Assembly: GCF_009827395.1 (NCBI RefSeq)
Contig: NZ_WTYX01000002.1
Span: 186,001-250,000, forward strand
From: Pontixanthobacter aquaemixtae
Lineage (GTDB): Bacteria > Pseudomonadota > Alphaproteobacteria > Sphingomonadales > Sphingomonadaceae
Direction: 5' to 3'
DNA length: 64,000 bases
Below the pieces are notes generated by a model. The model saw nothing but the letters and a program-made list of their open reading frames with translations. It ran no database searches and was not told the DNA's origin. Numbering within the stretch: position 1 is the first letter of the stretch; each line of letters begins with the position of its first letter. This document shows positions 1 to 64,000 of the stretch, in pieces. Both the position numbers and the translations under genes were made by a program.

Positions 1-814
1 CCTGCGGTTCAATGTCGCGTTCGCGAAAGGCGTCGCAGCCAAGCGAGCCGAGCCGTTTGGACAGCTTGCCTTCCTTGCCAACCAAAAGGGCTTCATGCGC
101 GAAATGCGGGCACGCGCTCGCAATGGTGCAGTCGTCATCGTCAGCAGCCTGGAGCGCGCGGAACATCTGGACCTGCACCGCCGTGTTGGACACGTGGTCC
201 TCCCCGCGCAGCACGTCGGTGATGCCCATCTCGATATCGTCGACCGCGCTGGGCAGCATATAGAGCCATGAACCGTCTTCGCGCCGGACCACCGGATCGG
301 ACAGCATCGCGGGATCGAATTTCTGCGGCCCGCGCACGCCGTCGTTCCAGTCGATCATCTCCGCATGATCGAGTTTGAAGCGCCAGTGCGGGCGGATGCC
401 TTCTGCCTCTTTCGCGGCATGGTCCGCATCGGTCAGGTCCAGCCCGGCACGGTCATAGATCGGCGGCTTGCCGCGCCCGAGCAAGACCTTGCGCTTGAGA
501 TCGAGTTCCTGCGCGGTTTCATAGCAGCGATAGAGCCGCCCGGCTTCGACCAGCCGGTCAAATGCTGCCTCGTAATACGCCAGCCGCTGCGATTGCCGTT
601 CCTCTCCATCAGGGTGCAGACCCAACCACGCCAGATCCGCGCGAATCGCCTCGACATATTCCTCTTTGCTCCGCTCGGGATCGGTATCGTCGATCCGCAG
701 CATGAATTTGCCGCCATTCTTCTGCGCGACCATCCAATTGTGCAGCGCAGTGCGGATGTTGCCGACATGGAGGCGGCCCGTGGGAGACGGGGCGAAACGT
801 GTAATCGTGGTCAT
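1..814 (-). CDS. gltX: Glutamyl-tRNA synthetase, 5' part only (runs off the window)
   Basis: Class I aminoacyl-tRNA synthetase that charges tRNA with glutamate. The 271 visible codons begin at an ATG (814-812) and read through to the left edge, so the C-terminal anticodon-binding region is missing. The N-terminus carries the HIGH-type signature as [19 protein letters not shown]-type loop ([10 protein letters not shown]) lies just before the edge. The central [12 protein letters not shown] segment is the conserved tRNA/amino-acid site. The [12 protein letters not shown] stretch resembles one of the two GluRS paralogues common in alphaproteobacteria, so a second gltX elsewhere is likely (inference). 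It is divergent from the serine hydrolase gene, 81 bp away. No clear ribosome binding site precedes the ATG. Confidence 0.93.
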
Positions 815-895
815 GCGCCAGCGGTTAGCCTGTGTGGGAACGGCGGACAAGCAACATACTTCCCAAACGGCTCTGCTGTGGTTAGCGTCCGGCCC

Positions 896-2029
896 ATGAT
901 GAATGACAGCACGCTCGCCAAAGCTATCGAAAAAGCCGGCCTTGCCGGTGCCTCCGCCATGATCGTCGACAAGGACGGCACCCGCTTCGAAGGCGCTTGG
1001 GGAAAAGCCAATGCCGCAACCGGCGCACCGATGAAGCTGGATACCATTTGCCAGATCGCGTCGATGACCAAGGCAGTGGTTTCGGTCGCGGCGATGCAAT
1101 TGGTCGAACAGGGCAAACTGACGCTCGATGGACCGATCAGCGATGTTCTGCCCGAACTTGCGGATGCGCAGGTTCTGGACGGTTTTGCCGATGACGGCAC
1201 ACCGCAATTGCGCGCGGCCAAACGGCCGATCACGCTACGTCACTTGCTGACCCATACCGCCGGCTTCGGCTATCATTTTGTCCAGATCGAGATCCTGAAA
1301 TATCTGCAGGCCACGGGAATGCCTGCCCCCGGATCGATGGGCAATTATACGCTGCCCTTGCTGTTCGATCCGGGCGAAAGGTGGGAATATGGGGTCGGCA
1401 CCGATTGGGTCGGATTTGCCGTTGCCGCCGCCAGCGGAATGACGCTTGGCGACTATTTACAGCACCATATCTTCGCGCCTCTGGGAATGACCGATTCCGC
1501 GTTCCGCCAGACCTTACCGGCAGATGCCGCCGCGGTGCATATACGCGGTCAGGATGGCGCTTTGGATGTGCTGCCGGTCAATCTTGGCGCAGGCGAGGTC
1601 CAAAGCGGCGGAGGCGGATTGTCGTCAACCGCGCCCGATTATGCGCGTTTCCTGCGGATGATTTTGCGCGAAGGCGAATTGGACGGACAACGGATTGTCA
1701 GCGCAGAGACCATCGCCGAAATGTCGCGCAACCAGATCGGCGATATAAGGGCCGGATACATGGGCACATCGATGCCCGAACTGGCGCAGCCTTTCGACAC
1801 ATTCCCCGATCAACATACCGGATGGGGATTGGGCTTCCTGATCAATCCGGACGCCATCGAAGGTCGCCGTTCTGCAAACAGCCTCGCCTGGGCGGGGATC
1901 TTCAATTCTTACTACTGGATCGATCCGAGCGAAGGCGTGGCGGGCGTGTTTGTCAGCCAGCTGTCGCCCTTTGGTGATCCGGGCGCGCTGGATTGTTTCG
2001 AGACATTGGAACGGATGGCCTACGCCTGA
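896..2029 (+). CDS. Serine hydrolase of the beta-lactamase/class C (EstB-like) family
   Basis: A 377-residue penicillin-binding-protein-like serine hydrolase, probably an esterase or peptidase. The catalytic SxxK is SMTK (S56, K59). Y165 in WEYGVG fits the second catalytic motif. The third motif appears as WAG near the C-terminus in place of KTG/HTG, as in EstB-type esterases rather than true beta-lactamases. The [11 protein letters not shown] segment is typical of the family. I see no signal peptide, which argues for a cytoplasmic enzyme. The open frame extends upstream to 365, but that part is antisense to gltX. The ATG at 896 (Met-Met-Asn-Asp) is the sensible start. The substrate cannot be told from sequence. 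Confidence 0.88.
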
Positions 2030-2073
2030 ACACCGATCGCCAACAAGCTGTTCAAGAGCGTAGGCCGCAGCGA

Positions 2074-2532
2074 TCAGATCTCGTGATCTTCGATAATTGT
2101 GTATCCATGCGTAGAGCGTAACCAGACTCCATCGCGCTGACGCATTTGGTAGATGGCGTCATTGATCGCAGCTTGTTTCGTCTTTCCGACACCCAGCGTC
2201 CAGCGATTATAGTGGCCGCCACTGCCGTCTTTTGTGCGGCCGCTTTTGATCAACACCATGTGCCCGCCACCCGGATAGCGGTCTGAGCCCGAATCGTAGC
2301 AATAGGGCGTCGAATTGGGATACGTCTTTTTGTGATCGTCTTTGGCTGCGCGCAACGCAGTGGCGCCATCTACGTTCGGGCTTTTGCCCCAGCGAGCAAA
2401 ATATTCCACATCATAGCCGTTGCCGGCGCTGTTGGTGTCTCGCTCTATGCACACAGCAGCTGCACCGGCATAGGCTGGTGCTGAAAGCGACAACGCGCCC
2501 ACCACCGTAACTGCGAAGATCAATTTTTTCAT
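2074..2532 (-). CDS. Small secreted protein of unknown function, tandem paralogue A
   Basis: A 152-residue protein with a clear Sec signal peptide (MKKLIFAV..., cleavage likely after AYA). The start at 2532 is supported by an AAGAAGGGA ribosome binding site. The mature part has a conserved AGAAAVCIERD beginning, a KSPNVDGATALRAA segment and two further cysteines, giving possible disulfides. It matches the next gene upstream closely across its whole length, including length, the GKSPNVDG motif, an LIKSGR motif and the final EDHEI/EEHEI, so the two arose by tandem duplication. I do not recognise a characterised family. Both are probably periplasmic or extracellular. Confidence 0.8.
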   Translation of the reverse strand: MKKLIFAVTVVGALSLSAPAYAGAAAVCIERDTNSAGNGYDVEYFARWGKSPNVDGATALRAAKDDHKKTYPNSTPYCYDSGSDRYPGGGHMVLIKSGRTKDGSGGHYNRWTLGVGKTKQAAINDAIYQMRQRDGVWLRSTHGYTIIEDHEI

Positions 2533-2647
2533 GCAAACGTCCCTTCTTTGCGCGTTCAAAATTAAGTTGGTCGCTGCAGATAGACAAGTTGCTGGTCTGC
2601 ACCGCGACTAAACGCAAGCCAATCGCGCAGAACGCTTGCGGCTAAAT

Positions 2648-2680
2648 GGCCCGCCGGACGGGTCGAATGCCCGGCGGGCC
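2648..2680 (-). terminator. GC-rich stem-loop between the two paralogues
   Basis: A 10-bp perfect inverted repeat (GGCCCGCCGG at 2648-2657 with its complement at 2671-2680) lies just past the stop codon of the upstream paralogue on the minus strand. Only a short T run follows, so termination efficiency is uncertain. Confidence 0.5.
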
Positions 2681-2700
2681 TCCAGTCGGTTCAGGGCCGC

Positions 2701-3159
2701 CTAGATTTCGTGTTCCTCGGCCATTTCGTAACCATGGGTGCGCTCGTTCCAGTTCGGATCACGGCGGCTGAGCTGCTTCTTCGCATGGATGATTGCCTGC
2801 GTCCGGTCGATTCCGAAACCGAATGCCCATTTGTTCATATGCGCACCGTTAACATCCTTCACCCGGCCCGATTTGATCAGGACGAAGAACCCGCCATCCT
2901 TGAATTTTTCGGTACCCGTATGTTCGCAATGGGCCGTGCCGTTGGGATAGCTGTTTTTGTGGTCACGCTGCGCGGCCCGCAATGCGGTAAATCCGTCCAC
3001 ATTGGGACTTTTCCCGTGCCGCGTGAAATATTCTGAATCATAGGTGTTGCCCGCGACGTTCTTTTCGCGCTGGATACAGACGGCGGCGGCACCGGCATGG
3101 GCCTGCGTCGAAACTATCATAGCTGCGAGAGTTGCGGAGAATGTCAGTAGTTTTTTCAT
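2701..3159 (-). CDS. Small secreted protein of unknown function, tandem paralogue B
   Basis: A 152-residue paralogue of the neighbouring gene, same strand. The longer frame to 3360 is not needed: the ATG at 3159 opens a signal peptide (MKKLLTFSATLAAMIVS..., cleavage after AHA). The mature chain starts AGAAAVCIQREKNVAGNTYDSEYF, then GKSPNVDGFTALRAAQRDHK, LIKSGR and a C-terminal HGYEMAEEHEI. Conserved residues between the copies include the first cysteine and most glycines and aromatics, which suggests a shared fold rather than simple low-complexity similarity. Function is unknown. The identical length of the two proteins points to a fairly recent or strongly constrained duplication. Confidence 0.8.
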   Translation of the reverse strand: MKKLLTFSATLAAMIVSTQAHAGAAAVCIQREKNVAGNTYDSEYFTRHGKSPNVDGFTALRAAQRDHKNSYPNGTAHCEHTGTEKFKDGGFFVLIKSGRVKDVNGAHMNKWAFGFGIDRTQAIIHAKKQLSRRDPNWNERTHGYEMAEEHEI

Positions 3160-3562
3160 AATTCGTTCCCTGAAACGAGTGTTGCGTGGGACCCCCTCTA
3201 GATCCGGAGACCGGTTTGGCGCGTTTTGCATCCCGGGTATGTGATCTGCGTCACGGCTTGGAGAAATATCTGCTTGCTGCATGGCAACGCGGCGCCAAGT
3301 GACGCACAAGCCGCAATCGCATTTTCGACTTTCATCGATCTCAGATAGTCCCCATCGCATATGTTGCAGGCCCGCTGCAGAACGCTTCAGGCCCCAAACC
3401 TCACAAGGTGGAACCTGTTTTTTGCGAACATCCGCAATATTTACGTGATGTTGCTGCGACTCGCAAAAAACCTGCGTGAATCAATCGGCTAGGTCAAGTG
3501 ACCAGCCTGAGATTTTACAAGTACCAAATGGCGAACATGATCAACGTTGCCTGCCGGCAATC
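3160..3562. other. Intergenic region with one long-loop inverted repeat
   Basis: About 400 bp without a convincing gene. Frames in it are short and antisense to neighbours. An 11-bp inverted repeat (GTTTTTTGCGA at 3417-3427 and its complement at 3461-3471) encloses a 33-base loop upstream of the minus-strand secreted-protein gene. It could be a regulatory site or the base of a transcribed hairpin. I see nothing else. Confidence 0.4.
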
Positions 3563-4282
3563 CTATTTCGGACTGACCACGAAGCTGTGTTTGATATAGA
3601 GGAACACTTCGGTCTCGCTCGCCTGCTGCCAGAACAGCTCGGAATCGAGGCCGCGTATCTCAACCCCGTAATCGGAACCGAACAGCGAGGCATAGCGGCG
3701 CGATTCGGTGGCGACTGACCGGACGACATCGATCCGGTATTGATCCGGATCATCAATCGCCAAGCTGATCGATCCGGTCTGGATGAAAGAGCGGCCGGTG
3801 ACGGGTATACTTTTGGCAAAGGTCTCTATCCGTTCATTGGCCAAGCTGGCCCGCGCATCATCGCCCGCAACTGGCAGCCGTGCATAGATCGTAACCTGGC
3901 TGGTGTCGGGCCTTCCCCCCGAACGAACGGTCAGTTTTTCCATATTGTCGACGGTCAGTTTGCGCAGACCGTAATCGCCCGCGATCAGGGAAATGCCCTC
4001 GCGGCCGGCCTGTTCGATGGTCGCGCGGAGCATCGAAAACAATTCGTCGCGGCGCAGATCGGCCCCGCGCGAATCCGAATTTACATAGATCGGCTTGACG
4101 AAATAATCCGCCTTGCGGGTGAAGCCGATCGCCGATTGGCTGTCATCATAATATTGGAAATTGCTCGACCGGTCGGAACGCGATCCCGTTACCACTACGA
4201 CATTTTCGTCCTGCGCGAATGCGGGCATCGGCAGGGCCATAGCAATCGCGGCGCCGCCCAAAAGGAATTTGGCAAATTTCAT
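3563..4282 (-). CDS. Periplasmic protein of unknown function with TonB-box-like N-terminus
   Basis: A 239-residue protein. The start at 4282 is fixed by a strong AAGGAGGG ribosome binding site 5 bases upstream, and a signal peptide ends near AFAQ. The mature chain opens DENVVVVTGSRSDR, which resembles the EIVVTGSR plug/TonB-box region of sphingomonad TonB-dependent receptors. However, no beta-barrel follows; the rest is about 200 residues of mixed alpha/beta sequence (KPIYVNSDSRGADLRRDEL, later FLYIKHSFVV). A SIMPL-like (DUF541) relation is possible but not demonstrated. It lies downstream of the rpoC terminator, on the same strand but probably transcribed separately. Confidence 0.72.
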   Translation of the reverse strand: MKFAKFLLGGAAIAMALPMPAFAQDENVVVVTGSRSDRSSNFQYYDDSQSAIGFTRKADYFVKPIYVNSDSRGADLRRDELFSMLRATIEQAGREGISLIAGDYGLRKLTVDNMEKLTVRSGGRPDTSQVTIYARLPVAGDDARASLANERIETFAKSIPVTGRSFIQTGSISLAIDDPDQYRIDVVRSVATESRRYASLFGSDYGVEIRGLDSELFWQQASETEVFLYIKHSFVVSPK

Positions 4283-4341
4283 AAGTCCCTCCTTGATTTC
4301 CAAAGTGGGACAAGTCTGTCGCTGCCACCGCGCACTGGCAA

Positions 4342-4375
4342 GAAAAAACCCCGCCGGAGGGATGCTCCGGCGGGG
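4342..4375 (-). terminator. Rho-independent terminator of the rpoBC operon
   Basis: On the minus strand an 11-bp perfect stem (CCCCGCCGGAG with a 5-base loop) is followed by six T residues. It begins about 24 bases after the rpoC stop codon. Confidence 0.9.
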
Positions 4376-4398
4376 TCAATTCTGTTTCGCGGCAGAGC

Positions 4399-7300
4399 TT
4401 ATTCGGCTTCTGGCGCTTCCGGATTTGCAGCGGCCATGGCAGCAGCCATCGCGGCTTCGTCCATCGGCGCATCCACCGGAGCATCGGTTTCCTCTTCGCT
4501 GTCGGATTCAGCCGCAAGTTTTTCCTGCTGCTTCTTCCACGCGGCGCGCAGAGCGGCATCGCGGCTGGAAGCGGTCACGCGCATCCGGTTCATGCCCGCG
4601 CCGGTACCGGCGGGGATGAGACGGCCCACGATCACGTTTTCCTTCAGACCGATCAGCGTGTCTTTCTTCCCTTCAACCGCCGCCTGCGTCAGCACGCGGG
4701 TGGTTTCCTGGAACGACGCCGCCGAAATGAACGAGCGTGTCTGCAGCGAGGCTTTGGTGATCCCCAGCAGGATCGGCTTGCCTTCGGCCTTCTCCTGCTT
4801 CTTGGTCAGCTTCGCATTGATTTCGTCCATTTCTGCACGGTCAACCTGTTCGCCAACCAGCAGAGTGGTGTCACCGCCATAGGTGATCTCAACTTTTTGC
4901 AGCATCTGGCGAACAATCGTTTCGATGTGCTTATCGTTGATTTTCACGCCTTGCAGTCGGTACACTTCCTGAATCTCGTCAACGAGATATTCGGCCAGCG
5001 GCTCGACACCCAGAACATCAAGGATGTCATGCGGGTTCGGGCTGCCCGAAATCAGGGTGTCACCCTTCTTCACGTGGTCGCCTTCCTGAACGTCGAGGAC
5101 TTTCGTCTTCGCGATCAGATATTCGACGCGATCCTGATTCTCCGCCTCTGCGTCCGGAACAATCGCGATCTTGCGCTTGGCTTTATATTCGCGGACGAAT
5201 TCGATTTTACCCGAAATCTTGGCGATGATCGCATTGTCTTTGGGCACGCGGGCTTCGAACAGTTCGGCAACACGCGGCAGACCGCCGGTGATGTCGCGCG
5301 TTTTCGAGGCTTCGCGCGATGCACGGGCAAGAATGTCACCCGCCTGCACTTCCTGACCGTCATCGACCGAAAGCGATGTGCCCGGTGCCAGCATATAACG
5401 CTGTGCTTCGGTTTCATCGTCTTCGAGCGATTGGCCTTCGCCAAGCAGCGTCAGACGCGGGCGAAGATCTTCCTTCTTCTTCCGGCCGGTCGCACGGTTT
5501 TCGGTGACAACACGCTGGGCAATGCCGGTTGCGTCATCGACACGTTCTTCCATGGTCGTACCATCGACGAGGTCCTGGAACTTAACCGTACCCGACGTTT
5601 CGGTGATAATCGGCAGAGTGAACGGATCCCATTCTGCCAGACGGTCGCCTTCCTTGATCTTCGCGCCATCCTTGTTGAGCAGCACCGTACCGTAAGGAAC
5701 CTTGTGCATCTCACGCTCGCGGCCTTCGGAGTCGATCACCACGATTTCGCCAGAACGCGCGAGCGAGAGCATGCGGCCCTGCTTGTCGGTAATGGTCGGC
5801 ATATCGCGATATTCGACTTTACCGTCAGAGATCGCTTCGAGATGGCTGGTTTCGTTAACCTGCGCCGCACCGCCGATGTGGAATGTCCGCATCGTCAGCT
5901 GCGTGCCCGGCTCACCGATCGACTGCGCGGCGATAACGCCGACAGCTTCACCGATATTCACCGGAGTGCCGCGGGCAAGGTCACGGCCATAACATTTGGC
6001 GCAAACGCCCTGTTCGGCTTCGCAAACCAGCGGCGAACGGATCTTGGCAGACTGGACTTCAGCAGCCTCGATTTCCTTGACCATCGCTTCGTCGAGCAGA
6101 GTGCCCTCTTTCACGATCACTTCGTCGGTTTTCGCATTGACGAGGTCTTCGGCAGTGGTCCGGCCCAGAATACGCTCACCGAGCGAGGCGATAACGCTAC
6201 CGCCCTGGACGATGGCGCGCATTTCCAGCGCGTTCGAGGTCTTACAATCTTCCTCAACGATGACGCAGTCTTGCGACACGTCGACCAGACGGCGAGTCAA
6301 ATAACCCGAGTTCGCCGTTTTGAGCGCCGTATCCGCGAGACCTTTGCGGGCACCGTGGGTCGAGTTGAAGTATTCAAGAACGGTCAGGCCTTCTTTGAAG
6401 TTCGAGATGATCGGTGTTTCGATAATCTCGCCCGACGGCTTGGCCATCAGACCGCGCATACCCGCGAGCTGCTTCATCTGCGCTGGCGAGCCACGCGCAC
6501 CGGAGTGAGCCATCATGTAGATCGAGTTAATGTCAGCCTGGCGACCATCCTTGTCGATCGGCTGCGCCTTAATCTCGTCCATCATCGCGTCAGCAACGGT
6601 GTCACCGCAACGCGACCATGCGTCGATGACTTTGTTGTACTTCTCTTGCTGGGTGATCAGACCGTCCTGATATTGCTGTTCATAGTCAGCAACCAGAGCT
6701 TTCGCTTCTTCGATCATGCCGTCCTTGCTGTCCGGAATGATCATATCGTCCTTACCGAAGGAGATACCGGCCTTGAACGCGTGGCGGAAACCGAGCGACA
6801 TGATCGCGTCGGCAAACAGCACGGTGTCTTTCTGGCCGGTGTGGCGATAGACTTGGTCGATCACGTCGCCGATTTCCTTCTTGGTCAGAAGGCGGTTGAT
6901 GATGTCGAAAGGAACCTTGTGGTTCTTCGGCAGACATTCACCAATCAGCATGCGGCCCGGCGTCGTGATGAAACGCTGCTGGACAATCTTGCCGTCTTCA
7001 TCGGCCTGCGGAACGCGGGCAATGATGCGCGAGTGATAGGTCACCGCGCCCACTTCAAGCGCCTGGTGCACTTCGGCCATATCGGCAAAGCGCGGCAGCT
7101 TCTCGATCTTCTCTCCGTTCTCTTCGACGAATTCAGGCGTTTTCTCCTGACGGTCCATCGAAAGGTAATAGAGACCCAGCACCATATCCTGCGAAGGAAC
7201 GATGATCGGCTTACCATTGGCGGGTGAGAGGATGTTGTTGGTCGACATCATCAGCACGCGTGCTTCGAGCTGGGCTTCCAGCGAAAGCGGCACGTGAACG

Positions 7301-8703
7301 GCCATTTGGTCACCGTCAAAGTCGGCGTTAAATGCCGAGCAGACCAGCGGGTGAAGCTGGATCGCCTTACCTTCGATCAGAACCGGTTCGAACGCCTGGA
7401 TACCCAGACGGTGGAGCGTCGGCGCGCGGTTGAGCATGACAGGGTGTTCGCGGATAACCTCGTCGAGGATATCCCACACTTCCTTGCGCTCTTTCTCGAC
7501 CCATTTCTTCGCCTGCTTCAGAGTCATCGACAGACCCTTCGCATCGAGACGGGCATAGATGAACGGCTTGAACAGCTCGAGCGCCATCTTCTTCGGCAGA
7601 CCGCATTGGTGCAGTTTGAGCTCAGGACCGGTCACGATGACCGAGCGGCCCGAATAGTCGACGCGCTTACCCAGAAGGTTCTGGCGGAAGCGGCCCTGCT
7701 TGCCTTTGAGCATGTCGGACAGCGATTTCAGCGGACGCTTGTTGGCGCCGGTGATCACGCGGCCACGGCGGCCATTGTCGAACAATGCGTCAACCGCTTC
7801 TTGCAGCATGCGCTTCTCGTTGCGCACGATGATGTCCGGCGCGCGCAGTTCGATCAGACGCTTCAAACGGTTGTTGCGGTTGATCACGCGGCGATAGAGA
7901 TCGTTCAGATCCGAGGTCGCGAAACGGCCACCATCGAGCGGCACCAGCGGGCGCAGTTCGGGCGGAATAACCGGCACGACTTCGAGGATCATCCATTCCG
8001 GACGGTTGCCCGAATCGATGAAGCTTTCGACGACTTTCAGACGCTTGATGATCTTGGCTGGCTTAAGCTTGGACTTGGTGGTCCGCAGCTCTTCCATCAG
8101 ATCGTCACGCTCTTGCTCAAGATCGAGATCCATGAGCATGAACTTGACCGCTTCCGCGCCGATACCGGCAGAGAAAGCGTCTTCGCCATATTCGTCTTGC
8201 GCTTCGAGAAGCTCGTCCTCGGTCAGCAGCTGGAATTTCTCCAGCGGGGTCAGGCCCGGCTCGGTGACGATGTAGCTTTCGAAATACAGCACACGCTCAA
8301 GCTGTTTGAGCTGCATGTCCAGAAGCAAACCGATGCGCGATGGCAACGATTTGAGGAACCAGATATGCGCAACCGGTGCGGCCAGTTCGATATGGCCCAT
8401 CCGCTCGCGGCGGACTTTGGTCACGGTTACTTCAACGCCGCACTTCTCGCAGACGACGCCCTTGTACTTCATGCGCTTGTACTTGCCGCACAGGCACTCG
8501 TAATCCTTCACAGGACCGAAGATGCGCGCGCAGAACAAGCCGTCACGCTCTGGCTTGAAGGTGCGGTAATTGATCGTTTCCGGCTTCTTGATTTCGCCGA
8601 AAGACCAGCTGCGGATACGCTCTGGCGAGGCCAGACCGATCTGGATCTGGTCGAAGGTTTCCGGCTTAGCCAGCTGGTTGGTGAATTTGGTTAGGTCATT
8701 CAT
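4399..8703 (-). CDS. rpoC: DNA-directed RNA polymerase subunit beta'
   Basis: The 1434-residue catalytic clamp subunit of RNA polymerase. The N-terminal zinc-binding site has cysteines 70, 72, 85 and 88 (CLCGK...VCEKC). The absolutely conserved [12 protein letters not shown] loop, which holds the three Mg-binding aspartates, is near residue 460. The second cysteine cluster ([15 protein letters not shown]) and the [25 protein letters not shown] bridge-helix region are intact. The C-terminal tail is acidic and Ala-rich ([21 protein letters not shown]). Length matches alphaproteobacterial RpoC. It follows rpoB after 54 bp on the same strand and ends at a strong terminator, so the two form an operon. 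Confidence 0.98.
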
Positions 8704-8757
8704 AATCTAGCTCCGTTTCCCTCGCTCGGGAGGGTCAGGGTCAATCCTTCGGTCGGC

Positions 8758-12960
<4,203 letters not shown>

Positions 12961-13204
12961 GGAGGGTTTTGCCTCTTCATATTGCGCCGGCCCTTACGCG
13001 TGAGCCAGCATCATCAATGTGTCTGCGCGGGAACACGTCCAAAGCCCGAGGCATGAGGCCAAACGCAAAAAAGGCCACAGCAAATGCCACCCGATCCGGG
13101 TGCTGCTGCAGCTTCAAAAGCGTCGCGGGCTATGGAAAGCCACTTCCGTTCCTGGACATGCCACCGCGCAATGGCATCTCTCGCTCGAAGTGGCGGTTGA
13201 CGGC

Positions 13205-13233
13205 CATATAAGAACGCCGTCCGCGCGTGTCAA
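13205..13233 (-). promoter_or_regulatory. Strong sigma-70-type promoter for rpoBC
   Basis: Read on the minus strand there is a perfect TTGACA (13233-13228), a 17-base spacer and TATATG (13210-13205). It is about 245 bases upstream of the rpoB start. The leader between holds no convincing ORF. Confidence 0.8.
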
Positions 13234-13337
13234 ACAAGTTCGCGAGTGGCCAGCGGCGAACCGGTTGTCCGAGCGATTGACCCGTCCCGCCATAGGCGAT
13301 AGCGCGCGTTGTCTTACAAGGGGGAGAAACACGGAAA

Positions 13338-14369
13338 ATGGCGCAATCGGGCAAGTCTATCTTCGACGCACCGGCCGACTTTCTCGGCATGGCAATGTCG
13401 CTGAAGGAAAGCGGGGCCGCTGACCAAGCGGTCAAGATGGCAAAGGCCGCACTGGCCGAGCGCCCCGACGATCCCGAATTGCGCGCCGTTGCGCGGGCGA
13501 TCCTGTCCGATGGCGTGCACACCTATCATCAGGTCATGCTGGCCGATATCCCGCGCAATGTTGCCTATCGCCGCGCGATTGACCGGTTTGCCAAAGGCAA
13601 GACCATCCTGGATATCGGCACCGGCACCGGATTGCTGGCGATGATGGCGGTGCGCGCCGGGGCTAAGCACGTCTATGCGGTGGACCGCAATGCGACCAAA
13701 GCCGATCTGGCGCGCGATATCATCTCCGCCAACGGCATGTCGGACAAGATCACCGTGATCACCAAAATGTCGCTCGATCTGGACCGCGAGGCGGATCTGG
13801 GGGGCGGTGTCGACATGGTCATTTCAGAACTGTTCTCTGCCAATGTCGTGGGCGAAACACTGATGCAGGCGCTGGCTCACGCGGCGGAAGAATTGACCAA
13901 TCCGGGCGCGACCTTTGTCCCCGAACGATGCGCGATCATGGGCGCGCTGGCCGAATGCAAGGCGCGCCCCGAAGTGACCGATGTCGAAGGGTTTGATCTT
14001 TCGCTGCTCAACGAACGGCTGAAGAAAGACACGATGGTCAGCGTGCCGCGCGGCGACAAGTTCCAGCGCGGACCGGCACAATCGCTGTATGATTGCGTGT
14101 TCGAACCGGACAAGCCCGCGCCTGTGAAGGACAAGGCATTCACCCAGCTTGTTTCCGATGGCGGCACAGTAAACGGGGTGATGCAATGGCTGCGGATCCA
14201 CTTTGCCGACGACATCATCTACGAAAACCCCCCGGGCGGCGACCCGCTCTGCCATTGGGGTATCCGTTTCGAGCCTTTCGACGAACCACGCGAAACCAGC
14301 CAAGGCGATCGGATCAATGTCGGATGTATGCAGGCCAATGGAGAGCTGGTGATCTGGGAGGATAGCTAG
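13338..14369 (+). CDS. PRMT-like SAM-dependent methyltransferase with N-terminal TPR-like segment
   Basis: A 343-residue class I methyltransferase resembling protein arginine methyltransferases, notably the PRMT7/PRMT9 group. Residues 10-57 are a TPR-like helical pair (SGAADQAVKMAKAALAERPDDPEL). Motif I is ILDIGTGTGLLAMM (90-103), followed by YAVDRN. The double-E loop is SELFSANVVGE, with E164 and E173 nine residues apart as in PRMT1 and PRMT5. A CHWGIRF segment (305-311) stands where PRMTs have the THW loop. An ATG preceded by AAGGGGGAG supports the start. It is transcribed divergently from rpoB. The substrate is unknown; arginine methylation is inferred from motifs, and a small-molecule or other protein substrate is possible. 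Confidence 0.8.
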   Translation: MAQSGKSIFDAPADFLGMAMSLKESGAADQAVKMAKAALAERPDDPELRAVARAILSDGVHTYHQVMLADIPRNVAYRRAIDRFAKGKTILDIGTGTGLLAMMAVRAGAKHVYAVDRNATKADLARDIISANGMSDKITVITKMSLDLDREADLGGGVDMVISELFSANVVGETLMQALAHAAEELTNPGATFVPERCAIMGALAECKARPEVTDVEGFDLSLLNERLKKDTMVSVPRGDKFQRGPAQSLYDCVFEPDKPAPVKDKAFTQLVSDGGTVNGVMQWLRIHFADDIIYENPPGGDPLCHWGIRFEPFDEPRETSQGDRINVGCMQANGELVIWEDS

Positions 14370-14421
14370 CCGCAAAGCCTGCACTCGCCCTCGGCACATA
14401 ACGAAAAACGATGCGGCACAT

Positions 14422-14479
14422 ATCGTTTTTCAATATTATTGATTGACAGTAAATCGAATCATCCTTATTGATTTTCGAT
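14422..14479 (+). promoter_or_regulatory. Promoter and inverted operator pair of the peptide/DUF2975/XRE cassette
   Basis: Two 14-base elements of the form ATCG-N5-CAATA face each other at 14422-14435 (forward) and 14466-14479 (reverse). They flank a perfect TTGACA at 14443-14448, and a weak -10 candidate (TATTGA) overlaps the second element. Binding by the downstream XRE regulator is inferred. Confidence 0.5.
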
Positions 14480-14503
14480 ATCAACCATATTGGAGATCAA
14501 CAA

Positions 14504-14632
14504 ATGACAAATTTTGCCCAACATTTCGCAGCTGCGGTGGCCGCTATCACCATCGCAACTCTTACCATCGTCCCGGTTGTGACCGTCCCCGCGGCACAAG
14601 CTGCGACCGTGATCGTTCCGGCTCTGGCTTAA
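14504..14632 (+). CDS. Small 42-residue precursor-like peptide
   Basis: A 42-codon ORF starting at an ATG 7 bases after TGGAG. It codes for a hydrophobic, signal-peptide-like chain: MTNFAQHFAAAVAAITIATL, a second hydrophobic stretch with PVVTVP, then AAQA before ATVIVPALA. If cleaved after AQA it would release a 9-residue hydrophobic peptide. If not, it is a single-pass membrane peptide. It stands first in what looks like a three-gene transcript with the DUF2975 membrane protein (30 bp further) and an XRE regulator. The base composition is less GC-rich upstream, as expected of a promoter. No characterised homologue is recognised; coding status is inferred from context, start signal and amino-acid pattern. 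Confidence 0.6.
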   Translation: MTNFAQHFAAAVAAITIATLTIVPVVTVPAAQAATVIVPALA

Positions 14633-14662
14633 GCGGCACTTTACACAGAAAGGGACCAATAG

Positions 14663-15211
14663 ATGTCAAACTTCCGCGCAAACGATCCGCTTCTGCTGGC
14701 GGGCAAGATCATTACTCTTATCGCTCAGGGTGCTTGCGTCCTCGGCGGGCTCGTGCTCGCCGCCCTCATTCCCGTCATGCTGTTTATGCAGGATACGATC
14801 TCTGCTGAAGTTGCCGCAAAATATGGCGAGGCGGCAGGCGCATTTCCGGGCTTGGCATTCGCCGGCGTGTTCTTGATCGGGCTCACCATACTTGCTCTGG
14901 CTTTTATGTTTTTCGGTAAGCTGCGCAGAATCATCGGCACTGTTGGAGAGGGTGATCCATTCGCACCGGCCAACGCTAAACGACTGAATAACATGGCGTG
15001 GCTGATGCTCGGGGTGCAAATCCTGATGATTCCTGCAGGCGCGCTTGGCTTCTATCTGGCGCAATGGGCGGACGAGATTGAAACCGCCAACATCAACATT
15101 GATGGCGGAGTGGACGGAACCGGCATCCTGATGGTGATTGTCCTCTTCATCCTCGCCCGCGTATTCCGCCACGGCACCGCGATGCGCGAAGATCTGGAAG
15201 GAACCGTCTGA
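14663..15211 (+). CDS. DUF2975 family four-helix membrane protein
   Basis: A 182-residue inner-membrane protein with four predicted transmembrane segments, at about residues 15-40, 63-85, 110-130 and 153-168. A short cytoplasmic-looking connector (LRRIIGTVGEGDPFAPANAKRLNNM) matches the DUF2975 pattern: DPF, then N and RL before the third helix. The family is typically encoded next to a YozG-like XRE regulator, as here: its TGA overlaps the regulator's ATG (TGATG), so translation is probably coupled. The role is not established for the family; a membrane partner or sensor for the regulator or the small peptide is inference. Confidence 0.85.
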   Translation: MSNFRANDPLLLAGKIITLIAQGACVLGGLVLAALIPVMLFMQDTISAEVAAKYGEAAGAFPGLAFAGVFLIGLTILALAFMFFGKLRRIIGTVGEGDPFAPANAKRLNNMAWLMLGVQILMIPAGALGFYLAQWADEIETANINIDGGVDGTGILMVIVLFILARVFRHGTAMREDLEGTV

Positions 15212-15468
15212 TGCCTCCAGCCCAAAACAGTGAAACCGCCAACGGGAGCATTACCGTGAAACTTGACGACCTTCTCCACGAGCGCCGGATGACTTTGACC
15301 GAACTGGCAGAGCGCGTGGGCCTTACTCTCGCCAACCTGTCGATCCTCAAGACGGGCAAAGCCAAAGCGATCCGGTTCAGCACATTGGAGGCGATTTGCC
15401 GCGAGCTGGAGTGCCAGCCGGGCGATTTGCTCGCCTATGAAGATTTTTCGGAACCATCCGCCGGGTAG
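15211..15468 (+). CDS. XRE-family (YozG-like) transcriptional regulator
   Basis: An 85-residue regulator that is essentially one helix-turn-helix domain (KLDDLLHERRMTLTELAERVGLTLANLSILKTGKAKAIRFSTLEAICRELECQPGDLLAYE). It closely follows the short Cro/C1 type found beside DUF2975 proteins. The N-terminal 16 residues may be dispensable, since a GTG at VKLDD is an alternative start. The TGATG overlap with the preceding membrane protein gene favours 15211. It probably binds the ATCG-N5-CAATA elements upstream of the cassette, giving autoregulation (inference). Confidence 0.9.
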   Translation: MPPAQNSETANGSITVKLDDLLHERRMTLTELAERVGLTLANLSILKTGKAKAIRFSTLEAICRELECQPGDLLAYEDFSEPSAG

Positions 15469-15504
15469 CCCATTGTCTAGGCAGATCACGAAGAGGAAAA
15501 TCTA

Positions 15505-15780
15505 ATGAAAAAGCTGACACTTATTGCCCTTCCTGCCGCATTTGCACTGACCGCTTGCGGCGGACCTGCGGAAGAAGCCGGGGAGCAGCAGGACGATATC
15601 ATGGAAGCCGAAGGCGACATGATTGACGAACAGGCTGACGTGGCCGAAGCGCAAGCCGACATGGTCGAGGAACAGGCCGACGCGGCCACCGGCAGTGTCG
15701 AAAAGGCAGAGCTTGAACAAAAAGCTGAAGAGCTGGAAGAAAAAGCCGACGCGCTAGAGGACAAAGCCGACGGAATGTAA
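15505..15780 (+). CDS. Small acidic lipoprotein with coiled-coil repeats
   Basis: A 91-residue lipoprotein. The signal peptide ends in an LTAC lipobox with Cys18 as the acylation site. The mature part is almost wholly acidic helix made of near-repeats (DEQADVAEAQADMVEEQADAA, then ELEQKAEELEEKADALEDKADG), rich in Ala, Glu, Asp and Gln, and should form an extended amphipathic or coiled-coil helix in the periplasm. It has its own ribosome binding site (AAGAGGAAA) and a strong terminator downstream. It resembles in style the lipoprotein at 38038-38289. The function is unknown; Braun-lipoprotein-like or stress-related roles are guesses. Confidence 0.82.
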   Translation: MKKLTLIALPAAFALTACGGPAEEAGEQQDDIMEAEGDMIDEQADVAEAQADMVEEQADAATGSVEKAELEQKAEELEEKADALEDKADGM

Positions 15781-15804
15781 TTCCCGCGCATTTGTTACAG
15801 CGAG

Positions 15805-15839
15805 GGGCCTGCCACGAAAGTGGCGGGCCCTTTGTTTTT
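15805..15839 (+). terminator. Rho-independent terminator after the acidic lipoprotein gene
   Basis: An 11-bp stem (GGGCCTGCCAC, GAAA loop, GTGGCGGGCCC, one G-U pair) is followed by TTTGTTTTT. Confidence 0.9.
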
Positions 15840-15900
15840 CCGGGTGGCTAATTACAGAGGAGCCGTGCGCCTGCGGCCCGCCCACGCCTGCCAATTCCGG

Positions 15901-15928
15901 TTGACTCCTGACGACTTTGCGCTAGTAG
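15901..15928 (+). promoter_or_regulatory. Candidate rplJL promoter
   Basis: TTGACT at 15901 with TAGTAG at 15923 (16-base spacer) lies just upstream of the L10 leader structure. The -35 element is good and the -10 is weak. Confidence 0.45.
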
Positions 15929-15965
15929 GCCGCTCGTTCGCTGGGCTGACGGGTCCAGTGAACAT

Positions 15966-16021
15966 CCGTCCGAGACAGTTGGTGACCGGAATTTGCCGGT
16001 CTTAATTTCCAGCCTAGACGG
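15966..16021 (+). ncRNA. L10 leader (autogenous control element of rplJ-rplL)
   Basis: A structured 5' leader. The closing stem pairs CCGTC (15966-15970) with GACGG (16017-16021), and it contains the inner hairpin GACCGG/CCGGTC. Between them are the CGAGACAGTTGGTG and CCAGCCTA segments that I associate with alphaproteobacterial L10 leaders. Ribosomal protein L10, with L7/L12, binds such leaders to repress its own translation. A second hairpin (GCCCGAT/ATCGGGC, 16045-16061) follows before rplJ. The identification rests on pattern memory and position; a covariance search would settle it. Confidence 0.75.
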
Positions 16022-16203
16022 GGATTAGAGATTTCACCATGCGGGCCCGATCCTATCGGGCGGCATGCGTATCGCGGAATGCCCCTGCGGCTCCGCATCC
16101 TCCTTCCCCATCAATGGACAGATTCCTTGCCGGTTTGCGGCAGGAATGAATGTGAGCCGGTCGCCGGGCAGATTGCCCTGCGGCCATAGTGAAGGAGTAA
16201 GAC

Positions 16204-16719
16204 ATGGATCGTTCGCAAAAAGCCGACTCGGTCGCCAGTCTGAACGCAACTTTCAACGAGAGCGGCGTGGTCGTTGTGACCCGCAATCTCGGCCTTTCGG
16301 TGGCTGATTCCACCGAATTGCGCGGAAAGATGCGGGAAGCGGGTGCATCGTACAAGGTTGCGAAAAACCGTCTTGCCAAACTCGCCCTGAAAGACACGGA
16401 TTATGACGGCCTTGGTGAATTGCTCACCGGCCCGACTGCTCTGGCAACATCAAGCGACCCTGTCGCTGCTGCCAAGGCTGCCGTGGAATTCGCCAAATCG
16501 AACGACAAGCTCGAAATCGTTGGCGGATCGATGGGTGGACAGATGCTCGATGTTGCTGGCGTAAAGGCACTTGCCTCCATGCCAAGCCTCGACGAGCTTC
16601 GCGGCACCCTTGTTGGTCTGCTTAACGCGCCTGCGACGAAAATCGCCCAGGTTGTTAATGCGCCTGCCAACAAGCTTGCCCGTGTCTTCGGTGCCCAAGG
16701 CGCCAAGGAAGCGGCATAA
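16204..16719 (+). CDS. rplJ: 50S ribosomal protein L10
   Basis: The 171-residue stalk-base protein L10. It begins MDRSQKADSVASLNATFNE and keeps the RNA-binding KVAKNRLAKLALKDT motif and the C-terminal helix (LARVFGAQGAKEAA) that carries L7/L12 dimers. The start ATG follows GAAGGAGTAAG. It is the first gene of the rplJL operon and is preceded by a leader of about 240 bases with an L10-binding-type structure. Unusually it is not followed by rpoB, which lies on the other strand 3.2 kb away. Confidence 0.97.
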   Translation: MDRSQKADSVASLNATFNESGVVVVTRNLGLSVADSTELRGKMREAGASYKVAKNRLAKLALKDTDYDGLGELLTGPTALATSSDPVAAAKAAVEFAKSNDKLEIVGGSMGGQMLDVAGVKALASMPSLDELRGTLVGLLNAPATKIAQVVNAPANKLARVFGAQGAKEAA

Positions 16720-16751
16720 ACGGTTAATTGCACGAATTTTTCGGGACGGAA

Positions 16752-16787
16752 CCCAATCCGGGGCCCAATCCGGGGCCCAATCACGGG
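16752..16787 (+). repeat. Three tandem 12-bp repeats between rplJ and rplL
   Basis: CCCAATCCGGGG occurs twice without a gap, then CCCAATCACGGG. The array sits in the 104-bp rplJ-rplL spacer, where RNA structure could affect the L10:L7/L12 ratio. Confidence 0.8.
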
Positions 16788-16823
16788 ACGTCCTGCCAAG
16801 TCATTTATTTGGAGTATTGAGTC

Positions 16824-17204
16824 ATGGCAGATGTAGCCAAACTTGTTGAAGAACTTTCGAAACTGACTGTCCTCGAGGCAGCTGAACTGGCCAAAGCACT
16901 GGAAGAAGAGTGGGGCGTTAGCGCCGCTGCTGCAGTTGCTGTTGCTGCACCGGGTGCCGGTGGTGGCGACGCTGGTGGCGCTGCAGAAGAGAAAGACGAA
17001 TTCGACGTCATTCTTACCGGCGACGGCGGCAAGAAAATCCAGGTCATCAAAGAAGTCCGCGCCATCACCGGCCTGGGCCTGACCGAAGCCAAAGGCCTCG
17101 TCGAAAGCGCGCCAAAGCCGCTCAAGGAAGGCGCTTCGAAAGCAGAAGCCGAAGAAATCAAAGGCAAGATCGAAGCAGCTGGCGGTACCGTCGAGCTCAA
17201 ATAA
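16824..17204 (+). CDS. rplL: 50S ribosomal protein L7/L12
   Basis: The 126-residue stalk protein that recruits translation GTPases. It has an N-terminal dimerisation domain ([31 protein letters not shown]), an Ala/Gly-rich hinge (about residues 33-56) and the conserved globular C-terminal domain ([36 protein letters not shown]). A good ribosome binding site (TTGGAGTATTGAGTC) precedes the ATG. It is the last gene of the operon, and an intrinsic terminator follows 62 bases later. Confidence 0.98.
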
Positions 17205-17266
17205 GCCCCGTCCCCGCAATTGCGGGGATCAGCTTATCCTTCGATCTCTCCCGAGAGATCACAAGA

Positions 17267-17301
17267 AAGGGTGGTACCGCAAGGTGCCGCCCTTTTTCTT
17301 T
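17267..17301 (+). terminator. Rho-independent terminator of rplJL
   Basis: AAGGGTGGTACC, GCAA loop, GGTGCCGCCCTT, then a T-rich run. The 23-base core recurs in the terminator at 37978-38012. Confidence 0.9.
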
Positions 17302-17426
17302 GCCCGCCGCCCATGTTGATGCGGTCCACACAAAGATCGCGCCCCACCGGCCCGTTCCGGCTTGGGCTTCACATCGCCCCAATTCTGCGGCACCACTTCC
17401 CCAATAACAAAACGGGGATTCGCCGC

Positions 17427-19643
17427 ATGATTATCAAGAACCGCCTGCTGGCCACAGCAGCATCAGCTCCGCTTCTATTCGCCGCCACGCTCGCCAACGC
17501 GCAGGATGCGCGCATTGTCCAACCCGGCGCGCCGGGCCAGCCGACCAAGCAGCTGACCGCCGATCAGGCCGTGGCGCTGGCCGACAATTCCTATGCCCAT
17601 GCCGATGTGATGTTCATGCAGGGGATGATCGTCCACCACCAGCAAGCGGTCGACATGGCGGCTCTGGTCGCAGAGCGCACCAATACCGACGAAATTGTTG
17701 CGCTGGCGGGCCGGATTGATGCGAGTCAGGAAGACGAGATCAAATTCATGACCGATTGGCTCACCGAAAAGGGTGAACCGCTGAAAATGGAAGGGATGGG
17801 CCACGCGGCGCATATGGGCATGATGGGGATGGCCACCCCCGCCCAGATGGAACAGCTTGCGGGTGCACGCGGGACCAATTTCGACCGGCTGTTTCTGGAG
17901 TTGATGATCCGCCACCATCGGGGCGCGGTCGAAATGGTCGAAGATCTGATCGATCAGCCCGGCACCGCATCCGATCCCGCCTTCCTTGAATTTACCGATG
18001 AAGTGAAGAATGATCAGGAAAGCGAAATCGAGCGGATGAACGCCGTGCTCGCCAGCCTGTCGAGCGATCCGCGAACTTCACTGCGGGCCGGCCTGACCGA
18101 TGCCGGACAAGCGATCAGCAATTTGCGGCTGGTTACTGCGCTGCCCAAACCCACCGGCTTTTTCGATCCGGCCAATCCCGGCGGATTGCGCCCGCGGCTT
18201 CCCGGCAAGGACGGCGAAGTAAAAAGCGAAGAGGAAGAAACCGGCGAAGTTCTGGCCGCGATGATCGATGGCGAACAGGCAGCCGAACCCGAAAAGCCCA
18301 AATTCGCCAAGCGCAGCCCGCTGCTGAGCTTTGCCAATACCGATATGGCGTTCAGCGGCGATATTCTGGTCGCGGGCAATTATCACGGTTTCAACGCCTA
18401 CCGGCTTGGCGATGACGGAATGCCCGAACTGGTCAGTTCCACCGTTTGCCCGGGCGGTCAGGGCGATGTCTCGATCGTCGGCGACTTGCTGCTGATGAGC
18501 GTGCAGGACACCCGCGCCCGCGTCGATTGCGGCCTTCAGGGTGTCAGCGGCAAAGTCAGCGCCGAACGTTTCCGCGGCCTGCGGATTTTTGACGTTTCCG
18601 ATTGGAGCAACCCGGTGCAGGTCGGGCAGGTCCAGACCTGCCGCGGGTCGCACACCCATTCGGTTGTGGCGGAAACTGATACGTCACTGATCGTCTATAA
18701 TTCGGGCACTTCGCGCATTCGCGAGGAGGAAGAGCTTGCCGGATGTATCGGCGATGTTCCGGGCGATGACCGGACCGCATTGTTCCGTATCGATGTGATC
18801 GAAATTCCGCTGGCCGACCCTTCGCAATCGAAGATCGTCGATAGCCCCGCAGTCTTTGCCGATCCTGAGACCGGGCGTCTCGCGGGCCTGTGGCAAGGGG
18901 GCGATCATGGCGAAGATACGCAGGATACCAACTCCACAAATCATTGCCACGACATCACCGTTTTCCCCTCGCTCAATCTCGCAGCGGGGGCCTGTTCGGG
19001 CAACGGGATTATCTTCGACATCACCGATCCGCGCGCACCCAAACGGATCGACGAAGTGGTCGACAAGGGCTTTGCCTATTGGCATTCGGCAACATTCAAC
19101 AATGACGGCACAAAAGTACTGTTTACCGACGAATGGGGCGGCGGCGGACGTCCGCGCTGCCAGGCATCCGATCCGCGCAATTGGGGCGCCAATGCGATTT
19201 ACGAGATTGTCGACGGCAAGCTTGAATTCCGCAGCACGTATAAATTGCCCGCACCGCAAGGCGACAAGGAAAATTGCGTCGCGCATAACGGCTCGATCAT
19301 CCCCGTCCCCGGGCGCGATATCTTTGTGCAGGCATGGTATCAGGGCGGTATCTCGGTGATCGATTTCACCGATGCGGCGAACCCTTTTGAAATCGCCTAT
19401 TTCGACCGTGGGCCGGTGGACAAGGACCAGCTTACCACCGGCGGTTACTGGTCAGCCTATTGGTACAAGGGCCGGATCTACGGGACCGAAATTACGCGCG
19501 GTCTGGATGTCTTCGCGCTGGAGCCGAGCGAGTTCCTGACGGCCGAAGAGATTGCCGCCGCCGAAGCTGCCAATATGGGTGAAGTCTTCAATCCGCAGAC
19601 TCAGTTTCCGGTAACATGGCCGGAAAATGTTGCCTCACCCTAA
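17427..19643 (+). CDS. Secreted DUF305-LVIVD repeat fusion protein
   Basis: A 738-residue protein with a signal peptide ending ANAQ. Residues 50-210 form a DUF305 domain with two copies of the metal-binding-type motif: MFMQGMIVHHQQAVDMA (H70, H71, M77) and LELMIRHHRGAVEMV (H163, H164, M170). A Met/His-rich linker (MEGMGHAAHMGMMGM) separates them. After an acidic linker, residues about 300-715 contain LVIVD-type beta-propeller repeats (GLRIFDVSDWSNPVQVGQV, GIIFDITDPRAPKRIDEV, ISVIDFTDAANPFEIAYF). The first ATG of the signal peptide is at 17427; the frame upstream overlaps the rplL terminator. A periplasmic or surface copper-linked role is inferred from DUF305 chemistry. Its stop overlaps that of the convergent cytochrome gene. 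Confidence 0.87.
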   Translation: MIIKNRLLATAASAPLLFAATLANAQDARIVQPGAPGQPTKQLTADQAVALADNSYAHADVMFMQGMIVHHQQAVDMAALVAERTNTDEIVALAGRIDASQEDEIKFMTDWLTEKGEPLKMEGMGHAAHMGMMGMATPAQMEQLAGARGTNFDRLFLELMIRHHRGAVEMVEDLIDQPGTASDPAFLEFTDEVKNDQESEIERMNAVLASLSSDPRTSLRAGLTDAGQAISNLRLVTALPKPTGFFDPANPGGLRPRLPGKDGEVKSEEEETGEVLAAMIDGEQAAEPEKPKFAKRSPLLSFANTDMAFSGDILVAGNYHGFNAYRLGDDGMPELVSSTVCPGGQGDVSIVGDLLLMSVQDTRARVDCGLQGVSGKVSAERFRGLRIFDVSDWSNPVQVGQVQTCRGSHTHSVVAETDTSLIVYNSGTSRIREEEELAGCIGDVPGDDRTALFRIDVIEIPLADPSQSKIVDSPAVFADPETGRLAGLWQGGDHGEDTQDTNSTNHCHDITVFPSLNLAAGACSGNGIIFDITDPRAPKRIDEVVDKGFAYWHSATFNNDGTKVLFTDEWGGGGRPRCQASDPRNWGANAIYEIVDGKLEFRSTYKLPAPQGDKENCVAHNGSIIPVPGRDIFVQAWYQGGISVIDFTDAANPFEIAYFDRGPVDKDQLTTGGYWSAYWYKGRIYGTEITRGLDVFALEPSEFLTAEEIAAAEAANMGEVFNPQTQFPVTWPENVASP

Positions 19644-20065
19644 AGCGTTTTGAGATACTCGATCAGTTCGGCGCGCTTTGCCGCGTCGCGCATGCCCGAA
19701 TAGCTCATCTTGGTGCCCGGCACGGTTGCGGCCGGGTTCTCAAGATAGCGGCTGAGCGTTTCATCGTCCCATGTCAGGCCGGATTCGCGCATGGCCGTGC
19801 TGTAGGCGAAATCGTCAATATGCCCCGCATTCGCGCCGTAAACACCCGCCAATGTCGGCCCGATAATGCTCTTGCCCGGTTGGGGGCTGTGGCAGGCGGA
19901 ACATTGGGCGAAGCTCGCCGGTGGTCCGCCATTGGCCATTCCCCCGTCCGCGGCGGGCGCGGATGTTTCGCTTTGGCCGACTTCGGAACCGGCTACAGTG
20001 CCGGACTGGCCGCAAGCCGACAGCACAAGCGCCATCAGCGGGATGGGAAGAAAAACACGCCGCAC
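19640..20065 (-). CDS. Class I c-type cytochrome, lipoprotein-anchored
   Basis: A 141-residue monohaem cytochrome c. The lipobox is LSAC (Cys18), so it is membrane-tethered. A low-complexity Ala/Ser/Gly linker follows, then the haem-binding CSACH (C55, C58, H59). The axial Met is probably M120 in GTKMSYSGM, and the GPTLAGVYG and LSRYLENPAATVPG segments are typical of small soluble cytochromes c. It probably carries electrons in the periplasm. It converges with the DUF305-LVIVD gene, with overlapping stop codons, so expression of the two may interfere. Confidence 0.92.
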   Translation of the reverse strand: MRRVFLPIPLMALVLSACGQSGTVAGSEVGQSETSAPAADGGMANGGPPASFAQCSACHSPQPGKSIIGPTLAGVYGANAGHIDDFAYSTAMRESGLTWDDETLSRYLENPAATVPGTKMSYSGMRDAAKRAELIEYLKTL

Positions 20066-20234
20066 TACACAACCTCCTGAATGGTCGCGGCCTTGTGACG
20101 CCGCAGATCATTCAGGGCAAGCTTGTTCTATCGCCCGATCTGTGGCGCGATAGACGCGGCGCGGTTTGAAATCGCGCAGCATCGCGAGTTTCCCCTTTGC
20201 CGAACCGGACCGCGCGCCTATCCGGGACGGCTTT

Positions 20235-21629
20235 ATGTCGCAGACACGGGCCCTTCCCGCCGGGCAATCGCCTTGGCGCACCGAGCTGGCAGCTACTCTC
20301 AAGCTGTCCTGGCCGCTGGCGCTCGCCAATCTTCTGCAGATGCTGACTTATGCCGTCGATGTAATCTTCATCGCGCGTCTGGGCGAAGCGCCGCTGGCGG
20401 CATCGGCATTGGCGGTTTCGTGGTTCGGCCTGCTGCTGTGGGCGCTGTCCTCGCTCATCGGGGCGGTTGCGCCGATAATCGCCGCAGAGCTGGGCGAGCG
20501 CGGGCCTGCGCTTCGTCCGGTGCGCCGCGCCACACGCATGGCGCTGTGGCTGGCGGTCATCGTGGGTGTCGCGGCAATGGCGGCCTGCATGGCGATTGTT
20601 CCCATTGCCCGCGCCACCGGCCAGCAGCCGGAGATTATCGCGCTCGCAGGCGAGTATATGACCGTCATCATATGGTCGATGGTTCCGATGCTGCTGGCCG
20701 CCGTGCTGCGCAATTTCGTGTCGACATTGGGGCGGCCGATCTTCGCAACCGCAATTTCGGCGCTTGGGATCGTGGTCAACTCGCTGGCCAATTACGCATT
20801 TATCTTCGGCAATTTCGGCGCCCCCGAACTGGGATTGAAAGGCGCGGCCATCGCGACCATCATCACCTCGCTGGTTACGCTGGGTAGCTATGTCATCGCG
20901 ATCCGGCTCGACCGGAATATGCACCGCTATCACATTTTCGGACGCTGGTGGTCGCCCGACTGGCCGCGCTTCTGGTCGATCGTGAAAATCGGAACGCCGA
21001 TTGCCCTGACGGTTTCTGCTGAGGCCGGAATTTTCGGCGCAGCGGCGTTCCTGATGGGCAATATCGGCACACCGCAGCTCGCCGCGCATACGGTGGCGCT
21101 GCAAATCGCCGCATTGGCGTTTCAGGTTCCCTTCGGTGTCAGCCAGGCGGCAACGATCCGCGTGGGCTATTTCTATGGCGCGAGGGACAAGGACGGGATG
21201 AAGCGCGCAGGCTGGTCTGCGGTGATGGTGGGCACCGGGTTCATGGCCATTTCCTGTTCGGCGATGGTGCTGATGCCGCGCACGCTGCTGCAAATATATC
21301 TCGACCCCGATGCGGCGAAGAATGCGGTTCTGGTCGGCTTTGCTTTGCAATATCTGGTGATCGCCGCCGCGTTCCAATTGGTCGACGGCCTGCAAGCCGT
21401 GGCCGCGGGCGCGCTGCGCGGATTGCAGGACACACGCGTCCCGATGTGGATCGCGATTTTCGCCTATTGGGTGCCCGGTTTTGGCGTTGCCATGTGGCTT
21501 GGCTTTGGCACTCCGCTCGCCGGTGTCGGTGTGTGGATCGGGCTCGCAACCGGATTGGCGGTCGCCGCTCTGCTGCTGTCATGGCGCTGGGTCCGGCGCG
21601 AGAATTTGGGCCTGACCGTGCGCGATTGA
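20235..21629 (+). CDS. MATE family multidrug/Na+ antiporter (NorM-like)
   Basis: A 464-residue polytopic membrane protein with about 12 hydrophobic segments in two pseudo-symmetric halves. The start is set at ATG 20235 (MSQTRALPAGQSPWRTELAATLKLSWPLALANLLQM); the frame runs upstream to 20166 but the extension lacks family similarity. Hallmarks are the first-helix LSWPLALANLLQM, the ALSSLIGAVAPIIAAELGE stretch and, in the second half, PFGVSQAATIRVGYFYGARD. It exports cationic compounds in exchange for Na+ or H+. It is a monocistronic-looking gene, divergent from the cytochrome gene. The substrate cannot be predicted. Confidence 0.93.
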   Translation: MSQTRALPAGQSPWRTELAATLKLSWPLALANLLQMLTYAVDVIFIARLGEAPLAASALAVSWFGLLLWALSSLIGAVAPIIAAELGERGPALRPVRRATRMALWLAVIVGVAAMAACMAIVPIARATGQQPEIIALAGEYMTVIIWSMVPMLLAAVLRNFVSTLGRPIFATAISALGIVVNSLANYAFIFGNFGAPELGLKGAAIATIITSLVTLGSYVIAIRLDRNMHRYHIFGRWWSPDWPRFWSIVKIGTPIALTVSAEAGIFGAAAFLMGNIGTPQLAAHTVALQIAALAFQVPFGVSQAATIRVGYFYGARDKDGMKRAGWSAVMVGTGFMAISCSAMVLMPRTLLQIYLDPDAAKNAVLVGFALQYLVIAAAFQLVDGLQAVAAGALRGLQDTRVPMWIAIFAYWVPGFGVAMWLGFGTPLAGVGVWIGLATGLAVAALLLSWRWVRRENLGLTVRD

Positions 21630-21705
21630 TCAAGGTGGTCCGGGCGCCCGATCGATGAGCCCGATTTCCCCGCAGCCGCCACGAAATTTTTTCCGTGCGC
21701 AGCCG

Positions 21706-21734
21706 TTGACTCTTCCCCGCCGGATACACATATG
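21706..21734 (+). promoter_or_regulatory. groESL promoter
   Basis: TTGACT at 21706 and CATATG at 21729 (17-base spacer) lie immediately upstream of the CIRCE element. Sigma-70 or RpoH use cannot be separated here. Confidence 0.55.
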
Positions 21735-21741
21735 CGCCCCG

Positions 21742-21768
21742 CTGGCACTCTCCACCAGAGAGTGCCAA
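21742..21768 (+). promoter_or_regulatory. CIRCE operator (HrcA binding site)
   Basis: CTGGCACTC-N9-GAGTGCCAA is an inverted repeat with exactly the CIRCE spacing. It differs from the consensus by TGGC/GCCA in place of TAGC/GCTA. It lies 37 bases upstream of groES, as expected for repression by HrcA. Confidence 0.93.
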
Positions 21769-21805
21769 GCTCAGTTTCATTCACTCTAACGAAGAGGTCA
21801 TCATC

Positions 21806-22093
21806 ATGGCATTTCGTCCGCTTCACGACCGCGTGCTCGTTCGCCGCATCGAAGCCGATCAAAAAACTGCTGGCGGGATCATCATCCCTGACAGCGCTCA
21901 GGAAAAGCCCAGCGAAGGCGAAGTTGTTTCGGTTGGCAATGGCGCCAAAGCCGATGACGGCACCGTCACTCCGCTCGACGTCAAAGCCGGCGACCGCGTG
22001 CTGTTCGGCAAATGGGGCGGCACCGAAGTCAAGATCGACGGCGAAGACCTGCTGATCATGAAGGAAAGCGACATTATGGGCGTGATCGGCTGA
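21806..22093 (+). CDS. groES: Co-chaperonin GroES
   Basis: A 95-residue heptameric lid of the GroEL chamber. It opens [35 protein letters not shown], containing the mobile loop GGIIIPD. It ends with the [10 protein letters not shown]-terminus. The gene is first in the groESL operon, 54 bases before groEL, and is controlled by the upstream CIRCE. Confidence 0.98.
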
Positions 22094-22135
22094 TAGCCGG
22101 GCGACCACCGCATTTTCTTCAACGAACTCAATTAA

Positions 22136-23806
<1,671 letters not shown>

Positions 23807-23877
23807 CGAACCCGTATTCGCCATTGCCCCGGGCACAATCCAGGGCACGTGCCGCTTGGTCAAGCCAAGCAAAAAAG

Positions 23878-23910
23878 AAAGGCCCGGGGGAGTAATTCCC
23901 CGGGCCTTTT
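23878..23910 (+). terminator. Rho-independent terminator of groESL
   Basis: A 9-bp perfect GC stem (GGCCCGGGG at 23881-23889 with CCCCGGGCC at 23898-23906), flanked by AAA upstream and TTTT downstream, so it may work in both directions. The rest of the 318-bp gap to the next gene shows nothing further. Confidence 0.9.
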
Positions 23911-24124
23911 CTATGGCTGTTCATTGCCGCTCGCACCTCTTGTCAGCAGCGCGCAAGAGTAGCGGCGAAAATCTTCGCGCTATCTTGCCAATTATTGGAT
24001 TTGTAACAAACCAATTGTCTCTGCTAGTCAGGATGCGCGGGCGATACCGGCTGTGACAAAAATCACGCGAACAGCGCTGTTTATCCGGTATCGCGCAGGG
24101 GGAAAATCAGGAGGGAATTGACCA

Positions 24125-24844
24125 GTGAAACCGGCGCTCGGAATGTATCTCATACCCGTTGCGGGCTGTCTGCTCGCGCTGCCAGCACAGGTGCAGGCAC
24201 AGGCACAGGGGCAAACAGCCGGTGAACCGGCCGCCGAAATTTCAGCGGACTCTTTCCCCACCATTGAAGCCGAACCGGAACCTGCGCCGGAACCCATTAT
24301 CGTAGAACCGGACACGCCCGATGCCCCCGAACAGGTTATCGAGCCGCCCGCGCCTGATCCGGCACCGGCGGCACCCATCCCGGTTCCCGCGCCCGCCCCG
24401 ACACTGCCGGTTGAACCTGTTTTGGCCCCGCCGGTCACCTCGGTCATAACATCTGCCTCTGCAAGCTTGGCGCTGGTCGAACCAGCCGCCGATTGCCGCC
24501 CTTCGCCGCGCCCATGCGTGCAGATCAGCGGGCTTCCCGGCCTGTCATTCTACATCGTCAATCGGGACCGGTTCAGGCATTGGGCAACGCGCGGCGGCCG
24601 GTTGAGCTTTGACGCCGGGCGCGGCATTGATCGGATGATTTCGATCGGGAGCAATTTTGAACGGATGCCGCGATCAGGGGCGCATATCCAGCAGCTGGGC
24701 CAGCTGGGCAAAGATTACTGGATCATTCCCTGGTGCGCGCGCGAAATTGACGGGAGAGAAGTCTTCAAAGCCAGCTGGCAGACTCGCGAGAAAATCGTGA
24801 TGCATGACGAAATCATCGCCGAGGCCGCAATCGCATGTCAGTAA
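24125..24844 (+). CDS. Secreted proline-rich protein of unknown function
   Basis: A 239-residue protein starting at GTG 24125 behind an AGGAGGG site (an ATG six codons later is the alternative). A signal peptide ends QVQA. Residues about 45-105 are a Pro/Glu/Ala linker (EPEPAPEPIIVEPDTPDAPEQ, then PVPAPAPTLPVEP). A compact C-terminal domain (about 120-239) has four cysteines (DCRPSPRPC, PWC, AIAC) and aromatic-rich segments (HWATRGGRLSFDAGRGIDRM, GKDYWIIPWC). The design suggests a periplasmic domain tethered through or along the cell wall. It overlaps the next gene by 10 bp, so the two proteins are likely partners. I do not recognise the family. Confidence 0.7.
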   Translation: MKPALGMYLIPVAGCLLALPAQVQAQAQGQTAGEPAAEISADSFPTIEAEPEPAPEPIIVEPDTPDAPEQVIEPPAPDPAPAAPIPVPAPAPTLPVEPVLAPPVTSVITSASASLALVEPAADCRPSPRPCVQISGLPGLSFYIVNRDRFRHWATRGGRLSFDAGRGIDRMISIGSNFERMPRSGAHIQQLGQLGKDYWIIPWCAREIDGREVFKASWQTREKIVMHDEIIAEAAIACQ

Positions 24845-25422
24845 TCGCCAAGCTCAAATCCACCGAAGCGATCATCGCTGCGATTGTCAGCCTTGTCGCG
24901 GTTGTGGCAAAATATACCGCGGTTTCAAACCTTCTGGATTTGCCCGACGGCGTCGATGGTGTGGGCCCGCATCTGGCAACAGCGGTGGTGATCATTGCCA
25001 TTCTGCTGATCGTTTACTGGTCTGAGAATATTCTGGATCAGAAGCCCATGCTGATCGGTTTGGGCGTGGCGGTGATGGCGGCTGCAGGGGTTTATCTGGC
25101 TTCCAACTTTGCATCCGACATCAGAAGCCAGACGGTCGAAGTGCAATGCGTCGATTTTCCCAGGACGACAATTCTCCGCCCGAATGAACCGAGCGAAAGG
25201 CTGGCCACGCTGATCGACGATGGGGGCGGGCTGGAAACCGCCTGGTGCGAGGAAGAAAAAGTCAAAGTCAGAAGCATGGTGCGCAGCGAAAACTCGGGGC
25301 AGGTATTCTCGCTGAACCTGTGGCTGATTCTGGCAGAATCGCTGCTTGCCATTGCCGTGACTTTGCTCGCGTGGCTGATCGCCAACAGGCCGGGCGGAAG
25401 CGATGACACGGCAGGCGATTGA
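24835..25422 (+). CDS. Membrane protein of unknown function
   Basis: A 195-residue protein with transmembrane segments at about 10-30, 45-60, 70-90 and 158-182. Between the third and last lies a loop of about 65 residues with two cysteines (VQCVDFPRTTILRPNEPSERLATLIDDGG, ETAWCEEEKVKV), probably periplasmic. Its ATG overlaps the last 10 bases of the preceding secreted-protein gene, indicating coupled translation. No known domain is recognised. A role with its neighbour in envelope function is inference from overlap only. Confidence 0.72.
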   Translation: MSVIAKLKSTEAIIAAIVSLVAVVAKYTAVSNLLDLPDGVDGVGPHLATAVVIIAILLIVYWSENILDQKPMLIGLGVAVMAAAGVYLASNFASDIRSQTVEVQCVDFPRTTILRPNEPSERLATLIDDGGGLETAWCEEEKVKVRSMVRSENSGQVFSLNLWLILAESLLAIAVTLLAWLIANRPGGSDDTAGD

Positions 25423-25525
25423 GCGGAATCCCGACCGCATGCGGTGACAGCAGCCTGTCGAAGGCTCCGTTCAATTCGTCGGAATTATACAAAGGCGCGC
25501 ACGCAATCTATGTTACATTCTGCCC

Positions 25526-26317
25526 ATGAACGACGCGCCTCATACCCGCGAAACGGCACAATCACCTTCCCCGCCCGATAAAGCGGAAGGGCCCCCTGTT
25601 TACTCAAAGCCCAAACAAACCTGCGCTGTTCGCCTGGGCAAAAAACTGCGCGATCCGGTCAACGGTTTCCTCGCAAAACAATCCTTGATCGGCGACACGC
25701 CGATACTCGATCCCGCCGATGTCCCCGGGCTCAATGTGGTGGCTGGGCGATGGGAGGAGTTTCGCGACGAAATCCAGCCGCTGATGCGCGAGCGGGAAAA
25801 TATTCCGCCGCTGGGCGAAATTTCCCCCGATCATCGCCGGATTGCATCCACGCCTGCGTGGAAGAGCTTTTTCTTCGCCGGCTATGGCTATGAGGCGAAA
25901 GCCAATCAGGCGCGCTGCCCGAAACTGGTAGAGGCGATCAATTCGATACCCGGCGTGGTGGTGGCATTTCTATCGATTATGGAGCCGGGAACGCATGTTC
26001 CGCTGCACCGCGGTCTGACCAAATCATGGCTCAATTGCCATTTGCCGCTGATGATCCCCGATGACGGGAAGCGCTGCGAAATCGCGATCAATGGAGAGAT
26101 CCATCAATGGCGATATGGCGAATGGCTGGTGTTTGACGAAACCTTTCCGCACGAAGTTTGGAACGAATCCGACCAGCCGCGCGTGATGCTGTTGCTGCAA
26201 GTGCAGCGGCGGATGCGGTGGCCGGGGCGATTGATTACCCGCGGGATTTATCACGGCGTGCGCAATTCCAGCTTCGTCGATGACGTGAAAGCCGCCATCG
26301 GCGCGAGCAAAAGCTAG
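25526..26317 (+). CDS. Aspartyl/asparaginyl beta-hydroxylase-family dioxygenase (LpxO-like)
   Basis: A 263-residue Fe(II)/2-oxoglutarate-dependent oxygenase. Probable iron ligands are H161 in HVPLHRG and H209 in DETFPHEVWNES, and R219 in QPRVMLLLQ would bind 2-oxoglutarate. This is the two-His arrangement of the AspH/LpxO group. The family hydroxylates Asp/Asn side chains or the secondary acyl chain of lipid A. LpxO is the more likely role in a Gram-negative with this length, but residues alone do not decide it. The N-terminal 30 residues are Pro-rich and poorly ordered. It stands alone between the membrane protein gene and a DUF885 lipoprotein gene. Confidence 0.82.
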   Translation: MNDAPHTRETAQSPSPPDKAEGPPVYSKPKQTCAVRLGKKLRDPVNGFLAKQSLIGDTPILDPADVPGLNVVAGRWEEFRDEIQPLMRERENIPPLGEISPDHRRIASTPAWKSFFFAGYGYEAKANQARCPKLVEAINSIPGVVVAFLSIMEPGTHVPLHRGLTKSWLNCHLPLMIPDDGKRCEIAINGEIHQWRYGEWLVFDETFPHEVWNESDQPRVMLLLQVQRRMRWPGRLITRGIYHGVRNSSFVDDVKAAIGASKS

Positions 26318-26389
26318 CCGCCCTTCCCTTTCCGGCGAAGCTGGCGCATGAAGCATGCCATCACACGCATTGAGAGAGGATCACCCATT

Positions 26390-28252
26390 ATGCACCGTTT
26401 GCCGACCCGGAATCTCGCCGCGCTTTTGCTGGCTTCGACAGCTGTTGCGAGCTGCGGCGGATTGACCGAACCCGTGGTGGCGAGCGTCGAGTGCAATCAA
26501 ACCCAAACCGAATGCATCAATGCGTGGTTTGACGAGAAATTCGAAGAATTGCTGGCTTTCAGCCCGATGCAGCAAACCGCGCTGGGCCTGAAAACGGATT
26601 ACGACAAGATCGACGATCTGAGCGTCGAAGCCGAGCAAGCGCAGCTCGAATGGTGGCAGAACACCACCGCCGAAATGGAAGCCAATTTCGATTACGACGA
26701 ATTGTCCGATGATGCGAAACTGTCTTGGGATATGTGGCAGTTCCGCAAGGATCAGGCGCAAAACGCCGCCGGTTTCCGCAACCAGCAATATATCCTGCAC
26801 CAGATGAATGGCACGCATTCCGCGCTGCCGAGCTTTCTGATCAGCCAGCACAAGGTCGAAAGCGAAAGCGATATGACCGCCTTCATCGCGCGCATCGGCG
26901 GGATTGGCACGGCGATGGATCAATTGCTGGTCCGTGCGCAAGCCAATGCCGAAGCGGGAACCCGCCCGCCAAGCTGGTCCTATGACGCGGTGATCGCGGA
27001 ATCGAAGAAGATCACCAGCGGCGCGCCCTTCGATGATGCGGAGGACGCCGAACCTTCTGCATTGTGGACCGCAAGCGAAGGCCATCTCGCCAAGCTGGTT
27101 GAGGATGAAGTGATCACAGAAGATCGCGCCGGGGAACTGCGCGAGGAAGCGCGCCTCGCGCTCACCCAGAAAATGGCGCCCGCCTATGGCCGGGTGATCG
27201 ACTGGTTCACCCAAGACCAGCCCAATGCGGACAAGGAAGCGCGGGGGGTCAGCGCGCTGAGCGATGGCGGGGATTTCTACAAATACCGGCTGGGGGCGAT
27301 GACCACGACCGATCTGACCGCCGACGAGATCCACGATATCGGGCTGTCCGAAGTCGCGCGGATTCGCAGCGAGATGGAAGAGATCAAGGATCAGGTCGAA
27401 TTTGACGGCGATCTGCAAGCCTTCTTCGCGTTCATGCGCGAGGATGACCAATTCTATTTCCCCGACAATGATGCCGGCGCGCAAATGTATATCGACGCGG
27501 CGAAGAAACATCTGGCGTTCATCGATACCAAGCTGCCCGAATATTTCGGCATACTGCCCAAGGCCCCGCTCGAAGTCCGCCGGGTCGAGCCGTTCCGCGA
27601 ACAGGATGGCGCGGCGCAGCATTACCGCACCGGCACGCCCGATGGTTCGCGCCCGGGAATTTACTACGCGCATTTGTCCGACATGCGGGCCATGCCGATC
27701 CCGTCGCTGGAAGTGATTGCCTATCACGAAGGCAATCCCGGGCATCACATGCAACTGTCGATCGCGCAGGAATTGACCGGCATTCCCAAATTCCGCTCGC
27801 AGGGATTTTACCTCTCTGCATTCGGCGAAGGCTGGGCGCTTTATTCGGAGAAACTGGCGAAGGAAATGGGCGCCTATCAGGATCCCTATTCGGACTTTGG
27901 CCGCCTAACCACCGAGATGTGGCGCGCGATCCGGCTGGTGGTCGATACCGGAATTCATTCGAAAGGATGGAGCGAGCAGCAGGCGGTTGATTACTTCCTT
28001 GCCAATTCGCCCATTCCCGAAGCCGCGGTGAAATCGGAAGTCCGCCGCTATATCGTGATGCCGGGGCAGGCCACAGCGTACAAGATCGGGATGATCCGCA
28101 TTCAGGAACTGCGCGCCAAGGCGGAAAAAGAGCTGGGCGACAAATTCGATATTCGCGGTTTCCACGACACCGTTCTGGGCGGCGGATCGGTGCCGCTCGA
28201 CTTGCTGGAGAAGCGCGTCGATCAATGGGTGGCTGCGCAGAAAGCTGCCTAG
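26390..28252 (+). CDS. DUF885 family lipoprotein, putative zinc metallopeptidase-like
   Basis: A 620-residue protein. The start at 26390 follows GAGAGAGGA, and the chain opens with a lipoprotein signal ending VASC (Cys22). The all-helical body carries AYHEGNPGHHMQ at about residues 446-456, the HExxH-like motif of DUF885 proteins, followed by EGWALYSEKLAKEMG, which supplies a downstream glutamate as in gluzincins. This supports a periplasmic or outer-membrane-tethered zinc peptidase, although activity is little studied in the family. It converges with the fatty-acid-hydroxylase-like gene; the two stop codons overlap. Confidence 0.88.
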   Translation: MHRLPTRNLAALLLASTAVASCGGLTEPVVASVECNQTQTECINAWFDEKFEELLAFSPMQQTALGLKTDYDKIDDLSVEAEQAQLEWWQNTTAEMEANFDYDELSDDAKLSWDMWQFRKDQAQNAAGFRNQQYILHQMNGTHSALPSFLISQHKVESESDMTAFIARIGGIGTAMDQLLVRAQANAEAGTRPPSWSYDAVIAESKKITSGAPFDDAEDAEPSALWTASEGHLAKLVEDEVITEDRAGELREEARLALTQKMAPAYGRVIDWFTQDQPNADKEARGVSALSDGGDFYKYRLGAMTTTDLTADEIHDIGLSEVARIRSEMEEIKDQVEFDGDLQAFFAFMREDDQFYFPDNDAGAQMYIDAAKKHLAFIDTKLPEYFGILPKAPLEVRRVEPFREQDGAAQHYRTGTPDGSRPGIYYAHLSDMRAMPIPSLEVIAYHEGNPGHHMQLSIAQELTGIPKFRSQGFYLSAFGEGWALYSEKLAKEMGAYQDPYSDFGRLTTEMWRAIRLVVDTGIHSKGWSEQQAVDYFLANSPIPEAAVKSEVRRYIVMPGQATAYKIGMIRIQELRAKAEKELGDKFDIRGFHDTVLGGGSVPLDLLEKRVDQWVAAQKAA

Positions 28253-29040
28253 CCCTGCTGCGCGGGTGTGTCGCGGAAGGGTGCGCCTAGCGCGCGGTCC
28301 AGCGGCACATCATCGCCCGCCAGCGGATCATACACGCCGATATCCAGCTCATCCTGCGGCACATCGTCACGATAGGTGCCGTGCAGCCTGTCCCAGAAAC
28401 TGAGGCCGCTGGTAAAATTGCTGTCGCGTTCTGATTTGATGCTCGAATGATGGATGCCGTGCATTTTCGGTGTGGTGACACCGCGCGCGAGCAGATCATC
28501 GACTTGCCCGGGTAGCTTCAGATTCGCATGGTGAAACAGGATCGAGAAATTGAAGAAGCGCCGCCACCAGCGCAGCGATTTGGGGCTAACGCCTGACAGG
28601 CGGACCTGCACCAAGCGCCACGGCAAGGAAACCAGCATATCGAGCGGGTGAAAACGCACGGCGGTGCTCGCATCCATATCGGGATCGACATGATGCACGC
28701 GGTGGAAACGCCACAGGAGGGGGACCTTGTGCGTCGCCACGTGCCACCAGTAAAACCCGTAATCCATCGCCGCGATCCCGCCGAGCAGGCGCAAGGGACG
28801 GGGCAATTTCTGCGCAAATCCGCGCCTGTGCTGGAGGTTGTTCTTGGCAATCGCCTGGGTCAGCGGCTCTTCCACCGCCGCCACAATCACCACGCACCCT
28901 GCCCCCAACGCCGCATTGCGGACATTCCGCGGGATGGCGGGGCTCTTGGCTTCGCGCAGCGGCCTTTTCCGCTCGGCCAGCAAGATGCCGCCGACCACTG
29001 CGCCCGCTGCCGCCATCATTGCAATCTTGCCAAGCTTCAT
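28249..29040 (-). CDS. Fatty acid hydroxylase/sterol desaturase family protein
   Basis: A 263-residue integral membrane di-iron enzyme. Histidine clusters are HVATH (100-104), HRVHH (113-117), H131 and HGIHH (194-198), which is the conserved eight-histidine pattern. Hydrophobic helices at 5-22, 45-62 and around 85-100 fit. The family hydroxylates or desaturates lipids, carotenoids or sterols using O2. The substrate is unknown. It is divergent from the TIGR04282 transferase gene with about 50 bases between starts, so the two may share a control region. Whether it belongs to the neighbouring organoarsenical locus is open. Confidence 0.88.
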   Translation of the reverse strand: MKLGKIAMMAAAGAVVGGILLAERKRPLREAKSPAIPRNVRNAALGAGCVVIVAAVEEPLTQAIAKNNLQHRRGFAQKLPRPLRLLGGIAAMDYGFYWWHVATHKVPLLWRFHRVHHVDPDMDASTAVRFHPLDMLVSLPWRLVQVRLSGVSPKSLRWWRRFFNFSILFHHANLKLPGQVDDLLARGVTTPKMHGIHHSSIKSERDSNFTSGLSFWDRLHGTYRDDVPQDELDIGVYDPLAGDDVPLDRALGAPFRDTPAQQG

Positions 29041-29093
29041 GCCGCATCAATGCCCCATGGCGCAGCCGCAGTCGAGCGGTTAGAGCAGCGCAT

Positions 29094-29672
29094 GTGAGCG
29101 AACCGATGATCTCGATATTCTGCCGCTGGCCCGAACCCGGCGAGGCCAAGACACGGCTGATACCCGGCTTCGGCCCCGAAGGCGCGGCCGCGATCTATGC
29201 CAAACTGCTGGCGCATACAATGGAGGTTTGCCGGGCAAGCGGGATTGCTTTCGAATTGCGCGTTACCGGAGCACCGGTGGATCGCTTCAAAGCCAGGTTC
29301 GGCGCGGATTTGCAGGTAGTCGAGCAAGGCGGTGGCGATCTCACCGACAAACTGTCACGCGTCCCCGCCCCCGCAATCGTGATCGGCAGCGACTGCCCCG
29401 GCCTGACCCCGCAAGTCTTGAAAGACGCGCGCGATACGCTCTCCACAAAACCGGCAGTGATCGGCCCGGCCAGCGATGGCGGCTATTACCTGCTTGGCTA
29501 TAACGAGCCTGCAGATTTTGCTTTCGCCGATATGGAATGGAGCACCGACAGCGTGTTTGCCGAAACGCTGAAACGGTTTGCAGCGCGCGGCATCCACCCG
29601 GCGGTCCTGCCCGAATTGAGCGATGTGGACACCGCCGCTGACCTTGACGATTGGCCGGAATTTCTCCCGTGA
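29094..29672 (+). CDS. TIGR04282 family transferase (rSAM-associated glycosyltransferase-like)
   Basis: A 192-residue GT-A-fold nucleotidyl/glycosyl transferase. The N-terminal MISIFCRWPEPGEAKTRL is the nucleotide-binding loop of the TIGR04282 (DUF2064) family. GSDCPGLTP holds the family acidic pair, and GPASDGGYYLLGYNEP is the acceptor region. A GTG start at 29094 gives four more residues than the ATG at 29106 and fits the family N-terminus better; neither has a strong ribosome binding site. Its GTGA stop/start overlaps the next gene. The two families are named for co-occurrence with radical SAM proteins, as seen in arsenosugar-type loci. Confidence 0.85.
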   Translation: MSEPMISIFCRWPEPGEAKTRLIPGFGPEGAAAIYAKLLAHTMEVCRASGIAFELRVTGAPVDRFKARFGADLQVVEQGGGDLTDKLSRVPAPAIVIGSDCPGLTPQVLKDARDTLSTKPAVIGPASDGGYYLLGYNEPADFAFADMEWSTDSVFAETLKRFAARGIHPAVLPELSDVDTAADLDDWPEFLP

Positions 29673-30406
29673 GCCCAAAGGCAAGCAGCGTTGGCATCGT
29701 GCTGCCCGTTCTCAATGAAGAGCGCGCGCTTGCGGCAATGTTCGAAGTGCTTTCGCGGCTCGATCCCAAGCCCGCCGATATCCTGTTTGTCGATGGCGGC
29801 AGCGATGATGCGAGCTGCGAATTGATCCGCGATGCGGGCTACCGGCTGCTCGAAACCGCAAAGGGCCGCGCTATCCAGATCAATGCGGGGGTGGAAGCGG
29901 TTGGGACCGAGTACGTCTGCGTTCTCCATGCCGATACCATTCCGCCAGCCGATATGGTTTCGGTGATCACCGAAACACTCGCCGACCCGAAGATCGCGCT
30001 GGCCAGCTTTACCCCGCTGATCAAGGGGCCGGAAAAGACCCGCTGGTTCACCACTTTCCATAATTGGATCAAGACCTGGTACGCGCCGATCATCACCCGC
30101 CCGCATCTGTTTGTGCGCGGAGTGCGGCTGCTGTTCGGCGACCACGCGATGTTTTTCCGCCGCGCGCAATTCCTTGAAATCGGCGGCTGCACGCCCAGCG
30201 ATGCAGTGATGGAAGAAGCCGATCTCTGCGTGAAATTTGCGCGGCTGGGCAAGATCAGGCTGGTCCGCCGCTGGGTCGAAACATCGGACCGGCGGATCGC
30301 CGCATGGGGTCCGATCAAAGCCAACTGGATCTATTTCAAAGTCGGCATTCTATGGGCCGTCGGCGCGCGCAGCCGGATGGCGAAGGATTATCCGGATGTG
30401 CGGTAA
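29669..30406 (+). CDS. TIGR04283 family glycosyltransferase (GT2)
   Basis: A 245-residue GT-A glycosyltransferase. It begins at GTG 29669 inside a GTGA overlap with the preceding transferase gene (an ATG at 29651 is possible). IVLPVLNEE and ILFVDGGSDDAS form the nucleotide-sugar site. HADT is the DxD-equivalent, and GDHAMFFRR and EEADLCVKFARLG match the TIGR04283 pattern. It pairs with TIGR04282 as in many genomes and may attach a sugar or sugar-like unit to the product of the radical SAM step (inference). It ends 3 bases short of the convergent SDR gene. Confidence 0.87.
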   Translation: MSPKASSVGIVLPVLNEERALAAMFEVLSRLDPKPADILFVDGGSDDASCELIRDAGYRLLETAKGRAIQINAGVEAVGTEYVCVLHADTIPPADMVSVITETLADPKIALASFTPLIKGPEKTRWFTTFHNWIKTWYAPIITRPHLFVRGVRLLFGDHAMFFRRAQFLEIGGCTPSDAVMEEADLCVKFARLGKIRLVRRWVETSDRRIAAWGPIKANWIYFKVGILWAVGARSRMAKDYPDVR

Positions 30407-30409
30407 GCG

Positions 30410-31441
30410 CTACTCCGCCGGAACTTCTTCACCCTTCAAGAACCCGGTTTCGATGCAATGCCCGATCAAACGCTGGAGATATTCCAGACCCGTCGGTGGG
30501 CACACCAGCCCGGTCATTTCCTGCGCCGCGCGGTCATCGAATTCGGGATTGCGCTGGAAATAGCTGGCGTAAAGCCCGGCCACGCGCTTGTAGAGCCGCC
30601 GCTCCAGAGCGGGCAAAACCGCCGGGTCGAAATCATCGGGTTCGACCAGCTGGGGCCGGTGGAACTGCGCGAAGCTGGCGATCGCATCGGTAAACAGCCC
30701 GACCGGAACCGGACGCGCTGAAACGAGGTGATATGCGCCGCCATTGGCCCGCCGCATATTCCCGGCGAGCGCCACAATTCCCGCCGCAACATGGTCAAGC
30801 GGGACAAAATCCAGCGTTGCATCGCGGCGCGCGGGCATATGCCGCACGCGGCCCTCCGCGATCAGTTTGAACGCGGCATAGGTGGTGTCGAACTGGCGGA
30901 TTCTGCCGCCCTCGCTTTCGCCCACGACAATGCTGGGCCGCGCGATTGCGAAGGGTACGTCGCTGGACCTGACCAGTTTTTCAGCGGCCGCCTTGCTCGC
31001 TTCATATCCATTGGCAAAACCGCTGTCGGGCACACGGTCAGCCTCCAGAATTGGTCCGTTGCGGGTTCCGCAAACATAGGCGGTGCTGACATGCAGAATG
31101 GGCATATCGCCCGATCGCGCAAATTCCACTGCGTTGGCTGCCCCGCCGGTATTGACCGCGCGATAGGTTTCATCATCAAGATCAAAACGGACGGTCGCGG
31201 CACAATGGATCAAAAGATCATGGCTGGCGGTCAGCCGGTCCCACTCAGCCTTCTCCCAGCCAAATAGCGGCTTTGAAACATCGCCCGCCACAATCGCTGC
31301 CGGTGCCACTGGTGAGCCATCATTGGCGAGGATATCGCGGTTATTATGGACCAGCGCGGTCACGCTGTGCCCCGCCGCAATCAGGCGCGCAGCGACTTCG
31401 CCGCCGATCAAACCGGCGGCTCCGGTCAGGAATATATTCAA
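30410..31441 (-). CDS. Extended SDR, thioester-reductase/NAD-dependent epimerase-like
   Basis: A 343-residue NAD(P)-binding oxidoreductase. The Rossmann motif is TGAAGLIG (G7, G10, G13). The catalytic triad fits S119-T120 in HVSTAYVCG, Y146 and K150 in GYEASKAAAEKL. The sequence resembles the NAD_binding_4 (thioester/fatty acyl reductase) branch more than sugar epimerases. Translation starts at a TTG (31441) that overlaps the stop of the ArsM-like gene (TTGA), so the two are coupled. In this context it could reduce or rearrange the carbon skeleton of an organoarsenical intermediate, which is inference. Confidence 0.83.
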   Translation of the reverse strand: MNIFLTGAAGLIGGEVAARLIAAGHSVTALVHNNRDILANDGSPVAPAAIVAGDVSKPLFGWEKAEWDRLTASHDLLIHCAATVRFDLDDETYRAVNTGGAANAVEFARSGDMPILHVSTAYVCGTRNGPILEADRVPDSGFANGYEASKAAAEKLVRSSDVPFAIARPSIVVGESEGGRIRQFDTTYAAFKLIAEGRVRHMPARRDATLDFVPLDHVAAGIVALAGNMRRANGGAYHLVSARPVPVGLFTDAIASFAQFHRPQLVEPDDFDPAVLPALERRLYKRVAGLYASYFQRNPEFDDRAAQEMTGLVCPPTGLEYLQRLIGHCIETGFLKGEEVPAE

Positions 31442-32493
31442 CAGCAGGCGGCCGGGGCTTCGGGCGTGCCGTCGGCGCTATCCGCAAACGGGATCGCCAC
31501 ACCGCAATCGGGAAACACGCCGTAATGCGTGCTGAAATCGCCGAAGAAATCGAAATGTTCGGCAAAACGCGTATCAGCGAGCATCTTCCAGCTATTGCCG
31601 CAAATCGGGAATATCCGCCCCGCTTCGATATGGTGGTGATCGTCGAGCTCGAACACGCGTTCCTGGCCCTTCACGGTGCCTTTGTAGATCACCGCCTGGC
31701 CATAATCTTCGCACTGCATTTCCAGATCGGGCAGTTTGAACAGGCGGAAAGTGGCGGAGAAGAAACTGATCCCGTCGAGCTTTGCCGCGACTTCTGCATC
31801 GCCAATGCCCAGCGGACGGCTGGAAACCAGCCGCGGATCAAGAAAGCCCGCCTTCTTGGCATGGTCGATAAAGTCGCCCCAATAGAGCGCGCCCGATAGG
31901 CATTCACCGTGCAGCACCGGATCATTGTGCAGCGCGGCAGGTACTCTGCGGTCCGAATAGACGTCGGAAAAATAGAGCTCCCCGCCCGGCTTGAGCAGGC
32001 GATAAGCGGCAGAGAACACCGCCTGCTTGTCCGCCACCAGATTGATCACGCAATTCGATACGATCACGTCAAAGTGGTTTTCGGGCAGATCAAGCGCATC
32101 GAGCTTCTCGATATCGCCTTCGACAAACATCACATTCGATTTGGCGTAGCCGAATTTTGCGCGGTGCCATTCGAGATGATCGTTCGCCACTGCCAGCTGT
32201 TCGGGCGTGGTATCGACGCCGGTGACGCTACCCTGCTCACCGACAATCTGCGCCAGAATATAGGCATCCTGACCGCTACCCGATCCCAGATCCAGAATAT
32301 GCGCGCCTTCGATGGCCTGCGGCGAGACCAGACCGCATCCGTAATAGCGCGCGCGCACTTCCTCATGCACATTGCGCATGGCTTCGAGAACCGCAGCGGG
32401 CGGGGCTTCTGTGGTGCAGCAGGCATCGGTTTTGAGATCGTCCGACCCGCTGAGCACTTTGCCGTAATAATCGCGGCTGTTTTCGATATTCAT
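31438..32493 (-). CDS. arsM: ArsM-type arsenite S-adenosylmethionine methyltransferase
   Basis: A 351-residue methyltransferase that should convert As(III) to methylated arsenicals. The SAM motif is ILDLGSGSGQDAY (66-78). Candidate arsenic-binding cysteines are C25/C26 (LKTDACC), C53 (YYGCGL), C148 (SNCVINL) and C198 (HGECLSGA), spaced as in characterised algal ArsM. The C-terminal extension (FPICGNSWKMLADTRFAEHFDFFG, THYGVFPDCGVAIPF) is the long form typical of cyanobacterial and algal enzymes, and the chain ends in Cys-Cys. The start at ATG 32493 is chosen because the YYGKVLSGSDDL family beginning follows directly. It is divergent from the flavoprotein gene and coupled to the downstream SDR. 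Confidence 0.9.
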   Translation of the reverse strand: MNIENSRDYYGKVLSGSDDLKTDACCTTEAPPAAVLEAMRNVHEEVRARYYGCGLVSPQAIEGAHILDLGSGSGQDAYILAQIVGEQGSVTGVDTTPEQLAVANDHLEWHRAKFGYAKSNVMFVEGDIEKLDALDLPENHFDVIVSNCVINLVADKQAVFSAAYRLLKPGGELYFSDVYSDRRVPAALHNDPVLHGECLSGALYWGDFIDHAKKAGFLDPRLVSSRPLGIGDAEVAAKLDGISFFSATFRLFKLPDLEMQCEDYGQAVIYKGTVKGQERVFELDDHHHIEAGRIFPICGNSWKMLADTRFAEHFDFFGDFSTHYGVFPDCGVAIPFADSADGTPEAPAACC

Positions 32494-32618
32494 GTAACTT
32501 CGCGTCCCCTTTGGCCGAATGGCAGGCCAGGCTATCAATCCAGGCCTTAAGTGCTTGGCATAAATGAGTTCGCCTTGCAGCATCAATTCGTTACAGTCGG
32601 AAAAAACCGGGGACTTCG

Positions 32619-34037
32619 ATGAAATTCACACATGATGCCATCGTGATTGGCGGTGGGGCGGCCGGCCTGACCGCTGCGGGTGGCTGCGCGCTGTTCGGGC
32701 TGAAAGTCGCGCTGATCGAAGGTCACAAGATGGGCGGCGAATGCCTCAACAATGGCTGCGTCCCGTCTAAGGCGATCATCACCGCGGCCAAACGGGCGCA
32801 GGAAGCGCGCGAGGAAAAACGTTACGGCGTCCAACTGGCCGCGCCCAAAGTCGATTGGGGCGGCGTTCACAAACATATTCACGATGCCATCGCGCATATC
32901 GAACCGCACGATTCGAAAGAGACATTCGAAGAAATGGGCTGCGAAGTGATTCTCGCTTATGCGCGGATCACGGGCAAACATACGGTCGAAGTCGGCGGGC
33001 GAACGCTGAAGGCGCCGCGCATTGTCATCGCCACCGGATCGCAGCCCTTTGTCCCCCCGATCGACGGGCTGGACAGCGTGCCCTACCTGACCAACGAGAA
33101 CCTGTTCGACCTGACCGAGCAGCCTCAACATCTGGTGATCATTGGCGGCGGGGTGATCGGGATGGAAATGGCGCAAAGTTTCCGCCGCTTGGGCAGCGAC
33201 GTGACCGTGATCGAACCGGGCGAACCGATGGCGCGCGATGATCGCGAGTCGGTTCAGGTGGTCGTCGAGGTGATGAAAGAGGAAGGCGTCCGTTTCGTCA
33301 CCGGCAAAGCCGAACGGGTTGAAGGCAGCGCGGGCAAGATCACCGTCCATACCGACAGCGGCGAAGCGATCAGCGGATCGCATTTGTTGATCGCGGTCGG
33401 GCGCAAGGCGCGTGTGTCAGGCTATGGGCTGGAAGAGCTGGGCGTTGCGCTGGGTAAGAACGGTATTGCTGTCGATGCGCGGCGCCGCACGTCGGTAAAA
33501 AGCATCTATGCGATCGGCGATTGCCGCGAAGGGCCGCGCCTCACCCATGTTTCTGGCTATGAAGGGTCTAACGTCGCGCTCGAAATCGTCACCGGTATCC
33601 CCACCAAAGTCGATTGGAAGGCCTTGCCGTGGTGCACCTATACCGAGCCCGAAGTCGCGCAGATCGGGATGACCGAACAGGACGCGAAGGAAAAATTCGG
33701 CGACAGGATTACCGTGATCAAGGAAGGGTTCGACCACAATGAACGCGCCATTGCAGAAGGATCAACCAAGGGGCATCTGAAGGTTATCCTGAAAGGCAAA
33801 AAGATCATCGGCGCGAGCATTTGCGGCAAGAATGCGGGCGAGTTGCTGCTGCCCTTCACCCAATCGATCACCGGCAAAAGCAGCAGCTTTGCCCTGGGGT
33901 CGGCGGTCATATCCTACCCGACCCGAAGCGAGATTTTGAAAGCGGCGGCATTTTCTGCGTGGGAGCCGACCGTGTTCGGATCGCTGCCCAAGAAATATGC
34001 CGCTTTCGTCGCCAAAATGCGCAGGACATTCAATTGA
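32619..34037 (+). CDS. Pyridine nucleotide-disulfide oxidoreductase, MerA/Lpd-like
   Basis: A 472-residue FAD flavoprotein. FAD binding is at IGGGAAG (10-16), the redox disulfide is CLNNGC (C42, C47), and the NAD(P) motif is IIGGGVIGMEMA near residue 172. The interface domain lacks the His-Glu pair of glutathione reductase or lipoamide dehydrogenase: the HPT(L)SE position reads SYPTRSE. That is closer to mercuric-reductase-like members. No N-terminal HMA domain or C-terminal Cys pair is present, so Hg(II) reduction is unlikely. A redox role on arsenic intermediates or thiol carriers is inferred from the neighbours. It overlaps the radical SAM gene by 4 bases (TTGA). Confidence 0.88.
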   Translation: MKFTHDAIVIGGGAAGLTAAGGCALFGLKVALIEGHKMGGECLNNGCVPSKAIITAAKRAQEAREEKRYGVQLAAPKVDWGGVHKHIHDAIAHIEPHDSKETFEEMGCEVILAYARITGKHTVEVGGRTLKAPRIVIATGSQPFVPPIDGLDSVPYLTNENLFDLTEQPQHLVIIGGGVIGMEMAQSFRRLGSDVTVIEPGEPMARDDRESVQVVVEVMKEEGVRFVTGKAERVEGSAGKITVHTDSGEAISGSHLLIAVGRKARVSGYGLEELGVALGKNGIAVDARRRTSVKSIYAIGDCREGPRLTHVSGYEGSNVALEIVTGIPTKVDWKALPWCTYTEPEVAQIGMTEQDAKEKFGDRITVIKEGFDHNERAIAEGSTKGHLKVILKGKKIIGASICGKNAGELLLPFTQSITGKSSSFALGSAVISYPTRSEILKAAAFSAWEPTVFGSLPKKYAAFVAKMRRTFN

Positions 34038-35035
34038 GCACCACCAGGAACCGCAGCGCATCGCGCAATGCGCCCACCGGCGCGTCCCCCTTTCAAGTGG
34101 AGGCCGATGCGCTTCCGCAGGAGAAATTCTCCGATCCGCTATGGACAGCCAAGGGCGAACGCCGCGCCTCGGTGCCGCTGGCGCGGCTTGAAACATTGTG
34201 GTTCAACACCGGCACGCTGTGCAATCTTGCCTGCGTCAATTGTTATATTGAAAGCAGCCCGACCAATGATGCGCTGGTCTATATCAGCCGCGATCATGTG
34301 CTGCGCTATCTAAGCGAGATCGCGGACAAAGCCATCGCCACACGGGAGATCGGCTTTACCGGCGGCGAGCCCTTTATGAATCCCGAATTCGTGCCCATGC
34401 TCACCGACACTCTGGAACGCGGTTTCGAGGCATTGGTGCTGAGCAATGCGATGAAGCCGATGCGGCGGCACGAGGCGGCGCTGCTCGAATTGAAGGAGCG
34501 TTTCGGGAACAAGCTGACCATTCGCGTCAGCCTCGATCACTACACCGAAAAAGCGCATGAGGCGGAACGCGGCGCGCGCAGCTGGGGGCCGGGCACAGAC
34601 GGGCTGAAATGGCTGTCCGACAACAATTTCTCAATTGCGGTGGCCGGGCGGATGCTGCCGGGCGAAACCATGGAACAGGCCCGCGCGGGCTATGCCGGAC
34701 TGTTTGCCGCGATGAATATCCGGATCGATGCAAGCGATCCGATGCAGCTGGTGCTTTTTCCCGAAATGGACGAGCACAAAGACATCGCCGAAATTACCAC
34801 CGAATGCTGGGGCATTCTGGACAAGAACCCTGCCGATATCATGTGCGCCACCAGCCGCATGGTGGTGCATCGCAAAGGCGAAGAAAGCCCGCGCGTCGCG
34901 GCCTGTACGCTAATCCCCTATGATGACGGTTTCGATATGGGCGCGACGCTGGAAGAGGCGTCACGCGACGTGGCGCTCAATCACCCGCATTGCGCGCGGT
35001 TCTGCGTGCTCGGCGGGGCGAGCTGTTCGGCTTAG
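34034..35035 (+). CDS. Radical SAM protein of the organoarsenical-type locus
   Basis: A 333-residue radical SAM enzyme. The cluster motif is CNLACVNC (C63, C67, C70; CX3CX2C) after LWFNTGTL, and GFTGGEPFMNPEF is the GGE SAM-binding motif. A C-terminal CARFC-X6-C cluster (C320, C324, C331) could hold an auxiliary Fe-S site. No ATG lies near the frame start; TTG at 34034 overlaps the flavoprotein stop (TTGA) and is the likely start. Context with ArsM, TIGR04282 and TIGR04283 suggests a role like ArsS, transferring a 5'-deoxyadenosyl group to dimethylarsenic. The C-terminal part does not look like ArsS, so the reaction is uncertain. Confidence 0.83.
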   Translation: MSTTRNRSASRNAPTGASPFQVEADALPQEKFSDPLWTAKGERRASVPLARLETLWFNTGTLCNLACVNCYIESSPTNDALVYISRDHVLRYLSEIADKAIATREIGFTGGEPFMNPEFVPMLTDTLERGFEALVLSNAMKPMRRHEAALLELKERFGNKLTIRVSLDHYTEKAHEAERGARSWGPGTDGLKWLSDNNFSIAVAGRMLPGETMEQARAGYAGLFAAMNIRIDASDPMQLVLFPEMDEHKDIAEITTECWGILDKNPADIMCATSRMVVHRKGEESPRVAACTLIPYDDGFDMGATLEEASRDVALNHPHCARFCVLGGASCSA

Positions 35036-35044
35036 CAACTGCTA

Positions 35045-35329
35045 TCATTCGGCCCCTGCAACAGCGATGACGAGCAAGAGGCTGGCAAGCAAGGAAGTTA
35101 CACTTAGAAACCTGATTATGCGCACATTCCGCGAAACTTCGGGGTCGTCCAATAGCTTGTAATTGTTGCCGAACAGGAAAAGCCAATGGTTGTCGAGGTT
35201 GCCTTCAATCTCGTAAAACGTATCCGGGTGATGGTGCATTAGTCTCGCATTTAAGCTCCCTTGAAACCACATCACACCAAAGAAGCAGACAGCCATGATT
35301 ACTACCGGTATCAAAACAGGAAGTTGCAC
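35045..35329 (-). CDS. Small membrane protein of unknown function
   Basis: A 94-residue protein with transmembrane helices at about 4-22 and 70-92, separated by a hydrophilic loop (MHHHPDTFYEIEGNLDNHWLFLFGNNYKLLDDPEVSRNVR). It starts at GTG 35329 behind a strong AAGGAG site 6 bases upstream. It converges with the radical SAM gene. The region has somewhat lower GC than its neighbours, which may reflect transfer or weak constraint. No family is recognised and no function can be given. Confidence 0.65.
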   Translation of the reverse strand: MQLPVLIPVVIMAVCFFGVMWFQGSLNARLMHHHPDTFYEIEGNLDNHWLFLFGNNYKLLDDPEVSRNVRIIRFLSVTSLLASLLLVIAVAGAE

Positions 35330-35364
35330 AAGAGCTCCTTAGAAAGCTTCATTTGCCGGCCTGC

Positions 35365-36231
35365 TCACAAAACCCGCCCCGCCACGGCATCGAGCCTGGC
35401 AAGCATCGCCGGGTCGCGCGCATCCTCGCTGGTGATCAAGGCATAGTCGAGCACCGTGTCGAGCGGTGACGCTTTGCGCGTTTTCGGCAGCGCTTTGACA
35501 AATTCTTCGACCGTTTTGCGCGCAATTTCGCCATTGGCATTCATCTGCGCAATCACTTCGCTCACTTCGACGAAGGCGGCGTCTTCGCGCCAGCAATCAT
35601 AATCTGTAACCATGCCGACCAGCGCGTAGGGCAGCTCTGCCTCGCGCGCCAATTTTGCCTCGGGCATTGCGGTCATCCCGATCACATTCGCGCCCCATTG
35701 GCGATAGAGATGGCTTTCCGCGCGGGTCGAGAATTGCGGGCCTTCCATCGCCAGATAAGTCCCCCCCTTGGTCACTTTACCGCCGGCTTTCTTCACCGCT
35801 TTCGCCGCCATTTCGGACATGCGATCGCACACCGGCTCTGCCATGGAGACATGCGCGACCATGCCGGTGCCGAAAAAGCTGGAAGCGCGCGTTTTGGTGC
35901 GGTCGATAAACTGGTCGACGGCGACAAAATGCCCCGGAGGCAATTCTTCCTGCAAGCTGCCGACCGACGATATGGCGAGCAAATCGGTACATCCAGCGCG
36001 TTTGAGCGCATCGATATTGGCGCGCGCATTCACCTCGCTGGGCGGGATGGCATGGCCGCGGCCATGGCGAGGAAGGAAGCGGACCTGCACATCGCCAATC
36101 CGGCCGCATAAAATCTCGTCAGAGGCTTCGCCAAAGGGAGAGTTCACCCTGATCCATTGCGCGTCTTCCAACGCATCGATCTGGTACAGGCCCGAGCCGC
36201 CGATAATTCCGAGAATCCATTTTTCCGTCAT
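35365..36231 (-). CDS. mtnP: S-methyl-5'-thioadenosine phosphorylase
   Basis: A 288-residue type II purine nucleoside phosphorylase family enzyme that splits methylthioadenosine to adenine and 5-methylthioribose-1-phosphate. Conserved pieces are IIGGSGLY, FLPRHGRGH, ISSVGSLQEELPPG, TYLAMEGPQFSTRAES, NVIGMTAMPEAKLARE and VTDYDCW, including the family substrate-pocket residues. It is the housekeeping salvage enzyme in most bacteria. It sits 330 bases beyond a radical SAM gene, and arsenosugar formation needs removal of adenine from a 5'-arsenoadenosine, so a second role is conceivable (inference). Confidence 0.95.
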   Translation of the reverse strand: MTEKWILGIIGGSGLYQIDALEDAQWIRVNSPFGEASDEILCGRIGDVQVRFLPRHGRGHAIPPSEVNARANIDALKRAGCTDLLAISSVGSLQEELPPGHFVAVDQFIDRTKTRASSFFGTGMVAHVSMAEPVCDRMSEMAAKAVKKAGGKVTKGGTYLAMEGPQFSTRAESHLYRQWGANVIGMTAMPEAKLAREAELPYALVGMVTDYDCWREDAAFVEVSEVIAQMNANGEIARKTVEEFVKALPKTRKASPLDTVLDYALITSEDARDPAMLARLDAVAGRVL

Positions 36232-36331
36232 GAAGCGGTTCTAACATCAGTTGGATGGAGTGGAAATCACTTTGGCCGTGCAACGAATTGCGCGCTCATG
36301 CGTTGGTCTGCATGTAACTCGGGAGAATGCT

Positions 36332-36739
36332 ATGAGATTGCCCCACAAGGCGCATATTGCCGTGGTAGACGGCGCAAATTTTGTCCTGATGCGGAATGAA
36401 GGAAAGCCCTTCGAGCCGCAGCTGAAACAGGTGGCCAAGCCGGAATTGACCGCCACCAATTTCAGCGCGGGGGTAAAGCATCAGGATGATGTCGGGCAAA
36501 GGAAAGGCGCGACCGATCTGGGCGAACTGGCCCATGCCGCTGCCGCAACCGAATGGCTCAACAGCAAAGCGATCGCAGGCTCAATCGATGAATTGCTGGT
36601 GATCGCAGACCCCAAAACGCTTGGTGAAATGCGCCGCCACTATCACTCCGAACTGGAAAAATGCGTGGTCGGAGAGATCGCCAAAACCATGACCGGCGAA
36701 ACAACCAATCGCATCGAAAGTGTGATTATGGACGCCTAA
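36332..36739 (+). CDS. Host attachment family protein (BaeRF-like)
   Basis: A 135-residue protein of the 'required for attachment to host cells' family (DUF/PF10116, eRF1-like fold). The ATG at 36332 after GGGAGA gives the family N-terminus MRLPHKAHIAVVDGANFVLMRNEG. The C-terminal DELLVIADPKTLGEMRRHYH and EIAKTMTGETTNRIESVI are typical. The family was named from Agrobacterium attachment work. Its biochemical role is not settled, although its fold links it to ribosome-associated archaeal release-factor-like domains. It stands alone, divergent from mtnP. Confidence 0.85.
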   Translation: MRLPHKAHIAVVDGANFVLMRNEGKPFEPQLKQVAKPELTATNFSAGVKHQDDVGQRKGATDLGELAHAAAATEWLNSKAIAGSIDELLVIADPKTLGEMRRHYHSELEKCVVGEIAKTMTGETTNRIESVIMDA

Positions 36740-36847
36740 CGCAAGATTTGGTCGCCCCAGCGACACTTTTCATCGTTATTGTGCTTGCGCGCGCGAATCG
36801 CAGCCCGTTAAGGTTATCCAAACCATAATCGGGGTATTGCAGCGCAT

Positions 36848-37915
36848 ATGCGATTGAGATTCAGACATTTGGCGCGGCTTGGTGCCGCCTTGGCACCCGC
36901 AATGGCTATCGGCTTGGCAGCGGCCCAGCCCGTCCATGCGCAAACATCGGAATTCGAAGCATCCTTCGATGCTACATTTGGCACCCAAGCGCGGGCGCCC
37001 GACGATTTTGATGCGGTTTACGAAACCGGCAGCGAGCGCCGGATTGCGATGGCGGCCGATGGCGATATGGGCCGCATCGGTGTTGCCGCGATTGACCTTT
37101 CCACCGGCGACCGGATTTCGGTGCTGGGTGACCAGCGTTTTCCGATGGCAAGCACGAGCAAAGTCGCCATTGCCGCAACATTTCTTGCAGGGGTCGATCA
37201 GGGGCGGTGGAGCTTGACCAGCGAATATCCGCTGCTCATCCCGGTTCGCTCTGCCAAATATTCCACCCGCGTGGCACCGGTCCGCCACGGGAATTACATC
37301 ACCGCGCAAAACCATCTGGAATTGATGATCAGCAAAAGCTGCAACGCCTGCACCGATGCGCTGCTGAAAGTCGTTGGCGGGCCCAGCGCGGTCAACGCAT
37401 TCATGCGCAATGCCGGAATCCACGATTTCCAGCTGACCCGCGATATTGCCACGCTGGTGCGCGATGACGGCGAATTTGATCCAGTGGTCACAATCGATAC
37501 GCGCGATAGCGCCAGCCCGAACGCGATGGTGAAACTGCTGGCCGATATTTATCAGGGCCGCTTGCTGAGCCCGCAAAGCCGCGCGATTTTGATGGATGCG
37601 ATGCGCGGTACGACCACCGGGAAATACCGGATGCGTTCGTCGCTGCCATCTTCCGCCAATCTCGCGCATAAAACGGGCACTCTGACCCGCACTGCGAGCG
37701 ATATCGGGATCTTCCACACACCCGATGGCCGGGCGATAGCCATTGCGATTTATGTGACCGGCCAGAGCAAGAATCTCGCCGACGAGTCGGCCAATAAGCG
37801 CCAGTCGCGGCGGCTTCGCGATGACCGGATTTCGACGATTGCGCGTGAGGTCTACAACGCCTTTTCCCGCCGCGGCCAGAACTGGACCAATTCGCAATAC
37901 GGAACGGGTGGCTAA
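36848..37915 (+). CDS. Class A beta-lactamase-related serine hydrolase with altered motifs
   Basis: A 355-residue exported protein (signal peptide to PVHA, about residue 31). Motif 1 is STSK (nucleophile S102, K105) and motif 3 is KTG (275-277) in AHKTGTLT. Motif 2, normally SDN, reads SCN (164-166). The omega-loop region (DIATLVRDDGEFDPVVTIDTRD, then SASP) has no clear Glu166/Asn170 equivalent. The catalytic Ser/Lys scaffold is intact, but deacylation may be impaired or different, so this may be a penicillin-interacting or peptidase-like relative rather than a resistance enzyme. Five unusual cysteines cluster near motif 2. It is monocistronic. Confidence 0.83.
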   Translation: MRLRFRHLARLGAALAPAMAIGLAAAQPVHAQTSEFEASFDATFGTQARAPDDFDAVYETGSERRIAMAADGDMGRIGVAAIDLSTGDRISVLGDQRFPMASTSKVAIAATFLAGVDQGRWSLTSEYPLLIPVRSAKYSTRVAPVRHGNYITAQNHLELMISKSCNACTDALLKVVGGPSAVNAFMRNAGIHDFQLTRDIATLVRDDGEFDPVVTIDTRDSASPNAMVKLLADIYQGRLLSPQSRAILMDAMRGTTTGKYRMRSSLPSSANLAHKTGTLTRTASDIGIFHTPDGRAIAIAIYVTGQSKNLADESANKRQSRRLRDDRISTIAREVYNAFSRRGQNWTNSQYGTGG

Positions 37916-37977
37916 TCTAATCCGGCAACAAGCGCGGCCCATTTGCGCGCGCTGGCCCTTGGCCATTTCATCCGGAC

Positions 37978-38012
37978 AAAAAGAAAGGGCGGCACCTTGC
38001 GGTACCGCCCTT
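37978..38012 (-). terminator. Rho-independent terminator of the 11-residue-repeat lipoprotein gene
   Basis: On the minus strand AAGGGCGGTACC, GCAA loop, GGTGCCGCCCTT, then TCTTTTT. A 23-base stretch is identical to the rplL terminator. Confidence 0.88.
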
Positions 38013-38037
38013 CTTTAATTCGCTAAGCGCGAAGAGC

Positions 38038-38289
38038 TTATTCAGCAGCTTCTTCAGCTTCTGCAGTTGCTTCTTCAGCAGCTTCTTCAACAGCTTCAAC
38101 GCCTTCTTCAGCAGTTTCAGCAACAGCTTCGGTGCCTTCTTCAGCAGTTTCAGCAACAGCTTCCATGTTTGCTTCAGCGTCTGCAGCTACTGCGTCTGCA
38201 GTTTCGTCAACAGTTTCAGCAGTTTCCGAGCAAGCAGCCAGAGTCAGAGCGGCGCCGGCAGCTGCGGCAGCAAGTACGATCTTACGCAT
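38038..38289 (-). CDS. Small acidic lipoprotein made of 11-residue repeats
   Basis: An 83-residue lipoprotein (lipobox LAAC, Cys20). After the anchor the chain is nearly all Ala, Glu, Thr and Val in 11-residue repeats: EAVAETAEEGT, EAVAETAEEGV, EAVEEAAEEAT. The DNA repeats with a 33-bp period, with a 29-bp block repeated exactly. Such hendecads favour a right-handed or extended amphipathic helix, as in apolipoproteins and LEA proteins. It is probably abundant in the periplasm. It resembles in style the acidic lipoprotein at 15505-15780. The function is unknown. Confidence 0.8.
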   Translation of the reverse strand: MRKIVLAAAAAGAALTLAACSETAETVDETADAVAADAEANMEAVAETAEEGTEAVAETAEEGVEAVEEAAEEATAEAEEAAE

Positions 38290-38551
38290 AATATTAATTC
38301 CTTAAACAGCGAGTGAATGTCGCAAGTCCCGAGAGGTTCCTGCGCGAAATCTCCCCCCTAGGACAGACTTCGTGATGCCTAAATAATGGCGGAAATGTGA
38401 CCGCGCAAGAGGATTTGTGAAATATTTGCCTTTTTTTCGCCATATTTGGCCATGAATCGCAGAATTCCGCCATTTCGGGGTGTGAATAGAGCGGGGGATG
38501 GCGACCAATATCTAAGCTGACCGGACCGCTTGGCGCTGCTAAATGCGCCCT

Positions 38552-41407
38552 ATGGCCGACAAAAACCACCTCTATCTCGTCGATGGCTCCGCCTATATCT
38601 TCCGCGCCTATCATCGGTTGCCGCCGCTAACCGATCCCGAAGGGACCCCGGTGGGCGCGGTTTATGGTTATACAACAATGCTTTGGAAACTGGCGGACGA
38701 TCTCGACGCGGCGGAGGGTCCGACTCACCTTGCAGTGATTCTCGACAAGTCGGGGCGCTCTTTCCGCAATGATATCTATCCGGAATATAAGGCGAATCGT
38801 CCCCCTGCCCCCGAGGATCTGGTTCCCCAATTTCCGCTGATTCGCGATGCGACTCGCGCTTTCAGCCTCGAATGTATCGAGGAAGAAGGGCTGGAGGCCG
38901 ATGATCTGATCGCCTCCTATGCGCGCAAGGCCGCTGCCGATGGGTGGGATGTGACCATTGTCTCTTCCGACAAGGATCTGATGCAGCTGGTCAGCGAAGG
39001 CGACGATAGCACCGGCCGTATCGACATGCTCGATACGATGAAGAACCAGCGCATTTCGATTCCCGAAGTGGAGGAAAAATTCGGCGTCGGTCCCGAACTG
39101 GTGGGCGATGTTCTGGCGCTGATGGGCGATACGGCGGACAATATTCCGGGCATTTTCGGTGTCGGGCCGAAGACGGCAACCAAGCTGATCCAGGAACACG
39201 GCAACCTGACCGCGGCGCTCGATTCGGCGCCCGACATGAAAAAGTCCAAGCTCAAAGAGAGGCTGCTTGAACATCGCGCCGATGCCGAACTCAGCCGCGT
39301 GCTGGTGACGCTCAAGGAAGATTGCGATTTGCCGGTCGCGCTGGAGGATTTCAAACTGGACGGCGTGCCGCCAGAACCGCTCGCGGCGTTTCTCCAGAAG
39401 CACGGGTTTACCAGCCTGCTGCGCCGTCTTGATGCGGGCAGCGGCAGCCCCGAACGCCCGACAAATCTGAATCCGGCCAAGCCGGTAACCGCCGGGGTTG
39501 CTGGCGACGAACATGGCAACCGGCAGGATGTGCCCGAAATGCCTGCGGTTGATCGTTCAGCCTATGAATGCGTGCAGGATCGCGCCGCGCTCGATCGCTG
39601 GATCGAAAAATGCCTCGCCGCGCGGATCGTTGCGGTCGACACCGAAACCAGCGGGCTCGATGCGATGCAGGCGGAATTGGTGGGGATCAGTCTGGCCACC
39701 GGGCCGAATGAAGCATGCTATATCCCGCTCGCACATCACAATGAAGGCGGCGGCGGCAGCGATATGTTTGCCGAGAAACCAAAGCAGATCGATCGCGATG
39801 AAGCGCTGGAGGCATTGCGAGCGATGCTGGCGAGCGATTCGGTGATCAAGATCGGGCAGAACATCAAATATGATCTCAATGTTCTGGCGCGCTATGGTGT
39901 CGAGGTCACGCCCATCGATGACACGATGATTATCAGCTTCGCGCTCGATGCCGGGCGCGGCGAAGCCGGCATCGGGGGCGGCCACGGGATGGATGAATTG
40001 TCCGTCCGCCATCTCGGCCACACGCCGCTATCGTTCAAGGAGATTTGCGGCACCGGCAAGAAAGCGATCCCGTTTGGCGAAGTCGCGCTGGACCGCGCAA
40101 CCGAATATGCCGCCGAAGATGCCGACGTTACCTGGCGCCTGCACAAACATTTGAAACCGCGTCTGGCGATTGAAGGCGGGAGCAAAGTCTATGAGCGCGT
40201 TGATCGCCCGTTGATCCCCGTTGTTGCGCAGATGGAGCGGCACGGGATCAAAGTTGATCACGCGCAGCTGGCCAAATTGTCCGGCGATTTCGCCACCGAA
40301 ATAGGCAAGCTGGAAACGCAGATCCATCAGGATGCGGGCGAAGAGTTTACCATTGGCAGCCCCAAACAGCTGGGCACGATCCTGTTCGAAAAGCTCGGCC
40401 ATAAGGGCGGGCGCAAGGGCAAGAGCGGGCAATATTCGACCGACCAGTCGGTGCTGGAAAAGCTCGCCGGTGACGGCGCGGAAATTGCCACGCGGGTGCT
40501 CGAATGGCGCCAGCTGAGCAAGCTCAAATCCACCTATACCGATGCGCTGCAAGCCGCGATCAATCCCGAAACGGGCCGCGTGCACACCAGTTACAGCCTG
40601 GTCGGTGCGCAAACCGGGCGGCTGTCATCGACCGACCCGAACTTGCAGAATATCCCGATCCGCACAGAGATCGGGCGGCAAATCCGCGAAGCGTTTGTGG
40701 CCGAGCCGGGCAATGTCCTGCTGGCTGCCGACTATTCGCAGATCGAATTGCGTCTGGCCGCGCATATGGCCGATGTCCCCTCGCTCAAAGAAGCGTTCAA
40801 AGAGGGGGAGGACATTCACGCGCGCACCGCCAAGGAAATGTATGGCGAAGTTGACCGTGACACGCGCGCCAAAGCCAAGACCATCAATTTCGCGATCCTC
40901 TATGGCATTTCGCGCTGGGGCCTTGCGGGGCGGCTGGGCGTTGAACCGGACGAGGCGCAGGAAGTGATCGACACCTATTTCGCGCGCTTTCCCGGTATCC
41001 AGAATTACATTTCCGAAACGCTGATGGCGGTAAAGGAACGCGGCTATTCGGAAACGCTGTTCGGGCGCAAAACATGGTTCCCGCGGATCAATTCAAAGAA
41101 CCAGGCCGAACGCCAGGGCAGCGAACGCGCGGCGATCAATGCGCCGATCCAGGGCACCAGCGCCGATATCATCAAGCGCGCCATGGCCCGGATGATGCCC
41201 ACGCTGGACGATGCCGGTTTGGGCCATGTGAAAATGCTGCTGCAAGTGCATGACGAACTGGTCTTCGAATTGCCCGAAGGCGATGTCGAAGCCGCCAGCA
41301 CGGTGATCGAGAAAGTGATGGCAGAGGCGGCCGAACCCGCGGTGAAACTGTCCGTTCCGCTGGGTATCGACATCGGTTCGGGAAACAGTTGGGGCGCCGC
41401 GCATTAG
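38552..41407 (+). CDS. polA: DNA polymerase I
   Basis: A 951-residue repair and primer-removal polymerase. The N-terminal 5'-3' exonuclease domain opens LYLVDGSAYIFRAYHRL. The central 3'-5' exonuclease domain keeps the DTETSGLDA motif and an AAEDADVTWRL block, so proofreading is likely active. The polymerase domain has the LLAADYSQIELRLAAH motif A, the RDTRAKAKTINFAILYG O-helix and LLQVHDELVFELP motif C. The ATG at 38552 gives the usual MADKNHLYLVDG beginning; an ATG three codons earlier exists. It is monocistronic and followed by an MscS gene. Confidence 0.97.
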   Translation: MADKNHLYLVDGSAYIFRAYHRLPPLTDPEGTPVGAVYGYTTMLWKLADDLDAAEGPTHLAVILDKSGRSFRNDIYPEYKANRPPAPEDLVPQFPLIRDATRAFSLECIEEEGLEADDLIASYARKAAADGWDVTIVSSDKDLMQLVSEGDDSTGRIDMLDTMKNQRISIPEVEEKFGVGPELVGDVLALMGDTADNIPGIFGVGPKTATKLIQEHGNLTAALDSAPDMKKSKLKERLLEHRADAELSRVLVTLKEDCDLPVALEDFKLDGVPPEPLAAFLQKHGFTSLLRRLDAGSGSPERPTNLNPAKPVTAGVAGDEHGNRQDVPEMPAVDRSAYECVQDRAALDRWIEKCLAARIVAVDTETSGLDAMQAELVGISLATGPNEACYIPLAHHNEGGGGSDMFAEKPKQIDRDEALEALRAMLASDSVIKIGQNIKYDLNVLARYGVEVTPIDDTMIISFALDAGRGEAGIGGGHGMDELSVRHLGHTPLSFKEICGTGKKAIPFGEVALDRATEYAAEDADVTWRLHKHLKPRLAIEGGSKVYERVDRPLIPVVAQMERHGIKVDHAQLAKLSGDFATEIGKLETQIHQDAGEEFTIGSPKQLGTILFEKLGHKGGRKGKSGQYSTDQSVLEKLAGDGAEIATRVLEWRQLSKLKSTYTDALQAAINPETGRVHTSYSLVGAQTGRLSSTDPNLQNIPIRTEIGRQIREAFVAEPGNVLLAADYSQIELRLAAHMADVPSLKEAFKEGEDIHARTAKEMYGEVDRDTRAKAKTINFAILYGISRWGLAGRLGVEPDEAQEVIDTYFARFPGIQNYISETLMAVKERGYSETLFGRKTWFPRINSKNQAERQGSERAAINAPIQGTSADIIKRAMARMMPTLDDAGLGHVKMLLQVHDELVFELPEGDVEAASTVIEKVMAEAAEPAVKLSVPLGIDIGSGNSWGAAH

Positions 41408-41490
41408 GATAGTATGCCCCCACCAACGCGCACGCTGACGTGCCCGTTTGATAACCCCCTTTAACCGCTGACACCGAAACGAGCGCATTT

Positions 41491-42570
41491 ATGTTTGATC
41501 GATTCCACCCTTCCAACTGGACCATCGCATGGGACGAGGTCACGATAGCCGCGATTGCCCTGACCATTGCGGTGATCGTCGCCTATCTGTTGTACCGGGT
41601 GGTTTTCACGATTTTGGGCCGCGTAACCAGAATGTCCGAAACAACATCGGACGAGCTGGTGTTGGAACGCATCCGGCGGCCGATCAAATGGTCGCTGATC
41701 GCCATTGCAATTACCGTGGTGGCGCAAGGCAATGACTCGCTCGCCTTTGTGTGGGAGCCGGTGGCGCGGTTCGTCCGCCCCGCTCTGCTCGGGTGGATCG
41801 TCTATACGCTGGTCAAAGCGTTCACCGCGGCGATGGAAATCAGGTTGGAGGCATCGGACGATCCGGTTGCCGTGCGCAGCCGCCGCACGCGCATTTCGAT
41901 CCTGTCGCGCACCGCGACTTTCGCGATTGTCTTCATCACCGTCGGCCTGATGCTGTTCAGTATTCCCAGCGTGCAAAGCATCGGGACCACTCTTCTCGCC
42001 TCTGCCGGTCTCGCCGCATTGGCAGTGGGCGCAGCAGCGCAGCCCACGCTCAAATCGCTGATCGGCGGTTTGCAGATTGCGCTGACAGAGCCGCTGCGGA
42101 TCGGAGATCTGGTGGTGATCGATGGCCATACCGGCCGCGTCGAAGAAATCCGCATGAGCTTTCTGACAGTGCGGACATGGGATGAACGCGCGATCATCGT
42201 CCCCACCGGCAGCGTGCTCGATTCCACCTTTGAAAACTGGTCGCGCAAAAGCGAGAAGCTGACCGGCCCGGTCATGCTGCATCTGGACCCGGCCACGCAG
42301 ATCGAACCGATCCGCAAGGAGTTCCTGCGCTTCATCGACACGCAAGAGGAATGGGACCAGCGCACTGCGGCCCTGCTGATGACCGAAGCCTATCCCGAAA
42401 GCATCGAACTGCGCCTTTCAATGAGCGCGCGGACCATCGCCGATCTGTTCGCGTTGCGCTGCGCCGTGCGCGAACATATGATCGAGTGGCTGCGCGAGGA
42501 ATTGCCCGACGCGCTGATCCGTCACCGGCTTGAAGTGCCCAACGGCCATCCCAAGGCGGGCGAGCCCTAG
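41491..42570 (+). CDS. Small-conductance mechanosensitive channel (MscS family)
   Basis: A 359-residue inner-membrane channel that opens under membrane tension on hypo-osmotic shock. About four or five transmembrane helices precede the pore helix region (IGTTLLASAGLAALAVGAAAQPTLKSLIGGLQIALTEPLRIGDLVVI), which has the Gly/Ala packing of TM3. A beta domain (GHTGRVEEIRMSFLTVRTWDERAIIVPTG) and a C-terminal alpha/beta vestibule follow. It lies 83 bp after polA and converges with the CDC48-like gene. Confidence 0.92.
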   Translation: MFDRFHPSNWTIAWDEVTIAAIALTIAVIVAYLLYRVVFTILGRVTRMSETTSDELVLERIRRPIKWSLIAIAITVVAQGNDSLAFVWEPVARFVRPALLGWIVYTLVKAFTAAMEIRLEASDDPVAVRSRRTRISILSRTATFAIVFITVGLMLFSIPSVQSIGTTLLASAGLAALAVGAAAQPTLKSLIGGLQIALTEPLRIGDLVVIDGHTGRVEEIRMSFLTVRTWDERAIIVPTGSVLDSTFENWSRKSEKLTGPVMLHLDPATQIEPIRKEFLRFIDTQEEWDQRTAALLMTEAYPESIELRLSMSARTIADLFALRCAVREHMIEWLREELPDALIRHRLEVPNGHPKAGEP

Positions 42571-42592
42571 GGCCAGAGCATCACGCCGCTGG

Positions 42593-44908
42593 CTACTCCA
42601 CCCCGCCGTGTTTTTTATCGCGCGTCGGTTCGATCATCCCGTCATGGACAAAGCCAATCGGATTGACCTGCGCCGCGCGCTTTTTCAGCTCGCCGCGCAT
42701 CTTCTTGTATTCCGTTTCCATCTGGTTGGTCACGGTCGCGCGTGAATCCTTGAGAGCTTCGGCGAAATCGCCGGCATTCACTTCTTTCACGTCGCTCCCG
42801 GCCCGGCGCAGGGCGTTGAGGCCGGCGCGGCGAACCACATCTTCCAGATCGGCGCCGGTGAAGCGATCGGTTTTCGCGGCGATGTCCGCCAGGCTCACAT
42901 CATCGGCAAGCGGCATATCCTGCGCATGGATGCCCAATATCTGCTCGCGGCCCGGCTTGTCGGGCGTGCCGACATAGACCAGTTCGTCGAACCTTCCCGG
43001 GCGCAGAAGTGCCGGATCGACCAGAGTCGGACGATTGGTTGCACCGATGACAATCACCGATTGCAGTTCTTCCAGCCCGTCCATTTCGGCAAGGATCGTA
43101 TTGACCACGCGCCCTGTGACTTGCGGTTCGCCCTGCCCGCTGCCGCGCGCGGGGACGAGACTGTCAATCTCGTCAATGAACACGACGCAGGGCGCGACGG
43201 AGCGGGCACGCTGGAACATGCGGGCGATTTGCTGTTCGCTTTCGCCGTACCACTTGCTCAAAAGGTCAGAGCTTTTCATCGAAATGAAATTGGCTTCGCC
43301 TTCCTTGGCAACCGCTTTGGCGAGCAAGGTCTTGCCGGTACCGGGCGGGCCATAGAGCAGAAAGCCCTTGGCCGCGCGGATGCCCAGGCGTTCGAATGCA
43401 TCGGGGTTCTTGAGCGGCAGCTCGATACCCTCTTGCAGCTTCTCGATTGCGTCATCGACGCCGCCAATATTGTCCCACCCGACATTGGGCACTTGCACCA
43501 TAACTTCACGCATCGCCGAAGGCTGCACGCGTTTGAGCGCTTCGAAGAAATCTTCGCGGGTGACACATAATTCGTCGAGCACATCTTGCGGAACGGTGCG
43601 CGCATCCAGATCAAGCTTGGGCATGATCCGGCGAACCGCCTCTATCGCGGCTTCGCGCGCCAGAGCGGCAATATCGGCCCCGACAAATCCATGCGTGGTC
43701 TTGGCCAGTTCGGTCAGATTGACTTTATCACCCAAAGGCATGCCGCGCGTATGGATGGCCAGAATTTCGCGGCGGCCCTTCTCGTCGGGCACACCGATCA
43801 CGATCTCGCGATCGAAGCGGCCGGGGCGGCGCAGCGCCTCGTCCATCGCATCGGGGCGATTGGTGGCTGCGATCACGACAAGGTTCGAACGCGCTTCCAG
43901 CCCGTCCATCAAAGTCAGCAATTGCGCGACCAGCCGCTTTTCCGCTTCGCCGGGGGTCTGCGTGCGTTTGGGCGCGATCGAGTCGATCTCGTCGATAAAG
44001 ATTATTGCAGGGGCAACGCGGGTTGCCTCTTCGAAGACTTCGCGCAGTTTCTTTTCGCTTTCGCCATAGCCCGATCCCATGATCTCGGGGCCGTTAATGG
44101 TGAAGAACTCTGCATCGCTTTCATTGGCCACCGCTTGCGCCAGCCGGGTTTTGCCCGTTCCCGGCGGACCGTGGAGGAGAACGCCCTTTGGCGGATCGAC
44201 ACCAAGCCGGGTGAACAATTCGGGATAGCGCAGCGGCAATTCGACCATTTCGCGCAATTGCTTGATCGTATCGCCAATGCCGCCAACATCGTCATAATTC
44301 ACGCCCGCACGCGCATCGCGCGGCTCTTCAAATTCGGCGCGCAATTCGACTTCGGTTTCTTCGTCGATATGGACGATACCCTTGGGCACGGTCGAAACCA
44401 CGCTGAGGCGGATCTGGGTCAGCGCATAGGCAGGCGCGTTGAACATGCGCTGCACATCCGCGGGCATGTTCTGCACCGGCTGCTGTCCGGTCGTTGCCAC
44501 AAGGTCGCCCGCGACAACGGGCTTGCGGAAGAAATTGCGCTTGAGCGCTTGCGACGGGCCCTGCAGCCGCATCTCGCGTTGTGCAGGTGCGAAGACGACG
44601 CGCTTTGCGGGCTTCGATTTGGCCGCAACAATCTGGACATGTTCGCCCGATGCCGCTTCGGCATTGCCGCGCTGCAGACCGTCGAGCCGGATGACATCAA
44701 GCGACTGGTCTTCATCATAAGCGCCCATTGCCACCGCCACAGTGCTGCGTTTGCCGGTGATTTCGACCACATCGCCTTCGGTGATTCCCAGCGCCTGAAA
44801 GGCAGAGCGCGGCATCCGGGCTATGCCCTGTCCGCTTTCTTCCTGCCGCGCGGCTGCCACTTGCAATCGAGCCGTCTTTTCCTTTGCCGCCGCGTCTTTT
44901 TTCGCCAT
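42593..44908 (-). CDS. CDC48/p97-type AAA+ ATPase (VCP-like)
   Basis: A 771-residue double-ring AAA+ unfoldase. The N-terminal domain (about 1-190) has the double-psi barrel RMPRSAFQALGITEGDVVEI of CDC48. D1 and D2 each carry a Walker A (GPPGTGKT), a Walker B (FIDEID) and an arginine-finger RRPGRFD or RPGRFD. Both cassettes look complete. CDC48 is typical of archaea and eukaryotes but is found in some alphaproteobacteria, so this is an ancestral transfer or retained gene (inference). An ATG at 44908 is preferred to the preceding TTG. Likely partners and substrates in bacteria are unknown. Confidence 0.93.
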   Translation of the reverse strand: MAKKDAAAKEKTARLQVAAARQEESGQGIARMPRSAFQALGITEGDVVEITGKRSTVAVAMGAYDEDQSLDVIRLDGLQRGNAEAASGEHVQIVAAKSKPAKRVVFAPAQREMRLQGPSQALKRNFFRKPVVAGDLVATTGQQPVQNMPADVQRMFNAPAYALTQIRLSVVSTVPKGIVHIDEETEVELRAEFEEPRDARAGVNYDDVGGIGDTIKQLREMVELPLRYPELFTRLGVDPPKGVLLHGPPGTGKTRLAQAVANESDAEFFTINGPEIMGSGYGESEKKLREVFEEATRVAPAIIFIDEIDSIAPKRTQTPGEAEKRLVAQLLTLMDGLEARSNLVVIAATNRPDAMDEALRRPGRFDREIVIGVPDEKGRREILAIHTRGMPLGDKVNLTELAKTTHGFVGADIAALAREAAIEAVRRIMPKLDLDARTVPQDVLDELCVTREDFFEALKRVQPSAMREVMVQVPNVGWDNIGGVDDAIEKLQEGIELPLKNPDAFERLGIRAAKGFLLYGPPGTGKTLLAKAVAKEGEANFISMKSSDLLSKWYGESEQQIARMFQRARSVAPCVVFIDEIDSLVPARGSGQGEPQVTGRVVNTILAEMDGLEELQSVIVIGATNRPTLVDPALLRPGRFDELVYVGTPDKPGREQILGIHAQDMPLADDVSLADIAAKTDRFTGADLEDVVRRAGLNALRRAGSDVKEVNAGDFAEALKDSRATVTNQMETEYKKMRGELKKRAAQVNPIGFVHDGMIEPTRDKKHGGVE

Positions 44909-45349
44909 CAAGCACCCGTTCCGTGAATCATATTATGTGTTTGCAAGCCTCTAGCTAGGAACAGCGCGCGTCCGATGCAAATGGCGATTTGACGCCCCTG
45001 CCCGCAACGCGGACAAAAAAAGGCCCGGTCGTCGCCGACCGGGCCTGAAAAAGTTTGGGAGAGGATGCCTAAAAGGCCCGTCCTAAATGGGGCAAATTGA
45101 TTTATGCTGCAAGTGCGAAAAGAGCATTGATTGTTGCAAAAGATGCAACTGGTCTGGCGCACAAAGCAATCCGGCTCAAATGCTTTAGGCCCTATGGCTA
45201 ACGATCAGCTTGCCGGGCGAAAGGGCACAGCGCGTGATCCATCGGGCCCATCGCTTGATGACAGGCGCGCGGCCAATCGCTATGCGCAAATACTGCAATT
45301 CCAGACCGGTAGCCCGCTTGCGCAGGCTTGCCGAAACCCAAGGTGATTT
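44909..45349. other. Intergenic region with orphan terminator and possible sRNA
   Basis: 441 bp without a convincing ORF. At 45015-45045 a 9-bp GC stem followed on the minus strand by seven T residues is a terminator with no protein gene upstream of it on that strand. A GTTGCA/TGCAAC hairpin lies at 45133-45149. Together they suggest a minus-strand small RNA or very short ORF between about 45160 and 45015. Confidence 0.45.
45015..45045 (-). terminator. Rho-independent terminator without an assigned gene
   Basis: GGCCCGGTC, 6-base loop, GACCGGGCC, followed on the minus strand by TTTTTTT. It lies upstream of the CDC48-like start, so it should end a transcript that begins to its right. Confidence 0.8.
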
Positions 45350-46057
45350 ATGCAAAAAATCTTTCCCGACGCCAAATCCGCGCTCGACGGTATTCTGCAC
45401 GATAACATGCTGATTGCGTCTGGCGGTTTCGGCCTGTGCGGAATTCCCGAACGGCTGCTCGATGCCATTCGCGACAGCGGGATTACCGGGCTGACATTCG
45501 CCAGCAACAATGCCGGGATCGACAATGAAGGTATCGGCAAGCTGTTGCGCACCAAGCAGGTCAAGAAGATGATCGCGTCCTATGTTGGCGAGAACAAGGA
45601 GTTTGAACGCCAATATCTTGCCGGCGAGCTCGAAGTCGAATTTTGCCCGCAAGGGACGCTGGCCGAACGGATGCGCGCGGGCGGCGCAGGCATTCCCGGC
45701 TTCTACACCAAGACCGGCGTCGGCACGCAGGTGGCAGAGGGCAAAGAAGTCAAAAGCTTCAATGGCGAGGATTATATTCTCGAACACGGACTGTTCGCGG
45801 ATCTGGCGATCGTCAAAGCGTGGAAAGCCGATGAAACCGGCAATCTCGTGTTCCGCAAAACCGCGCGCAATTTCAATCTCCCCGCGGCGACATGCGGCAA
45901 AATCTGCGTAGTCGAAGTCGAAGAGGTGGTCCCCAACGGAACGCTCGATCCCGATTCGATCCATTTGCCCGGCGTCTATGTCCAGCGGATGATCGTGGGT
46001 GCGCCATATGACAAGAAAATCGAATTCCGCACTGTGCGCGAGCGCGAGGCCGCCTGA
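45350..46057 (+). CDS. scoA: 3-oxoacid CoA-transferase subunit A
   Basis: The 235-residue alpha subunit of succinyl-CoA:3-ketoacid CoA transferase, which activates acetoacetate for use. The GGFGLCGIPERLLDAI oxyanion loop region, TFASNNAGID, PQGTLAERMRAGGAGIPGFYTKTGVGT and KAWKADETGNLVFRKTARNFN are characteristic. Subunit B is encoded at 47129 but is separated by a lipoprotein gene, starting only 6 bases after this one ends, so all three should share a transcript. Confidence 0.95.
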   Translation: MQKIFPDAKSALDGILHDNMLIASGGFGLCGIPERLLDAIRDSGITGLTFASNNAGIDNEGIGKLLRTKQVKKMIASYVGENKEFERQYLAGELEVEFCPQGTLAERMRAGGAGIPGFYTKTGVGTQVAEGKEVKSFNGEDYILEHGLFADLAIVKAWKADETGNLVFRKTARNFNLPAATCGKICVVEVEEVVPNGTLDPDSIHLPGVYVQRMIVGAPYDKKIEFRTVREREAA

Positions 46058-46063
46058 CGGACG

Positions 46064-47125
46064 ATGCGCGACATGGGCCGGTCACTCTTCCGATTTGCGC
46101 TGATCGCGGCAAGCCTGCCCTTGCTTGGCGGCTGCGTGGCGGCGCTGGTGCCGGTGGTGGCCAGCGGCACATTGATCGGCAAGCAGCAGCTGGATGACAA
46201 GGAAGAAGATGGCGAAATCGCTGCAGAAGAAATCGCGGCGGTAGAGCCGGAGCAAATGCCCGAACCGGCACCGGTTGCGGCGGCAACACCGGCTGCGCCA
46301 GAACCGCCCGCGGACCCGGTCGAAACCGCAGCAGGCGAGCTGCCACCGGCGGAGGGCGAAGCGCCTTCATCCGAAATGGCCGCGCAGGACGCGCCAACCG
46401 AAGATGCATCGAGCGAAGATGCGCCAACGGTGGCAACCGCTTTCGCTGACATACCCGCTTCTACCCCGACCATAGAGCCCCCTACTTCGCAAGCGCCGGT
46501 TGCAACGGCAGAACCTACTGCCCCCGAGGTGACAAGGCCTTCGCCCCCGCCTGGCCCGACCGATTTGCGCGCCTATGATGCGCTCTATTCCTATGTCGAA
46601 TCGCAGGCGCGGCGCGATCCGGTGGAAAGTTCGCGGCAATCGGCCATTCTGGCATCGCCCGGATCGCTCAGCCCGCAGCGCACCGATTGCAGCATTCGTC
46701 CGCCCGCAGTTCTGTTCGATCTCGACTATGGCGACCAGCCTTTCGACACATCGAAAACGCCGCGCGCCAATCCCGCTCTGGCGGGGATTCTGGCCGCGAT
46801 GCGCCTGCAGGAGATCGAGATATTCTGGATTTCGGAGCAATCCGCGATTGCCGCGGGCTCCATTCGCAAAGCGTTGGTTGCCAGCGGGCTCGACACGCAG
46901 GGCCGCGACGGATTGCTGCTGATGCGCCGTTCGGATGATCGCAAGCAATCGCGCCGCCGCGAACTTTCCGAAACGCATTGCCTGCTCGCCATCGGGGGCG
47001 ACCGGCGCGCGGATTTTGACGAATTGTACCTTTATCTCAAAGATGAAAATACCGCCCAACCGCTGGAAGAGCTGATCGGTGCCGGGTGGTTTATAACTCC
47101 ATTACCTCTGACCGAAGGACCCTAA
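46064..47125 (+). CDS. Lipoprotein with HAD-like C-terminal domain, inserted between scoA and scoB
   Basis: A 353-residue protein. The signal peptide ends LGGC (Cys24), so it is a lipoprotein. Residues 45-170 are a long Pro/Ala/Glu-rich linker. The C-terminal part (about 175-353) has PPAVLFDLDYGDQPFD, a DxD-like nucleophile motif of HAD phosphatases, then EIEIFWISEQS and GRDGLLLMRRSDDRKQSRR. This is the order of motifs I, II and III seen in acid-phosphatase-like HAD proteins. Activity is not assured. Placement inside the CoA-transferase operon is odd for a lipoprotein and may only reflect shared expression. The ATG at 46073 is an alternative start. Confidence 0.72.
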   Translation: MRDMGRSLFRFALIAASLPLLGGCVAALVPVVASGTLIGKQQLDDKEEDGEIAAEEIAAVEPEQMPEPAPVAAATPAAPEPPADPVETAAGELPPAEGEAPSSEMAAQDAPTEDASSEDAPTVATAFADIPASTPTIEPPTSQAPVATAEPTAPEVTRPSPPPGPTDLRAYDALYSYVESQARRDPVESSRQSAILASPGSLSPQRTDCSIRPPAVLFDLDYGDQPFDTSKTPRANPALAGILAAMRLQEIEIFWISEQSAIAAGSIRKALVASGLDTQGRDGLLLMRRSDDRKQSRRRELSETHCLLAIGGDRRADFDELYLYLKDENTAQPLEELIGAGWFITPLPLTEGP

Positions 47126-47128
47126 GAC

Positions 47129-47785
47129 ATGGCCAATGAAGCCGCAGGCTGGACCCGCGATCAAATGGCAGCACGCGCTGCGCAGGAATTGCAGGATGGA
47201 TATTATGTCAATCTCGGCATCGGCATCCCCACGCTGGTCGCCAACCATATTCCCGGCGGCATGCAGGTAACGCTGCAATCGGAAAACGGGATGCTGGGCA
47301 TCGGCCCCTTCCCTTACGATGACGAGGTGGATGCCGATCTGATCAATGCCGGAAAGCAGACGATCAGCGAGCTTCCTCATTCGGCCTATTTCGATAGCGC
47401 AGCCAGCTTCGCGATGATCCGCGGCGGGCATATCGATCTGACCGTGCTGGGCGCGATGGAAGTCGCGGAAAATGGCGACATCGCAAACTGGATGATCCCC
47501 GGCAAAATGATCAAAGGGATGGGCGGCGCGATGGATCTTGTCGCGGGGGTGAAGAAGATCATCGTGGTGATGGATCACGTCAGCAAAGCGGGCGATCCCA
47601 AATTCATTCCCCAATGCACTTTGCCGCTGACCGGCCAGAATGTGATCGATATGATCATCACCGATCTTTGTGTGTTTCACAGGCCCGATCACGACAGCCC
47701 GTTCAAACTGATCGAACTGGCGCCGGGAGTGACCGCCGATGAAGTGGCCGCAAAGACCACCGCGAAATACGAGGTGGCGCTGTAA
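47129..47785 (+). CDS. scoB: 3-oxoacid CoA-transferase subunit B
   Basis: The 218-residue beta subunit. It carries the catalytic glutamate in [12 protein letters not shown], the [16 protein letters not shown]-terminal motif, the [14 protein letters not shown] segment and [16 protein letters not shown]. It starts 3 bases after the lipoprotein gene and ends 2 bases before the next membrane-protein gene, so it lies within one tightly packed transcript with scoA and perhaps the class III CoA-transferase. Confidence 0.95.
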
Positions 47786-47787
47786 GC

Positions 47788-48249
47788 ATGGGGCGCGTTC
47801 CAGCCAATGAGGGAACGCCCTGGCTCATTGGCGGAGCGTGGCTGTCACTCGCAGCATCGCTTCTCCATATCCTTTGCATCTTCGGCGGAGAGAAGTGGTA
47901 TCGCTTCTTCGGCGCGGGCGAGGAAATCGCCATGGCCGCAGCGCGCGGCGAAATCTGGCCGCATATAATGACGCTCGGCATCGCGGCTGTACTGGCGATC
48001 TGGGCGCTGTTCGCCTTTTCCGGCGCGGGAAAATTTGCGCGCCTTCCGCTTCTGCGGACTGCGCTGGTCCTGATATCCGCGATCTACCTGCTGCGCGGCT
48101 TGGCCCTGGTCCCGCTGCATCTGTGGAAGCCAGAGCTCACCGATGCTTTCACATTTTGGTCCTCACTCGTGGTTCTGGCCTATGGCATTGCTTATGGCGT
48201 GGGGACTTGGAAAGCATGGCCTGCCATGTCTGGCGGGAGCGGCCGGTGA
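47788..48249 (+). CDS. Four-helix membrane protein of unknown function
   Basis: A 153-residue protein with transmembrane segments at about 13-32, 52-72, 82-103 and 118-140. The first loop (GGEKWYRFFGAGEEIAMAAARGEIWPHIMT) is the most distinctive part. It begins 2 bases after scoB and ends in a GTGA overlap with the class III CoA-transferase gene, so its translation is coupled. No known function; the small membrane family is common in sphingomonads by impression only. Confidence 0.72.
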   Translation: MGRVPANEGTPWLIGGAWLSLAASLLHILCIFGGEKWYRFFGAGEEIAMAAARGEIWPHIMTLGIAAVLAIWALFAFSGAGKFARLPLLRTALVLISAIYLLRGLALVPLHLWKPELTDAFTFWSSLVVLAYGIAYGVGTWKAWPAMSGGSGR

Positions 48250-49436
48250 AGTGGCTGCAAAAAAGGCGGCCCACTGCGAAGCCCGATCCCGCCGCTCGCA
48301 ACACGCCTCTGGCGGGGCTCCGCGTGCTCGAGCTGGCGCGCGTCTTGGCGGGCCCGTGGGTTGGCCAGACGCTGGCCGATCTGGGCGCCGAAGTGATCAA
48401 GATCGAAAGCCCCGAAGGCGATGGAACCCGTCAATGGGGTCCGCCCTGGGTCGAGCGTGAAGACGGCGCTCGCGAGGCAGCCTATTACCATGCCTGCAAT
48501 CGCGGAAAGCGGTCTATCGTTGCCGATTTTAACGACGCGGGAGACTGCGCCGGCGTGCACCATTTGTGCGAACAGGCCGATGTTATTATCGAGAATTTCA
48601 AGCCCGGCACGCTGGCGCAGTGGATGCTCGATTATGACAGCGTGTCCTATTCCAATCCGGGCGTCATCTATTGTTCGATCACCGGCTTTGGCCAGGATGG
48701 CCCGCGCAGGAACGAGCCGGGCTATGATTTTGTCGTGCAAGCGATGAGCGGAATGATGTCGATCACCGGCGAACCGGATGGCGAACCGATGAAAATGGGC
48801 ATTTCCATCTCCGATCTCACTTGCGGCCTCTATTCGACCATCGCGGTCCAGTCAGCGTTGCTGATGCGCGAGCGCACGGGGCGCGGCCAGCATATCGATA
48901 TGTCGCTGCTCGACTGTTCGGTGTCGCTGCTGGCCAATCAGGCAGCGAGCTATTTTGCAAGCGGAGAGAACCCAGCACGCAAAGGCAACGCCCATGCGCA
49001 GGTGGTGCCCTATGGTGTGTTCGAAGTATCCGATGGGGCAGTGGTCCTCGCCCCCGCCAATGACAAGCTGTTCAAAGCATTAATGCGGGTCCTCGAGCGG
49101 CACGATCTCGCCGAGGATGCGCGTCTGGCGGCTAATGAAGGCCGGATCGAACATCGCGACTGGCTCGAGGCCGAGATTGCGCGCGAGGTCAAGGAATGGA
49201 CCAAGGACGCTTTGCTGCGCCATTGCCAGCAGGCCGGTGTCCCCGCCGGGCCGATCAACAATCTGGATGAAGTGTTCGCTGATCCGCAAATACAGGCGCG
49301 CGGAATGAAGCTGGATCTGCCGGGCGGACTATCCGGCCTGCGCAGCCCGTTCCGCTTTTCCGATGCCGAAATGGATGTGGGCAAGCCATCGCCCCGTATC
49401 GGGCAGCATCAGGACAAATGGGACTTCAGCAGCTGA
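48246..49436 (+). CDS. Class III (CaiB/BaiF family) CoA-transferase
   Basis: A 396-residue formyl-CoA-type transferase. The GTG at 48246 overlaps the preceding stop (GTGA); the frame is open much further upstream but that part is a shadow of the membrane protein. Motifs include LAGLRVLELARVLAGPWVGQTLADLGAEVIKIE, NRGKRSI, DVIIENFKPGTL, YDFVVQAMSG and GQHIDMSLLDCSVSLLANQA, where the Asp in the DMSLLD segment fits the active-site nucleophile area. The substrate is unknown. Grouping with scoAB suggests acyl-CoA metabolism. Confidence 0.92.
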   Translation: MKWLQKRRPTAKPDPAARNTPLAGLRVLELARVLAGPWVGQTLADLGAEVIKIESPEGDGTRQWGPPWVEREDGAREAAYYHACNRGKRSIVADFNDAGDCAGVHHLCEQADVIIENFKPGTLAQWMLDYDSVSYSNPGVIYCSITGFGQDGPRRNEPGYDFVVQAMSGMMSITGEPDGEPMKMGISISDLTCGLYSTIAVQSALLMRERTGRGQHIDMSLLDCSVSLLANQAASYFASGENPARKGNAHAQVVPYGVFEVSDGAVVLAPANDKLFKALMRVLERHDLAEDARLAANEGRIEHRDWLEAEIAREVKEWTKDALLRHCQQAGVPAGPINNLDEVFADPQIQARGMKLDLPGGLSGLRSPFRFSDAEMDVGKPSPRIGQHQDKWDFSS

Positions 49437-49505
49437 GCAGTTGAGCGCCGCAGTACAATCGCCCGCATCCACGCCCGCTTGATCTAGAACGCACAGACAA
49501 TGCGC

Positions 49506-49549
49506 TTGACATTCAACTCCCGAACAGTCATTTCTGTTTTTACAGAAAT
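49506..49549 (+). promoter_or_regulatory. Promoter and palindromic operator of the GbsR-type regulator
   Basis: A perfect TTGACA at 49506-49511 is followed, where the -10 box should lie, by the 20-bp perfect palindrome ATTTC-N10-GAAAT (49530-49549), ending 9 bases before the start codon. The same pattern recurs at 50156-50175. Confidence 0.65.
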
Positions 49550-49558
49550 AGGTGACAG

Positions 49559-50104
49559 ATGAGTCCTCTGCTCGAAATACCCGAAGTGAAGTCCTTCATT
49601 CTCCATTGGGGGGAAATGGGCAGCCAGTGGGGCGTCAACCGTTCGGTCGCGCAGGTTCATGCGCTGCTCTATCTGTCAGATCGCCCGATGCATGCCGAAG
49701 AAATCACTTTGGGTTTGAACCTGGCGCGGTCGAATATTTCCAATGCTCTGAAAGAGTTGCAATCCTACGCAATCGTCCGCCGCGTCCATGTCGAAGGCGA
49801 CCGGCGCGATCATTTCATCGCCGAGACCGATCTGTGGGATATGCTGATGAAAATCACCGCCGAACGGAAGAAGCGCGAGATCGATCCGACCATCCAGATG
49901 CTGGGCGAGCTGACCGAGCAGATGGACGGGCGATCCGATGTGCCCGCCCATGTGCGCGAGAAGATCGCGCGGATGCATGATTTCATCGGCACGTTGGCGC
50001 ATTGGTATGATGATGTTCGCGCATTGCCCAAATCCACTTTGGTCACGCTGATGAAGCTGGGATCCAAAGTTGCCCGCTTGCTGCCGGGCAAGAAATCCAC
50101 CTGA
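49559..50104 (+). CDS. GbsR/MarR family transcriptional regulator
   Basis: A 181-residue winged-helix regulator of the GbsR branch. The wHTH region is VAQVHALLYLSDRPMHAEEITLGLNLARSNISNALKELQSYAIVRRVHVEGDRRDHFIAETDLW, followed by a long helical C-terminus for dimerisation (DPTIQMLGELTEQMDG, HDFIGTLAHWYDDV). It is expected to bind the ATTTC-N10-GAAAT palindrome overlapping its own promoter and the copy before the next gene, so autorepression plus control of the downstream membrane protein is the likely circuit (inference). Confidence 0.9.
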   Translation: MSPLLEIPEVKSFILHWGEMGSQWGVNRSVAQVHALLYLSDRPMHAEEITLGLNLARSNISNALKELQSYAIVRRVHVEGDRRDHFIAETDLWDMLMKITAERKKREIDPTIQMLGELTEQMDGRSDVPAHVREKIARMHDFIGTLAHWYDDVRALPKSTLVTLMKLGSKVARLLPGKKST

Positions 50105-50155
50105 ACCCCTGACTGAAAGGAGGCGCATCCGGCCATACACCAATCACATCCAACA

Positions 50156-50175
50156 ATTTCACAATTTACAGAAAT
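50156..50175 (+). promoter_or_regulatory. Second operator of the GbsR-type regulator
   Basis: ATTTC-N10-GAAAT with the same spacing as at 49530-49549 and 16 of 20 bases identical. It lies 14 bases before the ATG of the membrane protein gene. Confidence 0.6.
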
Positions 50176-50189
50176 AACAGGAGTTAAAG

Positions 50190-50591
50190 ATGGCTATTCA
50201 AACTGTAAGCTACGCGCTTTATCTGGCGATCAGCATCGGCCTGACCATCTGGGTCGCGCGGACTTTGTCAAAGAATGGCGAAGTGTTCCTGACCGACTGT
50301 TTCGGCCATGACGAAGTACTAGCGCGGTCAACCAACCATCTGTTGGTTGTCGGTTTCTATCTCGTCAATCTCGGCTTTATCCTGTTAGCGCTGCGCTTTG
50401 GAGAGCCACCGGCAGACATGATCGGGGCGATCCGGTTCCTGTCCAGCAAGATCGGATTGGCGGTTGTGGTGCTGGGCGTCATGCACTTCTTCAACATGAA
50501 CGCGATTGCAAAATTCGGCCGGAAAGTGGGAACATGGTTCCGCGAAGGCCAATGGCAACAAGGCGCTATGAGCGCTGAAAAAGCCGGCTAA
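50190..50591 (+). CDS. Three-helix membrane protein controlled by the GbsR-type regulator
   Basis: A 133-residue inner-membrane protein with hydrophobic segments at about 5-24, 47-68 and 85-103. A conserved-looking region lies between the first two (LSKNGEVFLTDCFGHDEVLARSTNHLL). It starts after an ACAGGAG site and shares the ATTTC-N10-GAAAT operator with the regulator gene 86 bp upstream. The function is unknown. The pairing resembles regulator plus target membrane protein seen around osmotic or envelope stress, but nothing in the sequence proves that. Confidence 0.75.
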   Translation: MAIQTVSYALYLAISIGLTIWVARTLSKNGEVFLTDCFGHDEVLARSTNHLLVVGFYLVNLGFILLALRFGEPPADMIGAIRFLSSKIGLAVVVLGVMHFFNMNAIAKFGRKVGTWFREGQWQQGAMSAEKAG

Positions 50592-50603
50592 GCGCCGCGC
50601 ATA

Positions 50604-50645
50604 AAGAAAAACGGGCGGCCCGCCAAAACGCGCCGCCCGATTTCT
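50604..50645. terminator. Bidirectional terminator between the membrane protein gene and metK
   Basis: CGGGCGGC (50612-50619) pairs with GCCGCCCG (50632-50639). A AAAGAAAAA run precedes it and ATTTCTG follows, so on the minus strand (metK) a good T run results and on the plus strand a weaker one. Confidence 0.8.
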
Positions 50646-50667
50646 GTTGTCTGTAAGCCGCGCAGCT

Positions 50668-51879
50668 TTAAGCGAATGCGGCTTTCAAATCGTCAATCAA
50701 ATCGGTCCGTTCCCACGGGAAGCAATCGCCGTCAGGCGTCCGCCCGAAATGCCCGTAAGCGGCGCTGACCCTATAAATCGGCTTGTTGAGACCCAGATGG
50801 GTGCGGATCGCGCGCGGGGTAAGGCCGCCGAGCTTTTCGATCGAGCCAATCGCCTTTTCCAGATCGGCATCGTCGTGGCTGCCGGTGCCATGCGTATCGA
50901 CATAGAGCGACAGCGGTTCGGACACGCCAATCGCATAAGCGAGCTGGATCGTGCAGCGCGTTGCGAGGCCGGCGGCAACGATATTCTTGGCCAGATAGCG
51001 GGTGATATAGGCTGCCGACCGATCCACTTTGGTCGGGTCCTTGCCGCTGAATGCGCCGCCGCCATGCGGAGCCGCACCGCCATAGGTATCAACGATGATC
51101 TTGCGGCCGGTCAGGCCCGCATCGCCATCAGGGCCGCCAATGACAAAAGACCCGGTCGGGTTGATGTGCCATGCGGTATCGCCCGATAGGAAACCGTCGG
51201 GCAGAACGCCGCCGACAACCGATTTCACATAGGCTTTGAGTTCGGCTTCTTTCTCGCCATTGTCATAGCCTTCGGCATGCTGGGTCGAAACCACAACCGC
51301 GGTACAGGCGACCGGTTTGCCATCCTTATAACGCAGCGTGACCTGGCTCTTGGCATCGGGTTCGAGGAAAGGCGCTGTGCCATCCTTGCGGTCTGCCGCC
51401 ATCTGTTCGAGAATCTTGTGGCTGTAATCAATCGGCGCGGGCATCGAGTCGGGCGTTTCATCGCAGGCATAGCCGAACATGATGCCCTGATCGCCAGCGC
51501 CTTCATCCTTGTTGCCGCTGGCATCAACGCCCTGCGCGATATGCGCAGACTGGCCGTGCAGATGATTCTCGAATGTCAGCGTTTTCCAATGGAAGCCGTC
51601 TTGTTCATAACCGATTTCGCGAACCGTGTTGCGAACGGTTTCTTCGATTTCCTGTTCGACACCCTGCGCCCAGTTGCCATCTTTATCCATGATCCCCTGG
51701 CCGCGAATTTCGCCAGCCAAAACAACCCGCTGCGTTGTCGTCAAGGTTTCACACGCAACGCGTGCTTCGGGATCTTTCGACAGAAACAGATCGACAATCG
51801 CATCAGAAATTTGGTCCGAAACCTTGTCGGGATGGCCTTCGGAAACGCTTTCCGAAGTGAACAGATAATCGCTACGCAT
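50668..51879 (-). CDS. metK: S-adenosylmethionine synthetase
   Basis: A 403-residue enzyme that makes SAM from Met and ATP. The N-terminus [25 protein letters not shown] holds the catalytic His and Asp of the MAT family. [19 protein letters not shown] is the hexapeptide-type motif, and [23 protein letters not shown] is the P-loop-like region. It is the last gene of a minus-strand cluster after lnt, with a 16-bp palindrome between the two that may be an operator. SAM supply links it functionally to the ArsM, radical SAM, PRMT-like and PrmC enzymes in this window. Confidence 0.98.
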
Positions 51880-51889
51880 AATGCCTCAT

Positions 51890-51905
51890 ATAAAGAAATC
51901 TTTAT
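51890..51905 (-). promoter_or_regulatory. Palindromic operator candidate upstream of metK
   Basis: ATAAAGA-AA-TCTTTAT is a perfect 7-bp inverted repeat 11 bases upstream of the metK start. It overlaps the end of lnt. An ArsR-family SahR-type site controlling methionine-cycle genes is a possible reading (inference). Confidence 0.5.
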
Positions 51906-53494
51906 GTCTGCGACGCGTAGTAGCGGCGACGCAACCGAGTGGCAACCAGCGAAAGGGCAATTGTCAGAATTGCCCAGCCCAATGGCAGCCAATTGCCCAG
52001 CCGGGCAAACAGGGTGGGCGCTTTCGCTGGCGGCACAAATCCGTCGATACGCGCATCGCGGCGCATTCCGATATGGCTGCGCACGATACCGTTGGCATCG
52101 ATCACCGCGCTGATTCCGGTTGTTGTGGAGCGCAGCACCGGCAGCCCTTCTTCAATCGCGCGCATCCGCGCCTGCCCGAGATGCTGCGGCGGCCCCCACG
52201 CCCCGAACCAACCGTCATTCGAAGGATTGAAGATGTAATCCGGACGGCTTTCGCGGTCGACAACTTCGCCCGAGAACACGATTTCGTAACAGATCTGCAC
52301 CCCGGCCTTGCCCCAATCGCCCAGCTGGAGCGTTTGCGGGCCGGGCCCCGGCCAGAAATCGATGCTTCCTGCCACCAGCCGCGTCGCGCCGAGCGGTTCG
52401 AGCAGCCAGCGCAGCGCAAGATATTCGCCGTAAGGAACCAGATGCGCCTTGTCGTAACCGGCAACAATCTCGCCCTGTTCGTTGATCGCGGTAACTGCGT
52501 TGCGCGCGCCCGCGGCGCGGCCGTTCTCGATTTCCAGATCGACCGCTCCGGTCAGCAGCAAACCGCCTTCGCCGGCAACGCGGCCCAGCCGGTAACGGGC
52601 AAAGGCGGGGTCTCCTCTGACCGTCATCTGCTCATAATATCGCTGCGGATAGCCATCGCGAATATAATCGGGAACGCCCGATTCGGGCCATAGCAGCAAG
52701 CGCTTGTCCACTTCGCGCCGCTTGCGCGACAGCAACGCCGCGCGGACAAAATGCCCTTCGAACATGCCGGGATCGTTGAGCTCTTCCTGGCGAATATCGG
52801 GCTGCACCAGAGTAAAGGCGATGGTGCCTTCAACCTGCGCCGGTGCCGGTAAATACATCAAAGCCGCCAATGCCACGCCGCCGGAAGCAGCCAGTGCCAG
52901 CTTTCGTGCCATCACCAGTGCGAGCAGCGCGCCCGCCATCGCGACGACAAGGCCCGACAGCGCATAGGTGCCCAGCCATGGGAGAAGAATCGCGGCGCCG
53001 GGGGAGGAAAACGGACCGAGCAGGATCAGACCGAGCGGATCCCACGCATAGCCGGTGAACACCCAGCCCCTGAGCCATTCGGTAATCGTCCAGCTTCCCG
53101 CGAGCACAAGCGAAACCGTCAGCAAACCGGCCTTGCGCGTTACAAACTTGGTCAGCAGGCATGCCAAGGCGGGATAGACCGCCAGATAGAGCGAGAGCAG
53201 CGGCACCGCTGCCCACCCCAAGGCCGTGGGCATTTCCGCCTGATAGGTGAAGGCGGTGGCGATCCAGTTATTGGCGAGAGTGAAATGGGCGATGCCGAAA
53301 ATCCACCCGCGCATCGCGGATTCGCGCAGCGTATCGGCGCTGTGGACCAGCCACACCAATCCAGCGATTGCCAGCAAAGCGGGCGGCCATAAGGCCAGCG
53401 GCGGAAAGCCGGTCGCGGCGAGCAATCCGAACGCCAAGGCCGACCAGCGCGGGTGTTGGGAAATGACCCCGGCCAGTTTCGCGAGAGCGTCCAT
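51902..53494 (-). CDS. lnt: Apolipoprotein N-acyltransferase
   Basis: A 530-residue polytopic inner-membrane enzyme that adds the third acyl chain to lipoproteins. The nitrilase-like domain has the triad Glu in LLWPESGVPDY, Lys in GYDKAHLVPYGEY and Cys in GVQICYEIVFSGE. Six or more hydrophobic helices precede it. The start is set at ATG 53494 behind a GGGAG site; an upstream ATG at 53527 would add 11 residues. It matters for the lipoproteins in this window. It is preceded closely by a DUF4167 gene and followed by metK. Confidence 0.95.
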   Translation of the reverse strand: MDALAKLAGVISQHPRWSALAFGLLAATGFPPLALWPPALLAIAGLVWLVHSADTLRESAMRGWIFGIAHFTLANNWIATAFTYQAEMPTALGWAAVPLLSLYLAVYPALACLLTKFVTRKAGLLTVSLVLAGSWTITEWLRGWVFTGYAWDPLGLILLGPFSSPGAAILLPWLGTYALSGLVVAMAGALLALVMARKLALAASGGVALAALMYLPAPAQVEGTIAFTLVQPDIRQEELNDPGMFEGHFVRAALLSRKRREVDKRLLLWPESGVPDYIRDGYPQRYYEQMTVRGDPAFARYRLGRVAGEGGLLLTGAVDLEIENGRAAGARNAVTAINEQGEIVAGYDKAHLVPYGEYLALRWLLEPLGATRLVAGSIDFWPGPGPQTLQLGDWGKAGVQICYEIVFSGEVVDRESRPDYIFNPSNDGWFGAWGPPQHLGQARMRAIEEGLPVLRSTTTGISAVIDANGIVRSHIGMRRDARIDGFVPPAKAPTLFARLGNWLPLGWAILTIALSLVATRLRRRYYASQT

Positions 53495-53533
53495 TGCCTT
53501 GCTCTCCCGCTTGTGTGCTCCGCTCATCAGCTT

Positions 53534-54217
53534 TTAGCTGACGGCTTCAGCGGCTCCGTCTGCGTCGCCTTCGGCCGCTTTGCGGCGGCGCAATACGCGC
53601 TTCGGCTTGGGTGCATCCTCGCCCCCGCTGTCCGCACCGATTGCTGGCGGAAGCGCGGAAACATCGAATTCGCCTTCGTCAAAGGCGGGTTTCTTGGCAG
53701 CACGCGGCTTGCGCGCCCGTTTGGTCTCGCGTTCCGGCGCGTCGTCTTCGCCGGAATCGTCATCATCGTTGCCCGATTTCGGCTTGCGGCCACGGCCATT
53801 GGCCTTGCCCCGATCATTGGCGCGATCATTGGCCCGATCATTGGCATCCTCATCGGACTGGTCATCGCGGCGAGAGCGCGAGCGCCGGTTGTTCTTGCGT
53901 CCGCCCTCTTCATCATCCGAATCATCATCCGAATCCCCGCGTTCTTCCTGACGCTTCGCCCGCGCTTCTTCCTGGCGCGCCTTGTTGTCGGCGATCACGC
54001 GGAAATAATGGTCGGCAAACTGGAGATAATATTCGGCCTGCACGCGGTCATCATTATGCGCCGCGTCCTGCGCAAGCTTCTTGTATTTATCAAGCAATTG
54101 CGGGGCGTTGCCCCGTGCCCGGTTATCGACCCGGTTATGCTGGTTCGGATTGCCGCCCTGATTGCGGTTGTTGTGGCGACCGCCACGGCGACGATTATTA
54201 TTACGATTGTTATTCAA
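53534..54217 (-). CDS. DUF4167 family protein
   Basis: A 227-residue protein typical of alphaproteobacteria. The start appears to be TTG (54217), giving an Asn/Arg/Gly-rich N-terminus (NNNRNNNRRRGGRHNNRNQGG). The conserved DUF4167 core is DKYKKLAQDAAHNDDRVQAEYYLQFADHYFRVIADNKAR. The rest is charged and disordered, with a DANDRANDRANDRGK repeat and basic blocks (KRARKPRAAKK, KPKRVLRRRK). RNA or nucleic-acid binding is likely from composition, but the function is unknown. It lies 6 bases upstream of the longest lnt frame. Confidence 0.85.
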   Translation of the reverse strand: MNNNRNNNRRRGGRHNNRNQGGNPNQHNRVDNRARGNAPQLLDKYKKLAQDAAHNDDRVQAEYYLQFADHYFRVIADNKARQEEARAKRQEERGDSDDDSDDEEGGRKNNRRSRSRRDDQSDEDANDRANDRANDRGKANGRGRKPKSGNDDDDSGEDDAPERETKRARKPRAAKKPAFDEGEFDVSALPPAIGADSGGEDAPKPKRVLRRRKAAEGDADGAAEAVS

Positions 54218-54460
54218 GGAAATCTCTTCCCGGTAACGACCCTTGGTGACGATTAACCGTCTACCCGGCCAAATAAGCTTACCGCGCGCGCTGTATCACG
54301 ATGCACGGCGCCCCAATTGCATTTTACCTGTTTCCGGTCGCATATGCGCCAAAGCGCAGGCCGTTCGCAAATGGTGGAGCTAGCCCGGAGTAGAAGCGAA
54401 ATCGCCTTCAACCGCCGGTCTGATGAACGGGGTAATGCCTGATTCGTCCTTTGCCAAGCC

Positions 54461-55285
54461 CTATCTTAGCAAGAGCGCGCGTGGCCTGTGGGCAAGATCG
54501 CGGTGCAATTCGGCAGAAAATCCTGCTTCGCGCGCAATTTCGCTCACCTGGCCATCCTGCGTGTGGCCAATTTCGAGGATCGCAATCCCGCCATCGGTCA
54601 GCAATTGGCGCAATTGCGGTAAGATAATCTGGTAATCGCGCAATCCATCCTCGCCCGCGAACAGCGCCTGCGCCGGTTCAAATTCGCGCACCGACCGGTC
54701 GAGATCGGCATCCACTTCCACATAGGGCGGGTTGGCGACAATCACATCGAACAGGCCAAGCCCGTCGGTCCAGTCCGCGTCATGCCAGCTTTGGTGGAGA
54801 ATATGCGCGCGGTCCGCCGTGCCGAGCCGCGCCGCATTCGCCGCGGCAATCGCGATTGCCCCCAGCGAAGCATCGATCCCGACACCTTGCGCCGCGGGCA
54901 TTTCGGCCAGCAATGTCAGCAGCAGCGCCCCCGAACCGGTGCCCAGATCGAGCACGCGCGCAGCGGGCGGACTATGGGCCAGCGCCACGTCGATGATCGT
55001 CTCGCTATCGCCGCGCGGTATCAGGACATCGGGCGTCACCAGAAAATCGCGCCCGTAAAATTCCTGCCGTCCCAGAATATAGGCAATCGGTTCGTGATGC
55101 AGACGGCGCTGCAGCAGACGACTGAAACAGGCCGGAACCTGCAAATCGCCCGCGCGCAGCAGCATGTCGGAGCGGGATATTTCCAGCGCCTCTGCCATCA
55201 ACAATTCGGCATCGAGCCTTGCGGTGTCGGATATGCTCGCCAGCTCTTTCGCAGCATCGCGCAGGGCGGCTGCCACGCTGCTCAT
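54461..55285 (-). CDS. prmC: Peptide chain release factor N5-glutamine methyltransferase
   Basis: A 274-residue SAM methyltransferase that modifies the GGQ glutamine of release factors RF1 and RF2. Motif I is [13 protein letters not shown] (111-123), and the hallmark NPPY is at 185-188 in [11 protein letters not shown]. The N-terminal helical domain (about 1-85) recognises the release factor, and PRGDSE and GVGIDAS match the family. Its ATG overlaps the prfA stop (ATGA), which couples the enzyme to its own substrate gene. Confidence 0.96.
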
Positions 55286-56349
55286 GAATCGAGCGCGGCG
55301 AGCCGCTTCGCCTCGTCTTCAGCAATCAGCGCATCGACCAGTTCGGTCAGCCCCGCCCCCTCCAGCACTTCGGGCAGCTTGTGCAGAGTCAGCCCGATCC
55401 GGTGATCGGTCACGCGGCCTTGAGGGAAATTATAGGTACGGATGCGTTCGCTGCGATCGCCGCTGCCGACCATCGCCTTGCGCGCCTCTGCCTCTGCCCC
55501 ATGCGCTTCGGCGCGCTTCAGATCATAAAGCCGCGTGCGCAGCACCTGCATCGCTTTATCGCGGTTCTTGTGCTGGCTGCGCTGGTCCTGCTGGATCACA
55601 ACAAGGCCGGTGGGGATATGCGTCAAGCGTACCGCGGAATCGGTGGTGTTGACGTGCTGCCCGCCAGCGCCCGAGGCGCGATAAATATCCACTTTCAGAT
55701 CGTTCGGATCGATCTGCACATCGACTTCATCGGGTTCGGGCAGCACCGCCACGGTGGCCGCAGATGTGTGGATGCGCCCGCCGCTTTCGGTCACCGGCAC
55801 GCGCTGCACGCGGTGGACACCGCTTTCGAATTTCATCTTGGCGAACACGCCGGTGCCCGTGACGTTGGCGACCACTTCCTTGAAACCGCCAACTTCGGAC
55901 GCGCTCATGCTGACCGGCTCGACTTTCCAGCCCTGCTCGGCGGCGAATTTTTCGTACATGCGGTAAAGATCACCCGCGAACAGAGCCGCTTCATCGCCGC
56001 CGGTTCCCGCGCGGATTTCCAGCATAGCGGGGCGGCTATCGGCGCTGTCACGCGGCAACATCGCAATCGCCAGAGTGCGCTCTTTGCCCGGCAGGCTGGC
56101 GCGCAATTCATCCAGCTCTTCCTCCGCCATCGCTTTCATTTCGGGATCGGACAGCATGTCTTCCAGCCCGGAAATTTCCTCGCGGATCGCGGCGACTTCG
56201 CTGGCGATTTTGGCCACCGGTTCCAGCTCCGCATAGTCGCGGCTGGCCTGGACAAACGCCTCCCCCTCAAGCGTGCCCGACGCCATCCGCGCTTCGAGCT
56301 CGGCGAAGCGGTTGGTGATTTGCAGCAGACGTTCGGCGGGTATTTGCAT
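55282..56349 (-). CDS. prfA: Peptide chain release factor 1
   Basis: A 355-residue translation terminator that reads UAA and UAG. The catalytic GGQ is in [18 protein letters not shown], and the codon-recognition tripeptide PxT appears as PVT in [16 protein letters not shown]. The start [22 protein letters not shown] is set at ATG 56349; the frame extends 7 codons further but the shorter start matches the family. It is translationally coupled to prmC downstream and separated from hisS by a palindromic repeat. Confidence 0.97.
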
Positions 56350-56364
56350 TACTTCTTCTCTAAT

Positions 56365-56442
56365 CGTCATTCCCGCGAAAGCGGGAATCCAGAATGGACG
56401 GCGGTGGCTCCGCCGTGGATCCCCGCTTTCGCGGGGATGACG
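56365..56442. repeat. Palindromic intergenic repeat between hisS and prfA
   Basis: An inverted repeat with outer arms CGTCATTCCCGC and GCGGGGATGACG and inner hairpins (CCCGCGAAAGCGGG; CCCCGCTTTCGCGGGG). This REP/MITE-like shape is widespread in sphingomonad-type genomes. Copy number here cannot be judged from one window. Confidence 0.75.
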
Positions 56443-56457
56443 GGATATGGAGTTGGT

Positions 56458-57696
56458 TCATTTGTATTCAGGGAGCGTCTCAAACACACGTGGGTCCGAA
56501 CTGTCATCACCGCTAATACTGTGTCCCATCTCGGTTTGCAGAGAGATGATCGTGCCGGGTGATCGCTTAACAGCTTTGTCATATCGTTTGCGCAGTGAAC
56601 CACTCGCAATCATTTCACTAGACAAACCGGCTTCCCGAAGGCGGCGTAGTGCTGCAGTCGCCTCGGAGGTGCGCCCGTCGTCTTCAACCACAATTATGAC
56701 AACCGCTGGAGGTTCTACTCTCTCCCCCACCAACATCGCCAGCCGCTCGATCCCCGCAGCCCAGCCGACCGCAGGTGTCGCCGGGCCGCCCAGATTTTCG
56801 ATCAGCCCGTCATAGCGCCCGCCGCCCAGCACCGTGCTCTGGCTGCCCAGCGCGTCGGCAGAGGCGCTGCCTTCATCGGGAATAAATTCGAACGCGGTGT
56901 GGCGATAATAGTCGAGCCCGCGCACGAGCGCTTCGGCGCGTTTCCATTTTACGCCAGCTGCATCGAGCCCGCTGGTCACCGCGTCGAAAAATGCGGCCGC
57001 TTCATCCGACAGAAAATCATCAATCTTGGGCGCATCGGCAAGAAACGGCCGGTCGCGGCGATCCTTGCTGTCGAGAATGCGCAGCGGGTTCTTTTCCAGC
57101 CGCTCCTGCGAATCCTCGCTCAGATCGCCCTTCACTGCACTAAAGTAATCGACCAGCGCCGCGCGCCACGCTTCGCGGCTTTCCCCGTCGCCCAGCGTGT
57201 TGAGATGCAGCGTCACATCCTCGATCCCCAGCTCTTTCAAAAGCTGATCGGCCATGGCCAGCAATTCGACATCGGCCTGCGGTTCGCCCGCGCCGATAAT
57301 CTCTGCATCGATCTGGTGGAATTGCCGGTAACGGCCCTTTTGCGGGCGTTCATATCGAAACAGCGGGCCGTGCGTGGCGAGTTTGAGCGGCGCGTGCTGC
57401 TGCCAGCCATTGGTCAGGAAAGCGCGCGCAATCCCGGCGGTAAATTCGGGCCGCAAGGTCAGCGATTCGCCGCCGCGATCATCGAAAGAATACATTTCTT
57501 TCGACACCACATCGGTGGTTTCGCCCAATGATCGGGCGAAGACTTCGGTTTTTTCGAACACCGGCATTTCCGCGCGGCGGAAGCGGTAGAGCTTGCGCAC
57601 GCGTTCAAAGGTCTCGACGACAAAGGCGAAGCCTTCCGCATCGGGGCCGAAAATATCCTGCGTTCCGCGGATGGCCTTGGGAGTGTTTTTACTCAT
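56458..57696 (-). CDS. hisS: Histidyl-tRNA synthetase
   Basis: A 412-residue class II synthetase. Motif 2 ([23 protein letters not shown]), the histidine-specific [17 protein letters not shown] and motif 3 ([12 protein letters not shown]) are all intact. The C-terminal anticodon-binding domain is recognisable ([22 protein letters not shown]) but ends oddly ([25 protein letters not shown]). The last 240 bases have clearly lower GC than the rest and lie next to a palindromic repeat. Function as HisRS seems secure. A local recombination or repeat insertion may have reshaped the tail. Confidence 0.94.
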
Positions 57697-57798
57697 GGCG
57701 CGCGATTAGGGGGTGGCGGCGATTTCTGCAATCGTCTGTCTGGATTGTATCTCGCGGAAAAACGGCCTCGACCCGTCGCGAAGCGGCAACAATAAATC

Positions 57799-57884
57799 CT
57801 CACACCAAGACACAAAGGCATGAACATGCCCGAGCGCGCCTCAACCGAGCAAACCTCCTTTGTGTCTTCATGCCTTCGTGTGAG
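57799..57884. repeat. Imperfect long inverted repeat upstream of ppa
   Basis: CTCACACCAAGACACAAAGG on the left matches, with mismatches and a shift, the complement of CCTTTGTGTCTTCATGCCTTCGTGTGAG on the right. It fills most of the hisS-ppa spacer and looks like a degraded mobile palindrome. Confidence 0.6.
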
Positions 57885-57983
57885 TTAAAATTGCGGCTTC
57901 GCCGCGGACGCATTGATCTTAAGTGTAACCCATCGCAATTTCTCTTTCGCACTTGCAGCAATTCTCCTAAGGGCGCTTGCATT

Positions 57984-58511
57984 ATGGATATCAGCAAGAT
58001 CACCGTTGGCGATAACCCGCCCGAAAGCCTCAACGTCATCATCGAAGTGCCCACCGGCGGCGAACCGGTGAAGTACGAATTCGACAAGCAATCGGGGGCA
58101 TTGTTTGTCGACCGCATCCTCCACACCCCGATGCGCTATCCCGCCAATTACGGCTTTGTCCCGCACACGCTTTCACCCGATGGCGACCCGCTGGACGCGC
58201 TGGTCATTTCGCGCAGCCCGTTTATCGCCGGCTGCGTGGTGCGCGCGCGGCCGATTGGCGTGCTCAATCTGGAAGACGAGCATGGCGGCGATGAAAAGCT
58301 GATCTGCGTGCCGGTCGACACCACCTTCCCCTATTATTCCGATGTCGGCGAAACCAAGGATTTGCCGTCAATCATTTTCCAGCAAATCGAACACTTCTTC
58401 ACCCATTACAAAGACCTGGAGCCCGAAAAGTGGGTGCGCGTGGGCAATTGGGGGGATGCCGAAGAAGCAAAGCGGATCGTGCTGGAATCGATTGAACGGG
58501 CGAGCAGTTAA
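57984..58511 (+). CDS. ppa: Inorganic pyrophosphatase
   Basis: A 175-residue soluble family I pyrophosphatase that drives biosynthetic reactions by removing PPi. VKYEFDKQSGALFVDRIL, MRYPANYGFVPHTLSPDGDPLDALVI (the DxxxxD metal-binding run) and HFFTHYKDLEPEKWVRVGNWGDAEEA are standard. The start ATG at 57984 follows AAGGGCG. It is divergent from hisS. The length is normal. Confidence 0.98.
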   Translation: MDISKITVGDNPPESLNVIIEVPTGGEPVKYEFDKQSGALFVDRILHTPMRYPANYGFVPHTLSPDGDPLDALVISRSPFIAGCVVRARPIGVLNLEDEHGGDEKLICVPVDTTFPYYSDVGETKDLPSIIFQQIEHFFTHYKDLEPEKWVRVGNWGDAEEAKRIVLESIERASS

Positions 58512-58535
58512 GCGGGAACAATTAGGCCGAAACGG

Positions 58536-59882
58536 TCACTTTCCCGCGATTGTCATGCCGTCTACCCGCATAGTCGGAACATTGATCGCGCGGTACATTG
58601 CCAGATCGTTCGCAGGCGTCAGCGCGCGGAACATGTCGATCAGGTTTCCGGCAATGGTGAAATCGGAAGCCGGACCGGCAATTGCGCCATCTCTAATGCG
58701 GAAGCCCGACGCGCCTCTGCTGTAATCGCCGGTGGTGCCGTTCACCCCCTGCCCGATCAATTCGCTCACCAGCACGCCGTCTTCGATATCGGCGATCAGT
58801 TCGGCGGGGGACAGCACGCCGGCTTCGACATGGACATTGCTCGCCGAAATGCCGGGCGAACCGCCCGTTCCGCGCGCGGCATGTCCGGTGGGCGAAAGGC
58901 CCAACTGGCGCGCCGATGCCGCATTCAGCAGCCATCCGGTAACGCGGCCATTTTCCACCAGCGCGCGCGATGCGGTTGGCAGGCCTTCACCATCGAAGGG
59001 GCGTGAGCGCAGGCCTCGCGGGCGCAGCGGTTCATCCACGATCCGCACCGATGGCGCGAACAAATCCTCTTCCAACCGGTCGAGCAGGAAGCTGGATCGT
59101 CTGGCGATGGCCATGCCGTTCATCGCGCCGAGCAAGTGATCAACCAAAGAGCCGCCTACGCGCGGGTCAAACACCACCGGCATCGCTCCGCTGGGCAATG
59201 GTTCGGGATTCAGCCTTGCCACGGCGCGTTCGCCGGCGCTCTTGCCGATTGATTCAGGCGGCGGCAGATCGGACAGGTGGCGGCCCACGCGGTAATCATA
59301 ATCGCGCTGCATTGTCTCGCCCTCGCCCGCAATCATGCTGGCGCTGAGGCTGTGGCTGGTGGAATCATAGGCGCCGGAAAATCCGTGGCTGGTGACCAGC
59401 GCCCGCGTCGCGCGGGTGAACCCGGCGCTCGCTCCGTTGCTGTTGGTCACACCCGGGACCGCGCGAGCGGCCTCTTCGATTTCCAGCGCGCGCGCCTTGA
59501 TTGCAGCGGGTTCGGGTTCTGCATCGTCCGCCAGATCAAGTTCAGCCGCGCCGCCGCTGGCGAGCATGTCTTCAGGGGCAAGGCCCGCATAGGGATCCTC
59601 GGGGGCGAGGCGCGCCATGGCCACGGCCCGCTCGCAAATTTCGGCAAAGCCTGCATCAGAAAAGTCGCTGGTGCTGATCGTTGCCGAACGCTGTCCGATA
59701 AAGACCCGCAATCCGATCTCGGCGCTTTCGGACCGTTCGACATCTTCCAGATCGCCCAGCCGGACCGACACGCTTTCGGAAGCGGCTTCGACCGCGACCG
59801 CATCCGCCGCATCGGCCCCGGCTTTGGAAGCGAGCTCGACAAGCCGCGCGCAGCTGTCCTGCGCCTGCGCAGCATCAATCAT
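58536..59882 (-). CDS. pmbA: TldE/PmbA family metalloprotease subunit
   Basis: A 448-residue protein of the TldD/TldE peptidase complex. This is the TldE (PmbA) member: it lacks the HExxxH of TldD but keeps the domain structure, with GLRVFIGQRSATISTSDFS near the N-terminus and the C-terminal ARGTGGSPGISASNVHVEAG, GVLVSELIGQGVNGTTGDYSRGASGFRI and GNLIDMFRA blocks. The ATG at 59882 is preferred over the TTG at 59891. The complex degrades unfolded peptides and matures some ribosomal peptides. It is convergent with ppa, 24 bases apart. Confidence 0.95.
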   Translation of the reverse strand: MIDAAQAQDSCARLVELASKAGADAADAVAVEAASESVSVRLGDLEDVERSESAEIGLRVFIGQRSATISTSDFSDAGFAEICERAVAMARLAPEDPYAGLAPEDMLASGGAAELDLADDAEPEPAAIKARALEIEEAARAVPGVTNSNGASAGFTRATRALVTSHGFSGAYDSTSHSLSASMIAGEGETMQRDYDYRVGRHLSDLPPPESIGKSAGERAVARLNPEPLPSGAMPVVFDPRVGGSLVDHLLGAMNGMAIARRSSFLLDRLEEDLFAPSVRIVDEPLRPRGLRSRPFDGEGLPTASRALVENGRVTGWLLNAASARQLGLSPTGHAARGTGGSPGISASNVHVEAGVLSPAELIADIEDGVLVSELIGQGVNGTTGDYSRGASGFRIRDGAIAGPASDFTIAGNLIDMFRALTPANDLAMYRAINVPTMRVDGMTIAGK

Positions 59883-59959
59883 TGTAAACAAAATTCCGTG
59901 TCATCTTGCGGGCCTATAGCGTGCCCGCAGCCACGGGCAACGCCCGCAGCGAGGCGCAT

Positions 59960-60337
59960 TCACACAGAAACAGCGATCGCTTTGAAGACGAAGGTCAGCG
60001 CAACTGGCAAGCCGATGGCGAGCACCCACAGAAACATCAGATCGCGCCGATAGGCCGGTATCCGTGCCTCGTCCGCGGCCTCATCATCGCTCAGCCGGGT
60101 CCAGCGGCGTTCGAATTTGCGCAGCGCCGGAATGATCGCGGCAACCAGAACGCAAAGCCCCAGCAGCGCGCCTGTCTGCAAGCCGACATCATGCATCGCG
60201 CCGACTGTCGCAAAGATGTTGATCGCGGTGTAAACCAAAAGCGCATAAGCAACCTGGTTGCTCATGCTTTTGCGAAGGTCCAAGCCGTAAACGGCGGCCT
60301 TACGCGCATTACGCCCGTTCTCCAGCGCCTTGTTCAT
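59960..60337 (-). CDS. Small membrane protein of unknown function
   Basis: A 125-residue protein with three hydrophobic helices, at about 27-48, 55-72 and 101-122, and a basic N-terminus (MNKALENGRNARKAAVYGLDLRKS). A charged loop (RKFERRWTRLSDDEAADEARIPAYRRD) precedes the last helix. It may share a transcript with pmbA, 77 bases downstream. No known family is recognised. Confidence 0.7.
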   Translation of the reverse strand: MNKALENGRNARKAAVYGLDLRKSMSNQVAYALLVYTAINIFATVGAMHDVGLQTGALLGLCVLVAAIIPALRKFERRWTRLSDDEAADEARIPAYRRDLMFLWVLAIGLPVALTFVFKAIAVSV

Positions 60338-60548
60338 GCGCTCTCTCCCATTTTCCTCTTCCGAGTCGAGTTATTCCACCGAGTGGAGAGACAATCAAGC
60401 CCGGTAACCAAACTTTGAATAGGGGAAGAACTGGCCGCAGTATTTCGTCCGCCGCAGATCACGGTTCGAAGAATGTCATGCAGGAACCTTGCCAATTGCG
60501 GACAATCGGGGGTTTTCAAGGCATCAAGCAGTGCTACATAGCCCCATT

Positions 60549-61349
60549 ATGAGCACCCAAGACCAAGTGATCGACGGCCCCGAAACGGCCCGCAAGCCAG
60601 TCGATGCATCGGCCCCGCTGCCCCCGCAGGGCGGCCTCGAAGTCATTTCGATCGCCAAAAGCTATGACAAGCGAGCGGTGTTGACCGATATCTCGCTGAC
60701 CGTCGGCAAAGGCGAAGTTCTCGGCCTGCTGGGCCCCAACGGCGCGGGCAAGACTACGTGTTTTTACTCGATCATGGGGCTGGTGAGGCCGGATTCGGGC
60801 CGGATCCTGATGGATGGCGATGATGTCACCAATCTGCCGATGTATCGCCGCGCGATCCTGGGCCTCGGCTATCTGCCGCAGGAAACCTCTATCTTCCGCG
60901 GGATGACGGTGGAGCAGAATATCAATTGCGTGCTCGAAATGGTCGAGCCGGATAACGATACGCGCGCGGCAGAACTGGAACGCTTGCTTGACGAATTCGG
61001 GCTCGCCCGGCTGCGCACATCGCCCGCAATGGCGCTGTCGGGTGGTGAACGTCGCCGCTGCGAAATTGCCCGCGCGCTGGCGGCGAAGCCATCGATCATG
61101 CTGCTCGACGAACCCTTTGCCGGGATCGATCCGCTGTCGATCAGCGATATTCGCGATCTGGTCGCGGACCTGAAAACGCGCGGCATCGGGGTGCTGATCA
61201 CCGATCACAATGTCCGCGAAACGCTGGAAATCGTCGATCGCGCCTGCATTATCTATGGCGGGCAAGTGCTGTTCGCCGGAACACCGCAAGATCTGGTCGC
61301 GGATGAGAATGTGAAGCGGCTTTATTTGGGTGAAGGGTTTACGCTTTGA
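60549..61349 (+). CDS. lptB: LPS export ABC transporter ATP-binding protein LptB
   Basis: A 266-residue cytoplasmic ATPase that powers LPS extraction by LptFG. Walker A is GPNGAGKTT, the signature is ALSGGERRRCEIARALA, Walker B is SIMLLDEPFAGIDP and the switch His is in ITDHNVRET. The Q-loop is GYLPQETSIFRGMTVEQNI. The start at ATG 60549 leaves a 40-residue Pro-rich lead-in (MSTQDQVIDGPETARKPVDA) before the NBD. In related genomes lptC-lptA lie upstream; here they are absent. rpoN follows after a large palindrome. Confidence 0.97.
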   Translation: MSTQDQVIDGPETARKPVDASAPLPPQGGLEVISIAKSYDKRAVLTDISLTVGKGEVLGLLGPNGAGKTTCFYSIMGLVRPDSGRILMDGDDVTNLPMYRRAILGLGYLPQETSIFRGMTVEQNINCVLEMVEPDNDTRAAELERLLDEFGLARLRTSPAMALSGGERRRCEIARALAAKPSIMLLDEPFAGIDPLSISDIRDLVADLKTRGIGVLITDHNVRETLEIVDRACIIYGGQVLFAGTPQDLVADENVKRLYLGEGFTL

Positions 61350-61401
61350 ATTTCCCGGTCGCCTGGAAACGTGTCAGTTAATCGCCCCCTCGGCCGACCG
61401 G

Positions 61402-61488
61402 TTGCGGTACCGGCCCACTCCCCCTCCCGGCCACCCAACCAGTATAGTGCCGTGGGTGGCCGGGAGGGGGAGTGGGCTGGTGCCGCAA
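61402..61488. repeat. Long perfect palindrome between lptB and rpoN
   Basis: Two 36-base arms (61402-61437 and 61453-61488) enclose a 15-base loop. The inner 25 bases pair perfectly (GCCCACTCCCCC... with ...GGGGGAGTGGGC), and the outer 11 include two positions that are G-U-capable. It has no T run, so it is not a simple terminator. A second small hairpin (GGTTGGGAC/GTCCCGACC, 61489-61510) follows. Confidence 0.9.
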
Positions 61489-61534
61489 GGTTGGGACGGA
61501 TGTCCCGACCGCACCCAACAAAGGGGGCAGCGCC

Positions 61535-62995
61535 ATGGCCATAGGTCCCCGTCTAGACCTCCGCCAATCGCAATCGCTGGTGATGACGCCGCAATTGCAG
61601 CAGGCGATCAAGCTGCTGGCGCTGTCCAATCTGGAGATCGAGACCTTTATCTGCGATGCGTTGGAAGCCAATCCGCTGCTCGAAGCGGGGGAATTGCGCA
61701 GCGAAAGCGGCCAGTCGGGTGAAGAAGGCGATCCCGCCCCCGAACCAAGCGCAGACAGCGCCGCAAATGATGACGGCGCGCTCGATATAGACCGCTCCGC
61801 TGTCGATATGGACCGCGACACGGGCGATGGCGAATGGGGTGCGGGCGGCGCGGGAATGCCGGCCGATGATCTGCCCGGTATCGAGGAAAGCGGCGCTGAC
61901 ACATTGTCGCTCGCGGATCATTTGCACGAACAGATCGGTTCGGCGTGCGACTGTCTGCGGCAGGAATTCATCGCGCGCAATCTGATCGGGCAATTGGACG
62001 AGGCGGGCTATCTGCGCGGAAATCTGCGCGAGATTGCCGCGGAGCTTGGCGTTGCTCTGGGTGAAGCGGAAGAGGCATTGGCGGCGGTGCAAACGCTCGA
62101 CCCGACCGGCGTGGGCGCGCGATCGCTCAGCGAATGTCTGGCGCTGCAGGCCAAGGAAATTGACCGCTACGATCCGTGCATGGAGCGGCTGATCGAAAAT
62201 CTCGACCTTGTCGCGAAGGGCGATTTCGCGCGGCTCAAACGGATGTGCGACGTCGATGATGAAGATTTCGCCGACATGCTGGGCGAATTGCGCGCTTTCG
62301 ATCCCAAGCCCGGCCTTGCCTATGGCGGCGCGGCCGAAAGCGCGGTGGTGCCCGACATATTGATCAACGCCAATGATGCCCAGGGCTGGGACATCAAGCT
62401 TAACGAAGCCACTTTGCCGCGGCTGGTGGTTAATCGCAGCTATTTCGTCGAACTGCGCGAAGGGTGCACCGACAAGGAATCGCGCGGCTGGCTCAATGAA
62501 AAGCTCAACGATGCAAACTGGCTGATCAAGGCGCTCGACCAGCGGCAGAAGACAATCCTCAAAACCGCGTCGGAAATCGTAAAGAAGCAGGACGGCTTTT
62601 TTCGCAGGGGCGTGTCCGAGCTCAAACCGCTGACTTTGCGCGAAGTCGCCGAAGAGATCGAAATGCACGAAAGCACGGTCAGCCGTGTAACCTCGAACAA
62701 ATATCTCCACTGCGACCGCGGCACGTTCGAGCTCAAATATTTCTTCATGAGCGGCGTTGGCGGCGGCGCCGATGGCGAAGGCGGCGCGTCATCGGAAAGC
62801 GTCAAAGCGCGGATCAAGGCGCTGACCGATGCCGAGGATCCGAAAAAGATCCTGTCCGACGACAAGCTGGTCGAAATGCTCAAAGGTGAAGGCTTCGATA
62901 TCGCCCGGCGCACCGTTGCCAAATATCGCGAGGCCATGGGAATCGGCAGCAGCGTGCAGAGGCGCAGGGCGAAAAAGTTACAGGCTCTGGGGTGA
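61535..62995 (+). CDS. rpoN: RNA polymerase sigma-54 factor
   Basis: A 486-residue sigma-54. The N-terminal activator-interaction region is RLDLRQSQSLVMTPQLQQAIKLLALSNLEIETFI. Region II is acidic. The core-binding region lies about 110-300. The C-terminal HTH (LTLREVAEEIEMHESTVSRVTSNK) is followed by the RpoN box (ARRTVAKYREAMGI). The ATG at 61535 after AAGGGGG is the start; the frame upstream crosses the palindrome and is not coding. It directs activator-dependent genes, often nitrogen-related or flagellar. Confidence 0.97.
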   Translation: MAIGPRLDLRQSQSLVMTPQLQQAIKLLALSNLEIETFICDALEANPLLEAGELRSESGQSGEEGDPAPEPSADSAANDDGALDIDRSAVDMDRDTGDGEWGAGGAGMPADDLPGIEESGADTLSLADHLHEQIGSACDCLRQEFIARNLIGQLDEAGYLRGNLREIAAELGVALGEAEEALAAVQTLDPTGVGARSLSECLALQAKEIDRYDPCMERLIENLDLVAKGDFARLKRMCDVDDEDFADMLGELRAFDPKPGLAYGGAAESAVVPDILINANDAQGWDIKLNEATLPRLVVNRSYFVELREGCTDKESRGWLNEKLNDANWLIKALDQRQKTILKTASEIVKKQDGFFRRGVSELKPLTLREVAEEIEMHESTVSRVTSNKYLHCDRGTFELKYFFMSGVGGGADGEGGASSESVKARIKALTDAEDPKKILSDDKLVEMLKGEGFDIARRTVAKYREAMGIGSSVQRRRAKKLQALG

Positions 62996-63020
62996 GTCCC
63001 GAAGGCAACACCCAAAAAGT

Positions 63021-63134
63021 GTTAACGGCCTTTACCATGCGTTAACCTTTTTTGTTCAGAAGTTGTGTGGTTAATCCACGGCAACACCTCTTAGCGAAGT
63101 GTTACCAAAAATAATTCGGGCGAAAAGGGGAATC
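63021..63134 (+). promoter_or_regulatory. Candidate control region of ctrA
   Basis: TTAA half-sites occur in GTTAAC at 63021 and 63041 and GGTTAATCC at 63069. TTAG-N7-TTAC (63091-63105) has the CtrA-box spacing with one mismatch per half. A GAATC (GANTC, CcrM methylation target) at 63130-63134 overlaps the ribosome binding region. Autoregulation and methylation control as in Caulobacter are inferred. Confidence 0.45.
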
Positions 63135-63138
63135 ACCC

Positions 63139-63834
63139 ATGCGTGTATTGTTGATCGAAGACGAGCCGACAACGGCAAAGGCAATCGAGCTGATGCTGAC
63201 GACTGAAGGCTTTAACGTCTACGCAACCGATTTGGGCGAAGAAGGGCTCGATCTGGGCAAGCTGTATGATTACGATATCATCCTGCTCGATCTGAACCTG
63301 CCGGACATGCATGGCTATGACGTGCTCAAAAAGCTGCGCGTCGCCAAAGTGCAAACGCCCGTTCTTATTCTTTCCGGCATTGCCGAAATGGACAGCAAAA
63401 TCCGTTCATTCGGTTTCGGTGCCGACGATTATGTGACCAAGCCATTCCACCGCGAAGAGCTGGTTGCCCGCATCCACGCCGTTGTGCGTCGTTCGAAAGG
63501 CCACAGCCAATCGATCATCCGCACCGGCAAGCTGGCTGTGAACCTCGATGCAAAGACCGTCGAAGTCGACAGCGCCCGTGTCCACCTGACCGGCAAAGAA
63601 TACGCCATGCTGGAGCTTCTGAGCCTCCGCAAAGGCACCACGCTCACCAAGGAAATGTTCCTCAACCACCTATATGGCGGCATGGATGAGCCAGAACTCA
63701 AGATTATCGACGTCTTCATCTGCAAGCTGCGCAAAAAGCTCAGCCATGCATGCGACGGCGAGAACTACATCGAAACAGTGTGGGGCCGTGGTTACGTCCT
63801 GCGCGATCCCGAAGCCGCTGCGGAAGCTGCGTAA
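63139..63834 (+). CDS. ctrA: Cell-cycle response regulator CtrA
   Basis: A 231-residue OmpR-type response regulator. The receiver domain has D51 in [20 protein letters not shown] as phosphoacceptor and K102-region [23 protein letters not shown]. The winged-helix output domain ([61 protein letters not shown]) is nearly identical to CtrA across alphaproteobacteria. It controls cell division, motility and DNA replication genes through TTAA-N7-TTAA boxes. An intrinsic terminator lies 27 bases after the stop codon. Confidence 0.97.
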
Positions 63835-63860
63835 CATTTAAGTCTCCTGATAAAGCGAGG

Positions 63861-63891
63861 ACGCCCGGTGTGGAAACACGCCGGGCGTTTT
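63861..63891 (+). terminator. Rho-independent terminator of ctrA
   Basis: ACGCCCGGTGT and ACACGCCGGGCGT form a GC-rich stem with a TGGAA-type loop, followed by TTTT. Confidence 0.85.
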
Positions 63892-64000
63892 CGTGCCCTT
63901 GTTTGATGCCCTCAGTCGCCGGGCGCGAGCCATCCGGCTCGCTTGGCTTTCCTCGCTTCCGCTCCCTGACGGTCGCTTCGCTGCGGGCGGCCGGTCGGCC
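63892..64000. other. Window end without an identifiable gene
   Basis: The last 109 bases show no start codon with a convincing frame and no structure I can name. The run GCTTGGCTTTCCTCGC is of unclear meaning. Confidence 0.4.

Follow-up and report, generated by a model that had tools for sequence, protein, structure and literature searches.

Gene content and order of the locus

The stretch of DNA analysed here (the window, 64,000 nucleotides) carries six genes with intact reading frames between positions 29094 and 35035, arranged as three two-gene units. The first unit encodes a TIGR04282/DUF2064 protein (29094-29672, plus strand), named by NCBI as an arsenosugar biosynthesis glycosyltransferase, and a TIGR04283-like family 2 glycosyltransferase (29669-30406, plus strand; PF00535, 56 bits), whose start codon, GTG at 29669, overlaps the preceding gene's stop. 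The second unit lies on the minus strand and encodes an SDR, a thioester-reductase/male-sterility-like NAD-binding protein (30410-31441; PF07993, 141 bits), and ArsM, a long-form arsenite methyltransferase with a C-terminal CC (31438-32493). The third unit, on the plus strand, encodes an FAD pyridine-nucleotide disulfide-type reductase resembling MerA and LPD (32619-34037) and an ArsS-like radical SAM protein (34034-35035; PF04055, 50 bits). Four-base overlaps within each unit (GTGA, TTGA and TTGA) bear out the tight, partly overlapping six-gene set described in a first-pass annotation. The arsM and flavoprotein genes are divergent, and the 125 bases between them (32494-32618) presumably act as a promoter region for both. 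This gap has GTAAC close to one end and GTTAC close to the opposite end, both in the window and in some of eight relatives. The coordinates of the six genes stand. The earlier annotation made no mention of the minus-strand placement of the SDR and arsM genes, and a further candidate gene of the pathway, encoding S-methyl-5'-thioadenosine phosphorylase (MTAP; 35365-36231, minus strand), lies outside its coordinates and was overlooked.

The synteny check proposed with the first-pass annotation turned out in favor of the gene set. Among 120 loci of relatives, 15 share the same six-gene order and 11 further loci lack arsM only. The SDR, flavoprotein and radical SAM genes are kept in 13 loci with arsM absent. 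The grouping is not due to chance because the order is kept across many genomes. The genes might still be unrelated neighbors, with an ArsM detoxification gene placed by envelope glycosyltransferases and a housekeeping MTAP gene. A TIGR04283 score under the family cut-off and a single-copy MTAP gene would suit such an arrangement, but the conserved order, the four-base overlaps and the genome-wide co-occurrence even of unlinked genes make it extremely unlikely.

Families of the encoded proteins

The first-pass annotation had named two transferases, and the TIGR04282 assignment stands by HMM score (172 bits, cut-off 134). The protein is probably a sugar-1-phosphate nucleotidyltransferase though, and not a sugar transferase, judging by its sequence and predicted fold. 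The residues K19, R21, D100, D128-G-G, D177 and D179 are invariant in 20 of 20 sequences, and the model (pLDDT 94) has 3cgx, 2i5e, 7p97 (3-phosphoglycerate guanylyltransferase), Rv2983 and KdsB as nearest folds. CofC-like and 3-phosphoglycerate guanylyltransferases resemble it in both fold and sequence profile, with 18-22% identity to Rv2983 and 7p97. The second assignment is less secure, with TIGR04283 being the best family at 154 bits, under the cut-off of 182. Both proteins are found in all 50 tested genomes carrying the radical SAM gene, compared to 1 (TIGR04282) and 3 (TIGR04283) of 30 genomes without it; among the 50 positives, the cut-off is exceeded by TIGR04282 in 44 and by TIGR04283 in 29. 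The co-occurrence of TIGR04282 with the radical SAM gene is not mere linkage because the two are more than 100 kb apart or on different contigs in 34 of the 50 genomes.

ArsM scores far below the cut-offs of NF038099 AsSugarArsM (98.9 bits, cut-off 400) and the arsinothricin-family model NF040538 (142 bits, 500 needed), and below that of PRK11873 (164 bits, 263 needed). The ArsM family profile matches the solved arsenite methyltransferases 5evj (E 5e-130) and 4kw7 (E 1e-111). C25, C53, C148 and C198, which we take to be the four catalytic cysteine positions, are conserved without exception in 16 aligned relatives, and the terminal CC is present in 26 of 27. The cysteines and structure matches agree with the earlier call of a long-form ArsM with four candidate arsenic-binding cysteines. 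The flavoprotein has PRK06370 as best family (387 bits, 620 needed) and falls short of MerA TIGR02053 (321 bits, 454 needed). Its CxxxxC motif is found in 44 of 44 relatives, and the later active-site position is occupied by Tyr in 42 of these and by His in the other 2.

Membership of the radical SAM protein in the ArsS family TIGR04167 was rejected at 57.2 of 300 bits. By HMM the protein is nearer to the Rv1681 family (76 bits, 380 needed), its nearest NCBI family. Nine cysteines are invariant in 30 radical SAM sequences and comprise every cysteine of the window protein. A profile comparison by hhalign aligns the family with canonical ArsS over 264 columns (98.9%, E 3e-17), with the MC and HCxxC..GxSC cysteines of both families in register. 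Among PDB relatives, only the general radical SAM/SPASM class was recovered (BlsE, SkfB, SuiB, DesII). By its sequence, the protein belongs to a distant ArsS-like family separate from NCBI's ArsS and is a candidate arsenic-adenosylating enzyme. None of the partner genes is found within 7.5 kb in 68 of 140 radical SAM loci. A quick FastTree of 149 radical SAM rows carries a long-branch warning and was used for clades only. A second clade of the radical SAM, at 31-36% identity in the ten rows aligned, retains the ArsM, MTAP, TIGR04282 and TIGR04283 partners in differing orders, including in loci from beyond the class (L183, L185, L188).

MTAP exceeds the TIGR01694 cut-off (288 bits, cut-off 275) and no second gene of the genome matches at E <= 1e-20. 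Among 48 family genomes, at most 1.3 kb separates the MTAP and radical SAM genes in 16, and the MTAP gene does not adjoin the cluster in the other 32. Copies inside the cluster are found in 7 of 12 second-clade loci. No MTAP match was detected in two complete genomes with arsM adjoining the radical SAM gene (G024, G061). The motif TDYDCW, presumably the adenine-contacting place, reads TDYDSW in L188, and second-clade copies have DGPRLGT where most others have EGPQFS[TS]. MTAP is a candidate for the adenine-removing enzyme of a pathway encoded here; counting against this role, the gene is single-copy and also a housekeeping gene.

A putative arsenosugar pathway and alternative readings

In marine life, arsenosugars rank among the major arsenic compounds. 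We suggest that the locus encodes a variant arsenosugar (arsenoriboside) pathway, with a probability of roughly 0.65 based on gene content, synteny, co-occurrence, homology and predicted fold. ArsM would dimethylate arsenite, the flavoprotein is a candidate for making or keeping the arsenical trivalent, and the ArsS-like radical SAM enzyme would transfer the 5'-deoxyadenosyl group to arsenic. The resulting adenosine arsenical would be a methylthioadenosine analogue, and phosphorolysis by MTAP would yield adenine and 5-deoxy-5-dimethylarsinoyl-alpha-ribose-1-phosphate. Methylthioadenosine salvage relies on the same MTAP enzyme family, whereas the window MTAP is proposed to act on the arsenic analogue instead. 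The TIGR04282 protein would then convert arsenoribose-1-phosphate to an NDP-sugar, and the TIGR04283 protein, a GT2 enzyme, would transfer the sugar residue to an acceptor, with possible tailoring of the acceptor by the SDR and a fatty-acid hydroxylase. Inversion of configuration by both MTAP and the GT2 enzyme would result in the natural beta-riboside. According to passages of a review, natural arsenosugars have the beta configuration and adenine is removed by a nucleosidase that is not named (PMC10456119). In the portions available of the open-licence literature searched, no assigned enzymes were found for the steps past ArsM and ArsS. The proposal now names a testable enzyme for each later arsenosugar step and, if true, would reveal a means by which many bacteria could produce arsenic-carrying sugars.

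The cyanobacterial arsenosugar pathway (Synechocystis ArsM and ArsS; TIGR04167, NF038099, TIGR04282, TIGR04283) shares ArsM, a radical SAM enzyme, a TIGR04282 protein and a TIGR04283-like protein with the window. The radical SAM enzymes have CxxxCxxC and the C-terminal MC..HCxxC..GxSC in common. Unlike in the cyanobacterial pathway, the window radical SAM protein and ArsM are far under the ArsS and AsSugarArsM cut-offs, and a flavoprotein, SDR, MTAP and fatty-acid hydroxylase are additionally encoded in or beside the cluster. Canonical ArsS (TIGR04167) is found beside TIGR04282, TIGR04283, flavoprotein and MTAP genes in L167, and with ArsM in addition in L168. Among 150 genomes, 72 carry canonical ArsS, 12 the new radical SAM type and none both, and no genome of the window's class exceeds the ArsS cut-off. 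The 72 canonical loci include TIGR04282/TIGR04283 in 3, MTAP in 2 and no partner in 39, with partner counts being lower bounds as some contigs are short. Canonical ArsS loci are thus weak as general proof of the gene association.

Arsenic may be the substrate given the presence of ArsM. Of 296 genomes examined from the order, 49 carry window-type ArsM (E <= 1e-40), and 48 of these 49 belong to the set of 83 that carry the radical SAM gene (Fisher 2e-31, uncorrected for relatedness of the genomes); matches are absent from all 30 tested genomes without the radical SAM gene. The 50 radical SAM-positive genomes without local arsM include 6 strong and 8 weak matches, and the trio of radical SAM, TIGR04282 and TIGR04283 occurs with no ArsM match in the remaining 36. 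The main doubt is therefore that the true substrate may be something other than arsenic, or that arsenic may be one substrate among several. A further 38 such genomes hold 4 strong and 4 weak matches. ArsM tucked away elsewhere was rejected as a general explanation, with mostly no match genome-wide, and ArsM as defining gene was rejected because the trio is found in its absence. Of 16 loci around unlinked or uncertain ArsM genes, 9 have ArsM alone, 6 have at least one partner nearby and L218 shows an already known cluster again. No Acr3 arsenic efflux pump was found in the genome.

The radical SAM, MTAP, TIGR04282 and TIGR04283 genes could instead constitute a general system coupling 5'-deoxyadenosyl transfer to sugar formation on another acceptor atom or molecule, with ArsM being a later addition, or simply sharing the locus, in Sphingomonadales and certain other groups. 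Compact clusters without ArsM (L092, L113, L114, L125), of which the first three have no ArsM match elsewhere in the genome and the last a weak one, would fit this explanation, as would the ArsM-less trio and the proximity to Rv1681. We consider it unlikely, as window-type ArsM is nearly always accompanied by the radical SAM gene, two loci have canonical ArsS in this setting and 13 of 19 second-clade loci have a local arsM.

The arsenosugar-like pathway put forward in the first-pass annotation thus survives in part, gaining from synteny, the tie of ArsM to the radical SAM gene, TIGR04282/TIGR04283 co-occurrence and the two ArsS loci, and losing ArsM as its hallmark, with the trio being more common. 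A broader version, to which we give somewhat less than even odds, is that arsenic-adenosylating radical SAM enzymes include a second class, missed by the ArsS model, which feeds a full sugar-nucleotide route to arsenoribosides (MTAP to TIGR04282 to TIGR04283). This class would be widespread in Alphaproteobacteria and would extend to some of the Gammaproteobacteria, and species without ArsM would use scavenged methylarsenicals reduced by the flavoprotein. Arsenosugar-type chemistry would then be predicted in common marine heterotrophs (e.g., Qipengyuania and Ruegeria relatives).

A radical SAM enzyme next to ArsM could also indicate arsinothricin-like chemistry, in which the 3-amino-3-carboxypropyl group of SAM is moved to arsenic, as by ArsL (PMC12159101, in the part available), and MTAP recycles the leftover methylthioadenosine. 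The adjoining MTAP gene suits such a by-product, and the arsinothricin cluster arsQML of Burkholderia gladioli likewise includes ArsM and a radical SAM enzyme. ArsL is a different radical SAM enzyme with a different transferred group though, and the three-gene core, as described in the accessible text, is without nucleotidyltransferase or glycosyltransferase (PMC8552651). We regard this reading as very unlikely and disfavor it because of the ArsM score against NF040538 and because the nucleotidyltransferase and glycosyltransferase, present in each of the 50 tested genomes with the radical SAM gene, would be left unexplained. L167 and L168 moreover carry ArsS in the equivalent slot.

Accessory genes

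Of 140 loci, 31 have the SDR gene at most 7.5 kb from the radical SAM gene. A fatty-acid hydroxylase superfamily protein, encoded beside the six genes (28249-29040, minus strand; PF04116, 88 bits), is tentatively considered a possible accessory gene and is found in 18 of the 140 loci. In L080 and L083, the TIGR04282/TIGR04283 block is inverted and the fatty-acid hydroxylase gene moves along with it.

Locus organization and predicted enzymes

The six genes lie in a 2.98-Mb genome of three contigs, assigned to its class and order through named relatives such as Qipengyuania and Erythrobacter, and encode a TIGR04282 protein (29094-29672, + strand), a TIGR04283-like protein (29669-30406, +), an SDR (30410-31441, -), ArsM (31438-32493, -), a flavoprotein (32619-34037, +) and a radical SAM protein (34034-35035, +). 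The tight, partly overlapping arrangement described in the first-pass annotation is borne out, with a four-base overlap within each of three gene pairs. The arsM and flavoprotein genes diverge from a gap (32494-32618) that has GTAAC close to one end and GTTAC close to the other; these motifs recur in some relatives and are a possible symmetric promoter or operator. Based on gene content, synteny, co-occurrence, homology and predicted fold, we propose a variant arsenosugar pathway, to which we assign a probability of about 0.65. ArsM methylation would be followed by adenosylation, phosphorolysis by S-methyl-5'-thioadenosine phosphorylase (MTAP), NDP-activation by TIGR04282 and transfer by the TIGR04283-like enzyme. 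Confidence is held at this level mainly because many genomes lack ArsM, and a radical SAM/MTAP/TIGR04282/TIGR04283 module acting on a non-arsenic acceptor is a rival explanation.

HMM scores place the first transferase above the TIGR04282 cut-off and the second below that of TIGR04283, its best-scoring family. The radical SAM protein and ArsM score far below the ArsS and AsSugarArsM cut-offs, respectively. Despite this score, ArsM is by homology an arsenite methyltransferase, and its family profile matches the solved ArsM structures 5evj (E 5e-130) and 4kw7 (E 1e-111). The four candidate arsenic-binding cysteines noticed initially are indeed invariant (16/16 aligned) and sit at what we take to be the catalytic positions. 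A C-terminal Cys-Cys is kept in 26 of 27 relatives and possibly shuttles arsenic to the next enzyme. The predicted model of TIGR04282 (pLDDT 94) has nucleotidyltransferases as nearest structures (3cgx, putative; 2i5e, probable; 7p97, a 3-phosphoglycerate guanylyltransferase; Rv2983; KdsB), and the sequence profile retrieves the same set. The invariant residues K19, R21, D100, D128, D177 and D179 look like a nucleotidyltransferase site, for which sugar-1-phosphate supplied by MTAP would be the natural substrate.

Conservation and co-occurrence across genomes

A protein search for the window-type radical SAM gave matches in 83 genomes out of 296 from the order Sphingomonadales. The six genes co-occur elsewhere, with the complete set in conserved order at 7 of 40 loci from these 83 genomes and at 8 of 80 further named loci (the best 80 of at least 578 confirmed matches), two sets that may overlap in organisms (the tree rows of L119 and L193 are identical). 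The same order without arsM was found at 5 of the 40 and 6 of these best 80 loci, and two others of the 80, also without arsM, carry the TIGR04282/TIGR04283 block in reverse orientation (L080, L083). arsM is missing between SDR and flavoprotein genes in otherwise kept clusters of several organisms, Qipengyuania among them (L034, L035, L036, L069, L070, L071, L072, L074, L075, L079, L080, L083, L085). Across 140 loci of the window radical SAM type, HMMs built from part of the same loci detected within 7.5 kb TIGR04282 in 60, TIGR04283 in 58, the flavoprotein in 53, ArsM in 32, the SDR in 31, MTAP in 24 and a fatty-acid hydroxylase in 18. At least one of TIGR04282, TIGR04283, MTAP, flavoprotein and ArsM was present within this distance at 72 loci and none at 68. 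At five Rhodobacterales loci (L115, L119, L148, L149, L150), the lone radical SAM gene adjoins three conserved genes, presumably pgi/pgl/zwf-like. Three metagenome bins labelled Klebsiella pneumoniae, SAR324 and Latescibacterota (L099, L101, L104) carry radical SAM proteins 60-61% identical to the window's on contigs that are probably mis-binned. One homologue is interrupted by an in-frame TGA stop (G006:C1:2144371-2145333).

Of the 296 genomes, 49 encode window-type ArsM (E <= 1e-40), and 48 of these belong to the 83 radical SAM-positive ones; the remaining genome (G104) is 69% complete. We further sampled 50 radical SAM-positive genomes without local arsM and 30 negative genomes. TIGR04282 was found in 50/50 positives (79-190 bits, 44 exceeding the cut-off) versus 1/30 negatives (G311, 136 bits), and TIGR04283 in 50/50 (116-290 bits, 29 exceeding the cut-off) versus 3/30 (G311, 215 bits; G388, 100; G039, 92). 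ArsM matched in 14 of the 50 (6 above 400 bits) versus 0/30. Fisher tests of these associations ignore relatedness. For 34 of the 50 positives, TIGR04282 and the radical SAM gene sit on different contigs or more than 100 kb apart, thus co-occurrence is not due to linkage. Among 14 control genomes, TIGR04282 and likewise TIGR04283 matched in Synechococcus elongatus only. In G311 the two genes are adjacent and searches found neither radical SAM family; a third adenosylating enzyme may exist.

A second radical SAM clade (19 tree rows) is 31-36% identical to the window's protein across ten aligned rows. Its members come from further families of the order as well as from genomes outside the class, and they show distinct gene orders involving ArsM, MTAP, TIGR04282 and TIGR04283 (L051-L062, L183, L185, L188), with local arsM at 13 of 19 loci.

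Relation to canonical ArsS

Of 150 genomes of the phylum, 72 contain canonical ArsS (TIGR04167) above the cut-off; the class Alphaproteobacteria contributes none of these 72. In eight genomes of the class, including the window's, the weak best match was the window-type radical SAM itself. This type occurs in 12 of the 150 genomes and never together with canonical ArsS. Two canonical loci outside the class combine ArsS with TIGR04282, TIGR04283, flavoprotein and MTAP (L167, L168). L168 also encodes an ArsM with 59% identity to that of the window, and TIGR04282/TIGR04283 accompany ArsS at a third locus (L169). Among all 72 canonical loci, some shortened by contig ends, ArsM is nearby in 24, the flavoprotein in 10 and no partner in 39. 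The profiles of the two radical SAM families share a 264-column alignment (98.9%, E 3e-17) in which the cysteines of the C-terminal MC and HCxxC..GxSC motifs coincide. No other single argument for ArsS-like work by the window protein is as strong as this link to canonical ArsS, but it depends on two loci, and by score Rv1681 is the closest NCBI family.

Candidate roles of MTAP and the flavoprotein

The MTAP gene (35365-36231) adjoins the cluster, and no second match in this genome reaches E <= 1e-20. MTAP is a housekeeping enzyme, which counts against a dedicated pathway role, as do two complete genomes in which arsM neighbours the radical SAM gene and MTAP gave no match (G024, G061). MTAP is present in 77/83 radical SAM-positive versus 95/213 negative genomes of the order. 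All 48 positive genomes of the family encode it; in 16 of them, from nine genera, no more than 1.3 kb separates it from the radical SAM gene, and in 32 this is not the case. A diverged copy (41-44% identity over the matched stretch) stands beside the radical SAM gene at 7 of 12 second-clade loci of the order (L053, L055, L056, L058, L059, L060, L062). The clustered copy is the single match in four genomes outside the class (G302, G621, G415, G372). MTAP inverts, giving an alpha-1-phosphate, and GT2 enzymes invert once more. Two inversions fit the beta-riboside form of natural arsenosugars (PMC10456119).

The flavoprotein retains CxxxxC in 44/44 relatives. Further along, 42 of them have Tyr and 2 have His at the active-site position that we equate with the catalytic His of lipoamide dehydrogenase. 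Tyr at this position is presumably MerA-like; the protein scores far below the MerA cut-off. Where the SDR gene stands beside the radical SAM gene without arsM (14 loci, excluding L132 with a distant SDR match of 24%), the flavoprotein is kept in 13 and not in L067, making reduction of imported pentavalent methylarsenicals an attractive candidate role. Long flavoprotein frames occur in L168 (6779-8917, 713 residues) and L185 (9991-12144, 718 residues); that of L168, with a reductase match beginning at about residue 219, is perhaps fused to what we take to be a TVP38-like membrane protein.
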